DNA of 64,000 bases from Gammaproteobacteria bacterium (GTDB lineage Bacteria; Pseudomonadota; Gammaproteobacteria; Pseudomonadales; IMCC2047), in assembly GCA_021773395.1 (NCBI GenBank), contig JAJFKB010000003.1, positions 236,071 to 300,070 on the forward strand, given 5' to 3'. Under the pieces are notes generated by a model, which was not told the origin of the DNA, made no database searches, and worked only from the letters and a program-made list of their open reading frames with translations. The position numbers were made by a program, and so were the translations under genes. Below are positions 1-64,000 of the stretch, piece by piece. Within the stretch, counting starts at the first letter, position 1. Each line of letters starts with the position of its first letter.

Positions 1-1126
1 CGGTTGCATTACCCAGATTTACCAAACGACCCTCTGAAAGCAGAATCAAATAATCGCCTTTGCTTTTATCACGATGAATCCGGTGAACCTGTGGTTTAAT
101 CTCTTCCCATTCCCAGTTATTACGCATAAAGGCAGTATCGATTTCGTGGTCGAAGTGTCCAATATTACAGACCACCGCACCGTTCTTCAGAGTTTGCAGC
201 ATATTTTTGTCACAAACATTGACGTTACCTGTTGTTGTTACGATCAAGTCAGTGCTTTGTAAGAGAGTCTGATCAATCGAATCGATGGTTCCGGCGTTTT
301 CGCCGTTAATATAGGGCGAGGCTAGTTCGAAACCGTCCATGCAGGCTTGCATGGCGCATATAGGGTCAATCTCGCTGACCCGGACTATCATTCCTTCCTG
401 GCGCAATGATTGGGCTGATCCCTTACCCACATCGCCATAGCCGATGACTAAAGCTTTTTTCCCGGAAAGCAGGTGGTCGGTGCCACGCTTGATGGCATCG
501 TTCAGGCTGTGCCGACAACCGTATTTGTTATCGTTTTTGGATTTGGTGACCGAATCATTCACGTTCACAGCAGGAACTTTTAAAGTTCCCTGTTCCAGCA
601 TCTCTAACAGTCGGTGCACCCCGGTGGTAGTTTCCTCTGTGACGCCGTGGATATGATTTAGCATCTCTGGATATTTTTCATGGATGACGGCCGTCAGGTC
701 ACCGCCATCATCGAGTAGCATATTAGCATTCCAGGGTTGTCCGTCTTTGAGAATCGTTTGTTCAATACACCATTCATATTCCTCTTCAGTTTCCCCCTTC
801 CAAGCAAAAACCGGGATACCAGCGGCGGCAATAGCTGCGGCAGCGTGATCCTGTGTTGAAAATATATTGCATGAAGACCAGCGCACATCCGCACCTAAGT
901 CCAGCAGCGTTTCAATCAATACGGCGGTTTGAATGGTCATATGAATGCAGCCAATAATGCGTGCGCCTGCCAATGGTCGTTCTTCTCGATTTTCCTTTCT
1001 TAGGGCCATCAGAGCAGGCATTTCATTTTCGGCTATTTCAATTTCCTTGCGTCCCCAGTCGGCGAGGCTGATGTCGGCGACTTTGTAGTCACGGGCAGAG
1101 GATTGTGTGGTGGCTAAATCGGTCAT
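1..1126 (-). CDS. ahcY: S-adenosylhomocysteinase, N-terminal 375 residues (runs off window start)
   Basis: AhcY hydrolyses S-adenosylhomocysteine to adenosine and homocysteine, which removes the inhibitory product of SAM-dependent methylation. Translation from the ATG at 1124-1126 stays open to the window edge. It shows the family's N-terminal block ([16 protein letters not shown]), the [13 protein letters not shown] substrate block near residue 87 and the NAD-binding GYGDVGKG loop at 229-236. The C-terminus, including the usual KPDRYRY end, lies outside the window. The gene follows metK by 44 bp on the same strand, so the two are probably co-transcribed. That gap is too short for an independent SAH riboswitch; control is more likely at the palindrome upstream of the first gene. 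Confidence 0.97.
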
Positions 1127-1170
1127 GATAAATGTTCCTGAATAATAAATTAGTTACTATAAATAGTGTC

Positions 1171-2325
1171 TTAAAGCGCCGCGGCAAGCGTTGCAGCTTT
1201 ATCTGTTTTTTCCCAGGTGAAGTCGGCTTCTTCTCGACCAAAATGGCCGTAGGCTGCAGTCGCTCTATAGATAGGCCGTTTCAAATCAAGCATATCGACC
1301 AGACCCGCCGGGCGTAGGTCAAAGTTTTCATTCACCAATTGAGCAATTTTTGCGTCTTCCAGTTTGCCTGTGCCAAAAGTATTAACACTAATCGAGGTAG
1401 GCTCGGCAACGCCGATGGCATAAGAAACTTGAATCTCGCACCGATCAGCCAAACCGGCCGCAACGATATTTTTTGCTACATAGCGCCCGGCATAGGCCGC
1501 AGAACGGTCAACTTTGGATGGGTCCTTTCCGGAGAAAGCGCCGCCACCATGGCGTGCCATTCCACCATAGGTATCCACAATAATTTTGCGTCCTGTCAGA
1601 CCACAATCGCCGACGGGGCCACCTATAATAAACTGACCTGTTGGGTTGATATGATATTTGGTATTCGCATGCAGCCACTCTGCCGGCAATACGTGCTGTA
1701 CAATCTCTTCCATCACCGCTTCACGAATATCATTTTGGCTGACATCTGGATTATGTTGTGTGGAGAGTACAACGGCATCTATTGCCACTGGTTTGCCGTT
1801 CTCGTATCTGAGTGTGACCTGACTTTTCGCATCTGGACGCAACCAGGTCAGAACATTGTGCTTCCGGAGATACGCCTGGCGTTCAACTAATCGATGTGCA
1901 TAGTAGATCGGTGCGGGCATTAGCACGGCTGTCTCATTGGTAGCATAACCGAACATCAGACCCTGGTCCCCGGCACCCTGCTCCTTTGCACTGCCTTCAT
2001 CAACGCCCATAGCAATATCGCCGGATTGCTTACCGATAGCATTCAGCACGGCACAGGACGCTCCGTCAAAACCTACATCTGAGCTGTTATAGCCAATATC
2101 CAGGATGACATTTCGAACTAGATCTTCCAAATCAATATAAGTATCGGTACGTACCTCTCCGGCGATAATAGCCATGCCTGTCTTAACCATGGTTTCAACG
2201 GCTACTCGGGCATTTTTGTCGTCGGCAATAATGGCGTCGAGTACTGCATCGGATATTTGGTCAGCCATTTTGTCTGGGTGCCCTTCAGATACGGATTCGG
2301 ATGTAAACAGGGAATAATCGCTCAT
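1171..2325 (-). CDS. metK: S-adenosylmethionine synthase
   Basis: MetK makes SAM from methionine and ATP in the cytoplasm. The 384-residue product has the normal length. It carries the GHPDK motif at 15-19, the signature GAGDQG at 117-122, and the second signature [17 protein letters not shown] in the last third. It sits between the SahR-like regulator (29 bp upstream) and ahcY (44 bp downstream). The operon therefore covers SAM synthesis, SAH disposal and a regulator that probably senses one of these metabolites. Nothing in the reading frame looks damaged. The identification rests on strong, family-wide motifs. Confidence 0.98.
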
Positions 2326-2354
2326 AATTTTACTCGTTCATTGTTGATTAAGAG

Positions 2355-3371
2355 TTAGTTAAAAGTTTTTTGGAATAAATGTAGTTGAACCTGAAAACCA
2401 TTACGCAGGCTCAGGTAAAGACTTTGTCGTGCTTCGAGGGCTGCAGCTTCTGCCCAGTGTTGTAACTCTTCTGGTTCAAAACCGAGCCAGATGTCACCAC
2501 AGCTTTCCTTAACCCAGGGTTGGTCATGGGGGCAAAGCTCCGCAATTAGCAAAAAACCGTTGTCTTTTAGTAGCTGACGGACATGCTGAAAGACGGCCGC
2601 TGGTGAAGCGATGTGATGCAATACCATATTACAAACTACCAGGTCGCCTTTAATATGCAGATCGGCTGCATCACTGGGTTCGCCTTCTATAAACTGGATG
2701 TTGGTGAGTTGCTGTTGAACCGTTTTGTTTTTGGCAAGTGCCAACATACTGGAGGAGTTATCCACCGCAACTACTTGGCCGAACAGTGTCGCTAGCTCAA
2801 CCAGGTAATCGCCTTCTCCGGGACCAATTTCAATAGCGGTTGCTCCCCTTTCAAGTCCAGTCAGTTTGACAAGCTCCTGAATGTTGGCGACATATTGTGA
2901 ATTTTCCGTGATCAAAGCTTGATGCTCTTTAAATTTATTTGCATTTTTGGCAAAAAATTCTAATGAAGAGCGTGATCGTTCCTCCCTGATCATATCCATA
3001 CGCGAGATGATATCGGGCTCAATGGGTAACTGATCGACACTTACAAAAAGTGCACGTATAAAACCTGCCAGTGAGTTATCAGAAGTCAACAATGGCCGGC
3101 GATAAAAAATAGAATTTCCTTCGCGTCGGGTTGCGGCTAAACCAGCTTGTGCGAGAACCTTAAGGTGATGACTCAGTTTCGGTTGCGCCATGCTCAGGAT
3201 ACGACAGAGTTCCAGCACACCATATGATTCCGTGCGCATAATCCGCAGAATCCTCAGTCTCAACGGATCAGAAGCAGCTTTGCAGGCGCGTGCCAAAAAG
3301 GCTTCCCCCAGATCAGCCGTTTCCAACGGATCTGTTTTGTTTGAATTATCCTGTGGCAGAGAGTTTTCCAT
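2355..3371 (-). CDS. ArsR-type HTH regulator fused to a class I methyltransferase domain (SahR-like)
   Basis: The 338-residue protein has two parts. Residues about 22-110 form an ArsR winged helix (recognition region QPKLSHHLKVLAQAGLA near 63-79). Residues about 140-338 form a class I SAM-binding Rossmann domain with motif I EIGPGEG at 181-187. It lacks the paired cysteines expected of a metal-sensing ArsR. ArsR proteins of this fused type next to metK/ahcY are known in Proteobacteria as SahR-like regulators of the methionine cycle, where SAH is the signal. Here the methyltransferase fold most likely serves as the ligand pocket, which is inference. The gene leads the metK-ahcY operon and starts 35 bp inside a 34-bp palindrome, so autoregulation is likely. 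Whether it also methylates anything cannot be told from sequence. Confidence 0.85.
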   Translation of the reverse strand: MENSLPQDNSNKTDPLETADLGEAFLARACKAASDPLRLRILRIMRTESYGVLELCRILSMAQPKLSHHLKVLAQAGLAATRREGNSIFYRRPLLTSDNSLAGFIRALFVSVDQLPIEPDIISRMDMIREERSRSSLEFFAKNANKFKEHQALITENSQYVANIQELVKLTGLERGATAIEIGPGEGDYLVELATLFGQVVAVDNSSSMLALAKNKTVQQQLTNIQFIEGEPSDAADLHIKGDLVVCNMVLHHIASPAAVFQHVRQLLKDNGFLLIAELCPHDQPWVKESCGDIWLGFEPEELQHWAEAAALEARQSLYLSLRNGFQVQLHLFQKTFN

Positions 3372-3406
3372 AGTCGTGCAGTTATAGCATTGAGTAAGCG
3401 ATTAAT

Positions 3407-3440
3407 CAAATCTATATCAAAATATTTTGATATAGATTTG
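3407..3440. promoter_or_regulatory. 34-bp perfect palindrome, probable operator of the ArsR-methyltransferase regulator
   Basis: The half site CAAATCTATATCAAAAT (3407-3423) is followed directly by its exact reverse complement (3424-3440), with no spacer. It lies between the divergent regulator-metK-ahcY operon (start 3371) and tkt (start 3611). It is 35 bp from the regulator start and 170 bp from tkt. The ATATCAAA/TTTGATAT core has the shape I associate with SahR-type sites, but that match is from memory. The position fits repression of the methyl-cycle operon by blocking its promoter. Confidence 0.8.
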
Positions 3441-3610
3441 GGGCTGCCTAACGAGTTACGTAGCCGGTTGGGTGAGTAGAAAGCTAAATTAAGGCTACTC
3501 GTCATAATTAGTTGGCAGTTTTGTAAAGTTAAATTTGATGCTTTGACTCAGTTAGGTGAAAATAGGCGGCTTTCAAAATTAGCAGACTATGCTGCCAAAA
3601 GAGGTTTAAT

Positions 3611-5617
3611 ATGTCATCCCCTTCCGCTTCGCGAAATCAATTAGCCAATGCCGTGCGCGCCTTGAGTATGGACGCCGTGCAAAAAGCCAACTCGGGGCAT
3701 CCTGGTGCGCCCATGGGTATGGCTGATATCGCGGAAGTTCTCTGGAATGATTTCCTGATTCATAATCCTAAAAATCCAGATTGGCCGAACCGTGATCGTT
3801 TTGTACTTTCGAATGGCCATGGATCCATGCTGCTATACTCTTTGCTGCATCTCACCGGTTACGAATTGAGTATTGACGATGTGAAAAACTTTCGTCAATT
3901 GCATTCAAAAACGCCGGGACACCCGGAGCATGGTTATGCGCCAGGTGTTGAAACTACTACCGGGCCGCTGGGCCAGGGCATAGCGAACGCAGTGGGCATG
4001 GCGCTCGCCGAAAAAGTGCTGGCAGCTCAGTTTAATGAACCAGATCACACAATTGTCGATCACCACACCTATGTATTCCTGGGTGACGGCTGTTTGATGG
4101 AAGGGATCTCCCATGAAGTCTGTTCGCTGGCGGGGACGCATGGGCTTGGTAAGCTGATTGCGATCTACGATGACAATGGCATCTCCATCGACGGACAGGT
4201 TCAGGGGTGGTTTACCGATGACACGGCCAAGCGTTTTGAAGCCTATGGCTGGCAGGTCATAGCCCATGTTGACGGTCATGATCCGGAGGAAGTACAGATA
4301 GCGTTGAAAACAGCGCGAGCAAATACGCAGCAGCCAACGTTGATATGTTGCCAGACGATTATTGGATTTGGTGCGCCAAACAAACAGGGTACCGAAAGTG
4401 TGCATGGTGCAGCGCTGGGTGCCCAAGAGGTGCAGGCGGCACGTGACAATCTGGGATGGAATTATGCGCCTTTTGAAGTGCCGGATGATATCTATACGGG
4501 TTGGAATGCTGTTGCTAAAGGTGCTCAGGCTGAAAGTGAATGGCAGCAGCTGTTTGACAGTTACGCTACGGCTTATCCGCAGAAAGCAGCTGAGTTTGTG
4601 CGTCGCAGCAAGGGGCAGTTACCGGAAAATTTCACCGAAATTGCGCAGCAGTACATTAAACAGGTTCAGGCCGCTGGAGAAAAAGTAGCGACGCGTAAGG
4701 CATCGCAGAACTGTTTGAATACTTTTGCGCCCGTTTTGCCAGAGATGTTAGGAGGGTCTGCGGATTTAACCGGCTCCAACCTCACTAACTGGAGTGGTTC
4801 GCAGCCGTTAACGCGGGAAAATGCAGAAGGCAACTACGTCTATTATGGAGTGCGTGAGTTCGGCATGTCGGCCATTATGAATGGCGTCGCGCTGCACGGT
4901 GGTTTTATCCCCTATGGCGGTACCTTCCTGATGTTTATGGAATATGCGCGTAATGCTGTACGCATGGCAGCGCTAATGAAACTAAGGAGCATCTTTGTCT
5001 ATACCCATGATTCGATCGGATTGGGTGAAGATGGCCCTACCCACCAGGCGGTGGAACAACTGACGGCACTGCGCGCTACGCCGAATATGTCGGTATGGCG
5101 ACCCTGTGATACGGTGGAATCTGCCGTGGCTTGGCAGCGAGCGATCGAAAAACAGGATGGCCCCAGCGCTCTCATATTCTCGCGCCAGGGGTTACCCGTA
5201 ATGCCGCGTAGCGATGCGCTGCTGGCAGATGTACAAAAAGGCGGTTATATCCTCAGAGATTGTGCTCAAACTCCTGTTGCCATCGTGATTGCGACTGGGT
5301 CAGAGGTTGAGATAGCAATGGCCGCAGTTGAACAGTTGCAGGCGCAGGATGTTCAGGTAAGGTTGGTTTCCATGCCTTCCGTCGATCATTTTGAAGCGCA
5401 GGACGATAATTACCGGGAAAGTGTCATACCTTCCAGTATAGCGGCAAGGGTTACGGTAGAAGCATCACATCAAGATTATTGGTTTAAGTACGCGGGTCTA
5501 AACGGGCGCGTGATCGGAATGAACAGCTTTGGTGAGTCAGCACCTGGTGATCAGTTAATGGAATATTTCGGCTTTACTGTCGAGAATATTGTGCAAAGCG
5601 TCAAGGCGGTTCTCTAG
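3611..5617 (+). CDS. tkt: Transketolase
   Basis: Transketolase moves two-carbon units between sugar phosphates in the pentose phosphate pathway, using thiamine diphosphate and a divalent metal. The 668-residue length is typical. Visible landmarks are the N-terminal [19 protein letters not shown] block, the cofactor-binding segment [13 protein letters not shown] continuing to the DDNGISIDG loop, and the C-terminal pyrimidine-domain residues FIPYGGTF and [14 protein letters not shown]. It opens a plus-strand carbon block and is followed 14 bp later by epd, so coupled expression is likely. The divergent neighbour is the methyl-cycle operon, and both could be affected by a regulator bound at the shared intergenic palindrome. 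Confidence 0.98.
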
Positions 5618-5631
5618 GTGAAAATCAAGTC

Positions 5632-6648
5632 ATGGCCTATCGCCTAGCAATCAATGGATATGGTCGTATTGGCCGTTGTGTGCTGCGGGCATTTTATGAG
5701 TCTGCACATCAGCACGATATGGAAATCGTCGCTATCAACGAGTTGGCTGATATTGAGACCATTGCGCACCTCACCAAATATGATTCGACTCATGGGCGAT
5801 TTGCAGGCCAGGTTCGGGTAGAGGGTGAGGCGCTATTTGTAAACGAAGACAGGATTCCTGTTACTCATTTCGAACAGCGCGACCATTTGTCCTGGGGAGA
5901 CTATGCGGTTGACCTGGTGTTGGAATGTTCAGGTAGCTTTAATGACAGGCGCTCTGCTGAAGAGCACTTAGCCTGCGGCGCCAAACGGGTCCTGTTTTCT
6001 CAGCCTGCAGAATCCTGTGTCGATGCCACGATTGTATTTGGCGTTAATGAGAACAGCCTGAAACCAAGTGATACAGTGATCTCGAATGCATCCTGTACCA
6101 CCAACTGCATTGTCCCTGTTATTCGTTGCCTGAACCAGGGAGTTGGTATTGAGCTTGGCCACGTTACCACTATCCACTCGGCGATGAATGATCAACCAGT
6201 GATCGATGCCTACCACCACACGGACTTACGTCGTACTCGCAGTGCCGGCAGCTCCATTATTCCGGTCGAAACACAGTTGGCCAAAGGTATTGGTCGAGTG
6301 TTACCGGAATTCGAAGATAAGTTTACAGCCTCGGCGATGCGCGTTCCTACGGTTAATGTTTCCATCATGGATCTGACGATGGTGATGAGCCGTGATACCA
6401 GTGCGCAGGAGATTAACGGACTTTTAAAAATTGCGGCCCAAGGAAGTCTGTCCGGTATTCTCGGTTACACTGACGAACTGCTGGCATCCTGTGATTTTAA
6501 TCATGACGTTCGCTCATCGATAGTTGATGGTGGACAAACTTGCGTGACTGGCGAGCGGCTAGTAAAAGTAATGGCCTGGTTTGACAACGAGTGGGGTTTC
6601 GCCAATCGTATGCTGGATGTCGCGTTGGTTTTGAAAAATTTAGCATAG
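5632..6648 (+). CDS. epd: D-erythrose-4-phosphate dehydrogenase (GAPDH family)
   Basis: This enzyme oxidises erythrose 4-phosphate to 4-phosphoerythronate, the first step of the DXP-dependent pyridoxal phosphate route. The product has 338 residues, an NAD-binding GYGRIGR near the N-terminus, the catalytic cysteine in SNASCTTNC, and the C-terminal WFDNEWGFANRM. Placement after tkt, which makes erythrose 4-phosphate, and before pgk matches the epd-pgk-fba order known in gammaproteobacteria. The distinction from a plain GAPDH rests on Epd-type stretches such as AINELAD, LTKYDSTHGRF and TIHSAMNDQPVIDAYH. Side activity on glyceraldehyde 3-phosphate cannot be excluded. Confidence 0.93.
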   Translation: MAYRLAINGYGRIGRCVLRAFYESAHQHDMEIVAINELADIETIAHLTKYDSTHGRFAGQVRVEGEALFVNEDRIPVTHFEQRDHLSWGDYAVDLVLECSGSFNDRRSAEEHLACGAKRVLFSQPAESCVDATIVFGVNENSLKPSDTVISNASCTTNCIVPVIRCLNQGVGIELGHVTTIHSAMNDQPVIDAYHHTDLRRTRSAGSSIIPVETQLAKGIGRVLPEFEDKFTASAMRVPTVNVSIMDLTMVMSRDTSAQEINGLLKIAAQGSLSGILGYTDELLASCDFNHDVRSSIVDGGQTCVTGERLVKVMAWFDNEWGFANRMLDVALVLKNLA

Positions 6649-6706
6649 TTTTTCGCGTAGTTATAAACATAGTTATAAGCAAAGTTAAGAGTTAAGGAAT
6701 ATTAAG

Positions 6707-7882
6707 ATGTCTGTACTAAACATGGCTGATCTGGAGTTGTCAGGTAAACGCGTATTGATACGCGAAGATCTGAATGTGCCGATCAAGGATGGCAGGGTCG
6801 TCAGTGATGCACGAATCCGAGCAGCTTTGCCTACCCTGGAGCTAGCCCTGAAAGCTGGAGCGCAGGTGATCGTCATGTCTCATTTAGGGCGCCCCAAGGA
6901 AGGTGTAGCGGTGGATCAACAGCACGAATTTTCTCTGCAGCCGGTGGCTGAACATTTGTCCACCTTGCTGGCAAGACCAGTGCGTTTTGAGCGGGACTGG
7001 CTGGATGGCGTCACCGCTGATGCCGGAGAGTTGGTTGTTGTGGAAAATGTCAGGTTCAATCTGGGTGAAAAAGCGAATGACGATGGGTTGGCTAAAAAAA
7101 TGGCGGCGCTATGCGATATTTTTGTGATGGATGCTTTTGGCACGGCGCATCGCGCACAGGCGTCTACCTGCGGTGTTGCCAGATATGCGCCGGTGGCTTG
7201 CGCAGGTCCACTGCTGGTCAAGGAGCTGAATGCTCTTGATCAGGCATTAGCGAATCCGCAGCGGCCGATGGTAGCCATTGTGGGAGGCTCCAAGGTGTCC
7301 ACTAAACTGTCTGTATTGGATGCCTTGTCAGCGCGCGTAGACCAGCTCATTGTCGGCGGCGGCATCGCAAATACCTTTCTGGCGGCGGTCGGTCAGCCGG
7401 TTGGCAAATCGCTCTGTGAGCATGAATTGCTTCAGGACGCCAGAGCATTAATGGAGAAAACACAAATACCCATACCAACGGATGTGGTGGTGGCTAAGGA
7501 ATTTAATGAATCTGCGTTGGCCACCTTGAAAGCGGTTGGCGATGTGGAAGCGGATGACATGATTTTGGATATTGGCCCAGACACAGCAAAAAATCTGGCT
7601 GCTATTTTGAAACAGGCAAAAACGATCATCTGGAACGGGCCGGTGGGTGTATTTGAATTTGATCAATTTGGTCAGGGTACGGCTACTTTGGCAAAAGCGA
7701 TCGCCGAAAGTGATGCTTTTTCGATAGCCGGGGGTGGCGATACGCTGGCCGCAGTCGACAAATACGGTATAGCGGATCAGATTTCCTATATTTCAACCGG
7801 CGGTGGTGCGTTTTTGGAATATGTGGAAGGTAAAGCGCTGCCCGCTGTCGCTATGCTTGAAAAACGTGCTGCGCAAGGGTAG
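6707..7882 (+). CDS. pgk: Phosphoglycerate kinase
   Basis: Pgk transfers the acyl phosphate of 1,3-bisphosphoglycerate to ADP in glycolysis and acts in reverse in gluconeogenesis. The 391-residue protein has the substrate-binding signature [15 protein letters not shown] near the N-terminus, SHLGRPKEG, the hinge-proximal [10 protein letters not shown], and the nucleotide-loop [13 protein letters not shown] near the C-terminus. It follows epd by 58 bp and precedes the class I aldolase. A plausible ribosome site (TAAGGA) lies upstream of the ATG. Length and motifs are ordinary for a bacterial enzyme. Confidence 0.98.
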
Positions 7883-7974
7883 CGGACCAGCCTGTATTCT
7901 TAACCTTTTTCCATCTGGTCTGGTACTATAAGTGAGATCCACTTGATCTGGCAACATCTAGCCGGGAGACGACC

Positions 7975-8997
7975 ATGACTGTAACGAAGGAACTACAGGA
8001 TACCATTCAGGCAATGGCGGTGCGTGGCAAAGGGATTTTGGCTGCAGATGAAAGCACCAATACCATTGCCAAGCGATTTGCCGATATTGGTGCAGAGTCC
8101 ACTGAGCACAGCCGCTGTTGTTATCGCTCATTACTGCTTTCTACACCCAAGCTGGGTGATTTTATCAGCGGTGTTATACTCTTTGAGGAAACGCTGGAGC
8201 AGAGCTGCAGCATCGATGGAACTCCGATACCCCATTTGGCGCAGAGCCAAAATATTGTCCCCGGGATTAAAGTCGATAAGGGCTTGACCACGTTAGCCAA
8301 TTGCCCTGGGGAGCAGGTGACACAGGGGTTGGATGGTCTGCGTGAACGCCTTACCCGTTATAAATCGGCAGGCGCACGTTTTGCAAAATGGCGGAATGTT
8401 TATCATATAGCAGAGAATACGCCCAGCCAGCGAGCATTGACAATCAATGCGGAAATGTTGGCGCGATATGCTGCACTTTGTCAGGAGCAGGGAATCGTTC
8501 CGATTGTTGAGCCGGAAGTACTGATTAATGGGTCGCATGATATAGACAGCGCGGCGGTTGCGACTGAAGCGGCCATTCAGACGCTTTATCAGGCGCTGTA
8601 TCGACATGGAGTGGTATTGGAGCACACGATATTGAAGCCGAATATGGTAGTGCCGGGAAAGGACAATGGGACTAAGGTCAGCTCCGAGCAGGTAGCGGAC
8701 TATACGCTCAAAGTTTTACGGCGTGCGGTGCCAGCCGCCGTTCCAATGATAGCTTTTTTGTCCGGCGGCTTATCGCCTGCAAAGTCAGATGCTTATCTTA
8801 GTGCTATTAACCAGCAAGAAGCCCCTTGGGTGCTTAGTTATTCATATGGACGTGCGTTGCAGCAGGAGGCGCTGCATGCGTGGGGTGGCAAAGAGGAGAA
8901 CTGGCAAGAGGCGCAGGAAACGCTCTACCGACGGGCAGCCTTAACCGGCGCGGCGCAAAGAGGCGCCTATCGGCCGGAAATGGAAAATACCGATTAG
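7975..8997 (+). CDS. fba: Fructose-bisphosphate aldolase, class I (Schiff-base type)
   Basis: Aldolase interconverts fructose 1,6-bisphosphate with glyceraldehyde 3-phosphate and dihydroxyacetone phosphate. This 340-residue protein is the animal/plant-like class I enzyme, not the zinc class II FbaA. It starts with GKGILAADESTNTIAKRF and holds the Schiff-base lysine in ILKPNMVVPG (Lys221 by my count). The C-terminal LSGGLSPAKSDAYL segment is also typical. It lies 92 bp after pgk. Pseudomonads and relatives carry an aldolase at this spot, so context and class agree. No zinc-ligand histidine motif of class II is present. Confidence 0.95.
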   Translation: MTVTKELQDTIQAMAVRGKGILAADESTNTIAKRFADIGAESTEHSRCCYRSLLLSTPKLGDFISGVILFEETLEQSCSIDGTPIPHLAQSQNIVPGIKVDKGLTTLANCPGEQVTQGLDGLRERLTRYKSAGARFAKWRNVYHIAENTPSQRALTINAEMLARYAALCQEQGIVPIVEPEVLINGSHDIDSAAVATEAAIQTLYQALYRHGVVLEHTILKPNMVVPGKDNGTKVSSEQVADYTLKVLRRAVPAAVPMIAFLSGGLSPAKSDAYLSAINQQEAPWVLSYSYGRALQQEALHAWGGKEENWQEAQETLYRRAALTGAAQRGAYRPEMENTD

Positions 8998-9048
8998 TTA
9001 ATCAAAGGCAGCGCCCTTGGGCTTTGCCTGGCAAATAAGGGAACTCTT

Positions 9049-10017
9049 GTGTCCTCGGCTTTGAATTGGGATACGTACAGCATTCAAAGGCAATGGCAGC
9101 CGATTGATTTCGATAGCCCTACCAGCTTGTCGCCCATAGAAAGGGAGTACTGCCAATTTTATGGGCTTGATTTCGAAAATGAATTCACGCGCTTTGTGCA
9201 TGCTTTTGGCTATTGCGAGGTTGCGGACTTTCGTTTGGCAACCCATTATTTTCGCCCGCGAATGGGGTTGTCCAAGGGAACCATGGTGTTGCTGCATGGC
9301 TATTTTGACCATTCGGGTTTGTTTATCCATCTGATACGCTTTTGTCTGGAGCGAGATCTATCGGTTGTTATTTATGATCTGCCCGGACATGGCCTGTCGA
9401 CAGGAGAGCCGGCGGGTATTGATGGGTTTCATCACTACGTTGATATTCTGCATCACTACATACCCTGGTGTCAGCGAAATTTTGATGAGCCGCTTTATTT
9501 ATTGGGACAAAGTACCGGCGGTGCAATCGCGATGGCGTATCTCATGGAGAAGGGGTTCACGCGTACGAATTCGCCTTTTAAAAATGTCTTTTTGCTGGCA
9601 CCACTGGTGCGGCCGGTGCAATGGAAGAAACTGATATGGTTATACAAGGTATCAAAACACTGGGCTAAAAGCGTGCAGCGCAAATTTATGGACTGTTCCC
9701 ATGACGAACAGTTTATTAAATTTCTTCAAACCGGTGATCCTCTGCAGTATCAAAGAGTTCCTCTGTCCTGGGTCACATCACTGATAAACTGGGCGAATGA
9801 CTTCGAAAAGGTTGCGCCTTCATTACTGTCGCCCATTGTTATTCAGGGCGGCGAAGATAGTACCATCGATTGGCGGTATAACCTGTCGATCATTGATCGG
9901 AAATTTGATCGGCCTCAAATACACTATTTCCCTCAGGCAAGGCACCATTTGGTGAATGAGTCCGTCGAAATTCGGAATCGTGTGTTTCAGATTTTAGAGG
10001 CCAATATAGTTATCTGA
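9049..10017 (+). CDS. Alpha/beta hydrolase (lysophospholipase/monoglyceride lipase-like)
   Basis: The 322-residue protein is a serine hydrolase of the alpha/beta fold. It has an oxyanion-region LLHGYFDHSG, a nucleophile elbow GQSTGG at 153-158 (Ser155), an acid residue in the GGEDSTIDW segment and a catalytic histidine in ARHHLVNE near the C-terminus. There is no signal peptide, so it is probably cytoplasmic or loosely membrane-associated. The start is GTG at 9049, 51 bp after fba and preceded by AAGGGAA. It resembles the hydrolase_4/Abhydrolase_6 group that acts on lysophospholipids or acylglycerols. The substrate cannot be assigned. It may be read through from fba, since no terminator is seen between them. 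Confidence 0.8.
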   Translation: MSSALNWDTYSIQRQWQPIDFDSPTSLSPIEREYCQFYGLDFENEFTRFVHAFGYCEVADFRLATHYFRPRMGLSKGTMVLLHGYFDHSGLFIHLIRFCLERDLSVVIYDLPGHGLSTGEPAGIDGFHHYVDILHHYIPWCQRNFDEPLYLLGQSTGGAIAMAYLMEKGFTRTNSPFKNVFLLAPLVRPVQWKKLIWLYKVSKHWAKSVQRKFMDCSHDEQFIKFLQTGDPLQYQRVPLSWVTSLINWANDFEKVAPSLLSPIVIQGGEDSTIDWRYNLSIIDRKFDRPQIHYFPQARHHLVNESVEIRNRVFQILEANIVI

Positions 10018-10059
10018 GCTGACCACGGTCTATAAGTGTTGTACCCCCTAGTTATAACG

Positions 10060-10087
10060 TTGGCCCTTAAAAACAACTTTTTATAGA
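10060..10087 (+). promoter_or_regulatory. Candidate sigma-70 promoter for a small RNA
   Basis: TTGGCC (10060-10065) and TATAGA (10082-10087) are 16 bp apart, in DNA that has no reading frame. A start near 10094 would lead to the strong terminator at 10171-10196. This is pattern matching by eye only. Confidence 0.4.
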
Positions 10088-10093
10088 GGAAAA

Positions 10094-10196
10094 TATCATT
10101 TCACAACTGTTTTGTTCAGGCATAGAATCGGTACTGTACATAACCTCCCCGGGTAAAACCCAGGGCAGCCGGGCCTCTCTCGAGGCCCTTTCTTTT
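10094..10196 (+). ncRNA. Candidate small RNA of about 103 nt
   Basis: A promoter-like pair (10060-10087) and a strong intrinsic terminator (10171-10196) enclose about 100 nt without a reading frame, in a 446-bp gap between the hydrolase and the GT-C-like gene. The interior has an unpaired A/U-rich 5' part, then CCTCCCC (10145-10150 region) next to a GGGTAAAACCC hairpin, then the terminator stem. A C-rich patch of this type could pair with Shine-Dalgarno sequences. I do not recognise it as Spot 42, 6S, RsmZ or CrcZ. It could also be the 3' end of the hydrolase transcript. Confidence 0.4.
10171..10196 (+). terminator. Rho-independent terminator
   Basis: A 7-bp perfect stem GGGCCTC/GAGGCCC with a 4-nt loop (10171-10188) is followed by TTTCTTTT (10189-10196). 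It ends either the hydrolase transcript or the candidate small RNA. Confidence 0.85.
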
Positions 10197-10463
10197 GTCG
10201 TCGCCTTTATCTAATGATTGCTCAGCCTTTATTGTAAACTGATATAGGCCAGATAAGAGTGCCAGGCTGAACAACTGCTTTACCCGTAATGTTCTGGGTC
10301 AAGCGCGTGATTCCAATAGACTTTTTATGGGGATATATCTAAGAGTGCCAAGAAATCACCTATTTTAGATGACGGGTAGTGATAACCGGCATGCGTTTCA
10401 GGTATCATATTGGCCGTATTGAAAGGCCCATCAGCCAAATAAAAATAGATTAGGGTTTGGATA

Positions 10464-11966
10464 TTGAAACAGAGTAAAACCATCGGCTTATATTTCATCG
10501 TCTCGACTCTTAGCATTCTTCTGTCCGTTAAAGCAATCATTTCGAATCCTGTTCTAAGCAGCGATTCTGTGCTTTATTTACGAACCGCAGAAGCCTTTGC
10601 CGTGGGCGGGCTTTCGGGTGCACTGGAAATTTATTCCTGGCCCTTCTTGTCGATTTTGATTGCCCAGCTGCAAAGCCTGTCAGGGCTTTCATTTGAAAAT
10701 TCCGCTTATGCGATAAGCATTTTTTTCTACGCCATAATCTGCTGTTGCTTCATCCGTTTAGTGAGGGATTTGGGTGGGTCATTCCGTACCCAATGTCTGG
10801 CTGCATTCGTGGTTCTAACCTATCCGACACTTAATGATTACCGCGATTACATTATTCGCGATCATGGATTTTGGGCGTTCCTGCTTATAAGCCTGGTATT
10901 ACTTTTGCGCTATCAGTCGCGTGGGGGATTGCGAAATGCTATTGGCTGGGTAATCTCCTGCTTAGTGGCATTCGCCTTTAGAGTCGAGGCGATGGCCTTC
11001 CTCTTATTTGTGCCCTTAATGTTGTTAGTTGGGGATAAACTGGAAATGCGATCCAGATTGGCGACGATGAGCACACTCTATCTGGTCATGGTAACGCTCT
11101 GTCTGTTGTTACTGTTTAGTGCGATAGGCGCTGTGGATTCGCTTTCAGTAGACCAGGTGTTACTTGAAATAGGGCGTGTTCCGATATCGATAAATGAGAT
11201 TTTTCAGGGTATTTCTGCGTCAACTGAGGTCATTGACCAAGCGCTGGCAAACCCGTATTTATCAGATGACGTGGGCTTTGTATTTGTATCTGGAATGCTT
11301 GTGTTGCTTTTCTTTCAAGGAATGCATGCATTTCTACCCAATAATTTGATACTACTGATCTGGGGCCGTGGGCTGATTCGCAGTCCATTTGCTGGCCAAA
11401 GCATGCCTATCATTTTGGGCTATCTTTTGGTCATTTTTCTGTATCTGGTATTTGCGATTCTTACAAAACAGTTTATAAATGACCGGTTCATGGTGCCTTT
11501 TTGCCTGCTCATGCTGCTGTGGTTGCCATTCTACGCTAACGCCATTATAGATCAGTCTTATAATCAAAGAATTCGATGGGCACCGATACTATTATGTTTG
11601 TTACTTGGCTACTCGCTCTTAGATTCGTTGATTTCTACCGGCACCAGTAAACAGCATATCGCAGAGGCGCTAGTCTGGCTCAATGCAAATAGCAATAAAG
11701 ACAGTAAACTGCTCACTAATAATGCTCATATTGCCTATTTTAGTAATCAACAGTTTGATGACTGCGCCTATAACCTGAATCCTGCAAGAGCCTATTTTAA
11801 GAAAAATTGTCCTGGGAGAAATCTGCTGGTGATCGAAATGCAGACAAAGGATATAGCACTGGCAAAACGACTGAAGAGTTTGCAAAAGCACAAGGGGTTT
11901 CGTGTGGTAAAAAGCTTTAGCAATGAGAAACAGGATGAGATTATTATATTGAAAGCCGCAGAGTAG
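10464..11966 (+). CDS. Multi-span membrane protein, GT-C (GT39-like) glycosyltransferase candidate
   Basis: The 500-residue product has an N-terminal anchor, then DSVLYL in the first extracytoplasmic loop, then a series of about ten hydrophobic segments and a soluble C-terminal domain of roughly 110 residues. This architecture, with an acidic residue just after the first membrane segment, is that of GT-C enzymes such as ArnT/PMT, which use polyprenyl-phosphate sugars. I see no decisive motif, so this is a family-level suggestion. The start is TTG at 10464 with AGGG upstream. It sits beside the lipopolysaccharide core genes, so a role in decorating core, lipid A or another envelope glycan is a reasonable inference. 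Confidence 0.6.
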   Translation: MKQSKTIGLYFIVSTLSILLSVKAIISNPVLSSDSVLYLRTAEAFAVGGLSGALEIYSWPFLSILIAQLQSLSGLSFENSAYAISIFFYAIICCCFIRLVRDLGGSFRTQCLAAFVVLTYPTLNDYRDYIIRDHGFWAFLLISLVLLLRYQSRGGLRNAIGWVISCLVAFAFRVEAMAFLLFVPLMLLVGDKLEMRSRLATMSTLYLVMVTLCLLLLFSAIGAVDSLSVDQVLLEIGRVPISINEIFQGISASTEVIDQALANPYLSDDVGFVFVSGMLVLLFFQGMHAFLPNNLILLIWGRGLIRSPFAGQSMPIILGYLLVIFLYLVFAILTKQFINDRFMVPFCLLMLLWLPFYANAIIDQSYNQRIRWAPILLCLLLGYSLLDSLISTGTSKQHIAEALVWLNANSNKDSKLLTNNAHIAYFSNQQFDDCAYNLNPARAYFKKNCPGRNLLVIEMQTKDIALAKRLKSLQKHKGFRVVKSFSNEKQDEIIILKAAE

Positions 11967-12039
11967 CCGTCTAAGCTGTCGCACTAAGTTGCGGGAGTGA
12001 TGGCGACACAGTCATCAGGCGCTAGATTTGACCAGTTTG

Positions 12040-12068
12040 TTAACAGGCTTTGCCATGTCTGTTATGAT
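12040..12068 (+). promoter_or_regulatory. Candidate sigma-70 promoter of the methyltransferase-kinase pair
   Basis: TTAACA (12040-12045) and TATGAT (12063-12068) are separated by 17 bp, the optimal spacing. They lie 80 bp upstream of the methyltransferase start at 12149, in a 182-bp intergenic gap. Confidence 0.5.
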
Positions 12069-12148
12069 CGCGCACGCTCGCTATTGAGAAGCTGCGGCTT
12101 TTTAATGGGGCTGTTGGGAGCTATTATTTTTTAGTAAAGAGGTGAAGG

Positions 12149-12793
12149 TTGAGCAGTCTGAATTTTGTTGGAACCATTGCAAATCGCATGGAAATTATCG
12201 CTCCGCTCGTTAAAAGCGGCAAAGTACTCGACATGGGCGTGGTTGAATCCAGGAGAGGTCGTCGTGATACGGAATCACAGCTCGAGCGACATCATTCCAA
12301 TCTGTTGTTTCGCCAGATTTGTGAGCTAAATTCGAATTGCCTTGGAGTCGATATCGATAGCGAAGGCATTGAGTTGCTAACAGAGCAGGGTTTTAATGCC
12401 AGAACTGCCGACGTGGTGACGATGGATCTGGAAGAGCAATTTGATACCATCATCGCAGGCGAAATTATTGAGCACCTGCCGAATGTTGGACAGTTCCTGG
12501 AAAATATGTACCGTCACTTGTCGACCGATGGCACCCTGGTAATTACCACGCCGAACCCCTTTTACTCCAAACAGTCATTTAAAATCTGGCGCTACAATTG
12601 TCCTCAGGTGCATGAAGAGCACACCTGCTGGTTTGATCCCATTACGCTTTGCAATCTGTGTCGTATGTGCGGGCTTAATCCCTACGCCGTGCATTGGGTG
12701 CAGCCCAAAAGCGACTGGTTTAAAGCGCTACCAGCGCGCTTTAGAAGTTACTTCTCTCATTCCTTTATGATACTGGCAAAGCGCGGCAATTGA
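12149..12793 (+). CDS. Class I SAM-dependent methyltransferase in the LPS core region
   Basis: The 214-residue protein has a Methyltransf_11/23 fold. It shows a motif-I-like strand VLDMGVVES, LGVDID (acidic residue binding the SAM ribose), then DTIIAGEIIEHLPN and LVITTPNPF for motifs II-III. Cysteines in the later part (CRMCGL and nearby) may be structural. The start is TTG at 12149 behind a strong AGAGGTGAAGG ribosome site, so I trust it. It is followed 31 bp later by a WaaP-like kinase. Methyltransferases of this kind occur in the core gene cluster of pseudomonads. The sugar or lipid acceptor is unknown. Motif I is less glycine-rich than usual (MGVVES rather than GxGxG). Confidence 0.75.
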   Translation: MSSLNFVGTIANRMEIIAPLVKSGKVLDMGVVESRRGRRDTESQLERHHSNLLFRQICELNSNCLGVDIDSEGIELLTEQGFNARTADVVTMDLEEQFDTIIAGEIIEHLPNVGQFLENMYRHLSTDGTLVITTPNPFYSKQSFKIWRYNCPQVHEEHTCWFDPITLCNLCRMCGLNPYAVHWVQPKSDWFKALPARFRSYFSHSFMILAKRGN

Positions 12794-12824
12794 TTTAAAG
12801 CGGGCATGGAGCGCTGTTTATAGC

Positions 12825-13514
12825 ATGAGGTCCATTACGGAAAAAGAATACCAGCATTGGCGGGCTAAGGCCAAGCTGCTGACCGCCGATGGCCATGGAG
12901 ACAAAGTGCTTCAGTTGGATTCGGGTAAGATCTTAAAACTATTCAGACGAAAAAGAATCATTTCATCTGCGCTCTACTGCCCCTATACCAAAAGGTTTGC
13001 GGAAAATGCAGCACTGCTGGTAAATAATGGTATTCATACAATATCCGACGTTGAGCCTTTGGAGATCCCAAGTATTGATCGAACGGCCGTCTGCTATTCA
13101 CCCTTGCCCGGCGAATCGTTAAGGGACATACAGGAGTCCGCAGGAGCATTTTCCACGGAGCTTATCAGTCAGTTCGGACAGTTTGTTGCGCGTTTGCACC
13201 ATAAAGGGATATATTTTCGTTCAATGCATCTTGGTAACGTAGTGCTCACACCACAGGATGAGTTAGGACTGATAGATATTGCAGATCTTCGCTATTATGG
13301 CAAGCCGTTGTCTCTGATGTTAAGGCTGCGCAATTTCAAGCATACCTGTCGCTATCCGCAGGATCGGCTGGCGATGTATGGAGAGATGCCTGGTGAAAAA
13401 GGATTTCAAGCCTATTGGCAAGCTTATAAGTCGGAGGCAGACGAGCTTGCGGTTTACAAGCAAAACTGGCTGTTGCGTGGCCTGCAAAAAAAACTCAAGA
13501 GTTACACGAATTAA
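12825..13514 (+). CDS. LPS core kinase-like protein (InaA/Kdo-WaaP family)
   Basis: The 229-residue protein keeps the core of an atypical protein-kinase-like fold. It has an ATP-lysine segment KILKLFRRK near residue 35, a catalytic-loop equivalent HHKGIYFRSMHLGNVVL near 125-142, and the metal-binding LIDIADLR. Such proteins phosphorylate heptose or Kdo residues of the LPS inner core. It lies 31 bp after the methyltransferase and converges on waaP, with only 20 bp between the two stop codons. It is similar to proteins annotated as toluene-tolerance or core kinases in Pseudomonas. The catalytic loop lacks a clear HxD aspartate (RSMHLGN), so activity is uncertain. Confidence 0.75.
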   Translation: MRSITEKEYQHWRAKAKLLTADGHGDKVLQLDSGKILKLFRRKRIISSALYCPYTKRFAENAALLVNNGIHTISDVEPLEIPSIDRTAVCYSPLPGESLRDIQESAGAFSTELISQFGQFVARLHHKGIYFRSMHLGNVVLTPQDELGLIDIADLRYYGKPLSLMLRLRNFKHTCRYPQDRLAMYGEMPGEKGFQAYWQAYKSEADELAVYKQNWLLRGLQKKLKSYTN

Positions 13515-13534
13515 CGACGCTCAGGCTGGCCGGG

Positions 13535-14359
13535 TTAAAGTGGAAGATGCGGCGGCCTATTATGCATTTTCTGATAAAGGGTTACCGCGCGAGACTCAAC
13601 TTTTTTCCAAAATGCTCGGTTATCGATAAGACTTTGCTTGAGAGTCTGTCCAGAATAAAGGCGAATAAAGCGCAATATATCCCGGCCGGTTAGGCCGATA
13701 TCAAGCGCGGAAAAATAGAGACTGCCCAGATCCTTTATTATCCACCTTGCGGGCACCTTGGACCTTATTTGAGAACGGTGCAGATCAATCAGGTGCAGCC
13801 TGAGATTGGCGTAATCAAGGTTTTCCCTTCCTGGCTTAAGGTCGAGCAAAAAATGACAAATATAATAGTCACGATGGTTCAAGCCACTTTGATGAAGTGA
13901 GCGGGAAACTAGCGCAACCTTTTTAATCAAAGCTGATTTTAGTCGAAAGTCTGGAGGAGCTTTCTGCCAGTCTTTGCAGAAATCCTCCAGACTTTCCGTG
14001 TTTTCCAGCGATTCTGTGATTAGGAAAGACTGTCTGCGCGCAGGGTTAGTACCTCGGACACCGTAACCGGCAATAGTCATGGTGTCGATACTCAGCGCAG
14101 TCAGATGTTGAATTGCTTTCCATTCGGTACTGGCATCTACAATGGGCTGACGACCGGTCAGATAGTTTTTTACGATCTCACCCCAGCCAACACCCGTGTG
14201 AATCTTTGCGAAATAAGGCTTTTCGTTATTTATGAATCGAAGTGTGCGGCGCGACGGCATATCTCGAAAAAGTTCGCCTTCCAGTTTCATGGCGTGACCA
14301 AAAGGGTCATTTTGCGGCCAACTTTGCGAGAGGTGATCGTTCAAATAGAAATGTTTCAT
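13535..14359 (-). CDS. waaP: Lipopolysaccharide core heptose(I) kinase
   Basis: WaaP phosphorylates heptose I of the LPS inner core, a change important for outer-membrane stability in pseudomonads. The 274-residue product carries the family's PYFAKIHTGVGWGEIVKN lysine region, the catalytic-loop HRDYYICHFLLD and the metal site LHLIDLHR. It overlaps the stop of the upstream tandem kinase gene by 4 bp (ATGA), so translation is coupled. It is the last gene of the minus-strand run from glnE. The length matches known WaaP/RfaP. Confidence 0.95.
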   Translation of the reverse strand: MKHFYLNDHLSQSWPQNDPFGHAMKLEGELFRDMPSRRTLRFINNEKPYFAKIHTGVGWGEIVKNYLTGRQPIVDASTEWKAIQHLTALSIDTMTIAGYGVRGTNPARRQSFLITESLENTESLEDFCKDWQKAPPDFRLKSALIKKVALVSRSLHQSGLNHRDYYICHFLLDLKPGRENLDYANLRLHLIDLHRSQIRSKVPARWIIKDLGSLYFSALDIGLTGRDILRFIRLYSGQTLKQSLIDNRAFWKKVESRAVTLYQKMHNRPPHLPL

Positions 14360-15762
14360 GCTTTAATCCAGTTATGGGCAAAGCGTTTCTGATCTTTCTT
14401 AAGAGCTTTTTGGCAACGGGTTTTCGAGTAGTGAAGAGTCATCGCATCCAGGTCCAGAACAAAGATTTTTTCCCCCTGAATAAAAAAATTTGTTGCCTTA
14501 AAATCCCCATGACTGACCAGACTTTTGCTCATCTTTTTAAATAGCGAGTGAAAAAGGTTCTGCCCCTGCTGCTTTGTTAGTCCGTTTTTAATGAGTTGGT
14601 CGAGATGAGCGCCTCGCTCGGGCTCTAGGTAATCGCAGACCAGGTAGGATCTCTTTCTTAGTGGGCCGAAGCGCTTTTCCAGCAGCGCGACGGCTTCGGG
14701 GGTGTCAATATCCAGTAATTTTAAACTATAGGCAGAGCGCCATGATCTCCAGGCGCGTGAGGTTTGAAACAGACGCTTAAAACCATGCCAATAGTTTTTT
14801 ACATTGTAGCGTTTAATCACATAGTATTTTGATCCGATGCTTACCCGAGCGACGGTGGCGCTATTGCCTGCTTTGAGTATTACTCCAGCATCTATGGCCG
14901 GGTCGGGATTATCCAGGAACTGTTTCATTTCCGGATCGTAGTGATTTCGGCAACAGACTCTATATTCTCTCCAGTTGCGCAGGCGGATATGCTCGCTTGA
15001 AGATTTGAATATTTTACGTCGGTAGCGGTGCATTCTCTTGTTGCGCGCTAATACCGCTGATCGGTATACCTGAGGGAAGTCGATGTTGGTTATCTGGCGC
15101 AGTTCCAAATAGCGAGTAAAACAGCTTTCAGTCAGTTCATCCAGATGCGGATAAAGCTGGGCGATGAATAGCCCAAGGTTCGATATAGCGGTTTTGTCCT
15201 CTATTCCAGAGTGAGAATGGGTATTCGTAATGACGCTGGCGCAATCCAGGGTGTAGACGGACTCATTGTGCAGAACAAAATTATCCAGATGTATATCGTG
15301 TTGGTAAATACCCGCATTATGCATGCGCGCAATGATCTTGAATACCACTTCCAGCAGCTCTTTCCTTTGTGTTTCGCTGGCTTGATGGAATAGCTCGGAT
15401 AAATTTGTGGCCTGTTCCAGAAATTGGAAACTGATATAGCTGATACCTGAATTGGAATTGGCTGCATGATCTACAATGTCGGGAGTAAGTATGCCTGCAG
15501 AGGTTAATGCTCTGCTGCCCTCTAGCTCCAAATTAAGTTCTCTTTTGGCGTATGCACCATGGCCCATTAATTTGAGGATAACTTTTTCACCTGCAGCATC
15601 GGCAAGTAACACCAGTCGTTTGCCCGGCAACACGCGAAGAATTTTTTCACAACCCAAAGGTGATGGGTCCAGGTCAGTTAGCGCAAAGGGTGCTTGCAGG
15701 TCAAACCCGGCCGCTAGAGCCTCTTTCGAGCTATAATTTTTCAGGGATTCCTGTCCGGTCAT
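14356..15762 (-). CDS. Tandem kinase-fold LPS core protein
   Basis: From the ATG at 15760-15762 the product has 468 residues. The open frame extends 39 codons further upstream, but that would run 89 bp into waaG. This ATG has AAGG seven bases upstream and begins 29 bp past the waaG stop. Two kinase-like lobes are visible. The first has KLVL/KVILK and the loop YQHDIHLDNFVL with YTLDCAS. The second has YYVIKRYN, SHGDFKATNFF and VLDLDAM. Both keep the HxD...N and DxD pattern, so both may bind ATP. Pseudomonas core clusters hold a protein of similar length in this family (I recall PA5006). It probably phosphorylates or adjusts core heptoses. It sits between waaG and waaP, so the order differs from what I recall in P. 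aeruginosa. Confidence 0.8.
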   Translation of the reverse strand: MTGQESLKNYSSKEALAAGFDLQAPFALTDLDPSPLGCEKILRVLPGKRLVLLADAAGEKVILKLMGHGAYAKRELNLELEGSRALTSAGILTPDIVDHAANSNSGISYISFQFLEQATNLSELFHQASETQRKELLEVVFKIIARMHNAGIYQHDIHLDNFVLHNESVYTLDCASVITNTHSHSGIEDKTAISNLGLFIAQLYPHLDELTESCFTRYLELRQITNIDFPQVYRSAVLARNKRMHRYRRKIFKSSSEHIRLRNWREYRVCCRNHYDPEMKQFLDNPDPAIDAGVILKAGNSATVARVSIGSKYYVIKRYNVKNYWHGFKRLFQTSRAWRSWRSAYSLKLLDIDTPEAVALLEKRFGPLRKRSYLVCDYLEPERGAHLDQLIKNGLTKQQGQNLFHSLFKKMSKSLVSHGDFKATNFFIQGEKIFVLDLDAMTLHYSKTRCQKALKKDQKRFAHNWIKA

Positions 15763-15790
15763 GGGTAACCTTAGTGCCAGCCTGTGTGAA

Positions 15791-16927
15791 TCACGTTTTA
15801 CCGCACTGTTTTTTGCAGAGAGTTTCGATGATGTCGGTTGCGGCCTCCGGCATACTGTATAGGTCAGCGTCTTTTGCAAATGTTAGAGCATTATTCTGCC
15901 AGCGGCTAATTAGCTGGCGATTCATCATGCGCTGCACCTGCTGATCCATTGTTTTTTGATTAAATGGATTTGGGATGAGCAATCCAGCATCTGCTTTTTG
16001 AATATAGTCTGCATAACCGCAATTGTCCGTAACTAATACAGGCAGTCCCGAAACCAGCGCTTCCAGTAATACGGTGCCAGTATTTTCATTGTAAGCAGGG
16101 TGTACCAGTATATCCGCACCCAGCAAAAATCCGGGAATGTCATCGCGGCCCTGGAAAAAGTGGACATTGCTTTGAATCCTGAGTTGCCGCGCCATGTTTA
16201 AAAAAGAACGAGGGTTATCCTGGCCTACGATAAAGAGTTTGGTTTTGTTTCTCAAATGGGCTGGTAATGCGCTAAGAGCTCGCAGGGAACGATCAACCCC
16301 CTTGGTTTTAAAGCCAGAACCAACCATCAACCAGAGCCACTCATCTTCTGCAATGTCATATTTCGTACGAAACGCTTGGCGCTGTTGTGGCGCATCGTCC
16401 GGTGCCACTCGATCCCGCGCTACGCCGGGTGGCAGGAGATGAAAGCGCTCTGACTCGGTATTGTAGAGATGTTGATAGATTGCAAGCTGTGGTTTGGAAA
16501 TCATCAGTATGTGGGTTTTCTCACCCTTGGCGAATATCGCATTTTCGTAAGCGAAAAAATGCTTGAATCGCTGGCTGTATTGATAATATCGGCTTTTTTG
16601 TTCCTTTGCCTTGGCAAGAAAGCAGCCATCGGCGGCGTAGTAGCAGTCGAGACCGGGAATTTTATTAAATCCAATCAGATAATCGATCGGGTACTTGCGA
16701 ATATGGCGCGTTATAAACTTAACGAAAGAGCGATTTCTTGCAGTGCTGCTTATGCCTTTTTGTGGCACTTTAATAATTTCAAAGTGCTCGGGCTCGACGC
16801 CTTCCCATTGTGAACAGTAAACGCGAATGCTATGTCTTCTTGCATGGCATTCATTTGCAATTCTCAAAAAGTCCCTTTGCAGCCCACCAAATGGGAAGTA
16901 TTTGAATAAACAAAAGCCGAGTTGCAT
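15791..16927 (-). CDS. waaG: LPS core glucosyltransferase I
   Basis: WaaG is a GT4-family, cytoplasmic-face enzyme that adds the first hexose to heptose II of the LPS core. The 378-residue protein has the family N-terminus QLGFCLFKYFPFGGLQRDF, the YAADGCFLAKAKEQKSRYYQ block and the nucleotide-sugar part with VHPAYNENTGTVLLEALVSG containing the conserved ExxxxxxxE glutamates. Its start overlaps the waaC stop by 1 bp. The next gene, a tandem kinase, starts 29 bp downstream. Identification is firm. Confidence 0.96.
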   Translation of the reverse strand: MQLGFCLFKYFPFGGLQRDFLRIANECHARRHSIRVYCSQWEGVEPEHFEIIKVPQKGISSTARNRSFVKFITRHIRKYPIDYLIGFNKIPGLDCYYAADGCFLAKAKEQKSRYYQYSQRFKHFFAYENAIFAKGEKTHILMISKPQLAIYQHLYNTESERFHLLPPGVARDRVAPDDAPQQRQAFRTKYDIAEDEWLWLMVGSGFKTKGVDRSLRALSALPAHLRNKTKLFIVGQDNPRSFLNMARQLRIQSNVHFFQGRDDIPGFLLGADILVHPAYNENTGTVLLEALVSGLPVLVTDNCGYADYIQKADAGLLIPNPFNQKTMDQQVQRMMNRQLISRWQNNALTFAKDADLYSMPEAATDIIETLCKKQCGKT

Positions 16928-17928
16928 TAAACAGGATCCCTATTCAGCAGGGGAGAAAGATGCTCGAGTACGATTTCCGGGGTAATTACCTGCATTAATT
17001 GTGATTCTTTATCCGAACAGGATTGCTGACGAATCGCGCGTGCTTGCAAATGAATTTGGTTGGCGCCATAGGTGCCCACCAGAGTGGGTGAGGTCGGTCC
17101 GTACATTGTAATGTTGGGTGTCCCCAGCGCTGCCGTAAGATGAGCCAGTCCCGTGTCGACAGAGACAACGGTCTGCGCTTCGGCCAAGATTCCCGCCAGG
17201 GTACGGAGGTCAGATCGGGGCAGTAGGGAGGCATTCGCAGCTTTCCGGGCAATGCGTTCGGCCCTCTGTTTTTCCTCGTCGTTGCCCCATGGGAGTAGTA
17301 TTTTCAAGTTGGTGCAGGCCAATCGGTTAGCGAGGATATGCCAATAGTTCTCTGGCCAGTATTTGCTGGTTCTCGTCGTGCCATGTAAAAAAACCAGGTA
17401 TTTTTCTTGGCTTGCACGGGATGGAAGTTGGGCTCGCTCAATCCGGTAGTCGCCATCGCCATCCGGTAATTTATATCCCAGAGACTTGGCAAAGAGTTGC
17501 CTGATGCGTTCAACAGCGTGCTGTTCTTTGGAAATAGCAACCGGGTGGTTATAAAATCGACTGGCCAATGGTTCTTTTGCTGAATCACGATTCAGGCCGT
17601 AGCTAGGCCCTTTTGCATAGTGCGTCAGCCAGGCACTTTTGACTAGCCCCTGAGCATCGATTACTGCATCATAGTTTTTCTCCTGGATGCAGCGTTTAAA
17701 TTGTTGCCATTCCTTTGATCGCCAGGCTTCCAGCGGCGATTTACGCCAACGCCTGATTGCTACCGGTATTACTCTTTCAACGCTACCATGCCAGCCTGGG
17801 ACTTCGGCGAAGGATTCTTCCACGACCCAGTCAAATCGTGCGTCTACCTGGCTGGCAGCATCGCTCACAGCAGGCAACGTGTGGATCACGTCACCCAGAG
17901 AGGAGGTTTTAATGACAAGTACGCGCAA
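16927..17928 (-). CDS. waaC: LPS heptosyltransferase I
   Basis: WaaC transfers the first L-glycero-D-manno-heptose onto Kdo2-lipid A. The 333-residue GT9 protein begins VLVIKTSSLGDVIHTLPA, keeps VVEESFAEVP and the ADP-heptose-binding VSVDTGLAHLTAALGTPNITMYGPTSP. It starts 10 bp after the waaF stop and shares 1 bp with waaG, so the heptosyltransferases and glucosyltransferase are one translational unit. The assignment to WaaC rather than WaaF rests on length and the N-terminal SSLGDVIH block. Confidence 0.95.
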   Translation of the reverse strand: MRVLVIKTSSLGDVIHTLPAVSDAASQVDARFDWVVEESFAEVPGWHGSVERVIPVAIRRWRKSPLEAWRSKEWQQFKRCIQEKNYDAVIDAQGLVKSAWLTHYAKGPSYGLNRDSAKEPLASRFYNHPVAISKEQHAVERIRQLFAKSLGYKLPDGDGDYRIERAQLPSRASQEKYLVFLHGTTRTSKYWPENYWHILANRLACTNLKILLPWGNDEEKQRAERIARKAANASLLPRSDLRTLAGILAEAQTVVSVDTGLAHLTAALGTPNITMYGPTSPTLVGTYGANQIHLQARAIRQQSCSDKESQLMQVITPEIVLEHLSPLLNRDPV

Positions 17929-17938
17929 CGACTAGTCC

Positions 17939-18979
17939 CTACCCGGTAGCATCGGAATTGACTTGGGTTAGTTGTTCCAGACTTTCGATAACCTGGTCTT
18001 TAGATAGATCCTTGAGACACTTGAGATGACCCAGTGGACATTCTCTTTTAAAGCAGGGACTACATGCAATGCCAGTTCTCAGTATCTTGACCTGCTGGTT
18101 TAACGGTGGCGTAAAATCTGGTGATGAAGAACCATAAAGTACCACCAGCGGACGATCCAACGCGGCGGCAATATGCATTAATCCAGAATCATTGGTGGTA
18201 ACAGCCTTCGCCAGTGACATCAGGTCTACGGCATCTGCGAGGCTGGTTGAGCCAGCCAGGTTATGGCAATGGGTTTGATCTTGCAGTGACAGCTGCGAGC
18301 GAATTTGTTCCGCGATACGGTGATCATTGGCTGAACCAAATATCCAGACCTGCCAGCCCTGTTGAATCTGGTGCTGTGCAACTGCAGCATAGTAATCGGC
18401 TGGCCAGCGTTTGGCTTCTCCGAATTCTGCTCCTGGGCATAGGGCCAAAACAGGCATTTCAGTCTGTAACTGAAAGCTGTTCAGCGCCGACCTTACATTT
18501 TCTGGCTCTACCCTTAAGTGGGGTGGTGCTATGGGAGAGGGCAGTTCAGCATTGGGCGCAACACCGAGGGCCACAAACCGCTCCACCATTAGAGGGTACC
18601 TGCTTTTGTCCAGCAGACGAATGTCATTGATCAGACCGTAGCGCATTTCACCACGCCAGCCAGTGCGTTTCTCAATGCCGGCAAAGCAGGGAATGAGCGC
18701 TGATTTCAATGAATTCGGTAAGACAATGGCCTGGTCATAGGTTACCTCTTTTAGCTTCTGGCCGAGCTTCCAGCGTTTGCCTAATTCCAGTGCTCCATGA
18801 CCGACAGGCATCATAATGGCATTGTTTACTTCGGGCATACGCTCCAGGATAGGGTGACTCCAGTTTGGAGCCAGAACATCAATGACAGACTTTGGATAGC
18901 GGCGTTTAAGCTCAATAAAGAGCGTTTGTGCCATGACCATGTCACCTACCCAGGAGGGGCCAACGATTAAAATTTTCAC
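17939..18979 (-). CDS. waaF: LPS heptosyltransferase II
   Basis: WaaF adds the second heptose of the inner core. The 346-residue GT9 protein starts ILIVGPSWVGDMVMAQTLF and has the CPGAEFGEAKRWPADYYA donor-site motif. It also has TTNDSGLMHIAAAL and a late cluster of cysteines (CSPCFKRECPLGHLKC) typical of WaaF. It is 37 bp after ilvE and 10 bp before waaC, which fits the glnE-ilvE-waaF-waaC-waaG order of pseudomonads. Confidence 0.96.
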   Translation of the reverse strand: MKILIVGPSWVGDMVMAQTLFIELKRRYPKSVIDVLAPNWSHPILERMPEVNNAIMMPVGHGALELGKRWKLGQKLKEVTYDQAIVLPNSLKSALIPCFAGIEKRTGWRGEMRYGLINDIRLLDKSRYPLMVERFVALGVAPNAELPSPIAPPHLRVEPENVRSALNSFQLQTEMPVLALCPGAEFGEAKRWPADYYAAVAQHQIQQGWQVWIFGSANDHRIAEQIRSQLSLQDQTHCHNLAGSTSLADAVDLMSLAKAVTTNDSGLMHIAAALDRPLVVLYGSSSPDFTPPLNQQVKILRTGIACSPCFKRECPLGHLKCLKDLSKDQVIESLEQLTQVNSDATG

Positions 18980-19016
18980 TGGACAGGTATTTCCTGTTTT
19001 AAATGGCGTTAAAAAG

Positions 19017-19949
19017 CTAGCTGACAGGCGTTAACCAATCCTGATTCATGTTGCGGCGTCCCATCACCTGATCAAAGTACATTGTCTGTAACTTTTCCGT
19101 AATCGGACCACGGTGCCCACTGCCTATTTTTCTACCATCCAAAGACTGTATTGGCAGTACTTCAGCGGCGGTACCGGTAAAAAATGCCTCATCTGCGGTG
19201 TACACTTCATCTCGAGTAATACGGCGTTCCTTAAGTTCCAGTCCTAACTCTGCAATAAAGCGAATAATAGTGTCACGCGTGATACCGTCGAGGCAGGAGG
19301 TTAGCTCTGGTGTGTGCACCTGATTATTACGAATCACAAATACATTCTCGCCACTGCCTTCGGCTACATAGCCCTCAGGGTCAAGTAACAAAGCCTCTTC
19401 GGCACCGCTTTCCAGCGCTTCTCGCAAGGCGAGAATCGAGTTGGTGTAGTTGCCGACGGCCTTGGCTTTGCACATGGTGACATTGACATGATGGCGGGTA
19501 AAGGACGAGGTGCGCACCTTCATGCCGTTTTCCATTAGCTCTGGCGACACGTAGGAGGGCCATTCCCAAGCGGCGACAACCACATGAGTGCGCAACTGAT
19601 CGGCCCGCAGCCCCATGCCTTCTGAGCCCAGGAAGCACAGTGGGCGCAGGTAAGCCGATTCCAGATTGTTTTCCCTTACTACAGTGCGTTGCGCTTCGTT
19701 TAACTGCTCTTTGCTGAACGGCATATCCATATTAAGAATGTGTGCAGAGTTAAACAGGCGATTGGTGTGATCCTGTAATCTGAAAATACTGGTGCCCTGC
19801 TTTGCCTTATAGGCGCGGACACCCTCAAATACCCCGACACCATAATGCAGTGTGTGGGTTAGCACATGGGTTTTGGCTTCTCGCCACTCAACCAGTTCTC
19901 CATCGAACCAAATTAGACCCTCTCGGTCGGCCATTGATGCCGGCGTCAT
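19017..19949 (-). CDS. ilvE: Branched-chain amino acid aminotransferase
   Basis: IlvE is a PLP enzyme that transaminates leucine, isoleucine and valine with 2-oxoglutarate. The 310-residue product is fold-type IV. It has HYGVGVFEGVRAY near the N-terminus, the PLP lysine in CKAKAVGNYTNSILA, EGSGENVFV, and DGITRDTIIRF. Its place between glnE and waaF matches Pseudomonas. It is 61 bp downstream of glnE. A translation product of this class could be confused with D-amino acid aminotransferase, but the length and motifs favour IlvE group I. Confidence 0.96.
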   Translation of the reverse strand: MTPASMADREGLIWFDGELVEWREAKTHVLTHTLHYGVGVFEGVRAYKAKQGTSIFRLQDHTNRLFNSAHILNMDMPFSKEQLNEAQRTVVRENNLESAYLRPLCFLGSEGMGLRADQLRTHVVVAAWEWPSYVSPELMENGMKVRTSSFTRHHVNVTMCKAKAVGNYTNSILALREALESGAEEALLLDPEGYVAEGSGENVFVIRNNQVHTPELTSCLDGITRDTIIRFIAELGLELKERRITRDEVYTADEAFFTGTAAEVLPIQSLDGRKIGSGHRGPITEKLQTMYFDQVMGRRNMNQDWLTPVS

Positions 19950-20010
19950 ACTTTTACTCCTATTAAAAACGGGAAAGAACCCTTAAGGCGGGTACTTATT
20001 AAAATGGCAA

Positions 20011-22971
20011 TCAGCCTGAAACCTGATGCATCATCACTTTGTGCCAGATTTCAACCAACGCTTTTCGGTGGTTATCGAGTTTAAACTGCTTTAGTTCACT
20101 CGTGGATAACCGCGCTGGTTTTTTGTCAAGCGTTAACCGGTGAATGACTGATCTGAAAGACTTGTAAGCTTCTCTCAGCGTTTCGGCATCATCGCTTTGA
20201 AGCAGGTTAAGCTGCTCTAAACTGTCCAGAATTCGTATGTTATCAGTGTATTGTAATAGTTTTGAATGCTTTTGTGACCATGCCAGCACCGCAAATTGCA
20301 CGATAAACTCAATATCAATTATTCCGCCCGGATCATATTTCAGGTCAAACAGGTCACGCTCGGATTCCACAGTACTGTTGGTGCCGTGCGTATTCCTTAT
20401 TTTTTCACGCATTTCAATCACTTGTTGTATCAGCTGGTGCTGCTCGCGCGGTTGTGCCAATATTTGTGCGCGCAATGTTTCGAATTGCTGTTGCAGCGTC
20501 TTTGAACCGCCTATCACACGGGCGCGTGTTAGCGCCTGATGCTCCCAGGTCCACGCTTGCTTTCGCTGATAGCTTTCAAATCCCTGCAGCGAAGTGACTA
20601 GTAGACCGGATGCGCCGGATGGGCGTAATCGCATATCGACTTCATAGAGCTGTCCGGACGCAGTAAAAGTGGTTAGTAAATGGATAATCCGTTGCGCCAG
20701 CCTGGTAAAAAAAACGGAATTTTCAACGGCTTTGTCACCATCTGTTGACATATTAGAGGGTGAATTATCTAAAAACACCAGATCCAGATCGGAACCGTAA
20801 CTGAGCTCCAGACCGCCCAATTTGCCATAGGCGACAATAATAAAATTTGGATCACAGGGTATTCCCGGTGCCATCTGTGGTGTTCCGTATTTTTGCTCCA
20901 GATGAGACCAGGCCAGTTGCAGAACTTGGTTTAGTACCGCTTCGGCAATATAGCTCAGGTAATCGCTTACCTTCATAAGCGGTAAAACCTCACCTACTTC
21001 AGAGGCGGCGACACGCAATACGTGAGCTCTTTTGAAATAGCGCAGGCACTCCATTTGTTGTTCGACATCATCCGGGTGAATTCGCAGTAGCTGCTGCCTT
21101 AACTCATCCTGCAGCTGCTCCGGGTCTGCCGGGTGGTAGAGTTCGCGAACATCTAGCAGTTCGTCCAACAAGATAGGATGCTTTGCCAACTCTTCGGCAA
21201 TCCAGGGGCTGGCCGAGCACAGCTTGATCAGCTGATTTAATGCGGATCTGTTTTCCACCAGTAATACCAGATAAGCGGTGCGTCGCAATACCGCCTCCAC
21301 CAGCAGTAAGATACGCTTTAATGTAATATGTGGCTGCGCTTCCCTGACTATGGCGTTGAGCATGAGCGGCATGAAATCATCCAGTCTCTGAAAGGGAATT
21401 GGCTGTAACGCCTGTACTTTGCGACAGTCATGCAGTTGTTGCAGAGATTCCAAGACAATTTCGACCTCATTAAATCCCTGTGCTTCCAGCAGTTCCAGTG
21501 CCTGAGTGTCCTCAAGTTCCCGTCGCCACAGCGCCTGCCAACTCGTCAGCTCTGAGGGTTTCTGGTCTAAGCCTTCCTCTTCGTTTGGTGCGATCAAATC
21601 ATGGAATTGGGCGTGGACAAATTCCCGGTGCCTGGATAAAGCACCAAAGAAGGCATCCCAGTTCTGGAAGCCAAGGGCAAAAGCTAGCCGTATTTGTGCC
21701 TCTTCATCGCTCGGCAATTTTTGTGTTTGTTCATCGCGTACCGCTTGCAACGCATGTTCTACATCTCTGAGAAAATAGTAGGCCTCAGTTAATCCTGTGC
21801 TGATTTTCCGGGGCAGCAGGCCCAGCTCTGTAGTTATTTGTAAAGTTTCCAGCAAGCTTCTTTGCTGTAACCGATTGTCGCGGCCACCGCGAATCAGCTG
21901 AAATACCTGGGCAATAAATTCAATTTCTCTTATTCCGCCTGAGCCCAGTTTGACATCGTGTTCAAGTCCTCGGCGCTGTTCCTCGCGACGAATCAACTCC
22001 TTCATTGAGCGAAGGGAATCGATTACGCTGAAGTCAATATAACGGCGATAAACAAAGGGTTTTAGCTCCAGCATCAGGCGTTCACCGGCAGCCTGATCGC
22101 CAGCGACGACCCGAGCTTTGATCATGGCATAGCGTTCCCAGTCGCGTCCCTGTGATTGATAATATTCGGACATGGCGTCAAAATTAAGAACCAGTGCGCC
22201 ACTTTGTCCGTAAGGACGCAGACGCATATCGACTCGATAAACAAAGCCATCGGCAGTACGTGTGTCCAATACATGGATCAGACGTTGCCCCAGGCGAGTG
22301 AAAAACTCCTGGTTGTCGAGCGGTCTATTTGCACCCTGGGTTTGACCTTTGCTTTCGTAGGCGAAGATCAGATCAATATCAGAAGACAAATTGAGCTCAT
22401 AAGCACCCAGTTTTCCCATGCCTATGACCACCATTTGTTGCGCAACTTCTGCACCATTCAAATTCGCAATGGGGGTGCCCCATTTTTCACAGGCTTGCTG
22501 ATAAAGCCATTTCAGGGCCCTATCGATACAGGCATCAGCGAGTAGAGATTGATCCCTGGTTGTTTCCAGCATATGACTGTCAGGTTGCCGGTCACGCCAG
22601 ATGATACGAATTTGTTCGCGTTGGCGGAAATGGCGCAGTATCTCGATTAATGAATCTTCGCTCTCAGCGTTACGAATCAGTTCGTCGAGCCGCAGCTTAT
22701 AGTGAGCGTCTGGATAATGACGAACCAGATCACCACTTACGAGTAATTCAATCAGCAATAAGGGGTTACGAACGAACTGATTTGATACGAAATCACTGCC
22801 CGCCCAGCAAAGCAATAACTGCTCCATGAGCGACTGGGAGTTAACCATTTCACAAAAAGTTTCCCGTTGCTGCGGATTCATTGCAGAGATAACTTTTTCC
22901 CATTGATGTTGCAACTGGCTAAGAAGGGGGGGTGGTACTAAAAAATCTATTTTTGGGAATTCAAGCGTCAT
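20011..22971 (-). CDS. glnE: Bifunctional glutamine synthetase adenylyltransferase/deadenylase
   Basis: GlnE adds and removes AMP on glutamine synthetase in response to PII and glutamine. The protein has two nucleotidyltransferase halves, with SSDIDLIFAYE in the N-terminal (deadenylylating) domain and YGSDLDLVFLD in the C-terminal (adenylylating) domain. Each is followed by YRVDMRLRPYG/YEVDMRLRPSG and an all-helical PII-uridylyltransferase-associated region. I start it at the ATG at 22969-22971 (986 residues). The frame could also begin at a TTG three codons earlier, but neither has a strong ribosome site. It is the first gene of the glnE-ilvE-waa run. Confidence 0.96.
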   Translation of the reverse strand: MTLEFPKIDFLVPPPLLSQLQHQWEKVISAMNPQQRETFCEMVNSQSLMEQLLLCWAGSDFVSNQFVRNPLLLIELLVSGDLVRHYPDAHYKLRLDELIRNAESEDSLIEILRHFRQREQIRIIWRDRQPDSHMLETTRDQSLLADACIDRALKWLYQQACEKWGTPIANLNGAEVAQQMVVIGMGKLGAYELNLSSDIDLIFAYESKGQTQGANRPLDNQEFFTRLGQRLIHVLDTRTADGFVYRVDMRLRPYGQSGALVLNFDAMSEYYQSQGRDWERYAMIKARVVAGDQAAGERLMLELKPFVYRRYIDFSVIDSLRSMKELIRREEQRRGLEHDVKLGSGGIREIEFIAQVFQLIRGGRDNRLQQRSLLETLQITTELGLLPRKISTGLTEAYYFLRDVEHALQAVRDEQTQKLPSDEEAQIRLAFALGFQNWDAFFGALSRHREFVHAQFHDLIAPNEEEGLDQKPSELTSWQALWRRELEDTQALELLEAQGFNEVEIVLESLQQLHDCRKVQALQPIPFQRLDDFMPLMLNAIVREAQPHITLKRILLLVEAVLRRTAYLVLLVENRSALNQLIKLCSASPWIAEELAKHPILLDELLDVRELYHPADPEQLQDELRQQLLRIHPDDVEQQMECLRYFKRAHVLRVAASEVGEVLPLMKVSDYLSYIAEAVLNQVLQLAWSHLEQKYGTPQMAPGIPCDPNFIIVAYGKLGGLELSYGSDLDLVFLDNSPSNMSTDGDKAVENSVFFTRLAQRIIHLLTTFTASGQLYEVDMRLRPSGASGLLVTSLQGFESYQRKQAWTWEHQALTRARVIGGSKTLQQQFETLRAQILAQPREQHQLIQQVIEMREKIRNTHGTNSTVESERDLFDLKYDPGGIIDIEFIVQFAVLAWSQKHSKLLQYTDNIRILDSLEQLNLLQSDDAETLREAYKSFRSVIHRLTLDKKPARLSTSELKQFKLDNHRKALVEIWHKVMMHQVSG

Positions 22972-23056
22972 TTGTAGCAACTATGATCAATGGTAAGGTT
23001 GGTATATATGCAATTAAACCAGAAACGGCCCAGCCTGTAATATTTTAGTGGGGATT

Positions 23057-24847
23057 TTAGTCCTGTACTACCGGCGTGACACGCAGAACCTCTTCAACGG
23101 TGGTCTGACCGCTGGCAATTTTTTTGGCGCCACTGAGCCGAAGCGTTTGCATACCTTCCTTGAGCGCCTGTTGCCTTAACTCATTAATGTCACATTGAGG
23201 AGAGATCAACTTTTTAACGTCATTGCTCAATGGCATGACTTCATACAAACCGGAGCGTCCCTTGTAACCCGTATCCCGGCACTCCAGACAACCCACTGGC
23301 TGACAGCTATGGGTAGGGATTTTTGAGCGCCACGGTTTGGTTAGTGCATCCCAGGTATCCTGGTCTATTGTATTTTGTGTTTTGCAGCTTGGGCAAAGAG
23401 TACGTACCAAACGTTGTGCCATTACGCCTAAAACAGTGGCCTTGATCAGATAAGAGGGCACGCCCAATTCCAGCATCCGGGTAATTGCCGATGGTGCGTC
23501 ATTGGTATGCAGCGTAGAAAGCACCAGGTGCCCCGTCAGGGCAGCTTGAATGGCCATTTCCGCTGTTTCCAGATCACGAATTTCGCCTACCATGATGATG
23601 TCTGGATCCTGGCGTAACAACGCCCGCACCCCGTCCGCAAAATTCAAATCGATATTGGACTGCACCTGCATTTGATTAAAGCTGGGCTCCACCATTTCGA
23701 TCGGATCCTCAATGGTACTGACATTCACTTCTGATGTTGCCAGCTGCTTGAGTGTAGAATAGAGAGTGGTAGTTTTACCTGAACCGGTTGGCCCTGTCAC
23801 AAGCACAATGCCATTCGGGCGGCTGGTCATGTCATGCCAGCGTTCATAGTCCTGATCGGCCAAACCCAATTCGTGAAACCCTTTTAGTAATACTTCCGGG
23901 TCAAAAATCCGCATGACCATTTTTTCACCAAAGGCGGTGGGAAGAGTGGAGAGGCGTAGCTCAATCTCTTTACCCTTGGGGCTTTTTGTTTTTAAGCGTC
24001 CATCCTGCGGATGTCGTTTTTCAGCAACATTCATTCGCCCTAATATTTTAAGGCGACTGGTAACCGCCGTCATAACCTGAGCTGGAAGCTGGTAGACCAT
24101 GTGTAATACGCCATCGATACGAAAGCGCACGTTGCCCTGCTCCCGGCGAGGCTCAATATGAATGTCAGATGCGCGCTGGGAAAAAGCGTATTGCAACAGC
24201 CAGTCCACAATATTCACCACATGCTGGTCATTGGCATCCGGCGATTTTAAATTACCCAGCTCCAGCAGCTGCTCGAAATTAGTGACGTTTGAGTTGGCAC
24301 CGGTTTCGCCTACGGCGCTAATGACCGATTTGGCGAGTGCGTAAAACTCAACGGTATAGCGTTGAATATCTCCGGGTGCCGCAACGACACGTTTGATATT
24401 CTTACGCAGCACATGTTTTAGGTCAGCCTCCCACGTACTAACGAAGGGCTCCGCACTGGCAATCACCACCTCGTTTTCTGTAACCTCAACCGCAAGAATT
24501 TTATGCCTTTCGGCAAAGGCGTAGGACATCACCTCGGCAATTTCACGCACTGCGATTTTAAGTGGATCAATATGGTAGTAGGGCTGCTCAGCTTTCTCGG
24601 CCAACCATTGGCAGATGCGATTCTGGTCGAGATGATGGTCAGGGTTTTGCTGGTCGGTTAATTCATGTGCTGCGACCTGCTCGACAGGATGCCTGCTATT
24701 GTGTCCGATTTTGCGCTGGGAGACAAAAATCCGATTTTTATCCTCCTCAAGCAACAGGCCATCGGCAACCAGCTCAAATATCAGGCTGTTAAGCTCGATT
24801 TTCCCCTTGCTGACGGACTGCTCCTTAATCACTTCTGTCGATGACAT
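23057..24847 (-). CDS. GspE/PilB-type secretion ATPase (orphan)
   Basis: The 596-residue product is a type II/IV secretion family ATPase. It has an N-terminal T2SSE_N-like region, a Walker A GPTGSGKTTTLYS near residue 350, an Asp box, a Walker B region around DPDIIMVGEIRD, and two CxxC pairs (LCPSC and CLEC) that bind zinc in this family. It would power pseudopilus or pilus assembly at the inner membrane. No pilin, GspF/PilC or secretin gene is next to it, so it is an orphan here. Pseudomonas has an ATPase of this type in the same neighbourhood. A mobile-element-like repeat ends within 40 bp of its start and may carry or disrupt its promoter. Confidence 0.9.
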   Translation of the reverse strand: MSSTEVIKEQSVSKGKIELNSLIFELVADGLLLEEDKNRIFVSQRKIGHNSRHPVEQVAAHELTDQQNPDHHLDQNRICQWLAEKAEQPYYHIDPLKIAVREIAEVMSYAFAERHKILAVEVTENEVVIASAEPFVSTWEADLKHVLRKNIKRVVAAPGDIQRYTVEFYALAKSVISAVGETGANSNVTNFEQLLELGNLKSPDANDQHVVNIVDWLLQYAFSQRASDIHIEPRREQGNVRFRIDGVLHMVYQLPAQVMTAVTSRLKILGRMNVAEKRHPQDGRLKTKSPKGKEIELRLSTLPTAFGEKMVMRIFDPEVLLKGFHELGLADQDYERWHDMTSRPNGIVLVTGPTGSGKTTTLYSTLKQLATSEVNVSTIEDPIEMVEPSFNQMQVQSNIDLNFADGVRALLRQDPDIIMVGEIRDLETAEMAIQAALTGHLVLSTLHTNDAPSAITRMLELGVPSYLIKATVLGVMAQRLVRTLCPSCKTQNTIDQDTWDALTKPWRSKIPTHSCQPVGCLECRDTGYKGRSGLYEVMPLSNDVKKLISPQCDINELRQQALKEGMQTLRLSGAKKIASGQTTVEEVLRVTPVVQD

Positions 24848-24885
24848 GTTTTCCGGTCACTGTTCCTGTTTTGCATGGTTAGCTT

Positions 24886-25149
24886 GGGAACCTCTAAATA
24901 ACTCATTAATGTCTCTGCGAGAACTGAAAGCTTTAGCTGCAAGGCAGGAACTGCCGCTAATGCTTATTGCCTTAGCAAAGTTTCTAACGCCGCAGATGAA
25001 GCTTTCAGACCTCGCCCTACGGGGCTTACAAAGCATTCGTGGCTCTGCGTTGGCTTTTTTTGCAAGGTCTAGACATTCCTGCACAAAGCCGCCTTGATCT
25101 ACAAATGCTCTGTGAGTCAGAGATATCAAGGAGTTATTCAGAGGTTCCC
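24886..25149. mobile_element. 264-bp MITE-like element with 19-bp inverted ends
   Basis: The left end (24886-24904) and the reverse complement of the right end (25131-25149) share 18 of 19 bases, GGGAACCTCTRAATAACTC. Beyond the ends, TGGTTA appears on both sides in inverted form. A truncated relative of the right half lies at 51933-52027, so this is a dispersed family. It has no transposase-size frame; small frames inside are not gene-like. It lies just upstream of the GspE-like gene. Confidence 0.8.
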
Positions 25150-25326
25150 TAACCACATTATAGCTGCATCTGTGGCATTAACAGCATATATTGACGGTTA
25201 ATGGGAAGCCTTTTGTTGGCTCTGATCGATTGATACTCTTATAATTCCTATTTATCGCACCTTCAAGGATTCTTAGGATCCAGCAGAGGGTGAAATCGCA
25301 TGAGTTAAAAAGGATTAAAAATATAT

Positions 25327-26376
25327 ATGGCTACGCTTCTTCAGGTAGAGGCTATTGAATGTCGTTATCAAACGCAAACTATTGTTAGTCAGCTTTCATT
25401 CAAAGTTGAGCAGGGCGAAATTGCCTGTTTACTTGGCCCGAGTGGCTGTGGCAAAACCACAGTGCTCAGGACGGTTGCCGGTTTTAATCCGATTTATAAT
25501 GGGTCAATCTCGCTGGCGGGCAGCCTGATCTCAACACCCGGTAAGGCGGTGCCACCCGAACGGCGAAATATCGGTATGGTGTTTCAGGATTATGCGCTGT
25601 TTCCACATTTGAGCGTCAAAAAAAATATTACCTTTGGGATTAAAAACACGAGTGGCAGCGAAGGGCAAAAGATCATCGATCACCTGCTGGAGTTGGTGGA
25701 ATTACAGGGCATGGGTAACAGATATCCGCATGAGCTGTCGGGTGGTCAGCAGCAACGTGTCGCGCTGGCACGTGCGCTGGCACCAAAACCGCGATTGCTG
25801 CTGATGGATGAGCCGTTTTCCAATCTGGATACGGAATTGCGTCGTCAATTGGCGATTGAGGTACGGGACATATTAAAAGAAGAGCAAATCTCCGCCATTG
25901 TCGTCACCCACGACCAGGACGAAGCTTTTACCGTGAGTGACAAGATTGGCGTGCTTGCTGAAGGCCGTTTGCAGCAGTGGGACAGCCCTTTTGAGATATA
26001 TCATCACCCCGAAAATCCGGCCGTTGCCAGCTTTGTCGGTGAGGGTAAATTTCTGGCCGGTAAATTGATGAGTGACGGTCGTATTGAAACGGATTTGGGG
26101 GTCGTGCAGGCACCCAACTTGACGGGTCAGATGGGCGATCGTGTTCAGGTTTTTGTGCGCCCCCACGAGCTGGTTCCCGGTATTAATGGCAGCTCGGTCA
26201 ATGCCGAGGTGGTTAAGAGGGAGTTCTTAGGGACCTCAACCCTCTATACCTTGAAGCTGGCCAGTGGCGCACTGGTTGAGTCGTCTTTTATGGCGGATCA
26301 TGACTATCAGGTGGGTGATCAGATTGGCTTGCGCCTGGAAACGGAGAAACTGGTGGCGTTTCGACAGGCGGAGTAG
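25327..26376 (+). CDS. fbpC: Ferric iron ABC transporter, ATP-binding subunit (FbpC/HitC-like)
   Basis: The 349-residue ATPase has Walker A GPSGCGKTT, a Q-loop in GMVFQDYALFPHLSV, the ABC signature LSGGQQQRVALARAL, Walker B LLLMDEPFSNLD and the H-loop VVTHDQDEA. A C-terminal TOBE-type domain starts near residue 245. It matches the iron(III)/FbpC group. The permease and binding protein lie downstream on the opposite strand, with 72 bp between the two converging stops. This gene therefore needs its own promoter; no clear Fur box is seen before it. Substrate assignment depends on the neighbouring FbpA. Confidence 0.9.
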   Translation: MATLLQVEAIECRYQTQTIVSQLSFKVEQGEIACLLGPSGCGKTTVLRTVAGFNPIYNGSISLAGSLISTPGKAVPPERRNIGMVFQDYALFPHLSVKKNITFGIKNTSGSEGQKIIDHLLELVELQGMGNRYPHELSGGQQQRVALARALAPKPRLLLMDEPFSNLDTELRRQLAIEVRDILKEEQISAIVVTHDQDEAFTVSDKIGVLAEGRLQQWDSPFEIYHHPENPAVASFVGEGKFLAGKLMSDGRIETDLGVVQAPNLTGQMGDRVQVFVRPHELVPGINGSSVNAEVVKREFLGTSTLYTLKLASGALVESSFMADHDYQVGDQIGLRLETEKLVAFRQAE

Positions 26377-26448
26377 CAATGTTTTAAGTTCTTTGAATTC
26401 GGTACGTAAATCTTATGGTTATTACTCCAGTGCTTACTTTTTGATAGC

Positions 26449-28131
26449 CTAAACCTTCCTGGATGCCGTAATCGACCGGCTCAATAAAATAACCGGCACC
26501 AAACCCACCAGTACAATCAAAAGCGCCCCTAGTGCTGACTCTTCGATCATTTCATCCGAGGCAAATTGATAGACATAGGTGGCCAGGGTGTCGAAATTAA
26601 AGGGTCTGAGAATCAGTGTGGCGGGAAGCTCCTTCATGCAATCCACAAAAACCACTAAAGTGCCAGTCAGAATGCCGCCGCGAATCAGCGGCAAATGAAC
26701 TTTGAGTAGTGTTTGCAGGCTATTATGCCCCAGTGAGTGAGAGGCCATATCCATGTTTGGAGTGACTTTCGCAAGGCTGGATTCTATTGAGCCGTGGGCG
26801 ACGGTCAGGAAGCGCACTACATAGGCAAAAATGATGGCGGTTACGGTGCCGCTTAACAATAGGCCGGTAGAGATATCAAAATGTTCTCTGAAAAAAGCAT
26901 CGAGTGAGTTGTCGAAGGCCGCAAAGGGGATCATCACACCGATCGCCAATACTGCGCCTGGTAGCGCATAGCCGAGATTAGCGACTCTCACGACGCCCTG
27001 TAACCCTTTACTTGGACTGAGGCGTTTGCTGTATGCGAGTACCAGGCCAATCAGGCAGGCGATCAGTGCCGCACTGAGAGAAAGTACAAAACTGTTGCCG
27101 GCGATGCTAAGAAACTGTTCATTCCAACTGCTGCTGAAATTATCAATGGCGTATGAGCAAAGTACCGCAAAAGGTATGGCAAACCCGGCTATAAAAGTCA
27201 GCAAACAAACTCCTGTCGCGCTCCAGGCGTGCCATCCAGTCAGGCGATAAGCAACCAGTGATTGATAGCGGTCGGCACTGTCGAACTGTTTTTGTTTGGC
27301 TCGGCCTATGCGCTCAAGGGAAATCAGTAGCACGACAAAAATCAGCATCATGCTGGCAATTTGTGCGGCACCACCCAGATTGTTCATATTTAGCCAGGTA
27401 TCGTAAATGCCTGCGCTTAAACTCTTTACGGCAAAATAGTCAACCGTGCCGAAGTCGTTAATGGTTTCCATCGATACCAGAGACAGGCCCACGGCGATTG
27501 CGGGGCGTGCCATGGGTAGGGAAACCCGAATAAAACTCTGTAGCGGGGTGCAGCCCAGGGTGCGACTGGCAGCGCTGATATTGGATGAATGTTCCAGAAA
27601 AGAAGCACGCGCCATCATATAAACGTAAGGATACAGAACCAATGAGAGCATGAGGATTGCACCGCCAATGGTGCGAATGTCGGGAAACCAGTAGTCCTGA
27701 TAGCTGCTCCAGCCAAACAGGGATCGCAGCGCAATCTGCACCGGTCCGGCATATTCCAGCAGATCAGTATACACGTAGGCGATTACGTAGGCGGGTACTG
27801 CGAAGGGTAACAGCAAGGCCCACTCAAAAAAGCGTCTGCCGGGGAACTCACACATGGTGATCAGCCAGGCAGTGCTCACGCCGATCAGAACGGAAAGCGC
27901 CCCAACTCCGAGCATCAGCGTCAGTGTTGTCCAGATGTAGGTAGGTAGAACGGTTGCCGCCAAGTGTGCCCAGATATTCTCACTGGGGAAAAGTGCCAGG
28001 TAAAAGACTGACGCAACGGGCAGCGTAACTAAAAAGGCAATGATGAGTGCGCCGCTGAGCCAGCGGCTGTGCGAGCCGGTTTTTCTTAATAGTGCATTTT
28101 CAGCGGAAATTGCGCTGATACTTGAATTCAT
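26449..28131 (-). CDS. fbpB: Ferric iron ABC transporter, fused permease (FbpB/HitB-like)
   Basis: The 560-residue membrane protein has two BPD_transp_1 permease units in one chain, roughly residues 60-270 and 345-550, each with a membrane-span cluster and an EAA-like coupling loop (for example AASRTLGCTPLQSFIRVSLPMARPA). This two-in-one layout is standard for ferric iron transporters of the FbpB/SfuB group. It starts 63 bp after the binding protein on the same strand and is probably co-transcribed with it under the Fur-like site. The ATPase partner is the convergent gene ending at 26376. Confidence 0.92.
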   Translation of the reverse strand: MNSSISAISAENALLRKTGSHSRWLSGALIIAFLVTLPVASVFYLALFPSENIWAHLAATVLPTYIWTTLTLMLGVGALSVLIGVSTAWLITMCEFPGRRFFEWALLLPFAVPAYVIAYVYTDLLEYAGPVQIALRSLFGWSSYQDYWFPDIRTIGGAILMLSLVLYPYVYMMARASFLEHSSNISAASRTLGCTPLQSFIRVSLPMARPAIAVGLSLVSMETINDFGTVDYFAVKSLSAGIYDTWLNMNNLGGAAQIASMMLIFVVLLISLERIGRAKQKQFDSADRYQSLVAYRLTGWHAWSATGVCLLTFIAGFAIPFAVLCSYAIDNFSSSWNEQFLSIAGNSFVLSLSAALIACLIGLVLAYSKRLSPSKGLQGVVRVANLGYALPGAVLAIGVMIPFAAFDNSLDAFFREHFDISTGLLLSGTVTAIIFAYVVRFLTVAHGSIESSLAKVTPNMDMASHSLGHNSLQTLLKVHLPLIRGGILTGTLVVFVDCMKELPATLILRPFNFDTLATYVYQFASDEMIEESALGALLIVLVGLVPVILLSRSITASRKV

Positions 28132-28194
28132 GGAAGTTATATTTTCCCGCGCTGTCTAAACACAAACGGTGGCCAAGAGTCATTGCGGCTATTA

Positions 28195-29232
28195 TCAGTT
28201 ATCAAAACCCACCTTATCAACCAGTTTAGAGGCTTGGCTGCGGTTGGCCGCGATGGTGGCGAGACTCAGCTCATCGGCTTTGAAATTTCCCATGTATTGT
28301 TGAATCAGTGAAGATTTAGGTGTGCCGGGTCGCACCGGGAACTCAAAATTCTCCTGGGCATACATGTACTGAGCCAGCGGGCCGCTGAGAAACTCCATCA
28401 ATTTGATCGCATTGCCTTTGTTTTTGGCGTGTTTGGTGAGCGCAATACCGCTAATGTTCATGTGCGCGCCACGGTCAGACTGGTTGGGAAAAAGCAGGTT
28501 GACGGACTTGGCCCACTCGATCTGCTCTGGTTTTTCTGCGTTGGTAATCATGTTGCCAAAATAATAGCTATTGCCCAGTGCAATATCGCAGACTCCCTCT
28601 TTGATGGCTTTAACCTGTGCGCGATCATTGCCTTGAGGCTTTCTGGCCAGATTTGCTTTCACTCCGCGCAACCACTGCTCTGTCTCTGCCTCACCGTGAA
28701 TGGCAATCATGCTGCCAATCAGTGACAGGTTGTAGCTGTGTTTTCCGCTGCGCGTGCATATCTTGCCCTTCCATTTGGGGTCGACCAGATCTTCGTAGCG
28801 CAATATATCACCCTGTTTTACGCGGTCCTTTGCCAGGTAAATAATGCGTGAGCGGGTGGTTAGACCAAACCAGTGACCATTAGGGTCGCGGAATTGGGTG
28901 GGTATATTTCCCCCCAAAATCGGGCTGTCAACCGCCTGAGTTAAGCCTTTGTTGACCATGTCGTAGAGTGGCCCGATATCAGGCGTCAGAAATAAATCTG
29001 CATGGGTATTGCGCCCTTCATTGGCAATTCTCTCAATAAGCCCTTGTTTCGCAAAAATCACATTGGCTTTAATGCCCGTTTCCTGGGAAAACGCATCTAA
29101 CATGGGTTTAATCAAAAACGCTTGTCGTGCGGAGTAAATATTAACTTCCTGGGCGGCATAAGCAGGAATTGCGGAAATAATCGATATAAAAGTTATAATG
29201 CAAAGCCGTTTTATTCCATGAAAGCTGACCAT
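28195..29232 (-). CDS. fbpA: Ferric iron periplasmic binding protein (FbpA/FutA-like)
   Basis: The 345-residue protein has a signal peptide ending at AYA (about residue 26) and then EVNIYSARQ, the start of the mature ferric-binding fold. Iron ligands are expected among conserved tyrosines, such as those in LGNSYYFGNM, which is the paired-tyrosine motif of FbpA-type proteins. It delivers Fe3+ to the permease encoded 63 bp downstream. The upstream palindrome at 29262-29284, 30 bp from the start codon, looks like a Fur box. Iron repression is therefore likely. Confidence 0.93.
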   Translation of the reverse strand: MVSFHGIKRLCIITFISIISAIPAYAAQEVNIYSARQAFLIKPMLDAFSQETGIKANVIFAKQGLIERIANEGRNTHADLFLTPDIGPLYDMVNKGLTQAVDSPILGGNIPTQFRDPNGHWFGLTTRSRIIYLAKDRVKQGDILRYEDLVDPKWKGKICTRSGKHSYNLSLIGSMIAIHGEAETEQWLRGVKANLARKPQGNDRAQVKAIKEGVCDIALGNSYYFGNMITNAEKPEQIEWAKSVNLLFPNQSDRGAHMNISGIALTKHAKNKGNAIKLMEFLSGPLAQYMYAQENFEFPVRPGTPKSSLIQQYMGNFKADELSLATIAANRSQASKLVDKVGFDN

Positions 29233-29261
29233 ATCTGGTAATCCTCTAGCTGCAAGTCTGG

Positions 29262-29284
29262 TAAATAAGAATTATTCTTATTTA
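29262..29284. promoter_or_regulatory. Fur-box-like 23-bp palindrome
   Basis: TAAATAAGAAT (29262-29272), one central T, then the exact inverse ATTCTTATTTA. The A/T-rich repeat has the layout of Fur sites and lies 30 bp upstream of the ferric-binding protein start. A second, weaker candidate (ATAAT-ATT-AAT-ATTAT pattern near 29407-29427) abuts the DUF47 start. Confidence 0.75.
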
Positions 29285-29427
29285 AAGGGCTTGTAAAGTC
29301 AACGATTTAGATCAATTCAACAAAGAAAGGCTGAAGATTTGTTAGCTAATTTGCCTACTTCTGTTGGCCCCATGTGCAGATGCTCTTATAATCTTTTCCA
29401 TTATTTATAATTATTGAGAATTATTAT

Positions 29428-30108
29428 ATGGCCACGGGTAAGTTTTTTGCTGACCTTTTCGGGCGTTCGCCGGTAGAGCCGTTGCAGCGTCATATAGCAA
29501 CGTCACACCAATGTGCTGCCGAGTTAATTCCGTTTTTTCAGGCGGTTTTTCATGATGATTGGGGGCAGGCGGCGGAGATTCAGAGCAAAATTGCCCAGCT
29601 AGAGAATGAAGCTGACGAAATTCAGAAGACTATTCGATTGCATTTGCCCAAAAGTCTGTTTCTACCCGTGCCACGATCTGATTTGGTAGCGTTGTTGGTC
29701 AAGCAGGATCAGATTGCAAATCGGGCAAAGGACATTGCCGGATTAATGCTTGGTCGGCAAATGTCAATTCCAGAACAGCTGCATGAGCCAGTATTTGAAT
29801 ATTTGAAACGTTCGCTGTCGGCCTCTGAGCAGGCGGTAACAGCAATTAATGAGTTGGATGAGCTTGTCGAAACGGCATTTGGCGGGCGGGAAATTAAGCT
29901 GGTTGAGAAAATGATTACAGAGCTTAACGAGCTTGAGCACCAGACCGACAAAATAGAAATTACCATTCGGGCCAAACTCTTCGCTATTGAAAAGGAGTTG
30001 CCTCCGATTGATGTGATGTTTCTCTATAAGATTATCGAATGGATAGGTGATTTAGCTGATTGTGCGCAAAAGGTAGGAAGCCGATTGCAACTACTGATCG
30101 CGCGGTAG
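29428..30108 (+). CDS. DUF47 family protein (PhoU-like Pit accessory)
   Basis: The 226-residue, mostly helical protein is of the DUF47/TIGR00153 family, distant relatives of PhoU, encoded next to low-affinity phosphate transporters. Visible signs are the repeated acidic, coiled segments (ENEADEIQKTIRLHLPKSLFLPVPRSDLVALL) and the second copy with ELNELEHQTDKIEI. It lies 47 bp before the Pit gene on the same strand. It probably helps regulate Pit activity, as suggested for similar pairs; the mechanism is not shown by sequence. Confidence 0.92.
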   Translation: MATGKFFADLFGRSPVEPLQRHIATSHQCAAELIPFFQAVFHDDWGQAAEIQSKIAQLENEADEIQKTIRLHLPKSLFLPVPRSDLVALLVKQDQIANRAKDIAGLMLGRQMSIPEQLHEPVFEYLKRSLSASEQAVTAINELDELVETAFGGREIKLVEKMITELNELEHQTDKIEITIRAKLFAIEKELPPIDVMFLYKIIEWIGDLADCAQKVGSRLQLLIAR

Positions 30109-30155
30109 ATTTGTTTCTTCCTAGCTTTTATCAATAAATTTAAGAATAAAGTCCT

Positions 30156-31439
30156 ATGAGCATAATTGTTGAACACGCAAATACGTTTGTCTGGATGGCC
30201 TGTTTTTTCGGGCTGTTTATGGCTTGGGGAGTTGGCGCTAACGATGTAGCCAATGCGATGGGAACCTCTGTGGGTTCTAAGGCGATCACTATCAAACAGG
30301 CGATTCTGATTGCGATGGTCTTTGAATTCGCGGGTGCCTATCTGGCCGGGAGTGAGGTCACTTCGACAATACGTAAAGGTATCATTGACTCAGATGTACT
30401 GGTCGGGCAGCCGGAAGTGCTGGTTTACGGCATGATGTCGGCGCTGCTGGCTGCTGGCTTCTGGTTGATGATAGCCAGTGTGCTGGGTTGGCCGGTATCC
30501 ACCACCCATTCTATTGTTGGAGCAATCGTCGGATTTGTGATGGTCGGTGTTTCGGTTGACGCGGTTAACTGGGATAAAGTCGGTACGATTGTTGCCAGTT
30601 GGGTGGTTTCGCCTGTGATGGCTGGAACAATATCCTACATGCTTTTCAAGAGTGTTCAGCGATTAGTCTTGAGCACAGAAAACCCCTATGAAAATGCTAA
30701 AAAATACGTACCTTATTATATTTTTTATGTAGGTGTGATGATAACCATGGTGACTCTCACCAAAGGACTCAAGCATGTAGGCCTTTCTCTGAGTTATATG
30801 GAGTGTCTCGGATTTGCGCTGGTGGGCGGATTAGTGGTGATGGTTTTGGGCAAATTTCTGCTGTCCAGATTGAAGATAGTTGAACCTTCAGGCCATACGC
30901 ACGGTTATCAAAACGTTGATCGTTTTGCCAACGTAGAGAAAGTGTTTGCAGTACTCATGATTTTCACTGCCTGTAGTATGGCCTTTGCTCATGGCTCAAA
31001 TGATGTGGCCAATGCAATTGGGCCGTTGGCGGCAGTGGTGAGCGTTGCTTCATCAGGCGGGGAAATTTTACAACAATCAGCAGTGCCCTGGTGGATTTTG
31101 GTAATTGGTGGTGGTGGAATAGTCTTCGGTTTGGCGACTTACGGCTTTAAGGTGATTGCCACGATTGGTCGAAAAATAACGCATTTGACGCCGAGCCGTG
31201 GTTTTGCGGCCGAACTTGGCGCAGCTACCACCGTGGTGATTGCTTCCGGCACCGGGCTCCCCATCTCAACAACGCACACCCTGGTCGGGGCGGTTTTAGG
31301 TGTAGGCCTGGCGCGTGGTATGGCAGCCCTTAATTTACGTATGATACGCACCATTGTTTTGTCCTGGATCGTAACATTGCCTGCGGGTGCGGGTTTGTCG
31401 ATCATGTTCTTTTTCATGTTTAAGGGAATGTTTGGCTAG
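30156..31439 (+). CDS. pit: Low-affinity inorganic phosphate transporter (Pit family)
   Basis: The 427-residue protein is a PiT family (PF01384) transporter that couples phosphate uptake to H+ or Na+ movement. Two inverted-repeat signatures are present: GANDVANAMGTSVGSKAI in the first half and AHGSNDVANAIGPLAAV in the second. The paired STTHS/STTHT motifs (VSTTHSIVGA, ISTTHTLVGA) are also visible. It follows DUF47 by 47 bp and is a single transcription unit with it. A weak hairpin with a T-run follows the stop before argE. Confidence 0.96.
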   Translation: MSIIVEHANTFVWMACFFGLFMAWGVGANDVANAMGTSVGSKAITIKQAILIAMVFEFAGAYLAGSEVTSTIRKGIIDSDVLVGQPEVLVYGMMSALLAAGFWLMIASVLGWPVSTTHSIVGAIVGFVMVGVSVDAVNWDKVGTIVASWVVSPVMAGTISYMLFKSVQRLVLSTENPYENAKKYVPYYIFYVGVMITMVTLTKGLKHVGLSLSYMECLGFALVGGLVVMVLGKFLLSRLKIVEPSGHTHGYQNVDRFANVEKVFAVLMIFTACSMAFAHGSNDVANAIGPLAAVVSVASSGGEILQQSAVPWWILVIGGGGIVFGLATYGFKVIATIGRKITHLTPSRGFAAELGAATTVVIASGTGLPISTTHTLVGAVLGVGLARGMAALNLRMIRTIVLSWIVTLPAGAGLSIMFFFMFKGMFG

Positions 31440-31442
31440 GGC

Positions 31443-31475
31443 TGCCTGCGATGCGGGCCTAATCCTTTTTTGATT
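31443..31475 (+). terminator. Weak candidate terminator after pit
   Basis: GCCTGC-GAT-GCGGGC can form a 6-bp stem with one G-U pair just after the pit stop. CCTTTTTT follows after a few unpaired bases. The stem is short, so read-through into argE is possible. Confidence 0.3.
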
Positions 31476-31477
31476 TT

Positions 31478-32632
31478 ATGACCAGCTTAGCTTTGCCATC
31501 TCTTGTAACACTATTGGATCAGCTGGTCTCATCCCCTTCTGTGAGTTGTACCAACACGGAAATTGATCAGTCCAATTTGGCGGTGATTCATTTACTGGCC
31601 GAATGGCTCGAGCGAATCGGGTTTTCTGCTGAAATTCTGCCGCTCCCCAATCAGCCAAATAAAGCCAACCTAATTGCCACCTTGGGCAGTGGTCCCGGAG
31701 GGCTGGTATTGGCTGGTCATACCGATACCGTTCCTTTTGATGGGCAGTTATGGAGTTGCAACCCACTGGGGATGACCGAGAAAGATAATCGATTGTATGG
31801 GTTGGGAACGAGCGATATGAAGGGCTTTTTCCCCATTGTCATTGAAGCAGCCAAAAAGTATCTCAATACGCCACTTAAGCAGCCTCTCATTGTATTGGCC
31901 ACCGCAGATGAGGAAAGCTCTATGGCGGGCGCTAAAGCATTAGTAGAGCTGGGCAGGCCGCTGGCACGTTATGCGGTTATTGGAGAACCTACGGGATTAC
32001 GGCCTATTCGCCTGCACAAAGGCATGATGATGGAGGCGATTCGAATTCAGGGGGAATCGGGACATTCCTCTAATCCAGGCTTGGGCCATAATGCGCTGGA
32101 GGCGATGCATGACGTGCTTGGCGTGGTGATACAGTTCCAGCAACAGCTCAAGCAACAGTACCGCAATAGTGATTTTGATATTGCATTTCCGACATTGAAT
32201 TTGGGGTGCATTCATGGTGGCGATAATCCGAACAGAATTTGTGGGCACTGTGAATTACAGATTGATATTCGTCCTATCCCGGGTATGGACCTGGATCTGG
32301 TGCGCGAAGCGTTAGCAAAAAGTGTGCAGCCGCTGGCCCAGAAGCATCAGGTGAAAATCGGTGTGGATTCGCTGTTTGATGGTATTCCTGCGCACGAAAC
32401 GGCCGCCACAGCAGGCCTCGTAAAACAGCTGGAGAAAATCACCGGGCATACCGCTTCGAGTGTTAACTTTGCTACTGAGGCCCCCTTCCTGTCACAGATG
32501 GGTATGGAGACAGTTGTGCTGGGTCCGGGAGACATTGATCAGGCTCATCAACCGGATGAGTACTTATCAATTAATCGAATTCAGCCTACAATTGATCTTC
32601 TGGAGAAATTGATAAAAATTTATTGCCTATAA
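31478..32632 (+). CDS. argE: Acetylornithine deacetylase
   Basis: ArgE hydrolyses N-acetylornithine to ornithine in arginine synthesis. The 384-residue M20 metallopeptidase-family protein has the metal-ligand blocks LAGHTDTVPFDG, GLGTSDMKGF, TADEESSMAGA and VIGEPT, and the C-terminal HQPDEYLS. It precedes argA by 48 bp. Acetylornithine deacetylase rather than succinyl-diaminopimelate desuccinylase is favoured by length and by the adjacent N-acetylglutamate synthase. Confidence 0.94.
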   Translation: MTSLALPSLVTLLDQLVSSPSVSCTNTEIDQSNLAVIHLLAEWLERIGFSAEILPLPNQPNKANLIATLGSGPGGLVLAGHTDTVPFDGQLWSCNPLGMTEKDNRLYGLGTSDMKGFFPIVIEAAKKYLNTPLKQPLIVLATADEESSMAGAKALVELGRPLARYAVIGEPTGLRPIRLHKGMMMEAIRIQGESGHSSNPGLGHNALEAMHDVLGVVIQFQQQLKQQYRNSDFDIAFPTLNLGCIHGGDNPNRICGHCELQIDIRPIPGMDLDLVREALAKSVQPLAQKHQVKIGVDSLFDGIPAHETAATAGLVKQLEKITGHTASSVNFATEAPFLSQMGMETVVLGPGDIDQAHQPDEYLSINRIQPTIDLLEKLIKIYCL

Positions 32633-32680
32633 TTAACCAAACCAGGCATAAATTAACCAACCGCGGCATGAGCACAGACA

Positions 32681-33991
32681 ATGAACAATCAAACTAAACC
32701 CTATGTAGACTGGTTTCGTAATTCGGCACCCTATATCAATGCTAATCGGAATAAAACGGTTGTACTGATGCTGAGTGGTGAAGCCGTTGCGCATACACAG
32801 TTTAAAAGTATTGTTCATGATATTGCGTTGCTCAATAGTTTAGGGGTAAAGCTGGTTATTGTGCACGGTGCGCGTAACCAGATAGATCAGCTGTTAGCGG
32901 AACAAGGGATCCAGAGTCAGGTATTTCAGGATTTGAGGGTTACTGACGGGCAATCCCTGGATTGTGTCAAAAAGGCGGTTGGTGCATTGCGATCTGAAAT
33001 AGAGGCGGCGCTTTCGATGGGGCTTGCCAATTCTCCCATGCATGGTGCGCGGCTGAGAGTGTGCAGCGGCAACTATATAGTTGGCAAACCCCTGGGCATT
33101 CGTGATGGCGTAGATTTTGGTCATACCGGAGAGGTTCGGCGCGTCGATTGTGCCGCTATCCGGCAGCAGCTGGATTTGGGTGGTATTGTGCTGTTACCTC
33201 CGACAGGATATTCACCCACCGGCGAGCTGTTCAATTTGTCGGCGGAGGATCTGGCGACTGATACTGCGATTGCGCTTGGTGCGGATAAGCTAATTTTAAT
33301 GTGCGCAGAACAGGGTGCGTCCAGAGATGGTGTGCTGGTGAGTGAGCTGAATACTCAAGAGGCGGAGCAGTTACTTGCTGAAACTTCGCAGAGTAGTGAC
33401 ATTGATCGGCATTTGGCGGTCGCTTGTCGAGCCTGTAAGTCAGGAGTTCCGCGAGCCCATCTGGTGAGCTACCAGGATGATGGGGTATTGATAACGGAGC
33501 TCTACACCAGGGATGGAGCCGGCACACTGATTACAGTTAAAAGTTATGAGCAGCTAAGACAGGCAAATATTACCGATGTTGGCGGCATTATCGAATTGAT
33601 TAGGCCACTTGAGCAGCAAGGAGTGTTGGTGCGCCGGTCAAGAGAGCTGCTGGAGAAGGAGATCGGCCAGTTTTGTGTGATTGAGCGCGATGCTGCGGTG
33701 ATCGGTTGCGCGGCGCTATACCCTCTGGATGATGAGAAAACCGGCGAGTTAGCCTGTTTCGTGGTACACCCGGATTATCGGGCAGCCAACCGGGGCGATC
33801 AATTGCTTGCGCATATGGTAAAGCAAGCGAAGAAGCAGAATCTTGAAGCGCTGGTGGTGTTGACTACGCAAACCGCGCATTGGTTTTTGGAGAGAGGTTT
33901 TGAAAAGACGGGAGTGGATGCATTGCCGCAGGGCAAGCAGGCGCTGTATAACCTGCAACGAAATTCCAGTGTGTTTACGTTGTTAGTCTAA
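32681..33991 (+). CDS. argA: N-acetylglutamate synthase
   Basis: ArgA acetylates glutamate, the first arginine step, and is usually inhibited by arginine. The 436-residue protein has an N-terminal amino-acid-kinase fold (VLMLSGEAVAH, VIVHGARNQID) that acts as the regulatory domain. A C-terminal GNAT domain includes the acetyl-CoA loop in VHPDYRAANRGDQLL. The two-domain form is the classic gammaproteobacterial ArgA. It is downstream of argE, an order I recall from Pseudomonas. A bidirectional terminator lies at 34158-34188. Confidence 0.96.
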   Translation: MNNQTKPYVDWFRNSAPYINANRNKTVVLMLSGEAVAHTQFKSIVHDIALLNSLGVKLVIVHGARNQIDQLLAEQGIQSQVFQDLRVTDGQSLDCVKKAVGALRSEIEAALSMGLANSPMHGARLRVCSGNYIVGKPLGIRDGVDFGHTGEVRRVDCAAIRQQLDLGGIVLLPPTGYSPTGELFNLSAEDLATDTAIALGADKLILMCAEQGASRDGVLVSELNTQEAEQLLAETSQSSDIDRHLAVACRACKSGVPRAHLVSYQDDGVLITELYTRDGAGTLITVKSYEQLRQANITDVGGIIELIRPLEQQGVLVRRSRELLEKEIGQFCVIERDAAVIGCAALYPLDDEKTGELACFVVHPDYRAANRGDQLLAHMVKQAKKQNLEALVVLTTQTAHWFLERGFEKTGVDALPQGKQALYNLQRNSSVFTLLV

Positions 33992-34157
33992 GCGAATGGA
34001 AAGCGTGCCGGGCCGGGCAGCAAAATTGTAGCGAATAGCCGCGAGCGGATTTTACGCTAAACGGTATTCTGTGATTGAGAGATTGTTGGAGAGGTTTAGA
34101 AAAAAATACTTGATCAGAATGGATATGCCGGGAATTCAGGGCGGGACGCGAAAGCTA

Positions 34158-34188
34158 AAAAGGGCAGCAAATAATTGGCCGCCCTTTT
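34158..34188 (+). terminator. Bidirectional terminator between argA and the small exported protein
   Basis: AAAAGGGC...GCCCTTTT (34158-34165/34181-34188) forms a hairpin with an inner GC/GC extension around AAATAATTG. It is flanked by A-rich and T-rich tracts, so it can end both the argA transcript and the convergent small gene. Confidence 0.75.
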
Positions 34189-34192
34189 AATT

Positions 34193-34471
34193 TTATAGGA
34201 CATAAGTCGACATTTTAGCGTCGATTTTAGAGTCCAGCTCGCGGGCGATCTGATCTAATTGATGCGCTACTCGGTGATTGAGCTGCTCCACGAGCAAACC
34301 GCCAGCGACTGTTTGAGATTCCGCGTCAATGCGGTCGCTCATCGAATCTAACTGCTGTGCGATTTGATCGGGGTTCGCAGCACTCACTTGAGCGTCTTCA
34401 TAGACAATCTTGCCAAACGCTAATCCTGCTGAGGCGCCAAGAGCGATCAGTATAGCGGTTAACTTTTTCAT
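34193..34471 (-). CDS. Small exported helical protein, unknown function
   Basis: The 92-residue product starts KKLTAILIALGASAGLAFG, a signal peptide with likely cleavage before Lys21. The mature part is helical, with heptad-like spacing of leucine/isoleucine among Asp, Gln and Ser residues (IAQQLDSMSDRID and IARELDSKIDAKM). The ribosome site AAGGAG is strong. I recognise no family. It is divergent from the DUF402 gene across a 189-bp gap that contains a cluster of GTTAC-type half sites. A periplasmic or lipid-surface helical protein is a guess. Confidence 0.6.
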   Translation of the reverse strand: MKKLTAILIALGASAGLAFGKIVYEDAQVSAANPDQIAQQLDSMSDRIDAESQTVAGGLLVEQLNHRVAHQLDQIARELDSKIDAKMSTYVL

Positions 34472-34525
34472 GCTACGATCTCCTTATATAAACATCGTAA
34501 TTAAATTGGGCAACAAATCTTTTTT

Positions 34526-34571
34526 GTTACCATTAGTGTTACCCGAAGTAACATACGTGTAACTATTACAC
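34526..34571. promoter_or_regulatory. Cluster of GTTAC/GTGTAA inverted half sites
   Basis: GTTAC (34526-34530), then TGTTAC-N5-GTAACA (34537-34553), then GTGTAA-N3-TTACAC (34557-34571). Two inverted repeats and one extra half site occupy 46 bp between the divergent small-protein gene (start 34471) and the DUF402 gene (start 34661). This looks like a multi-dimer operator, but I cannot name the regulator. Confidence 0.5.
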
Positions 34572-34660
34572 ATTTGAGCAATAAAACAACCTTTGCTTTA
34601 GTTATTAATAGAACAAATAGGAATTATTAAATAATTTTTTAATTCTTAAATGGAATATAA

Positions 34661-35161
34661 ATGATTGTTGAACGGCCTGAATTTATTAGCGAACATAAGG
34701 CAGTGTTGATTGGTGCGGCAAAAACCTTTCAGTGTGAGTTGCTGGAACTATCCAATAGCGAAGCGGTGGTGATCTACCGCTTGCAGCGGGAAGTGGTGAT
34801 AGAGGGCGTGCACATGCCACAAGGGACGATCAGCTACGGCTATTTCTGGGAAGCACGAAATTATAATGTCTATCACTTTGTGACCGCTCAAGGCAAAACC
34901 CTGGCGTTTTATTTCAATGTGAGTGATTCGACCCGGATTAGTGAATCACAAATCTACTGGCGAGATCTGGTGTTGGATGTACTGGTCACACCAGATGCAA
35001 AGAGTGAAGTGCTGGATGAGCATGAAATACCTGAGGATATTTGCGAAGATTTACGGCGGCTGATATTTGAGACGCGAGATCAGATTCTTGAACGAGTAGT
35101 TGATTTGACCAATGAGATAGAGGAGCGGACCAGACTATTTATCTCTCAGAGCAACAGTTAA
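34661..35161 (+). CDS. DUF402 domain protein (FomD-like)
   Basis: The 166-residue cytoplasmic protein matches DUF402. It has YFWEARNYNVYHFV, YFNVSDSTR, WRDLVLDVLVTPDA and VLDEHEIPE, in the order of the family. Members related to FomD and Ntdp hydrolyse nucleoside di- or triphosphate-type substrates with a metal bound by the acidic residues of the later blocks, so a nucleotide phosphatase role is possible. The N-terminus is somewhat shorter than in long members. It is isolated, with a GTTAC half-site cluster upstream. Confidence 0.8.
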   Translation: MIVERPEFISEHKAVLIGAAKTFQCELLELSNSEAVVIYRLQREVVIEGVHMPQGTISYGYFWEARNYNVYHFVTAQGKTLAFYFNVSDSTRISESQIYWRDLVLDVLVTPDAKSEVLDEHEIPEDICEDLRRLIFETRDQILERVVDLTNEIEERTRLFISQSNS

Positions 35162-35331
35162 CCAGAGAAAGGCTGAATAGCAAAAAGGCGTCGTTATGGG
35201 GATTAAACTCAGAGCTCGTGAAGATTAATATTTAGCTGTAAATGCCCCGAACTCGATTGGGTAGTTGAAGGTTAGAGGTTTCGATATGAGCTGATAGTCA
35301 GCAGTCATATCGAAGAACGGACATTAATGCC

Positions 35332-35850
35332 TCAAGCAGCTGGCGGCGAAGCCATCCGCTGCCTTGACGGGTTATGACTGCGGAGTGCAATTAACCACCA
35401 AATTGATAATGGCAGTAACTGCGTTAAATAGATTACTGCAACAATGTAAGAGCTAACCGTGATTAATGCAGCTAATGGCATTGCCTTAATAATAAGTGCA
35501 ATAATAAAGGTTGGTAACCCAAAAGATAGTAAAACCAAAATACCGTAAAAACTTGTCAGGCCGATAAACCTTAAAAAACTAACGTGGCCCGAATTAATAG
35601 TTTTTTTTGTGATGTGATAGAAAACAACTAAGGCTGGAACAATAATAAAAGGGGTTATTATAAGGCCACGCTGCCATGAATCATTGGGACCCGGCGGGTT
35701 AAAATATTCTTCAATGAATGGGAGTGCGACTAAGATCACTACCCATAATACTGAGCATGCCAGTGTTGCAATGCTTGATGTGATTCGATTAACCATATTA
35801 CTCATAACAACTTGGGTAAGGGGCTTTTCAAGAGCGAAGCGCAGCGCCAC
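35332..35850 (-). CDS. Membrane protein of unknown function
   Basis: The 172-residue frame has about four strongly hydrophobic stretches (IATLACSVLWVVILVALPFI, GLIITPFIIVPALVVFY, FYGILVLLSFGLPTFIIALII, LITVSSYIVAVIYL) and short charged ends. The first part (MALRFALEKPL...) may not be translated; internal ATGs at MSNMVNR (residues 16 and 19) are equally likely starts. I know no family. It lies in an accessory pocket between argA/DUF402 and the D-2-hydroxyacid dehydrogenase, just downstream of the HEPN-type gene on the same strand. Confidence 0.45.
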   Translation of the reverse strand: MALRFALEKPLTQVVMSNMVNRITSSIATLACSVLWVVILVALPFIEEYFNPPGPNDSWQRGLIITPFIIVPALVVFYHITKKTINSGHVSFLRFIGLTSFYGILVLLSFGLPTFIIALIIKAMPLAALITVSSYIVAVIYLTQLLPLSIWWLIALRSHNPSRQRMASPPAA

Positions 35851-35913
35851 TTTTTAAAAGTCCTAATAAGTGGGGTCGTAAAAGACTTTCAAATAGAAAA
35901 GTTTCATCTGACC

Positions 35914-36540
35914 CTATTTATTGTGCTCTTCCGCGCTCATTAGCGAACCGATTAGGCTGCGGGCGCCGGTCTGTGCCACAAAGCGCTCGTACATCACTGT
36001 TGTGTCTCGATAGTGGTGATCCAGTTTGTTCATCAACTCTCTCAACGATGCGAGCATGTCTTCGATATGTGCGCGACTAACCCCGCTCAGTGGAACAGCC
36101 TTCTCATCGGAAGCAAGTAGTAGGTCGCGATGTGCTAGGCGCTTGTTTCTATGCTCTCTGGCAAAAACAGATTTTTCGATGCAACGTTCTAGGTGGATTC
36201 TGGCCTCTTTCTGCAATTCTCTATCCTCAATTAGAGGAGGAAGGATTTGAATCGTGAGATTCTCATTTCCCGCTGTTCGAACCGGGTCAGTAATGCGAGC
36301 AATATGCAATAGCACATCATCCCAAAGTCCATCTTGCACGATTTTGAAAAAAAAGCCCGAAGTTCGATTTAGCAAATCCAATCGGTCTGAACTGTGGGCA
36401 TAAAGTTCACGATACTCAAGCCACTTTGCGTGCACCAAAACTAGCTCGTGATACAGCGAATAGAAGCACCCGCCCAGCTCGGATCCCATGGCAGCGATGT
36501 ACTCGACCCGTACTTCTTCCGCAGTTTTGCTGCTACTCAT
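35914..36540 (-). CDS. HEPN-domain protein of the AbiU2 type
   Basis: The 208-residue, all-helical protein resembles the HEPN_AbiU2 family. It has DVLLHIARITDP, the acidic LIEDRELQKEA helix, and the ribonuclease motif EHRNKRLAHRD, where Arg131, Asn132 and His137 give the R-x5-H signature. HEPN proteins often act as toxins or abortive-infection nucleases. No antitoxin (MNT) or other defence gene is adjacent; the next gene downstream is a membrane protein and the ~270-bp repeat copy A is directly upstream. Function is inferred from family only. Confidence 0.6.
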   Translation of the reverse strand: MSSSKTAEEVRVEYIAAMGSELGGCFYSLYHELVLVHAKWLEYRELYAHSSDRLDLLNRTSGFFFKIVQDGLWDDVLLHIARITDPVRTAGNENLTIQILPPLIEDRELQKEARIHLERCIEKSVFAREHRNKRLAHRDLLLASDEKAVPLSGVSRAHIEDMLASLRELMNKLDHHYRDTTVMYERFVAQTGARSLIGSLMSAEEHNK

Positions 36541-36549
36541 TTTCGCCTA

Positions 36550-36815
36550 CTAATAGTTGTATACTGCGCATTCGCGTTTTGCCGCTAACGCATTTTTCAG
36601 CGATATCGGTAATTGACTAAATCGAAAGGGATTTTCAGGATTTCCCGGATTCCCTTCCGAACAAAGCGAGCGTGTCTCATATGTGCGTCTAAGGAGGGAC
36701 GCGTATCTACCCTCCAAACATCGCTAACACATTGATTCTGCATCAAATTAAAAAATATAGCTAGCACAAAGCGAGCCGTTGTGCAGGCGCAAAACGCGCA
36801 CATTTTGTTAATTCC
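36550..36815. repeat. Dispersed ~270-bp repeat, copy A
   Basis: This stretch aligns over about 265 bp to 55384-55650 (copy B). Shared blocks include CCGAACAAA, CATATGT, CATCGCTAACAC, TTGATTCTGCA, AAATATAGCTAG, CAAAGCGAGCC and GCAAAACGCG. By eye identity is about 75%. It lies immediately upstream of the HEPN gene; copy B lies immediately upstream of another minus-strand accessory gene. Minus-strand mini-frames in both copies share residues such as LAIF and QNQ, then diverge by frameshifts. The 162 bp after it (36816-36977) hold nothing I can name. Confidence 0.7.
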
Positions 36816-36977
36816 TTCTTGTTATGCTGTTTGTAAGCACAGATAGGGTCAACAAAAACGAAGTCGTATAGCTTATCTCTTTTGCCGGGAATTTACAGAC
36901 CGTCAGGTCAAAACGAAACATCTATTTCTATGTGTCGGTTTAGCGCAAGGCTAATACAATTTAGCCCTGATTTTGCG

Positions 36978-38384
36978 CTAGCCCAATAATTTCCCGGGAT
37001 TCATCACCCCATTTGGATCAAACACCTGCTTCAACGCGTGCATATAGCCCAATTCTTCGTTGCTGCGACTGTAGTGCAAATAGGGTTTCTTCAAAAGCCC
37101 GACACCATGCTCGGCTGAAATGCTGCCACCGAGTTTCGCAACGATGTCGAATACTGCATCGTTCACTTGCGTGCATTTTTCAAAGAAGGCTTCTTTCCCA
37201 AGATTGTCGGGTTTGAGAATATTCAGGTGCAGGTTGCCGTCACCGATGTGGCCGTACCAGACGATTTCAAAATCAGGATAGCCCTGGGTGACGACCTGAT
37301 TCACTCCGTTAAGGAATTCAGGTACTTTTGAGACGGTGACGGAAAGGTCATTTTTATAGGGGGTGAATTCTGCGATGGTCTCGGAGATATCTTCACGCAG
37401 TCGCCAAAGGTTAGCGGCTTGAGTTTCGTTTTGGCTCATCACGCCGTCCAATACCCAGCCCTCTTCAACACATCGTTCAAACAGGCTCATTACCTGTTCT
37501 TCGGTTTGTTCTGAAATCAACTCGAATTCCAGCAGCGCATAATAGGGAGATTCGGTTTCAAAAGGTTTCGCGACATCGCCCTTAGCGGTGACATAACGCA
37601 GAGCTTTATCGGAGAAAAATTCAAAGGCGGTAAGATCAAGCTGATCCTGGAAGGTTTGGGAGACTTTCATCAATGCATCAAATTCGGGGACGCCCAATAC
37701 CAGTACCGCTAAATGTCTAGGCGGACGCATCAGGCGGATGGTGGCCTCGGTGATAAAACCCAAGGTGCCTTCGGAGCCGATAAAGAGATGGCGCAGGTCA
37801 TAACCAGTCGCGTTTTTGACTAGCCCGTTATTTAGTTCGAGAATATCTCCCTTGCCGGTTACCACCGTTAATCCGGCCACCCAATCGCGGGTGAGGCCAT
37901 AGCGGATCACTTTAATGCCGCCCGCGTTGGTAGCGATATTGCCGCCGATCTGACTGGAACCTGAGGAGGCGAAATCCACCGGATAAAAGAGATCGTTCTG
38001 TTCGGCAAATTGTTGTAACTGTTCAGTGATAACGCCTGCCTCGCACTGCACTGTGCGATCAACTGGGCTGAAATCGCCGATACGGTTCATGCGCTCAAAG
38101 GAAACCACTACTTCCTGGTCGGTCGACATGGCGCCGCCGCTGAGTCCGGTTCGCCCACCGGAGGGTACCAGTGTAAAACTCTGTTGGTTTGCCGCTTTAA
38201 CCAGGGACTGTACTTGTTCCGTGTTGCGTGGAAAAACAATCGCCAGCGGGTTGGGTTCATATACACGAGTCCAGTCTTTGCCGTAGAGTGAAAGTTCGTC
38301 ACCCTCGGTAATCAGGTCTTTATCGGGAAATATTTGGGCGAGTATATTCAGGATATTATCTGTTGCAGCTAAGTGGGAGGACAT
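36978..38384 (-). CDS. FAD-linked D-2-hydroxyacid (D-2-hydroxyglutarate) dehydrogenase
   Basis: The 468-residue flavoprotein of the GlcD/D2HGDH group has the FAD pyrophosphate loop PSGGRTGLSGGA near residue 74. It also has the segments FASSGSSQIGGNIATNAGGIK and YGHIGDGNLHLNIL, and a C-terminal EHGVG block. It lies divergently beside serA. In Pseudomonas the serA-linked enzyme has been shown to oxidise D-2-hydroxyglutarate, a by-product of the SerA reaction, passing electrons to ETF. The same role is likely here. D-lactate or glycolate cannot be excluded from sequence. Confidence 0.88.
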   Translation of the reverse strand: MSSHLAATDNILNILAQIFPDKDLITEGDELSLYGKDWTRVYEPNPLAIVFPRNTEQVQSLVKAANQQSFTLVPSGGRTGLSGGAMSTDQEVVVSFERMNRIGDFSPVDRTVQCEAGVITEQLQQFAEQNDLFYPVDFASSGSSQIGGNIATNAGGIKVIRYGLTRDWVAGLTVVTGKGDILELNNGLVKNATGYDLRHLFIGSEGTLGFITEATIRLMRPPRHLAVLVLGVPEFDALMKVSQTFQDQLDLTAFEFFSDKALRYVTAKGDVAKPFETESPYYALLEFELISEQTEEQVMSLFERCVEEGWVLDGVMSQNETQAANLWRLREDISETIAEFTPYKNDLSVTVSKVPEFLNGVNQVVTQGYPDFEIVWYGHIGDGNLHLNILKPDNLGKEAFFEKCTQVNDAVFDIVAKLGGSISAEHGVGLLKKPYLHYSRSNEELGYMHALKQVFDPNGVMNPGKLLG

Positions 38385-38430
38385 CGTTTTTCGCTTGGCT
38401 CTTGACGTAAAAAATGGATCGTTTTTCGAG

Positions 38431-38451
38431 GCGCTTATGGTACCATAGCGC
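38431..38451. promoter_or_regulatory. Palindrome in the divergent serA/D2HG dehydrogenase promoter region
   Basis: TATGGTACCATA (38436-38447) is a 12-bp perfect palindrome flanked by GCGC on both sides (38431-38434 and 38448-38451). It lies midway in the 103-bp gap between the two divergent genes. It may be an operator, a promoter, or both. Confidence 0.4.
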
Positions 38452-38487
38452 GCCTTCGAAAGAGAGGTTCCGGGTTAAACTATTGCC

Positions 38488-39723
38488 ATGTCTAAAATCA
38501 GTTTATCGTTACACAAGCAAAAGATAAAAATTCTTCTGTTGGAGGGGGTTCATCAGCGTGCCGTAGATACCTTCAACCAAGCTGGATATCATCAGGTTGA
38601 TCAATTAGCCACTTCACTTAGTGAGGCCGAGCTGATTGAAAAGATAAAAGATGTACATTTTATTGGTATTCGTTCAAGAACGCAGCTAACACCGCCGGTT
38701 TTTAAAGCAGCTAAAAAGTTAATCGGGGTCGGGTGCTTCTGTATTGGAACCAACCAGGTGGATTTGACCGCCGCGACTGAACATGGGGTGGTGGTTTTTA
38801 ATGCACCCTTTTCCAACACGCGAAGTGTTGCTGAGCTGGTACTGGCAGAAGCGATTCTACTCATGCGCGGCATTCCGGAAAAAAATGCCCGGGCTCACCG
38901 TGGTGAGTGGCAGAAAACCGCAAAAGATTCCTACGAAATTCGCGGCAAAACACTCGGTATTGTGGGTTATGGCAGCATTGGTGCGCAGCTGAGTGTATTG
39001 GCGGAGTCTTTGGGGATGAGGGTTGTTTTCTATGACACCATCACTAAGTTGCCGTTGGGGAACGCAACGCAGGCGAAGAGCCTGAGCGATCTGCTGGCGA
39101 ACTCGGATGTGGTTAGTCTGCATGTGCCTGAGACTCCGGCAACCAAAAACATGATGGGTGCTGCCGAACTTAAAAAGATGAAAAGAGAGAGCGTGTTGAT
39201 AAACGCCTCTCGTGGCACGGTAGTTGATATTGAGGCGTTGGAGAAAGTGCTACGATCGGAGGCCATACTGGGCGCGGCGATTGACGTTTTTCCTACAGAG
39301 CCGAAATCGAATCAGGAAAATTTCACTTCACCTTTGCGAGATTTCGATAATGTGATTCTGTCACCGCACGTCGGTGGCAGCACTGTTGAGGCACAGGAAA
39401 ATATCGGTGAGGAAGTGGCGCAGAAAATGGTCAAGTACAGTGATAATGGCACCAGCCTGTCCAGTGTCAACTTCCCTGAAGTAGCGCTTCCCGCCCACCC
39501 TGGCGAGCATCGACTGCTTAATGTACACCGCAATATCCCCGGCATACTGTCCCAGATAAACAGCGTATTTTCAGATAACGGCATCAACATCAGCGGCCAG
39601 TATTTGCAAACGAATGGAAAACTGGGTTATGTAGTGATGGACATCCATGCGGATCATAGCGAAAAAGCACTAAAGGCCCTGCGCCGTATTGAAGGGACAA
39701 TTCGTACCCGAGTGCTGTTTTAG
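38488..39723 (+). CDS. serA: D-3-phosphoglycerate dehydrogenase
   Basis: SerA oxidises 3-phosphoglycerate to 3-phosphohydroxypyruvate, the first serine step. The 411-residue length is that of the E. coli-type enzyme. The NAD-binding GIVGYGSIGAQ, substrate residues in INASRGTVVD, the catalytic His in SPHVGGSTVEAQENIG, and a C-terminal ACT domain (VHRNIPGILSQINSVFSDNGINI) are visible. The ACT domain suggests serine feedback. The gene is divergent from the D-2-hydroxyacid dehydrogenase with a palindrome between them. Confidence 0.96.
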   Translation: MSKISLSLHKQKIKILLLEGVHQRAVDTFNQAGYHQVDQLATSLSEAELIEKIKDVHFIGIRSRTQLTPPVFKAAKKLIGVGCFCIGTNQVDLTAATEHGVVVFNAPFSNTRSVAELVLAEAILLMRGIPEKNARAHRGEWQKTAKDSYEIRGKTLGIVGYGSIGAQLSVLAESLGMRVVFYDTITKLPLGNATQAKSLSDLLANSDVVSLHVPETPATKNMMGAAELKKMKRESVLINASRGTVVDIEALEKVLRSEAILGAAIDVFPTEPKSNQENFTSPLRDFDNVILSPHVGGSTVEAQENIGEEVAQKMVKYSDNGTSLSSVNFPEVALPAHPGEHRLLNVHRNIPGILSQINSVFSDNGINISGQYLQTNGKLGYVVMDIHADHSEKALKALRRIEGTIRTRVLF

Positions 39724-39800
39724 TGTGCGAAGTGTGGTATCGAGTCCACAGCGCTAAGTTGGGCTCCGGTTTAACGGGGTGATTGGATTCGACTGATCAG

Positions 39801-40694
39801 TCAAAGTACGTCAAGCAGCGCCGGTTCCAGTTCCGTGAATCGAAACACAAAGCCCTGTTTCAGTGCTCGTTTTGGCCACACCTTTTGCCCGGTTAGCAGC
39901 AGCGTCGACATCTCTCCAAGGGCCAGTTTAAGGATCGGTGCAGGCGCTGGGATCAGTGCTGGGCGATGCAGGCAGCGTGCTAATATCTGGGTAAATACTT
40001 TATTCGTTACCGGGTCTGGGGCAACACCATTATAAGCACCCTGGCAGTCCTTATTGTTGAGTAGCCACAAAATTAACTGCACCAGATCTTCAAGGTGCAC
40101 CCAGGACATCCATTGTTGGCCATTCCCAATTGGACCGCCGAGCCCTAACTTAAAGGGCAGCAGCATCCGTTTCAGAAATCCACCGTTGTGACCCACAACC
40201 AGACCGGTTCGGAGCAGGCAAGCACGCACTCCTTCCTGTTGTGCTTGCTGTGCCAGAGTTTCCCATCGCCGACAAAGTTCCTGCCCAAAATCGCTATTCG
40301 GCTCGGTTTCTTCATCGACCTCTTTGTCACCCTGGTCTCCGTAATAACCAACCGCAGAACCGCTTATCAGGCATCCGGGCTTGTGCTCGGCCTGCTTGAT
40401 AAAGTCAATCAGTGCCTGAGTGGTTTTCAGTCGACTGTCCAGTAGCTGTTGCTTGCGTGTTGTAGACCAGCGTTTATCGGCGATGCCTTCCCCCGCCAGA
40501 TTAATGATAGCGTCAAAGCGGTGCTTCGGGGTGAGCTGGTCAAGTGACTGGATAATATCGGTGTTACAGAGGGTTTGCAGAGAGGGTTCTTCAGGTCTGC
40601 GAGTCAGTAGAGTAAGCTGGTGCCCTTCTGTTATGAGAAGTTTGACCAGAACAGTACCAATGAAACCCGTTCCGCCAGTCACAAGAATTTGCAT
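39801..40694 (-). CDS. TIGR01777 family NAD(P)-dependent epimerase (YfcH-like)
   Basis: Starting at the ATG at 40692-40694 (GGAGG six bases upstream) gives 297 residues. The frame is open further upstream but that part has no homology-like composition. The protein is an extended SDR with MQILVTGGTGFIG at the N-terminus, an active-site-type YYGDQGDKEVDEE, and C-terminal DUF1731-like residues. This family (SDR39U1/YfcH) is conserved but its substrate is unknown. It converges with serA, 77 bp away. Confidence 0.88.
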   Translation of the reverse strand: MQILVTGGTGFIGTVLVKLLITEGHQLTLLTRRPEEPSLQTLCNTDIIQSLDQLTPKHRFDAIINLAGEGIADKRWSTTRKQQLLDSRLKTTQALIDFIKQAEHKPGCLISGSAVGYYGDQGDKEVDEETEPNSDFGQELCRRWETLAQQAQQEGVRACLLRTGLVVGHNGGFLKRMLLPFKLGLGGPIGNGQQWMSWVHLEDLVQLILWLLNNKDCQGAYNGVAPDPVTNKVFTQILARCLHRPALIPAPAPILKLALGEMSTLLLTGQKVWPKRALKQGFVFRFTELEPALLDVL

Positions 40695-40776
40695 GAAAAC
40701 CTCCAATTCATCGCCCGGATTGTGCTGCTTCGATCTATAATAAAACCTAAACGTCATAGAATCAGTGAGGATAATT

Positions 40777-41214
40777 ATGCGCCGATCATTACTATTTGTC
40801 TTTTTGGTCTTAAGTAGTTTAGCTCTCCATGCCGAGATGTATCGCTGGGTCGACGAGAACGGTAACGTGTATTTTAGTGATAAAAAGCCACCGGAGTACA
40901 AGGCTGAGGACATATCCGATACCGTTAAAAATCAGAATGTGGATTACGGTAATCGGTCTGCGCAGAAGCAGTTGCAGCAAATCAATAGAAATAAGGCTGC
41001 AGAAAAAACAGAGCAAAATCAGCGCGAGCAAATTTCGTCCAGTGCTGTAAGCGCAACAAGCCGGGATTGTGAAGAAGCTCGGCGGCGCCTGAAAATCATG
41101 CGAGGCAGGGTGATTTTTTACGATGATGATAACAAGGAGGTTAAAGTGACTGAAAAGGAAAGGGAGCAGCGGGTGGTTGAGTTGGAGCGACAGATCAAGA
41201 AAAATTGTGGTTAA
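40777..41214 (+). CDS. DUF4124 domain-containing exported protein
   Basis: From the ATG at 40777 (GAGG upstream) the product has 145 residues; the frame also allows a GTG 12 bp earlier. The N-terminus RRSLLFVFLVLSSLALHA is a signal peptide. It is followed directly by EMYRWVDENGNVYFSDKKP, a DUF4124 domain. A charged coiled-coil C-terminus holds two cysteines near the end. DUF4124 proteins are common exported proteins of proteobacteria with no known role. It is divergent from the epimerase gene and precedes the quinone reductase by 74 bp. Confidence 0.8.
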   Translation: MRRSLLFVFLVLSSLALHAEMYRWVDENGNVYFSDKKPPEYKAEDISDTVKNQNVDYGNRSAQKQLQQINRNKAAEKTEQNQREQISSSAVSATSRDCEEARRRLKIMRGRVIFYDDDNKEVKVTEKEREQRVVELERQIKKNCG

Positions 41215-41288
41215 GCGGTAGTATTGGCCTAGATGATACAAACTGTTATAAACAAGAAATTGAATACCAGATACTGGATGCCTGAAAA

Positions 41289-42260
41289 ATGCGAGTAATC
41301 GAAATAGCCAAATCTGGTGGGCCTGAAGTGTTAATCGAGGGAACCAGGCCGCTACCTGAGCTGGAAAGAACCCAGGTTTTGATCAGGGTTCAGGCAGCGG
41401 GAGTTAATAGGCCTGATGTCGTTCAGAGAATGGGGCATTATCCTCCTCCCGCAGGAGCGAGTGAGATACCGGGTTTGGAAGTGGCGGGCGAAGTGGTTGC
41501 GCTGGGTCCGGACACGAATCGCTACGCAATTGGCGACCGAGTCTGCGCGCTGGTGACCGGTGGCGGCTATGCAGATTTCGTAAATGCCAACGAACAACTG
41601 GTGCTTCCGATACCGGAGGGGCTTAATTACCTGGAGGCTGCGGCCTTGCCGGAAACCTTTTTTACGGTTTGGCATAATCTGTTTCAACGCGCAGGGCTAA
41701 AGTCCGGTGAAAACTGCCTGGTACATGGAGGAAGCAGCGGCATAGGCTCTGCGGCCATTCAAATTGCAAGCCGGATGGGTGCGTCGGTATATGCGACCGC
41801 CGGTAGTGCCGAAAAATGCAGTTTCTGTGAAGATCTGGGTGCGGTGCTGGCAATCAATTATCGTGAACAGGATTTTGTTGAGATTTTAAAAGCACAAACC
41901 GAGGGAATGAATGTTATTTTGGATATGGTGGGAGGTGAGTATATCCAGCGTAACATGAAAGTGGCAGCCGTAGAGGGTAGGATTGTATCGATTGCGTTCC
42001 TGTCCGGATCGAAGGCAGAAGTCAATTTTAACCCCATGTTATTGAAGCGCCTGACACTATTGGGTTCGACGCTGCGGTCACAATCAGTTGCGAGTAAAGC
42101 CAGTATTGCACGTGATCTGGAAAGTCATATCTGGCCGCTGCTTGGCAGTGGCAAAATCAAGCCGGTTATAGACTCGGTGTACCCGTTTTCGGAGGCAGCA
42201 AGAGCGCATGAGCGTATGGAGTCGAGCGAGCATATGGGTAAGATTATGTTATCTGATTAA
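41289..42260 (+). CDS. NADPH:quinone oxidoreductase, zinc-independent MDR (PIG3-like)
   Basis: The 323-residue protein is a medium-chain dehydrogenase/reductase without the zinc cysteines, of the PIG3/TIGR02824 group. It has PPPAGASEIPGLEVAGEV, the nucleotide-binding VHGGSSGIGSAAIQIASRMG near 145-165, and IAFLSGSKAEVNFNPMLLKRL. It reduces quinones with NADPH. Its stop lies 3 bp from the stop of the convergent nnrS gene, with a short CTGATT-AAA-AATCAG hairpin at the junction. Confidence 0.9.
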   Translation: MRVIEIAKSGGPEVLIEGTRPLPELERTQVLIRVQAAGVNRPDVVQRMGHYPPPAGASEIPGLEVAGEVVALGPDTNRYAIGDRVCALVTGGGYADFVNANEQLVLPIPEGLNYLEAAALPETFFTVWHNLFQRAGLKSGENCLVHGGSSGIGSAAIQIASRMGASVYATAGSAEKCSFCEDLGAVLAINYREQDFVEILKAQTEGMNVILDMVGGEYIQRNMKVAAVEGRIVSIAFLSGSKAEVNFNPMLLKRLTLLGSTLRSQSVASKASIARDLESHIWPLLGSGKIKPVIDSVYPFSEAARAHERMESSEHMGKIMLSD

Positions 42261-42263
42261 AAA

Positions 42264-43412
42264 TCAGCTTAACCTATTGCCCTTGATCGCGGGCAAAATA
42301 TAGGAATGCATGATAAATAGCAGGAAAGTGATTGCCCAAAGTAGCGCAGAGCACCACAGAAAATGCTCCACGTAGGGGCCAGCATGATGGGCCATAAGCC
42401 TGGTGGTGAGCGCGCCCAACAACGTAGAGTGAATAGTTAATAACAGGCCGAGACCAGGTGCTGGGCGCTTGCTGCGAATCCCCGTCACTCTGATCAGCAT
42501 GGTTAAGGTGATGGTTCCGATTCCGCCCAGCGTGATTATATGCACTGCGTCCTGGGTGCTTAAAAGGAAACCTAATCGTGCCCAGGCCAGCAGGCCAAAT
42601 CCAACAGCCATCCAAAAATACCCTAAATGCAGAGGTATTACAGAAATCACACTGCGAATTCCAACGCTGCGCCATGCGGACAACCGGATCATAAGGATCA
42701 CCGCTAGACTGAGAGCAGGTATTGCCGACCAGGTTTTCGTAATCGGCAGCAGCTCCATCAGCATGAGGATCATGACGAGCAGCATGCACAGGGTCTCATA
42801 GGTGGGCTGGAAAGGAATCCTTACTTCCTGTCCGCGCTCGCGCAGTGCGCCAATGGTGGCTGGTGGAATCAGGCGTCCCCCCATGGTGATTATTAGAAGG
42901 CTGATGAGATAGAGGGTTATATAGAGACTGGTATAAGCGCCAGAAAGCTTTGCGGTATAGGCGAGCCAGTAGAAAGTGCCGGATAAAATGGCTAGAGTTA
43001 ACAGAACAAAGGTAAACATGCGGTTGCGAAGTCGTTTCGCCGCTCTAAATTTCTGACTGGTTACTGCGCCAAGAATGAGTGGAAAGAGTCCAGCGATTAG
43101 AAAGGCCAGTTCTTTGGGAAGCCCAATATCAATAAACCAGACCAGGCGACCGGCTAGCCATAAAAGAATTAGTCCGGCTAATTTTAAAATGGATATGCGG
43201 GTGATCAGATAGCCAGCAATGACGGCGAAGCTATAGCCGAAAATCATCTCTTGAGCATGCCAGAGACCGGGAGATAGCCAAAGCGGGTTGGGAAGATAGC
43301 CATTTCGCATACTGAGCATTAATAAGGGAGCTAGCATGGCCGCTATGGCGGCAACCAAGAAAAATATTTGATAGGCCTGCGTTTCCCGGCTCAGAGGTGT
43401 GCGCTTTTTCAT
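42264..43412 (-). CDS. nnrS: NnrS family membrane protein
   Basis: The 382-residue, 12-span membrane protein is of the NnrS family, a haem- and copper-containing protein linked to nitric oxide stress. Family signs are ALLMLSMRNGYLPNPLWLSPGLWHAQEMIFGYSFAVIAGYLI near the N-terminus (HxxE haem-ligand type), GGRLIPPATIGAL and HIITLGGIGTITLTMLIRVTGIR. It converges on the quinone reductase. Together with the NnrS-like gene at 49323 it hints at NO handling in this organism. I saw no convincing NsrR site upstream. Confidence 0.9.
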   Translation of the reverse strand: MKKRTPLSRETQAYQIFFLVAAIAAMLAPLLMLSMRNGYLPNPLWLSPGLWHAQEMIFGYSFAVIAGYLITRISILKLAGLILLWLAGRLVWFIDIGLPKELAFLIAGLFPLILGAVTSQKFRAAKRLRNRMFTFVLLTLAILSGTFYWLAYTAKLSGAYTSLYITLYLISLLIITMGGRLIPPATIGALRERGQEVRIPFQPTYETLCMLLVMILMLMELLPITKTWSAIPALSLAVILMIRLSAWRSVGIRSVISVIPLHLGYFWMAVGFGLLAWARLGFLLSTQDAVHIITLGGIGTITLTMLIRVTGIRSKRPAPGLGLLLTIHSTLLGALTTRLMAHHAGPYVEHFLWCSALLWAITFLLFIMHSYILPAIKGNRLS

Positions 43413-43600
43413 AAATTAATTTTTGCTCTCAATACGGTTGTGTGAAATGTGCTTTGGGTATTCTAACCCGTTGCATCTTCGGTAGGATAATCTTCGCTAC
43501 GCCCTTGCTAAATCTTGCAATGATTCGGTAAGTTTGCTAAAACACCTTACGCTGTTTCAAATGATCACCTTAACAGAAATGCAGCAGGGAGTGCTGTCAT

Positions 43601-45784
43601 ATGAAGGTAACTCGGCTGTATCAGTTTTCATTTTTCGCACTGTTATTCAATAGTGCCATTGCGTTTGCTGACATTCGTCTACAGGCACCTGAGTCCGTTG
43701 GTGCAGGCGCCACGGTGGTTATATCCTGGCAAGGTCAGGGAGCCGATAACGACTTCATTTCGATCGTCACTCAGGGGGAAGCTGAGGGTAAATATAACAA
43801 ATACAGATATGCCCGCAAGGGTGGCCCCGTCAAATTGGTTGCACCTGACGTCCCCGGTGATTATGAAATTCGTTATTTAAATGCAAGCCGTCCCTATCAA
43901 ACATTAGCCCGCAGTAAATTAACCGTAACAGAGGTCACTGCGACCATTGAGGCGCCGCAGGAAGTGATGGCCGGGGAGAACTTCAGCTTTAGCTGGAGTG
44001 GGCCGGATAATGAAAGGGATTTCATAACACTTGTTTCCAAAGGCGCACCAGGAAGAAAGTACGGAAAGTACCAGTACACACGAAAAGGCCCCTCACTTAG
44101 CCTCAGAGCGCCGGATGAACCGGGAGAATATGAGCTGCGCTATCTCATGGGAAGTTCAAAGAAAACGCTGGCTCGCTCGGCCATTCAGGTCAAGGCAACC
44201 CAGGCTAAAGTCGAGGGGCCAAAGCAAGTGCCTGCGGGGGCAAAATTCTCGGTTGATTGGGTGGGCCCGGATAATCAGCAGGACTTTATAACCCTGGTTC
44301 AGCGGGATGCGCCGGGAAAAAGCTATGGCAAGTATCGATACACGAATACAGGTAATCCCGTTGTATTAACAGCGCCCGATGAGCCGGGTGAATATCAGGT
44401 GCGCTATCTGACGGGGAGTGCTCATTATACGTTAGGCAGCTATGACCTAACGGTGACTGCAACCGGTGCCGGGTTGGACGCACCCACGGAGGTTATGGCT
44501 GGTTCAATGGTGAATGTGACTTGGCGGGGGCCTGATAACGTACAGGATTATATTACGGTGGTGAAACAGGGTGCCAAAGAGAAAGAATACAGTGATTATC
44601 GATACACTCACTCTGGTAATCCTGCGCTATTGCAGATGCCCGAAATTCCTGGTGACTATGAAATACGTTACTTAACCGGCGGTTCACACAGAACGCTAGC
44701 GAGCCGCCCGGTGAAAGTGACTCCGGCGAGTGCCAGCTTGCTGGCTCCGGAAAGTATTGAACTGGGCGAAGTGGTTCCTGTTTCGTGGGAGGGTCCCGGT
44801 AACAACCAGGATTACGTTATTATTGTTTCATCTGGCAGTAAACAAAATCGAAGAGGAACCTATGCCTATGTGCGTCGTGGTAAAAACCTACGGATTGCAT
44901 CCCCTGCTGAAGTGGGGAGTTACGAAGTTCGTTATGTCACGGGTGGTTTAATGCAAACGCTGGCGAGCGTTAACCTTGAGGTTACGCCGTCGCGTATTCC
45001 GGGAACACTGCAAGTGGTGCGAAGCGGGGAGGCTGGAACTGAAGGTCAGGCGCTGCCAGCAATATCCATCATTCTAGATGCTTCCGGTAGCATGTTGCAG
45101 CGCATGGATGGCAGACGCCGTATCGAGATTGCAAGAGAAGCGTTGTTAAAATTAACCGAACAGGTTATTCCGGAAAATACGCTGTTTTCACTGCGGGTTT
45201 TTGGTCATAAGGAAAAAGACAGCTGTCGAACAGACTTGGAAATTCCTCTCGGGCCGCTGAATAGGTCGGCAGTGAAATCGAAAATTTCAGCGATCAATGC
45301 CATGAACCTGGCGAAAACGCCGATCGCGCATTCTTTGCAATTGGCGATCTCTGATTTAGCGCAGGCCAAAGGAGAAAAAATAGTTTTGCTGATAACGGAT
45401 GGTGAGGAAACCTGTGATGGAGACCCCGCAGAATCAATTCAACAAATAGCGGGTAGTGGTATTGACGTGCAGGTGAATATAGTCGGCTTTGCCATTGATG
45501 AATTGATGTTGCAAGAGACGTTCCAGCGGTGGGCGAGGTTAGGGAATGGACGTTATTTTGATGCACAGGATGCTCAACAGTTGGAAAACAGCTTAAGTCA
45601 ATCTTTGCAGGAATCCTATGAAATTCTCGATCAGCAGGGTGCTTTGATCGGAGCGGGTGAGCTTGGCGCTGCCCCAATCAAATTGGCTCCGGGGGCTTAT
45701 CGCTTAAGGCTCGTGGGTGGGTCGGCCAGTGAGTACAAAGAGATCCAGATAGAGTCGGACAAGCTTAAGGTGGTCAGTCTCTAG
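43601..45784 (+). CDS. Exported VWA-domain protein with five Ig-like repeats
   Basis: The 727-residue product has a signal peptide (ends near residue 23), five tandem repeats of about 88 residues each (roughly 24-465), then a von Willebrand A domain (about 485-675) with the MIDAS start DASGS and a later TDGEE. Each repeat has a shared pattern: GPDN-x-x-DFIT near its middle and an EPGEYEVRYLTG-like end. Such proteins bind ligands or assemble on the cell surface through metal-dependent adhesion. It is followed by a Yip1 protein. The short C-terminus after the VWA is a beta-rich carboxypeptidase-regulatory-like stretch (LAPGAYRLRL). The function is unknown. Confidence 0.8.
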   Translation: MKVTRLYQFSFFALLFNSAIAFADIRLQAPESVGAGATVVISWQGQGADNDFISIVTQGEAEGKYNKYRYARKGGPVKLVAPDVPGDYEIRYLNASRPYQTLARSKLTVTEVTATIEAPQEVMAGENFSFSWSGPDNERDFITLVSKGAPGRKYGKYQYTRKGPSLSLRAPDEPGEYELRYLMGSSKKTLARSAIQVKATQAKVEGPKQVPAGAKFSVDWVGPDNQQDFITLVQRDAPGKSYGKYRYTNTGNPVVLTAPDEPGEYQVRYLTGSAHYTLGSYDLTVTATGAGLDAPTEVMAGSMVNVTWRGPDNVQDYITVVKQGAKEKEYSDYRYTHSGNPALLQMPEIPGDYEIRYLTGGSHRTLASRPVKVTPASASLLAPESIELGEVVPVSWEGPGNNQDYVIIVSSGSKQNRRGTYAYVRRGKNLRIASPAEVGSYEVRYVTGGLMQTLASVNLEVTPSRIPGTLQVVRSGEAGTEGQALPAISIILDASGSMLQRMDGRRRIEIAREALLKLTEQVIPENTLFSLRVFGHKEKDSCRTDLEIPLGPLNRSAVKSKISAINAMNLAKTPIAHSLQLAISDLAQAKGEKIVLLITDGEETCDGDPAESIQQIAGSGIDVQVNIVGFAIDELMLQETFQRWARLGNGRYFDAQDAQQLENSLSQSLQESYEILDQQGALIGAGELGAAPIKLAPGAYRLRLVGGSASEYKEIQIESDKLKVVSL

Positions 45785-45850
45785 TGGGAAAGAAGTGCCT
45801 GATGCAATTCAATGTCTTTTGCAATCATATAAAAATAGGGGGGGTAAGAT

Positions 45851-46654
45851 ATGTCAGACAGCAATTTTAATTTGGGAAAAGTTATCGAAGACGCGAAACA
45901 GGTGGTCACTCAGCCGGTCGCTTTCTATAAATCGATGCCACAAACTGGCGGGTTTGCCGAACCCTGCATCTTCCTTGTGGTAATGGCGCTCATTATGGGT
46001 GCTATGGCAACCCTGTTTTCGTTCTTTGGTATGGGGAAAATGGGAGCGGTGGCCATTGGCTTCAGTTCAATCATTATAATTCCAGTAATGGCGCTAATCG
46101 GCAGTTTCGTCGGAGCCCTGATCATGTTTGTGGTATGGAAGCTGATGGGTTCTGAAAAGGATTATGAAACGGCCTATCGCTGTATTGCCTATGCCAGTGT
46201 GATTTATCCCATTATGCCGCTGGTCGCCTGGATGCCCTACCTTGGAACCCTGGTAGGTGTGGGCTGGGGTATGTACCTGATGTATCTTGCAACGCTGGAA
46301 GTACACCAAATAAAACAACAAACAGCGCAAACTGTGATCGGAGTGCTCGCCGCAGTCATTATCTTTATTCAGTTGTCCGGGGAATATGCTGCACGGAATA
46401 TTCAGGCTACCATTGAAGAGTCCACCAAAGAATGGCAGCAGGGTGCTGAAGAGATGGGCAAAGCATTTGAGAATATTTCCAAGAGTACTGAAGATATGAC
46501 GCCAGAGGAAGCAGGGAAAGCGCTGGGCGAGTTCTTTAAAGGGCTATCAGAAGCGATGCCAGAAGATGTAAAAAAACAAATTGAATCTGCCAAGGGCGGC
46601 AATGCGGCCAGTGCCTCATCGAGCGATAAGGCAGTAGATGCCGCGTCGGAGTGA
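45851..46654 (+). CDS. Yip1 domain membrane protein
   Basis: The 267-residue protein has a YIP1-type core of about five spans (residues about 35-185), beginning PVAFYKSMPQTGGFAEPCIFLVVMALIMGAM. A soluble, helical, acidic C-tail follows (residues about 190-267, EESTKEWQQGAEEMGKAFENISKS). Bacterial Yip1 proteins are poorly understood. It lies 66 bp downstream of the VWA gene on the same strand, preceded by GGGGGG, so they may form a unit. A strong terminator follows at 46669-46729. Confidence 0.8.
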   Translation: MSDSNFNLGKVIEDAKQVVTQPVAFYKSMPQTGGFAEPCIFLVVMALIMGAMATLFSFFGMGKMGAVAIGFSSIIIIPVMALIGSFVGALIMFVVWKLMGSEKDYETAYRCIAYASVIYPIMPLVAWMPYLGTLVGVGWGMYLMYLATLEVHQIKQQTAQTVIGVLAAVIIFIQLSGEYAARNIQATIEESTKEWQQGAEEMGKAFENISKSTEDMTPEEAGKALGEFFKGLSEAMPEDVKKQIESAKGGNAASASSSDKAVDAASE

Positions 46655-46668
46655 CATTGTCTGGCTCG

Positions 46669-46729
46669 CTCTCAGGCATTTGTTGTAATGATGCTCGCTA
46701 TTATTGCAAATGCCTGGAGAGTGATTTTT
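46669..46729 (+). terminator. Bidirectional terminator after the Yip1 gene
   Basis: The stem GCTCTCAGGCATTTG pairs, with one bulge, to CAAATGCCTGGAGAG (46669-46683/46707-46721) around a 23-nt loop, followed by TTTTTA. It separates the Yip1 gene from the convergent 232-residue membrane protein. Confidence 0.65.
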
Positions 46730-47426
46730 AATCCGACAGTTTTAATGGAGGCGAGGGTTCAAGGCTTTGGTTTGATGCCCTCGAAAGCGCGATAGTAAAG
46801 GAGTAAAAGAGTATAAGACTCATGGCGATATGTTCTCCAGCCTCCTCAATAAAACTGAAAATATGAGACAAAAGGATGGTTTTTATGGGTGTTGTGATGT
46901 GACTTATGATATCTATAACGACACCAAAGAAGGTCAAAAGTAGCAACAGTGCGAAAACATTTCTCGATATTTTGCGCACCTCAGGGCTGGAAAAAAAATA
47001 GAGCAGAGAGCCGACCAGAAACAAAATGATACCGGCACCTAAGGCGTAAAAAAATTGGCCATAGTGATAAATATCTTCGCGCGACAAGGTATAGAATTTT
47101 GAAATATACTGCCCCACCGTAGCACCGCCGAATTTTTCGTGGATTTGTAGTGCATCATCCAGCATTAACCAAAGAAAAATTAAGGCCCAAAAACAAAGAG
47201 GCCTTAATCTGCGAGCTGTTGCTACATAAGCGAGCAGCAATACGATCCAAAATTCTTTGATGTATTGGAAAGATTCCGGGTAGCTGCCATCCGCGTTCAT
47301 CCAGAACGGACCCTTTGGGAACCAGGGGATTCTATAACTAAGAATGTGAAGGCACATATAAAAGAGGTCGGTGGTCAATAGTACGAAAAGCAGTATTAAA
47401 CCGGCACGTTTTACTTCAGCAGACAT
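46728..47426 (-). CDS. Membrane protein of unknown function
   Basis: The 232-residue product has about six hydrophobic segments, among them LILLFVLLTTDLFYMCLHIL, FWALIFLWLMLDD, FFYALGAGIILFLVGSLLYFF and FALLLLLTFFGVVIDII. Short charged loops (MLDDALQIHEKFGG, EEAGEHIAMSL) look functional. I do not recognise the family. The gene converges on the Yip1 gene across a terminator and is followed upstream by a gap that contains a decayed TPR gene. Confidence 0.6.
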   Translation of the reverse strand: MSAEVKRAGLILLFVLLTTDLFYMCLHILSYRIPWFPKGPFWMNADGSYPESFQYIKEFWIVLLLAYVATARRLRPLCFWALIFLWLMLDDALQIHEKFGGATVGQYISKFYTLSREDIYHYGQFFYALGAGIILFLVGSLLYFFSSPEVRKISRNVFALLLLLTFFGVVIDIISHITTPIKTILLSHIFSFIEEAGEHIAMSLILFYSFTIALSRASNQSLEPSPPLKLSD

Positions 47427-47499
47427 GTGTAATCCCTTTTGTATGCCTATCGTGGTCTGGAAATTAATTTATATTGACGACCGAATAAATTATGCAAAA

Positions 47500-48042
47500 C
47501 AGTAAAGTCTTTATAAATTAGGACAAAGAGCACTAAAAGATAAAAATTTTAACAGTGCCAAGCGCTATTTTAAACGGTTGGGTAATCTTGTGCTACAGGA
47601 GGCTCTGTCTAAAAATCTATGTGCGACCTATATCAACGGCTTGGTAAGATAAGTTTGGCGGTGGAAACTATCGGCCAAGCCTAAAAAGTTAGCCCCAGTC
47701 AGGCTGAAAATTGGTTTTTTTTTGCGCAATTTCACACGCAGCAAAATGACCTGACCCCAGCGATCCACGGTTTCAAAAATGCGATCAAACCAAAGAGGAA
47801 TGTGCCGGTATTTTACCTTGGTATAGGTCGAGCTGAGTTGCTGTCAGGGCAATATAAGGAGACAGTAAAAAGCTATAAAGCAGCGATGAGTTTCGACCCG
47901 GAAAATATTTTTGCTCACACAAATTTGGCAAAAAACCCTGCACGCCATTGGTGAAATTGCGGAAGCTGAAAATATTTTTAAATCTATAATCGATAACAAA
48001 CAATCGGTAGAGGGCATTCCGGCAGATACCCGATTATTGTAA
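47500..48042 (+). pseudogene. Decayed tetratricopeptide-repeat gene
   Basis: The plus strand holds three pieces of one TPR-like protein. Piece one (about 47500-47650) reads LGQRALKDKNFNSAKRYF and ends in a stop. The second (47776-47950) reads LGIGRAELLSGQYKETVKSY and FDPENIFAHTNLA, and hits a stop. A +1 shift near an A-run (about 47930) then gives AIGEIAEAENIFKSII up to a stop at 48042. The two halves are separated by about 125 bp (47651-47775) with a TGACCCC-type remnant. No intact start is visible. The rest of the 47427-48262 gap shows nothing else. Confidence 0.65.
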
Positions 48043-48262
48043 TGTTTGGCTGTTGCTTGCCAGCAGTCTAAAATCCAGCAATGCTGTCATCGACAAACTA
48101 ATTTTCGCGTAGCGGTAAATTAATGCCTTTTTATTATTTCTATTGTGGGGTATAAACACAACTTAATTGAAGAAAACTATTTAAGATAGTTTAAGTGTTA
48201 TCTGAACATAAATTTGATATATAAATAGGCAATTGAAAAATTTCGCTGGGAGCAAATCTATA

Positions 48263-48661
48263 ATGATGGAAAATGGAGTTGATTCAGTATCCGGTGAGCA
48301 GACCGAGGAGAATTCCCCGGCGCTAACCCAGGATGAAAAAAACTGGGGAATGTTCTGTCATATTGCGGTATTTACAGGGTTCCTGATCCCTTTTGGTAAT
48401 ATTATTGCGCCATCGGTGCTGTGGTTGATGAAAAAAGATGAAAAGCCTTTCGTTGATTACCATGGCAAAGAGGTAATCAATTTCCAGCTGACTTTGTTGA
48501 TAGTGGTTGCCCTGAGTTGGCTGCTTATATTTATCGTAATAGGATTCTTTTTGCTGGGAGCAATCGGTATTTTCGCCCTGATAGTGACTATTATTGGAGC
48601 TATTAAAGCCAGTCAGGGAGAGTATTACCGGTATCCGCTTTGCATTCGATTTATTAAGTAG
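48263..48661 (+). CDS. DUF4870 family membrane protein
   Basis: The ATG at 48263 gives 132 residues; the frame also opens 10 codons earlier at a TTG. The sequence matches DUF4870: EKNWGMFCHIAVFTGFLIPFGNIIAPSVLWLMKKDEKPFVDYHGKEVINFQLT, followed by two further membrane segments and a short cytosolic end. The family is widespread and of unknown role, perhaps a stress-related small membrane protein. It is isolated, with a decayed TPR gene upstream. Confidence 0.85.
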   Translation: MMENGVDSVSGEQTEENSPALTQDEKNWGMFCHIAVFTGFLIPFGNIIAPSVLWLMKKDEKPFVDYHGKEVINFQLTLLIVVALSWLLIFIVIGFFLLGAIGIFALIVTIIGAIKASQGEYYRYPLCIRFIK

Positions 48662-48849
48662 CCTCTTACTCTTCTGCATTACCAGACTTTTTCATGACCA
48701 GAACTGGATAAGATTGCTTGGACTTTAATTTGCCATGCTTAATACTGAGATTTACCAACCATTTGGCTGAAAGCCCAAGCATTTTGGTTTAACCCGTTTA
48801 GAGGTCATGATATAAATGATAGACATTTTTATAAGTGAGTGTTTCGTCG

Positions 48850-49170
48850 ATGAATAACAGTGAGAGTGAAACAAGTTCTGAGGTTAAAGAGGTTTATGAA
48901 GCATTATCAAATGTGCTTGATCCCGAGGTTGGCGTTAATATTGTCGATTTAGGGCTGGTCTATGAAGTTCTTTGCGAAAAAGAAAGAATAGCGGTGACTT
49001 TGACTCTAACGTCAGCTGGCTGTCCCATGGGCGATCAGATTGTTGAAGAAGCAACGCAAGCGGTCGAGGCGGTCGCCAAGGGGGCTGCGGTCAATGTGGA
49101 ACTGGTTTGGGAGCCTTTCTGGCGCCCTGATATGATGTCTGATGAGGCCAAGAAAAAACTCGGCTGGTGA
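48850..49170 (+). CDS. SufT-like/MIP18 (DUF59) iron-sulfur assembly factor
   Basis: From the ATG at 48850 the product has 106 residues; a GTG 15 bp upstream is an alternative. It is the DUF59 fold: LSNVLDPEVGVNIVDLGLVYEV, then VTLTLTSAGCPMGDQIVEEA, where the cysteine of GCPM is the conserved family residue, then a C-terminal WEPFWRPDMMSDEAKKKLGW. Such proteins help load Fe-S clusters (SufT, PaaD, CIA2). It precedes the NnrS-like membrane protein by 152 bp. The neighbourhood suggests maturation or repair of Fe-S proteins under nitrosative or oxygen stress, an inference. Confidence 0.88.
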   Translation: MNNSESETSSEVKEVYEALSNVLDPEVGVNIVDLGLVYEVLCEKERIAVTLTLTSAGCPMGDQIVEEATQAVEAVAKGAAVNVELVWEPFWRPDMMSDEAKKKLGW

Positions 49171-49322
49171 TTTGGATAATTAGTTTTAGCTAGGCCTTGC
49201 CCGTTGTGAAAAATGCTATTTAGAAAGTGGATCTTGCTTCACCGCCATCACAATTCTCAATCTTATTTATGTTTCTTTCTGACTCAATAGGGTATTAACC
49301 CAAGCCTACTTAGGGGACCGCT

Positions 49323-50417
49323 GTGAAATTGGATTTTCCCAATCATTTACGAATACCGCTTTTGATTTTGGGGATGATTTCGCTAGTTGTTGGCACGCTG
49401 GCTGGAGTGGCACGCCTCGGCTGGCCCGTCCCCGTTTTTGGATCATCACAAATTGTCCATCACGGTATTTTAATGGTTCCGGCATTTTTTGGTGCTGTGA
49501 TTGGTCTGGAAAGGGCGGTCGCCATCGGCAGGTTATGGGCCTACGCGGCCCCGTTATTAAGTGGTGTTGGCGGTGTCATACTGATTGTGGGAGCTGATCC
49601 GGCAATTGCAAAAATATTTCTGTGTGGTGGCAGCATTGCTTTTGTTGCCGCCTCGTATGCGGTGCTTAATATTCAGAAAGCGTTGCATAACTGGATCCTC
49701 TTAATGGGTGCCATAGGTCTATTAATAGGTAATTTACTATTAGTGTTCGAGCTCCATTTAAGGATGTCGGTGCTTTGGTGGATGATTTTTCTCGTGCTGA
49801 CAATTGCAGGTGAGCGGTTAGAACTGAGTCGGCTTGTGATCCGCAGCAACAAAAAGCGTCAAGCATTAGCAGTGTTATGTATGATTACATTTCTTGGCGC
49901 GTTGTTGAGTGCTTTTGACTTTAACTCTGGAGAGTTTTGTGTGGCTCTGGGGGTGCTGTCTATTGCGGTTTGGTTAGTCAGTTATGACATTGCGCGACGT
50001 ACGGTTTTTCAAACAGGCCTGCCGCGATTTACTGCAGTTTGTATGCTATGCGGTTATTCCTGGTTGTTTTTTTCTGCGTTCCTATTGATATTGGCCTATT
50101 TAGAGTTAGCCGATATCACCCGTGATGCGCCTTATCATGCCCTATTCCTGGGGTTTGTGTTCTCGATGGTATTAGGCCATGCATTGATAATATTTCCGGC
50201 CGTGACGCGACTAAAAATACCCTATTCAGCTGTATTTTACTTGCCCCTACTTTTCCTGCATGTAACTCTGGTGGTGCGTGTGTTCGGAAACCTGGGTCTG
50301 ATGCCTAAGGTGTATGCACTGGGGGGACTGCTTAACGCACTTTCGCTGGCTGTGTTTGTAGCAACCATGGTTTACTCAATCTTTTTGGGGCTTCGGGCGC
50401 GAACTATGCGTCAATAG
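49323..50417 (+). CDS. NnrS-like membrane protein of unknown function
   Basis: The 364-residue polytopic protein has about 11 hydrophobic segments, with HHGILMVPAFFGAVIGLERAVAIGRLWAY near the N-terminus (His-His, then a Glu/Arg loop) and HALFLGFVFSMVLGHALIIFPAVTRLK in the second half. These histidine-containing helices resemble a distant NnrS or haem-copper membrane fold. It has a start GTG at 49323 with no strong ribosome site. It lies between the SufT-like gene and the sensor pair at 50482-51887, on one strand, which suggests a functional set. No named family is certain. Confidence 0.65.
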   Translation: MKLDFPNHLRIPLLILGMISLVVGTLAGVARLGWPVPVFGSSQIVHHGILMVPAFFGAVIGLERAVAIGRLWAYAAPLLSGVGGVILIVGADPAIAKIFLCGGSIAFVAASYAVLNIQKALHNWILLMGAIGLLIGNLLLVFELHLRMSVLWWMIFLVLTIAGERLELSRLVIRSNKKRQALAVLCMITFLGALLSAFDFNSGEFCVALGVLSIAVWLVSYDIARRTVFQTGLPRFTAVCMLCGYSWLFFSAFLLILAYLELADITRDAPYHALFLGFVFSMVLGHALIIFPAVTRLKIPYSAVFYLPLLFLHVTLVVRVFGNLGLMPKVYALGGLLNALSLAVFVATMVYSIFLGLRARTMRQ

Positions 50418-50481
50418 CGGAGCTTTTGATTCGCTTGATGGCAAAAATTGCTAGAGTGGTGAGTAATTAGGGGTTCATAAT

Positions 50482-51147
50482 TTGCAAACGAAACAGATAG
50501 AACTTCCAAACTTGCAGGAAATGATAGATCTTTATCGAACCTGCATGCGATTAACGAGGGATGGTGAAATCCTGTTGCAAGCAGCAAGCCGTCTCAAACG
50601 TTTGGCTTTGAATTCAGAAATATTCGCTGTCCAGGCTGGAGTCAAAGGTCGCGTATTTCAAAGCCTTTCGAAGGAAACCAACCAATTATCCCGTGATATT
50701 GCCGAGGTAGTCCGGCAGTTATTAGCGAACGTAGATACAATTTCAGTTCAGGCCATTGAGAGTGCTGAACAGACTCGGCTGTGTGAAAAATATCAGCAGG
50801 CAATAATAATCGGGGTGACTTCTCCTACGCGGGAGCAGGTCGCTGCACGTCATCAGTTTGTTGGCGAGGGCATTATGCGGGCGCTGTCGGAAGTATATAG
50901 CTCGCTGGTTAATTCGCACCGCATGATGAATGACATGGAGCACTTACATCACCGGCTACCTGTAATCGCAACGTTAATGAAAATCGAAGCTAACCGAGAT
51001 AATGATTTTCGGGATACATTTACCACCAATGCAGCCGATTTATTACTGCTCAATGAGGAGTTAAAAAAGGTGATTGCCAGCGTCCATAATACCACCGAGA
51101 ATGCGCTGCAGTATATCAACCAGATGGGTGTGGGAGTTTATCGATGA
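50482..51147 (+). CDS. Helical-hairpin signalling protein paired with the di-iron sensor
   Basis: The 221-residue soluble protein is a long all-alpha chain with a central stretch of small, heptad-patterned residues (ASRLKRLALNSEIFAVQAGVKGRVFQSLSKETNQLSRDIAEVVRQLL). This resembles a shortened chemoreceptor hairpin (NxEIFAxQAGxxGRVFxSLxKE). It lacks a transmembrane segment and a ligand domain. The start is TTG at 50482 with AGGGG upstream. Its stop overlaps the start of the metallo-beta-lactamase-fold gene (ATGA), so the two are co-translated. In known chemotaxis systems a di-iron protein of this fold partners a receptor hairpin, so this may be its partner. Confidence 0.6.
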   Translation: MQTKQIELPNLQEMIDLYRTCMRLTRDGEILLQAASRLKRLALNSEIFAVQAGVKGRVFQSLSKETNQLSRDIAEVVRQLLANVDTISVQAIESAEQTRLCEKYQQAIIIGVTSPTREQVAARHQFVGEGIMRALSEVYSSLVNSHRMMNDMEHLHHRLPVIATLMKIEANRDNDFRDTFTTNAADLLLLNEELKKVIASVHNTTENALQYINQMGVGVYR

Positions 51148-51887
51148 TTAAAAAGCCGATTTTTGAAAAAGATGGCCATACCTGGTTTGTATTTGGGAGA
51201 GAGCAAAAAAAATTTAATACAGTCATTGATACTAATGAGTATCTCATTATCAGCAATGAGCAGTATATACTGCTAGATCCTGGTGGTACTGAGATATTTC
51301 CGAATGTAGTTGCAGCCGTTTCAGAAGTGGTTGATGTAGGTAAAATAGGTACTTTTTTCTGCTCTCATCAGGATCCGGATATCATGTCCTCGCTACCCTT
51401 GTGGATGGGCCTGTGCCCAAAGGCAAAGATATATCTTCCCGCTATCTGGTCAGACTTTATTGCTCATTTTGGACATGAGTATGTGGATAACTTTGTTAAA
51501 GTGCCGGATAAAGGGGTAAGCATTCCAATAGGCAAAGATAAGGCCGATTTACAACTGATCCCGGCACACTATTGTCACAGTAGTGGCAACTTTTCACTCT
51601 ACGATCCCAACGCAAAGATTCTTTTCTCTGGGGATATCGGTGCTGCAATTATGCCCATTGACGCCAATGAACTTGAGGTTACAGATTTCCAGCAGCACAT
51701 TCAGTATATGGATCACTTCCATCGCAGATGGATGCCATCAGAAAGAGCGCTGCGAAATTGGGTCGCCAGAGTGCGGGAATTGGATGTTGACATGATGTGT
51801 CCGCAGCATGGCTCGATTTTTTCGGGGGAAAATGTCGGGTTGTTTCTCGATTGGCTGGAACAATTGGAAGTAGGATCCGCACACTAG
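51144..51887 (+). CDS. Di-iron metallo-beta-lactamase-fold protein (ODP/flavodiiron-core-like)
   Basis: The 247-residue protein is a stand-alone MBL fold without a flavodoxin domain. The metal positions match the flavodiiron spacing: His75-x-Asp77-x-Asp79, His145 (or His142), Asp164 and His222. The usual Glu of H-x-E-x-D is Asp here. This form is the oxygen-binding di-iron protein (ODP) type, which in Treponema senses iron and oxygen for chemotaxis. It overlaps the hairpin gene by 4 bp. Sensing of O2, NO or iron is likely; catalytic NO reduction is less likely because the flavin domain is missing. Confidence 0.8.
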   Translation: MIKKPIFEKDGHTWFVFGREQKKFNTVIDTNEYLIISNEQYILLDPGGTEIFPNVVAAVSEVVDVGKIGTFFCSHQDPDIMSSLPLWMGLCPKAKIYLPAIWSDFIAHFGHEYVDNFVKVPDKGVSIPIGKDKADLQLIPAHYCHSSGNFSLYDPNAKILFSGDIGAAIMPIDANELEVTDFQQHIQYMDHFHRRWMPSERALRNWVARVRELDVDMMCPQHGSIFSGENVGLFLDWLEQLEVGSAH

Positions 51888-51932
51888 ACCTGGCGTGTCG
51901 CTCATGGTTTGACTCGATGAGATTGATAGCTA

Positions 51933-52027
51933 GAGCCTCTGAATAACTCCTAGATCCCTCTGGCGTACAGAGTGGTTGTAGATCAAGACGGCTTTGTGCA
52001 GTAATGTCCAGGCCTTGCAAACAAAGA
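51933..52027. repeat. Truncated copy of the MITE-like element
   Basis: About 95 bp matching the right part of the 24886-25149 element in reverse orientation. Shared blocks include CCTCTGAATAACTCC, TGTAGATCAAG-CGGCTTTGTGCAG and CCTTGCAAA-AAAG. The other end is missing, so it is a dead fragment. It lies between the di-iron sensor gene and the TRIC gene. Confidence 0.75.
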
Positions 52028-52135
52028 ACCAATAGGGGTTAATGGAAGATCTGGCAGTGCGGCGGGATTTACAGATAGTGACGAATATTTTTATCCGTTT
52101 AGGTAATTTAGAGTCGATGCAGTGAGTCAGTTTTA

Positions 52136-52786
52136 ATGTTTGAATTGCTGAATTTAAGTTCGGTCGTTAATTGGCTCGGGCTATTTGGCATCGCGGTATT
52201 CGCGATTTCCGGAGCTCTGGATGCTGCGCGTAAGAATATGGATATTCTTGGCTTTATGCTTATTGGAACGTTAACCGGTCTAGGCGGAGGAACCGTCAGA
52301 GATCTGTTACTAGGCAAACTTCCAGTTTACTGGGTGGAAGAGCCAGCCTATGTTGGTATGTGTTTGTTACTTTCAGCGATAACCTACTTCATTGTTCCAA
52401 TTATTGCATCTCGAGCCAAGGCATTGATTTGGATGGATGCTTTGGGCCTGTCGCTATTCTGCGTCCTCGGCGCTCAGATTGCGGTAACCCAAGGGGTCTC
52501 ACCCCTCATTTGCGTTTGCATGGGCGTTATCACCGCCAGTTTTGGCGGTATTATGCGAGATGTGCTCTGCGGCTATGATTTGGTTCTAGGGTCGCGGGAA
52601 TTGTATGTGACAGCAGCGGTTTCAGGTGCCGCCGTTTATTTGGCGCTGCATTGGCTGGGAATCCACGAGGATATTGCGGCTATAGGTGGTTTCCTGGCGG
52701 CTTTGACCTTGAGAAGCGCGGCAATTATTTGGGGACTGAGTTTGCCCTCCTATACGCCCTCTCAAAATAATAATCAGGGCCGATGA
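52136..52786 (+). CDS. TRIC-type cation channel family protein (UPF0126/YadS-like)
   Basis: The 216-residue membrane protein has the duplicated three-helix layout of bacterial TRIC channels. The repeated glycine-rich signatures GTLTGLGGGTVRDLLLGKLPVYWV and GVITASFGGIMRDVLCGY are both present, followed by a seventh helix. TRIC channels conduct monovalent cations, probably K+. It starts at the ATG at 52136 and stands alone, with a truncated MITE-like fragment upstream. Confidence 0.92.
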   Translation: MFELLNLSSVVNWLGLFGIAVFAISGALDAARKNMDILGFMLIGTLTGLGGGTVRDLLLGKLPVYWVEEPAYVGMCLLLSAITYFIVPIIASRAKALIWMDALGLSLFCVLGAQIAVTQGVSPLICVCMGVITASFGGIMRDVLCGYDLVLGSRELYVTAAVSGAAVYLALHWLGIHEDIAAIGGFLAALTLRSAAIIWGLSLPSYTPSQNNNQGR

Positions 52787-52880
52787 TCAGTTGCTGGATT
52801 CTGCGCCGGTGTTGAGGTGGGAGGCAAATGACCGTCACCCAAAATCCAGAACACGGAATGACCCTAAACAGCAGGCGCGG

Positions 52881-52922
52881 TACAATGTTGATTTGTTAAG
52901 GAACCTATGATTGGTCCCTTAA
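52881..52922 (+). promoter_or_regulatory. selO promoter -10 and 5' hairpin
   Basis: TACAAT (52881-52886) has an ATGACC 17 bp upstream. A transcript starting just after it would carry a hairpin TTAAGGAACC-TATGATT-GGTCCCTTAA (52896-52922, one mismatch) in the 5' leader, 40 bp before the selO ATG. Confidence 0.4.
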
Positions 52923-52963
52923 GGGCTATAACAGCTTTCCAAAGTGCGAGTAGAAACTGAAAG

Positions 52964-54472
52964 ATGCCAGACTTTTCATTCGATAATACCTATGTGCGGG
53001 ACTTGCCCGGATTTTATACCGCTTGGCAGCCAGAGCCTAGTCTAAACCCGGAACTGCTTTACCTCAACTTAACGCTAGCGGAACAGCTTGGGCTGGATTT
53101 AACTGAGTATGATAAAACTGCATTAGCAGAACTTTTTGCCGGAAAGAGTCTGCCCGAGGGTGCCGAGCCCATTGCCCAAGTTTATGCTGGCCACCAGTTT
53201 GGTCACTTTAACCCACAACTGGGAGATGGTCGCGCGCTGATTATTGGCGAAGTCATTGACAATCAAGGGAAACGCTTCGATATCGGCTACAAAGGCTCTG
53301 GTAAAACTCCCTTTTCCAGGGGTGGCGACGGTAAAGCTGCCATAGGCCCAATGCTGCGTGAAGTGCTCATTGGCGAAGCCATGCACGCCTTGGGCGTTCC
53401 TACCACGCGCTCCCTCGCAGTGACAGCTACCGGTGAGCAGGTGTTTCGAGATCGGCAACAGCCTGGTGCGGTGTTAACCCGCGTCGCCGCAAGTCATATT
53501 CGTATTGGTACTTTCCAGTTTTTTTCAGCACAGGGCGAGCATGATGAAGTGCGGCGTTTGGCCGATTACAGTATTGCTCGGCATGATCCTGAGCTTGCCG
53601 CAGCGGAAAACCCCTATCTCGAATTTCTTGGTGCCGTCACCCAAAGACAAGCCGAATTAGTGGCACATTGGATGAGTTTGGGTTTTATCCATGGGGTGAT
53701 GAATACCGATAATGTGAGTATCGCCGGTGAAACCATAGACTATGGTCCATGCGCCTTTATGGAGGCTTATGATCCAAATGCGGTTTTCAGTTCTATCGAC
53801 GAGCAGGGACGTTATGCCTATCAGAACCAGCCTCGAATCGCACAGTGGAATCTTGCAAGATTCGCGGAAACCCTTTTACCCTTGCTAGCGGAGGACCAAC
53901 AGGAAGCTGTTGATCTGGCAAATCAGGTAGTTCAACCTTTCTCCGACACTTATCAGAAATGCTGGCTGGAAAAGATGTGTGCCAAGCTGGGGCTGGAATT
54001 AAAGGCAGAGAGTGGGGAAAGAGATAAGGCCATGGTCGAAGAATGGCTGGAATTACTGCAAGCCCAAAAGGTTGATTTCACCATGGCCTGGCGTCGCCTG
54101 GCAGATGCTGCCGAAGGTCAACCAACAGGGTTGCAAGAACTTTTTACCGAAGCGGCTGCAATCGATGCTTGGCTCAGTAAATGGCAGGTGCGTTGTGACG
54201 AAGAAGATAGCACGGACACAAAAATGGTAAGCGAACAGTTAAGGGAAAATAGAGGTAAAGCCATGCGCGCCATAAACCCCTGGCTGATTCCTCGCAACCA
54301 TCGTGTGGAGGAGGCGCTTGCTGCCGCATCGAATGAAGGAGATTTAGGGCCATTTGAGCTACTCTTATCTGCATTAGAGCAGCCTTATGAAGAGAATGCT
54401 GAATGGGAGAGATTTGCAGAGCCAGCTACGCCGGACTTTACTGCGCGGTACCAGACCTTTTGCGGGACTTGA
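52964..54472 (+). CDS. selO: SelO protein adenylyltransferase (pseudokinase AMPylator)
   Basis: SelO transfers AMP to serine, threonine or tyrosine of target proteins, with a flipped ATP in a kinase-like fold; the E. coli enzyme affects redox proteins. The 502-residue protein is complete: YAGHQFGHFNPQLGDGRA, the flexible nucleotide loop KGSGKTPFSRGGDGKA, the metal-binding GFIHGVMNTDNVSIAGETIDYGP, and a C-terminal CGT with Cys in the position of selenocysteine in some homologues. A promoter-like -10 and leader hairpin are upstream. It is the last conserved gene before the decayed 54500-55990 segment. Confidence 0.96.
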   Translation: MPDFSFDNTYVRDLPGFYTAWQPEPSLNPELLYLNLTLAEQLGLDLTEYDKTALAELFAGKSLPEGAEPIAQVYAGHQFGHFNPQLGDGRALIIGEVIDNQGKRFDIGYKGSGKTPFSRGGDGKAAIGPMLREVLIGEAMHALGVPTTRSLAVTATGEQVFRDRQQPGAVLTRVAASHIRIGTFQFFSAQGEHDEVRRLADYSIARHDPELAAAENPYLEFLGAVTQRQAELVAHWMSLGFIHGVMNTDNVSIAGETIDYGPCAFMEAYDPNAVFSSIDEQGRYAYQNQPRIAQWNLARFAETLLPLLAEDQQEAVDLANQVVQPFSDTYQKCWLEKMCAKLGLELKAESGERDKAMVEEWLELLQAQKVDFTMAWRRLADAAEGQPTGLQELFTEAAAIDAWLSKWQVRCDEEDSTDTKMVSEQLRENRGKAMRAINPWLIPRNHRVEEALAAASNEGDLGPFELLLSALEQPYEENAEWERFAEPATPDFTARYQTFCGT

Positions 54473-54549
54473 ACTGTTTAAATAACTGATAAATCAAAGC
54501 CGTGCGATGATTGGAGTACTGCTTTGATTTATCCATGATAATTTTCTTG

Positions 54550-54990
54550 TTAGGTCATGATACCTTTTGACTCCAGAAATTCATCTGGCACATCAGCATT
54601 TTTCCGACCCACAATAGCAAAGTAATATAGCGAATGGTGGCTTCATAAGCTTCGGGTATAATATCCACGTCTACCAAGCGAGATATACCATTTTTTTTAG
54701 CTCCTCGCCCATCATGCCATTACCTGCACCCAGATCCGAGCACTCGTAACTCCGTGAAAGTATCTTGAGATTGCTCTATGGCAGATTCTAGGATGGTTGC
54801 TACTTTACTGGGGGATGTGCACTTTAAGCGATCATAATATACTTGTTCGTACAGACCTTGTACTTGGTAAATTTCAACGTAGTCATGAAATCGTATTTTA
54901 CGTTGACCTCCAGAACCCTGAAGGTAGAAATAGGATTCGTCTTGATTAAGGTTGGATGATTCGGGTTTTGGAAACTGTATTCTGTGCCTT
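54550..54990 (-). pseudogene. Frameshifted SAM-dependent methyltransferase remnant
   Basis: The minus strand reads RIQFPKPESSNLNQDESYFY, a HDYVEIYQVQGLYEQ part, YYDRLKCTSPSKVATIL and then TELRVLGSGCR with a stop. Another frame continues GISRLVDVDIIPEAYEATIRY, then a further shift is needed to reach VPDEFLESKGIMT and the stop at 54550. The pieces form one class I methyltransferase, with motif I broken by the frameshift. No intact start is seen. It is a dead gene in the 54473-55096 gap; the rest of that gap shows nothing. Confidence 0.7.
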
Positions 54991-55096
54991 TTTAGAATGA
55001 TACTCCTGTTTTAGTTTTATGATATTTAGCCCAACGCTGAGCACATGGGGCGGCACTCCTTTCAGCAACGTACCAATGGAGCGTTTTGTTAATTTT

Positions 55097-55366
55097 TTAC
55101 AAATCAAGGTTACGCTTTAAAACCTTTGCTGATGTAATAATGCGCGTAGTACGATAAAGCTCTGGATGTTTCTCGCTGTCTGTGTGGCGCATTGGATTTC
55201 CTGATGTTGGACTAACAAACCAGGAGATTTCTGGGCGCGGCTCACCTAGCTGCTTTTTTAGTGCCTGTGGTGTAATGCCTATTGCCTCAGCCGCAGCATT
55301 GAACGTGCAGCGTGTTTTCACTTCGTTTAGGTAATCAATTACCAGTTTGATTTTGTCATGTACCAC
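55097..55366 (-). CDS. Small HTH-like protein, unknown function
   Basis: The 89-residue product contains a helix-turn-helix-like piece: YLNEVKTRCTFNAAAEAIGITPQALKKQLGEPRPE. Its second half (NPMRHTDSEKHPELYRTTRIITSAKVLK) resembles a family of small orphan proteins I have seen in marine gammaproteobacterial accessory regions, but I cannot name it. Only the N-terminal half looks structured. It lies directly downstream of repeat copy B on the same strand as the HEPN gene beside copy A. A DNA-binding or toxin-antitoxin partner role is possible. Confidence 0.55.
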   Translation of the reverse strand: MVHDKIKLVIDYLNEVKTRCTFNAAAEAIGITPQALKKQLGEPRPEISWFVSPTSGNPMRHTDSEKHPELYRTTRIITSAKVLKRNLDL

Positions 55367-55383
55367 TAGAAGATCCTTGTAAA

Positions 55384-55650
55384 GTTAACATTTGAATACC
55401 GCGCATGCGCGTTTGGCCACCAGTGTTTTTTTGCGGTATCAGTAATTCATTGAATAAGAAGGGATTTTTGGATTTTTTTCAGAGTCCTTTCCGAACAAAA
55501 ACGAGCTTGTTTCATATGTACTCGTTAGGCGGATTCCCGTACCTATCCACCGAACATCGCTAACACCTTGATTCTGCACCATATTAGAAAATATAGCTAG
55601 AGCAAAGCGAGCCATTGTGCAGGTGCAAAACGCGTATATTTCACTAATTA
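55384..55650. repeat. Dispersed ~270-bp repeat, copy B
   Basis: Aligned to copy A at 36550-36815 (see that entry). It lies 18 bp upstream of the 89-residue gene on the same strand. The minus strand reads MARFALAIFSNMVQNQGVSD and continues to a stop at about 55450 in one frame, while copy A is changed by indels. A GTTAGGC...GCTAAC pair is present in the middle. Its origin is unknown. Confidence 0.7.
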
Positions 55651-55990
55651 TTTTTCAGATACTGACTATTCGTACAGTATTAGTTTGTGAGGTAGGTTAT
55701 CTTTTTACCGTCAGCCAATGCGTTATTGCAACACCAAATGTGGGGTCAGATGAGCCTTTTCCGGGCAGATTAGAGTCGGCAGTGCCCTGTCAGCTTTTAA
55801 TCTGTTGGCCGTCGGCTACGTCCCGGGAAAAGATGATCTTCAGCGACACGCCAACAATAATAATGCGACACAAATCTGCTCCTCACTCCTTCAATTCAGG
55901 CGGATGAAGAAAAATAGTTGAATGTAACTTATTGCCGAGCAGTCTAGTCCTGTATTATCTATAGTCAGCCGCTTTTTAACAGGATTAATC
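55651..55990. other. Gene-free spacer with an IS-like motif
   Basis: No convincing frame is present. GGGGTCAGAT (55741-55750) resembles the TGGGGTCAGA ends of REP/RAYT-type repeats, and similar short motifs occur near 35874, 36852 and 47751. The last 60 bp lead into the CorC-family gene. Confidence 0.4.
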
Positions 55991-57346
55991 ATGGAAAACA
56001 CTACGCTCAGTCTGCTGGCAATCATTGCTTTGCTGGCTGCCAACGGTTTTTTTGTCGCCGCCGAATTTGCCCTCGTCAAGGCAAGAGGAACGCGGTTAGA
56101 GAGCTTGGCCAATGACGGCAGCTCAGCTGCAAAACTCACCGTGCGCATGCAGCAGAATATCGAATCCTACCTGGCTGCCTGCCAACTGGGTATTACCATG
56201 GCTTCGCTGGGGCTTGGCTGGGTCGGTGAGCCGGCGGTTGCTGCGCTGCTCGAGCCGTTATTTCTCAGCATGGGCCTACCCGAGACGCTGTTGCATACCA
56301 CCGCTTTCGTTATCGGTTTCCTGATTTTCTCGTCGCTGCACATCGTGGTCGGTGAACAGGTGCCCAAAACCTTTGCTATACGCCAGTCAGAGTCGGTGTC
56401 GCTGTGGGTCGCTTATCCACTGCAAATCACCTATCTCACGGTGTACCCACTGAACTGGTTGCTCAACGCCGCGACCGGCAGCATTCTTTCGTTGTTCAAC
56501 GTAGCAGAAGCAAGCCATGCAGACATCTACAGCCATGACGAGCTCAAAGGACTGGTGGCCACCTCGGTGGAACACGGTGAACTAGGCGCAGACAAGGCGG
56601 AAATGCTGAGAAACATGTTCGAGTTCGATCAGCGCCAGGTGAGTCGCGTGATGATCCCGCACACCGCGCTTAAATTGCTGGATATCAACGGTAACACCGA
56701 CGAAAACTTCGCGACCATCCGCGATAGCGGTCATTCCCGTTTTCCGCTGGTCGACGGTGAAGATAACGAAAAAATTCTTGGTATCGTACTGGCCAAGGAT
56801 CTCTACGCCGCCATGCTAAATGACGATAAGCAGCCGTGGTTAAATTTATCGCGATACTGTCGTGAACCTTTTATCGTTCCCGAGTCACAGAAGGTATCGA
56901 AACTGTTCGATGCGATGAGAGCCAAACGTGCGCACATGGCGATCGTTGCCGACGAATACGGCGATCTCGTCGGCATCATCACTTTGGAAGATCTGCTGGA
57001 GGAAATTGTGGGCGATATCGAGGATGAAACCGATGAAGCCTCAACAGCCTATGGCATCACTCCGCTGGAGGAGAATCGCTGGGAGGCAGATGGCCTGGCA
57101 TCGCTCTCCGATGCTGAGCGCAACATTGGGTTGGTGGTTCCGGATGGGCTGGATGCCAACACCCTCTCCGGTCTGTGCATGGCCTCAAAGGGCGAAATGC
57201 CCAAGCCTGGTGATGAAGTGATCGAATACGGTTATCGTTTTACCATACAGAGCGTGGAAAACCACCGTGTGGGTAGCCTGCTCATCGAAAAGCTGAGCAA
57301 GGAGGATGAAGAAAATGAGAATACCGATGACACTGCAGGTGATTGA
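55991..57346 (+). CDS. CNNM/CorC-family magnesium-cobalt efflux protein
   Basis: The 451-residue protein has an N-terminal CNNM membrane domain (residues about 1-180, beginning LLAIIALLAANGFFVAAEFALV), two CBS domains (about 205-330, with AIVADEYGDLVGIITLEDLLEEIVGDI) and a C-terminal CorC_HlyC transporter-associated domain (GYRFTIQSVENHRVGSLLIE). It likely helps export Mg2+ or Co2+; the older name is hemolysin family protein. The start is the ATG at 55991. The G+C-rich style differs from the A+T-rich left side, and it is the start of the right-hand, higher-GC stretch of the window. Confidence 0.93.
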   Translation: MENTTLSLLAIIALLAANGFFVAAEFALVKARGTRLESLANDGSSAAKLTVRMQQNIESYLAACQLGITMASLGLGWVGEPAVAALLEPLFLSMGLPETLLHTTAFVIGFLIFSSLHIVVGEQVPKTFAIRQSESVSLWVAYPLQITYLTVYPLNWLLNAATGSILSLFNVAEASHADIYSHDELKGLVATSVEHGELGADKAEMLRNMFEFDQRQVSRVMIPHTALKLLDINGNTDENFATIRDSGHSRFPLVDGEDNEKILGIVLAKDLYAAMLNDDKQPWLNLSRYCREPFIVPESQKVSKLFDAMRAKRAHMAIVADEYGDLVGIITLEDLLEEIVGDIEDETDEASTAYGITPLEENRWEADGLASLSDAERNIGLVVPDGLDANTLSGLCMASKGEMPKPGDEVIEYGYRFTIQSVENHRVGSLLIEKLSKEDEENENTDDTAGD

Positions 57347-57563
57347 TTTGCACAGCTGAAGCTTAAATTCTGGCTGGTAGAAGTTGATGCTTGCAGTTCT
57401 CGCAGTGCACTCGCAAAAACCGTGTTCCAGACGGTCGCAGGTAAAAAACTCTTCGAGTTCACGCTCGACGTAGCAGGGCGGCCACCGCCGCTATGCTTAA
57501 AGGAGGTCCTTAAATATCTGGTAAGCCCAGCTACTAATATCCGATTTGCATACCACCCGAATA

Positions 57564-57680
57564 GCGACGCATTACTGTCAGCCCAAAGATGATGACCGGT
57601 TCCGAAAGAGGATTGAAAAACAATACGGAATAGAATTTGCTCAGATGAAAAGCGGTAGACCAAGGAATAAGGAATCGTAG
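57564..57680 (+). pseudogene. Possible C-terminal remnant of a Y1-type (REP-associated) transposase
   Basis: One frame reads CQPKDDDRFRKRIEKQYGIE and ends in the basic tail KSGRPRNKES then a stop. RAYT-type transposases often end in a D-x-RF-x-x-x-IE...GRPR tail. The upstream part of the gap (57347-57560) does not continue this frame. The 57347-57972 gap therefore looks like a mosaic of remnants plus the inverted repeat at 57745-57782. Confidence 0.3.
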
Positions 57681-57744
57681 TACTATAAAATACCTCCGTC
57701 CGGAATGCCGTTGCTTTAAGCTAACTCAACTACAAATCGGGGTG

Positions 57745-57782
57745 CACCTGGGGGCATAAAAAAGGCCAGGATGAGGGGCTGT
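57745..57782. repeat. Left 38-bp inverted repeat bracketing the right-hand island
   Basis: This 38-bp stretch matches the reverse complement of 63751-63788 at 34 of 38 bases with no gap. The core is GGATGAGGGGCTGT. Outside it, TTAAGCT and ACTACAAAT also recur on both sides (57712-57736 versus about 63812-63838), with an indel between. The pair encloses about 6 kb. Confidence 0.75.
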
Positions 57783-57972
57783 ATCCTTAAGACAGTACCA
57801 TTCCCGCCGTTCCCGTTATCTATGCCATTCCTGGGAACGTTGCGCGAAGGCATCAAAAGGGGCTGTCTGCGCCCTTTGTTTCTGCGCTGCCAGACCCTAT
57901 AGTCTGAAGGCTCCAGCCGTCGTTAACCCTTGATTGCGGCACTAAAGATTCGAGCAATTCTACAGGATACCT

Positions 57973-60129
57973 ATGACTAAACGACTGATCCACACTTGCA
58001 GCCTGCTGCTACTCGGCTTCCTTGTTGTCTGTCAGTCCAGTGCGGCCACCCGGCCCGTAGAGGTGTCCGTTAATTTTGACTACCCGTTGCTACGTCAGCT
58101 GATGGTTCGGCAACTGTTCAACCAGGAAGGTGAGCGTGCCGAGTTGCTGCACGACCCCAGTGGCTGTAACCAAATTGTACTGACTAATCCGGCTATCGCG
58201 CCCCGGGGCGCCGAGTTCGAATTGACCGCACGCGTGGATGCGCGCCTGGGTATCGATCTGCTGGGTAGTTGCAAACAACTGCTGGCCTGGCAAGGCGGAG
58301 TCGGTTTTCTTGGACAGCCGCTGATCAGCCCCGACAGTCGTTCTGTGCGAGTGAAGCCTTCGTCCACCTGGCTGATCGGGACAAATGGCAACAAGATTGT
58401 CTCTGGCGCCTTGTGGGATGTAGCCCGAGGTAGCCTGAACAACTTTTTTGCCAACTTCACCCTGGAGCTGTCGCCCTATATCGACTCTCTGGGAGGTTTG
58501 CTGCCCGAGGTGCTACCCCATCAAACCACGCAGCAACTGCAGGCGATGATAAGCAGCCTGAAGCTGCATGACTTAAAGGTAAAACCGGCCAGCCTGGATG
58601 CAACCATCGGCTTTATGGTTGACGCGCTGGCAAAAACTGAGCAGGTGGAGACTATACTGACAGAGGAAGAGCTACAGGAGTGGGAAACTCGCTGGCAGTT
58701 GATGGATGCCCTGCTGGTGATGGCAGTTAAACACTATGCCGCTGCCACCAGTCTGCAGGAGGTCCGCAACACTCTACTCGATATGTTGATTGATAGCCGT
58801 TATCGCCTGCGTGATGCATTAACTGCAACCCCGGAACGCGCTAATGTAGAGCTGAGGACATGGTTTCTGCAGAGCTGGAAGCAACTGCGTCCACTGGTTC
58901 GCAATATCGCCCTGGAACAACCGGGACGAGAGCATCTGCTCTGGTTGAGCCTGTTAACGGCAACCGATACACTGGATGCGCTGGATCAGTTGGGTCCAGG
59001 TATCGGTCTTGATATCTCCGCTGACGGCCTGAGGCGTATGGCGCGCATGCTAAACGCCGGCCAGGCCGATCAACCCCTTCGCTATCATGAGGCGGTCGAT
59101 CCACAATTGCAGCAGTTGCTACGACAACAGGTTCAGCCCGATGCGCAGCGGCCGTCTGCTCTGCGATTCAATTTTTCACTGTTCCCCCTTGCATACGCCG
59201 CCTCACCAGCTCAGCGCCTCAACAACTGGGCGCCGGACATCTCTGAGCTGGATCAGTACCTGCCCACGGTGTCTGCCCTGCTGATGGCGAGTGTGGACAG
59301 GGTTTTGCAGCAGCACAGCCTGGAGCCAGAGCACAAACGGCTATTTAAAAAAATGGTGCTGACTACCGCCTGGCAGGAAAGCTGCTGGCGTCAGTATGTG
59401 GTGATCAACAAGCGCCTGGAGCCGCTACGATCGAGTAGCGGCGATGTGGGGCTGATGCAGGTTAATGAGCGGGTATGGCGAGGTTTTTATGACATCCAGA
59501 AGCTGCGTTGGGATATCGCCTACAACAGCGATACCGGCACTGAGATACTGCTGGGTTATCTGAATAAATATGCCCTCAAAAAGGGTGAACAACAGCATCC
59601 TGGCGGGCTGACTAATTTGGCCAGGGCAAGCTATTCCGCCTATAACGGTGGGCCCAGCCAGCTCTCCCGCTACCGTCGATCGAACGTGGCTGCCGCCCAC
59701 CGTAAAATCGATGAGGCGTTCTGGGACAAGTATCGCCAGGTAGATGCCGGGCATGAATTGCGTGTAGCTCTCTGTCTGGGAGGCAGCACCGAGAAAACCG
59801 TGGTAAAAACGGCAATGCGGCCCATATCGACCCAGACCGCACTCGAAGATCCCGGCAGCCGCTGGATAATGGCACAGCGAGAGCGACACTACACCCTGCA
59901 ACTGGGCGCGTTCAGCAGCCGCAATGCCGCCATCCAGTTTATTACCCAGCAATCCTTGCCCGCACCGACTTATAGCTACCCGGTGCGCAAGGAAAACAGC
60001 ACACAATACCTGGTACTGCACGGCGCTTATGCTGAACGCGCGCAGGCTGAATCAAGGCAACGCCAGCTTGCGCACCTCAAACCCTGGCTGAGAGCATTTG
60101 CTGATTTGCGCGCAGTTGCGACGCCGTAA
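57973..60129 (+). CDS. Exported lytic transglycosylase with SPOR domain
   Basis: The 718-residue product has a signal peptide ending near SAAT (about residue 25), a large N-terminal region of no known family (about 26-460), an SLT lytic-transglycosylase domain with the catalytic Glu469 in TAWQESCW and SSSGDVGLMQVNERVWRGFY, and a C-terminal SPOR peptidoglycan-binding domain (HYTLQLGAFSSRNAAI to the end). It would act on septal or denuded murein in the periplasm. It is inside the bracketed, higher-GC island and precedes a convergent PEP-CTERM gene. Confidence 0.88.
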   Translation: MTKRLIHTCSLLLLGFLVVCQSSAATRPVEVSVNFDYPLLRQLMVRQLFNQEGERAELLHDPSGCNQIVLTNPAIAPRGAEFELTARVDARLGIDLLGSCKQLLAWQGGVGFLGQPLISPDSRSVRVKPSSTWLIGTNGNKIVSGALWDVARGSLNNFFANFTLELSPYIDSLGGLLPEVLPHQTTQQLQAMISSLKLHDLKVKPASLDATIGFMVDALAKTEQVETILTEEELQEWETRWQLMDALLVMAVKHYAAATSLQEVRNTLLDMLIDSRYRLRDALTATPERANVELRTWFLQSWKQLRPLVRNIALEQPGREHLLWLSLLTATDTLDALDQLGPGIGLDISADGLRRMARMLNAGQADQPLRYHEAVDPQLQQLLRQQVQPDAQRPSALRFNFSLFPLAYAASPAQRLNNWAPDISELDQYLPTVSALLMASVDRVLQQHSLEPEHKRLFKKMVLTTAWQESCWRQYVVINKRLEPLRSSSGDVGLMQVNERVWRGFYDIQKLRWDIAYNSDTGTEILLGYLNKYALKKGEQQHPGGLTNLARASYSAYNGGPSQLSRYRRSNVAAAHRKIDEAFWDKYRQVDAGHELRVALCLGGSTEKTVVKTAMRPISTQTALEDPGSRWIMAQRERHYTLQLGAFSSRNAAIQFITQQSLPAPTYSYPVRKENSTQYLVLHGAYAERAQAESRQRQLAHLKPWLRAFADLRAVATP

Positions 60130-60131
60130 GC

Positions 60132-60164
60132 GCAAAAACGTCCAGTTACAGCTATCTGGACGTT
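60132..60164 (-). terminator. Minus-strand terminator of the PEP-CTERM gene
   Basis: Read on the minus strand, AACGTCCAG and CTGGACGTT form a 9-bp stem around a 10-nt loop and are followed by TTTTTG. It also closes the plus-strand transglycosylase gene, whose stop is at 60129. Confidence 0.65.
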
Positions 60165-60276
60165 CCTGCAAATCAATGGAGACTGACCCTTTCGATCGTT
60201 GATCAAAGCCGCCGACATACGGGACAGTTTTCAACATATAAAACGGCAGATAAATGCCCGCGGCCCCGGAAATACT

Positions 60277-60606
60277 TTAAACTAACTTCTTGCGCCGGAC
60301 GACAACCAGGCCTAACCAACCTATTACCAGTAAGCCCAGGCTAGCCGGTTCAGGCACTGAAGCAATTTCAAACTCGTTCGCAAATCCGACGATATCGAAA
60401 GAGGGATTGATGTTGATTCCTGAAAACGATCCACCGTTGCCCCCCGGTGGCGAATTGATGAAGTCGTCAAAAGTGGCAAAGCTGGCTGCGAAAACCTCAC
60501 TGCCAGCACCCTCGTCGGTGTTGGATTCTACAAGTAGCCGCATGGGTCCAGCAATAACGATCTGGGGAAGTAAGATTGTGAGGGCCAATAACAGTATGCG
60601 TTTCAT
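60277..60606 (-). CDS. Short PEP-CTERM sorted protein
   Basis: The 109-residue protein begins KRILLLALTILLPQIVIA, a signal peptide, and ends with the PEP-CTERM sorting signal VPEPASLGLLVIGWLGLVVVRRKK (residues about 83-107). The mature part is only about 60 residues and contains small residues and glycine-rich runs (SPPGGNGGSFSG). Exosortase (EpsH/XrtA) recognises such signals in bacteria that make exopolysaccharide. No exosortase is in the window. The mature core may be truncated, since most PEP-CTERM proteins are longer. Confidence 0.8.
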   Translation of the reverse strand: MKRILLLALTILLPQIVIAGPMRLLVESNTDEGAGSEVFAASFATFDDFINSPPGGNGGSFSGININPSFDIVGFANEFEIASVPEPASLGLLVIGWLGLVVVRRKKLV

Positions 60607-61141
60607 AGGAGTCCTATTTTGGTTGATTGATCACTAAATAAGAACGCAATTGGCGTGCCAACCAACAAGATGCCCTAAATGTCTAGCTTTGAATTTCTGG
60701 GAACACGCTCAATGGAGCGGAGTGTAAATAATACTGACACTTCTCTCAGGTTCAACCTAAGCCTAAGCCTTATATAAAAACCTGAGCAAAAGCGGACGTA
60801 TTTTTTTATCCTGATCAACATCGATTGGTGCCCATATTCTTTGAGAAAATAAATGCGTCCCTTTTTTTCGTTACCTCCGGAACCCTGGTTAAGATTTAAG
60901 ACACATAAAACATCAACGCCTGATGCGAGCCTTGCCACGCAATCGTCTCCGGGAAATCATTCAACGTTCCGATCATGCCAGTAGTTGGGTGCGTCCAGTT
61001 AGTCATGGACTTTATCCAGTATAGTTCTTATTATTTCTGGTTTGAAGCGCAAGAAATGTCGGGTTGAGTGGCAACATTGACCTGCCGCTCATCTGACAGG
61101 GAAAATATGAGTGACCATTAAAAATATACTCGCGACTATCA
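60607..61141. other. Gene-free stretch upstream of the PEP-CTERM and DUF2868 genes
   Basis: Both short frames seen here on the minus strand lack family character and ribosome sites. The plus strand closes with a TGA at 61112-61114, which limits the DUF2868 reading frame. I see no repeat or RNA structure I can name. Confidence 0.4.
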
Positions 61142-62302
61142 TTGCGCCGGATCAACCTGGGAAAATGTACCTGGCGGGTCAGCGTGCCCCATAGCAAACC
61201 CTCGTCAGCTGATTCACCAAGGATACTCTGGTTAATTGTCGCCGTTGGCACCGCTCTCGGATTGATTCTAAGCTGGGGCGTGTTAAGTGGCGATCAGCAT
61301 GGCAGAGTTAATTTGCTGTATTTACTGTTCCTTTATGTGTTGTTGCCCATTGCAAGCCTGCTCATCTCCCTGGTTTCACTGTTGGGTAGCAAAGGTATCA
61401 ATTTGGCTCGTCTGGTGATTGCGCTGCCGTTTTGGTCTGCACAACAACAATCATTGTTCAGAAAAACCCGCCAGCTCAACCTGCACAAGCATTGGCTTTT
61501 GCTGCAGAGCCAGGCGGCGGCTTTGGCATTTTCATGCACCAGCCTGCTGGTATTTTTCATGCTGTTGCTGGCAACGGATATCAACTTTGTCTGGCGCAGC
61601 ACCCTGCTTGATGCAACCGATCTATTACCTTTTTTGAATATTATCGCGTTGCCCTGGGGGTTCTGGGACAGCGCACAGCCTTCCTTGGTGTTGTTACAGG
61701 CAACGCAGGATTCCCGTCTGCTGATAACCGGAACCGATGCCAACCTGTACGCTGGCTGGTGGCAATTTATTCTAGCCACTCAGCTATTTTACAGTTTGTT
61801 ACCCCGAGCCTTGGTGCTGGTCGCCGCACGCCTGAGCTTCATTCACCAGGCCCGGCAAGATCTGGAGTCGAGACTACAACAGGAAATCAGTCGTCACCCC
61901 CTCAGCCACAGCAAGAGCTATGTACTGGCCCCAGTGGTAACTGAACTCCCGTCGGCTATTACCATCACTAATTGGGCCGGAGTGGAGTTAAGTCTGCTGC
62001 AGTCATTAAATGAGCTGGATTTACGGACGGACAATCTGCTGATCGCCGGGCCGCTGGCAACACAAGAGCAACAAGCTAGTGCCGAATCATGGCACGACGA
62101 GCAACTTGTACTGGTCAAAGCCTGGGAACCTCCATTGGGAGAACTATTTGATTTTTTACAGCACGGCCGCGGTTATCTGCTGCCTCTGGATTGGGATGAA
62201 ACGGGATTAAAACCGCCGCGCCACAGTCATCTACAAGAGTGGCAGCGGTTCATCAGTCAACTACCTCAATGGCGGATATTTTTACCGCAACAGCTGGGAT
62301 AA
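61142..62302 (+). CDS. DUF2868 membrane protein
   Basis: The frame is open from 61115 and the first start codon is TTG at 61142 (386 residues); GTG at 61184 is another option. Neither has a good ribosome site. The sequence matches DUF2868: a membrane core (LIVAVGTALGLILSW, LLYLLFLYVLLPIASLLISLVSLLG), then LPFLNIIALPWGFWDSAQPSLVLLQATQDSRL and a soluble C-terminal half. Family members usually have a longer N-terminal region, so this copy may be shortened. It overlaps the DUF3482 GTPase gene, its usual partner. Confidence 0.75.
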   Translation: MRRINLGKCTWRVSVPHSKPSSADSPRILWLIVAVGTALGLILSWGVLSGDQHGRVNLLYLLFLYVLLPIASLLISLVSLLGSKGINLARLVIALPFWSAQQQSLFRKTRQLNLHKHWLLLQSQAAALAFSCTSLLVFFMLLLATDINFVWRSTLLDATDLLPFLNIIALPWGFWDSAQPSLVLLQATQDSRLLITGTDANLYAGWWQFILATQLFYSLLPRALVLVAARLSFIHQARQDLESRLQQEISRHPLSHSKSYVLAPVVTELPSAITITNWAGVELSLLQSLNELDLRTDNLLIAGPLATQEQQASAESWHDEQLVLVKAWEPPLGELFDFLQHGRGYLLPLDWDETGLKPPRHSHLQEWQRFISQLPQWRIFLPQQLG

Positions 62303-63660
62303 CCTTGGAAAAAGTAATTTTTGCAGTGGTGGGACACCCCAACAAGGGCAAGTCATCAATTGTTTCCACTCTGTCACAAGATGACTCAATCAATATTTCA
62401 GGTTACAGCGGCACCACCACAAAGGCGACCTGTTATCAGGTGAAAACCGCTCGATCTGGCTATGAACTGGTTGATACCCCGGGCTTTCAGCGACCAACCA
62501 AAGTCATCGCCTGGCTCAATCAACATGCGCCGACGGCCAACCTTCGCGCCCAGGCGGTTAGCGATTTTGTGGCAGATCCGCAGTGTCAGCAACAATTCCC
62601 CGATGAAGTTGAATTGCTCACCCCGTTGATTAAGGGTGCGGCAATTCTTTATGTGGTGGATGGTTCCCGGCCCTATGGTGCAGAGTATGAAGCAGAAATG
62701 GAAATACTACGTTGGACGGGTCGGCCCAGTATGGCGTTGATTAATCCAATCGAGAGTGAGCAGTATGTCGCTGAATGGGAGCGAGCGCTGACCCAGTATT
62801 TTAAAATCGTTAGGGTGTTCAACCCAATGACTGCTGACTTTACCCGGCAGATAGAATTATTGCAGGCATTCGCTCACCTTAACCCCAACTGGGCCAGCAC
62901 CCTAAATACCATCACTGAGGACTTGCAACAACAACGCATCACACAAAAAACCAATAGCGCAATGATTCTGTCGCGGCTGGTAGAGGATCTGTGCTTTCAC
63001 CGGGACAGCCAGAAAGTACTTAACCAACAACAGGCCAAAATAATTCAGCCAGCCCTCGAAAAAAAATATAAAAGCTGGATGCTGGCAAGGGAAAATCAGG
63101 CAATATGCGAACTGTTTGCCAACTACCAGCATTTTCAGATCGAGATCGACCTCGGGCAGCTCGACCTCCCTCCGGACCTGTTTGATCTTGATAAGTGGTA
63201 CGCCTGGGGGCTAACCAAACAACAACTGGTTTCGGCTGCCGCTCTCGCCGGTGCCGCTGCCGGCGTTACCCTGGATATCGCGCTGGCGGGCCACAGCTTG
63301 ATGCTCGGCGCGATAGGCGGTGGCCTGGCGGGGTTTGGTAGCGCTTGGTTTGGTGCCGATCGGCTAGCCCAACTCAAACTACATGGCCTGCCGTTCGGCG
63401 GTTACGAAGCCTGCTTTGGACCGATAAAAAACCGTAACTTCCCCTATGTAGTGATCGGTCGTTTTATTTACCTGTCGCGTCAAATCAGTGAACGAAACCA
63501 CGCCAATCGAAATCAGTTGAGCTTCGCTGCAACGGATTTTCAACAAAATGTAACGTTACTGGAAAAGTCGACCCAAAAAGCACTGCACCAAGCCTGCGAT
63601 AAACTCATCAAGCAGCAGACCGTGGACAATTTGCAGACAATATTGCTGCCGTTACTTTGA
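62269..63660 (+). CDS. DUF3482 family GTPase
   Basis: The frame opens earlier, but I start at the ATG at 62269 (463 residues); a TTG at 62305, right after the DUF2868 stop, is also plausible. The protein has the P-loop GHPNKGKSS, a switch-type GTTTKAT, the G3 motif VDTPGF and a later hydrophobic Ala/Gly-rich segment (LVSAAALAGAAAGVTLDIALAG) with membrane-insertion character. DUF3482 GTPases are paired with DUF2868 proteins, suggesting a membrane-linked GTPase module of unknown purpose. Overlap with DUF2868 implies coupled translation. Confidence 0.82.
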   Translation: MADIFTATAGITLEKVIFAVVGHPNKGKSSIVSTLSQDDSINISGYSGTTTKATCYQVKTARSGYELVDTPGFQRPTKVIAWLNQHAPTANLRAQAVSDFVADPQCQQQFPDEVELLTPLIKGAAILYVVDGSRPYGAEYEAEMEILRWTGRPSMALINPIESEQYVAEWERALTQYFKIVRVFNPMTADFTRQIELLQAFAHLNPNWASTLNTITEDLQQQRITQKTNSAMILSRLVEDLCFHRDSQKVLNQQQAKIIQPALEKKYKSWMLARENQAICELFANYQHFQIEIDLGQLDLPPDLFDLDKWYAWGLTKQQLVSAAALAGAAAGVTLDIALAGHSLMLGAIGGGLAGFGSAWFGADRLAQLKLHGLPFGGYEACFGPIKNRNFPYVVIGRFIYLSRQISERNHANRNQLSFAATDFQQNVTLLEKSTQKALHQACDKLIKQQTVDNLQTILLPLL

Positions 63661-63750
63661 GCAATTGTCAAAAGGGGACTCATCGACTGGCGCTGCCTAA
63701 CAAATAAGGGTTGGAGTGAGGGTGGAAATGGCCCTGTGCATAGTCTTTAA

Positions 63751-63788
63751 ACAGCCCCTCATCCTAGCCGTTTTTATGCGCCCAAGTG
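63751..63788. repeat. Right 38-bp inverted repeat bracketing the right-hand island
   Basis: The reverse complement of 57745-57782 at 34 of 38 positions. It lies 90 bp after the DUF3482 stop and about 50 bp before the IS3-like end. A GCCTAACAAATAAGG stretch at about 63696 is not repeated at the left end. Confidence 0.75.
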
Positions 63789-63875
63789 TTATCCCGTGGA
63801 AAAGGGAATTTGTAGTCGAATAGCTTAAGGTAGTGCGGTAATCCCCCCATTAATAACCACAGTTAAAAGTAGAGG

Positions 63876-64000
63876 TTAATGCGCTATTTGCGCAAGTCGT
63901 TGTTTGGGTGTGTAACCACCCAGTGCCATATTGGGTCTTTCATGGTTGTAAGTCCATAACCACCGGGTTGCGTAGTCTTGTACTTCGGCTATCGAGTCGA
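63876..64000 (-). mobile_element. IS3-family transposase OrfB, C-terminal end (runs off window)
   Basis: The minus-strand frame ends in the tail WTYNHERPNMALGGYTPKQRL, typical of the IS3/IS407/IS51-type integrase-core transposase, and stops at 63876-63878. The rest of the element lies outside the window. The probable IS end is near 63840 (GTAATCCCCCC). It may have mobilised or marked the adjacent bracketed island. Confidence 0.88.

What the first reader, a model, noticed from the sequence alone, without database searches (positions are those of the whole stretch)
50482..51887. Overlapping chemoreceptor-hairpin-like and di-iron MBL-fold genes: a candidate gas/iron sensor
The MBL protein keeps six metal positions in the flavodiiron spacing (H75, D77, D79, H145, D164, H222) but has an Asp in place of the usual Glu and no flavin domain. 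The first gene encodes only a receptor-like hairpin, with no membrane or ligand part. The ATGA overlap implies a 1:1 complex. Together with the SufT-like and NnrS-like genes upstream, it looks like a soluble sensor for O2, NO or Fe2+.
Basis: partly seen in the sequence, partly recalled or inferred. Interest (0 to 1): 0.75.

Follow-up and report, generated by a model that had tools for sequence, protein, structure and literature searches.

The report
Single-chain chemoreceptor tip with di-iron oxygen sensor
Two overlapping genes encode a known type of iron-based oxygen-binding protein and a small partner that looks like both halves of a chemotaxis-receptor tip fused into one chain; this suggests that some bacteria steer by sensing oxygen or iron inside the cell, and it offers a natural model for how receptor pairs divide their work.

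Summary
The pair is real and conserved. Gene B (51144-51887) is a member of the ODP (oxygen-binding di-iron protein) family: Pfam PF19583, 250 bits. Its Asp is the family norm, not an oddity. Gene A (50482-51147) is not one hairpin but two: each half matches the chemoreceptor (MCP) tip in register, and AlphaFold supports a four-helix bundle, i.e. a single-chain receptor-dimer tip. The halves kept different tip residues: Asn (Tsr N381) in half 1 in 33 of 33, Glu (Tsr E385) in half 2 in 31 of 33, Glu in half 1 in 0 of 33. In 391 genomes of the order, all 33 A genes found sit directly upstream of an ODP, while 52 other ODPs have none. A-linked ODPs form one clade (100/98). In five distant loci the operon continues with a canonical mini-MCP, CheA, CheW and a CheV-like gene. 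Best reading: a cytoplasmic O2/Fe(II) sensor feeding a chemosensory array, as ODP with TDE2496 does in Treponema denticola, but with a degenerate, asymmetric single-chain receptor. A-ODP binding, iron or O2 binding by this copy, and CheA control are inferred, not shown. SufT and the 'NnrS' gene are not conserved neighbours. New variant of a known kind.

The parts
50482..51147 (+). gene A: single-chain, tandem-hairpin MCP-tip protein, 221 aa, TTG start (first in-frame ATG is at 50521)
   Evidence: ORF; profile match to MCPs; AlphaFold pLDDT 88.6, pTM 0.80
50605..50658 (+). tip 1 (residues 42-59, ALNSEIFAVQAGVKGRVF), aligned without gaps to the MCP tip; N44 is invariant in 33 members
50965..51021 (+). 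tip 2 (residues 162-180), second MCP-like tip; E169-A170 nearly invariant
51144..51147 (+). ATGA: start of gene B overlaps stop of gene A
51144..51887 (+). gene B: ODP-family di-iron MBL-fold protein, 247 aa
   Evidence: PF19583 E 1.8e-74, 250.3 bits; 6qrq E 8.7e-69 and 6qnm E 2.6e-64
51366..51380 (+). metal motif H75-x-D77-x-D79 of gene B
   Evidence: 124 of 124 homologues
51576..51578 (+). metal-position H145 of gene B
   Evidence: 124 of 124
51633..51635 (+). metal-position D164 of gene B
   Evidence: 123 of 124, one Glu
51807..51809 (+). metal-position H222 of gene B
   Evidence: 123 of 124, one gap

Best explanation
Gene B is an ODP: an MBL-fold protein with a di-iron site that binds O2 and Fe(II) (shown by others for T. 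denticola, inferred here). Gene A is its dedicated receptor subunit: two MCP-tip hairpins fused in one chain, folding as an antiparallel four-helix bundle with both tips at one end, so one A molecule mimics a receptor dimer tip. ODP docks on A (inferred from linkage), its iron-oxygen state changes the bundle (inferred), and A, sitting in or beside a chemosensory array, changes CheA activity (inferred). In the window's genome the array would be one encoded elsewhere (CheA-type kinases on C23 and C13, five CheW matches, three MCP). In Oligoflexales-type loci a dedicated mini-MCP, CheA, CheW and CheV-like gene follow in the same operon. The two hairpins have divided the tip residues between them (Asn and mostly Arg in half 1, Glu in half 2), which would let each half take one of the two positions that receptor subunits occupy in a core complex.
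Against: Neither half of A keeps the full contact set; in the window's own copy half 1 has Phe and Gln where MCPs have Glu and Arg. A scores far below Pfam's MCPsignal cut-off (14.3 against 34.6 bits). Where CheA is in the operon, a separate canonical mini-MCP is there too, so A may not be the CheA-contacting subunit. Of 44 A+ODP loci only 5 hold a CheA within the stretch read (median 4.0 kb downstream). Some are followed by other outputs: GGDEF (L087), a receiver protein (L043), a histidine kinase (L048, L049), an ammonium-transporter/histidine-kinase hybrid (L099). In an Agrobacterium receptor the Glu and Arg changes were not named among those that fail, so these residues may matter less than Asn. 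A complex of A with ODP was not modelled (no multimer tool).
Confidence: 0.6

Rival explanations
1. A is an ODP-holding adaptor or decoy that works through a separate canonical MCP (the mini-MCP in the five operons, membrane MCPs elsewhere) and never contacts CheA or CheW itself.
For: Tip residues split and partly lost; a canonical mini-MCP is encoded beside A in all 5 loci that carry CheA.
Against: Asn in tip 1 (33 of 33) and Glu in tip 2 (31 of 33) are among the most conserved positions of A, which is odd if the tip has no array contact; the other 39 of 44 loci show no mini-MCP gene of this kind beside A (L095 and L102 have a longer MCP-like ORF on the other strand).
Confidence: 0.2
2. A+ODP is a signalling module outside chemotaxis, plugged into c-di-GMP cyclases or histidine kinases.
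For: GGDEF protein overlapping ODP in L087, histidine kinase after ODP in L048 and L049, receiver protein in L043, transporter-kinase hybrid in L099; a GGDEF gene (motif only) runs convergently into ODP in L078, L080 and L103 (two genomes); the A-less ODP L167 is next to a GGDEF protein.
Against: A is homologous to receptor tips; five operons carry CheA, CheW and CheV-like genes; a CheV-like gene lies about 2.4 kb after ODP in L093 and L097 (Pfam on L093); CheW association by genus p 0.0002.
Confidence: 0.15
3. Gene B is an enzyme (O2 or NO reductase or a hydrolase) and A is a structural or regulatory subunit, not a receptor.
For: Weak similarity to flavodiiron NO/O2 reductases (PRK11921 33 bits).
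Against: No flavodoxin or rubredoxin domain, Asp in place of Glu as in the solved ODPs, and a partner that descends from receptor tips. The same genome has a separate protein that reads as a full flavodiiron-rubredoxin enzyme (L002, by eye).
Confidence: 0.04
4. The MCP likeness of A is only generic coiled-coil similarity.
For: Window A alone scores weakly (PF00015 E 0.038); many unrelated coiled-coil families appear once or twice at E 0.0007-0.01 among members.
Against: In-register match at the tip, 12 of 33 members hit MCPsignal at E <= 0.01 (best 1.1e-6), profile to solved MCPs E 7.3e-10, and all 20 phase-preserving shuffles fail.
Confidence: 0.03

Closest known systems
T. denticola ODP (TDE2498) with sensorless MCP TDE2496; T. 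maritima ODP (PDB 6qrq/6qwo, 6qnm/6r9n; species of each entry recalled)
   Same: Same ODP family and all six metal positions; genetically coupled to a soluble MCP relative without membrane or sensor part.
   Different: TDE2496 is described as an MCP homologue that modulates CheA; A is a degenerate tandem of two tips. TDE2496's sequence was not obtained here. The two solved ODPs fall outside the A-linked clade.
Natural soluble single-chain MCP signalling domains (Rhodospirillum centenum and others) and engineered Tsr~Tsr
   Same: Two signalling hairpins in one chain (PMC4692393, abstract, passages and section 26).
   Different: A has degenerate, asymmetric tips and is tied to ODP; the paper says the function of the natural ones is unknown. 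Their sequences and lengths were not compared here.
T. maritima soluble receptor, PDB 3g67/3g6b (recalled as TM0014/Tm14)
   Same: Best-scoring solved relative of the A profile.
   Different: One canonical hairpin per chain that forms a homodimer (recalled).
Flavodiiron proteins
   Same: MBL fold and ligand spacing.
   Different: Glu in the HxExD motif, flavodoxin domain, catalytic turnover (recalled).

Membership tests
ODP (PF19583) | match above the family's curated cut-off over the whole domain | tested here: met
   250.3 bits against 27.2, profile 1-194 of 194
ODP (PF19583) | HxDxD...H...D...H metal positions as in the solved ODPs | tested here: met
   all six identical to 6qrq and 6qnm
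ODP (PF19583) | di-iron site with stable O2/peroxo adduct | not testable with these tools
   needs protein and spectra
Flavodiiron protein | Glu in HxExD and a C-terminal flavodoxin domain | tested here: not met
   Asp at position 77; no flavodoxin domain
MCP signalling domain (PF00015) | score above the curated cut-off | tested here: not met
   14.3 bits against 34.6 for the window protein; related at profile level
MCP signalling domain (PF00015) | Asn, Glu and Arg of the trimer/CheW contact together in one hairpin | tested here: not met
   Asn in half 1 33/33, Glu in half 1 0/33, Glu in half 2 31/33, Asn in half 2 3/33
Single-chain MCP tip | two MCP-homologous hairpins in one chain | tested here: met
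   both halves match MCP and each other in register; four helices in the L050 model, four-helix alignment of the window model
Single-chain MCP tip | control of CheA | not testable with these tools
   needs kinase assay
ODP-coupled receptor system | receptor-like gene linked to ODP in relatives | tested here: met
   33 of 33 A genes found in the order

The most novel reading that the evidence does not exclude
[quoted passage not shown] ODP binding would then report O2 or iron through a receptor whose inner and outer subunits are genetically distinct.
Probability: 0.35. Interest if true: 0.75.

Novelty: new variant of a known kind. Interest (0 to 1): 0.55.

Why it matters
The ODP-receptor partnership has been studied in T. 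denticola. Here a large, exclusive A+ODP lineage is traced through the window's order and into several other phyla, with a receptor partner that the standard domain model misses in the window. Its split tips are a natural experiment on an open question in chemoreceptor biology: what each subunit of a receptor dimer does. Single-chain Tsr was engineered as a possible tool for manipulating the two subunit positions separately. It also widens the list of likely cytoplasmic O2/iron sensors, and the five six-gene operons look like dedicated ODP chemosensory units.

Tried and rejected
Rejected: Asp as an anomaly (family norm); SufT and NnrS as part of the system (no match to either near any A+ODP relative held; the flank upstream is short in some loci, so SufT could be missed there); 1:1 stoichiometry from the overlap (spacing varies); flavodiiron enzyme. 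VIA hits of A to BAR domains, pore-forming proteins and CdvB were judged generic helical-bundle matches; the rows shown hold no MCP signalling tip (a periplasmic PilJ region is listed), and a two-chain tip cannot show as such in a chain-based list. Led nowhere: one literature search for tip residues (no paper), CheO of Campylobacter (no known sensory domain). Presence or absence of CheW alone (32 of 32 against 52 of 58) is weak; only the count of 4 or more separates the sets, a threshold chosen after seeing the data, so it is exploratory. Controls for CheW were 58 of the 59 handles between G001 and G080 without any ODP match (G054 left out by oversight). The MCP comparison set (30) was collected with a pattern that demands Asn, Glu and Arg, so its 30 of 30 for those residues is by construction. 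Circularity: the profile was built from the genes it finds, and 26 of the 33 order genes were in that. Independent-homology test: a profile trained only on the 33 order members finds the upstream ORF in 8 of 11 far loci and misses it in L046, L048 and L049, whose inclusion rests on position, length and the joint profile; the reverse training finds 29 of 33. In L047, L050, L051 and L053 that profile scores the mini-MCP above A, and in L046 it finds only the mini-MCP. Alignment A2 left out 11 of the 44 loci. The search scored at most 7 candidates per genome, and the scan uses exact peptide patterns and finds close relatives only. A2's Pfam scan also gave single hits to unrelated coiled-coil families.

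Full report
WHAT IS THERE. Gene A (50482-51147, 221 aa, TTG start) and gene B (51144-51887, 247 aa) overlap by ATGA. Gene B matches Pfam ODP (PF19583) with 250.3 bits over the whole profile. Its closest solved relatives are two ODPs: 6qrq (E 8.7e-69) and 6qnm (E 2.6e-64) (recalled as T. denticola and T. maritima). The six metal positions H75, D77, D79, H145, D164 and H222 are the same in both. Over 124 homologues, H75, D77, D79 and H145 are kept in 124, D164 in 123 and H222 in 123. No flavodoxin domain was found. Gene A alone has only weak hits (MCPsignal 14.3 bits against a cut-off of 34.6; four solved MCP chains at E 0.004-0.03).

LINKAGE. An ODP search of 391 genomes of the window's order found 85 places in 84 genomes. 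They fall in two groups with a gap between 226 and 190 bits. I read the surroundings of all 85 places (loci). All 33 places of the upper group have an A gene directly upstream. None of the 52 places of the lower group does (51; one, L187). The reverse search with a profile of A (alignment A2, 33 sequences, 26 of them from these genomes) over the same 391 genomes gave 33 hits of 148-241 bits, at those same 33 places; the next hit scored 64 bits and lies in a 549-residue open frame (at most 7 candidates scored per genome). A scan of a collection of 84,980 species' genomes with gene B, which reaches close relatives only, gave 11 loci, from two Legionella, an Alteromonadaceae genome, Oligoflexales, Bacteriovoracaceae, Spirobacillus, two SAR324, a deltaproteobacterium, Sulfidibacter and Sericytochromatia. 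All 11 have an A-like ORF upstream, one of them cut by the contig end. Of these 11, 8 are found by a profile trained without them and 3 are not. A search of 398 genomes of the phylum found ODP matches in 102; of these only the 29 new best loci (L159-L187) were read: six hold an intact A+ODP pair (L159-L164) and one has a stop inside A (L166). A tree of 124 ODPs puts the 51 A-linked ones in one clade (100/98); the two solved ODPs lie just outside, together with the A-less L167 and L177. L167's neighbour is a GGDEF protein; L177's neighbour has the motif and resembles it by eye. Spacing between A and ODP runs from -11 to +102 bases over 44 loci.

SPLIT TIPS. At the position of Tsr N381, half 1 has Asn in 33 of 33 and half 2 in 3 of 33. 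At that of E385, half 1 has Glu in 0 of 33 and half 2 in 31 of 33. At that of R388, half 1 has Arg in 24 of 33 and half 2 in 8 of 33. The window's own copy reads N44, F48, Q51 in half 1 and L165, E169, R172 in half 2, so its Arg lies with Glu. The mapping to Tsr numbers is by alignment and recall. In a published model E385 and R388 form an ionic lock between partnering dimers in receptor trimers (PMC8144572, one figure-legend passage). In an Agrobacterium receptor, Phe, Asn, Glu, Arg and Val were chosen by alignment to Tsr/Tar as trimer-contact residues; the Asn and Val variants did not restore the wild-type response, and the Glu and Arg variants are not named as failing (PMC8466855, section 17). 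In ordinary receptors one subunit of each dimer sits at the trimer axis and the other faces CheA and CheW (PMC4692393, abstract). A plausible reading is that fusion let the halves specialise.

CONTEXT. In five loci (Spirobacillus L046, Bacteriovoracaceae L047, Oligoflexales L050, Legionella L051 and L053) the operon reads A, ODP, a 120-153 aa canonical MCP hairpin, CheA, CheW, and a CheV-like gene (CheW plus receiver domain). Pfam confirms the mini-MCP in all five (82-92 bits), Hpt and HATPase in all five CheAs (CheW domain in four, not in L046), the CheV-like gene in all five, and CheW in the two of five tested (L046, L050) (gene order). A profile of these CheAs finds no CheA in the other 39 of 44 loci, within flanks of median 4.0 kb downstream. 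A CheV-like gene lies about 2.4 kb after ODP in L093 and L097 (Pfam on L093). Elsewhere the next gene is a GGDEF protein (L087), a receiver protein (L043), a NIT-domain histidine kinase (L048, L049) or an ammonium-transporter/histidine-kinase hybrid (L099), and a gene with a GGDEF motif runs convergently into ODP in L078/L103 and L080. The remaining neighbours were looked at by eye only. The window's genome has five CheW matches, three MCPs and two CheA-type kinases, none of them beside the pair. All 32 genomes with A+ODP have at least four CheW matches against 30 of 58 order genomes without ODP; by genus 20 of 20 against 25 of 44 (three shared genera dropped from the controls), Fisher p 0.0002. 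The threshold of four was chosen after seeing the numbers and the searches used different E cut-offs, so this is supportive, not decisive. No match to the SufT gene, the 49323 gene or the 52136 gene lies in the flanks of any A+ODP relative held.

HOW IT LIKELY WORKS. By precedent, ODP binds iron and O2 and signals through a soluble receptor to CheA: PMC7666581 (passages and section 8) and PMC6978683 (passages, which says ODP interacts directly with its cognate receptors). [quoted passage not shown] The primary paper (Muok et al. 2019) is not held; its content is recalled or taken from those papers. Here the receptor is a single-chain tip. Shown: family, linkage, duplication, residue pattern, operon types. 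Inferred: A-ODP binding, metal and gas, CheA control, split roles. Engineered single-chain Tsr supports chemotaxis when the linker is long enough, so a fused dimer can work.

COMPARISON. ODP with a sensorless soluble receptor is known. Soluble single-chain MCP domains are known in R. [quoted passage not shown] Ten literature searches (the lists were capped) listed no paper whose title or shown abstract describes a degenerate single-chain receptor tip tied to ODP; the library lacks most subscription journals, including the primary ODP paper. I therefore call it a new variant of a known kind.

Noticed in passing
L165, L168-L176, L178-L181, L183, L185, L186 (unnamed lineage f78 of the same phylum): A different ODP clade (17 rows, 100/97) sits beside or between small Roadblock/LC7-like proteins (by eye; Pfam run on L168 only: Robl_LC7 38.8 bits downstream, LAMTOR5 20.7 bits, below cut-off, upstream), a possible ODP-to-roadblock sensor pairing.
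   Followed up: partly
L106 (order genome G048): A lone ODP without gene A has a Roadblock/LC7 protein (58.5 bits) 6 bases upstream and joins the roadblock clade in the tree.
   Followed up: partly
L087 (same place as L059): A-ODP followed with a 4-base overlap by a 7TMR-DISM/GGDEF protein; the A-less ODP L167 is also next to a GGDEF protein.
   Followed up: partly
L046, L047, L050, L051, L053: Six-gene operon A, ODP, mini-MCP, CheA, CheW, CheV-like, with no CheR, CheB or flagellar gene recognised by eye in the stretches held.
   Followed up: partly
L166: Gene A carries an in-frame stop between its two hairpin halves, so each half is a separate ORF; sequencing error, decay or a natural split cannot be told apart.
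   Followed up: no
   Followed up: no
G000:C17 (L002): The same genome encodes a protein that reads by eye as a full flavodiiron-rubredoxin enzyme (HxExD motif).
   Followed up: no
G000:C13:224-234 kb, just before the window: A Pil-Chp-like chemosensory cluster (name recalled): CheW, MCP and a 1995-residue open frame with CheA-type domains.
   Followed up: no
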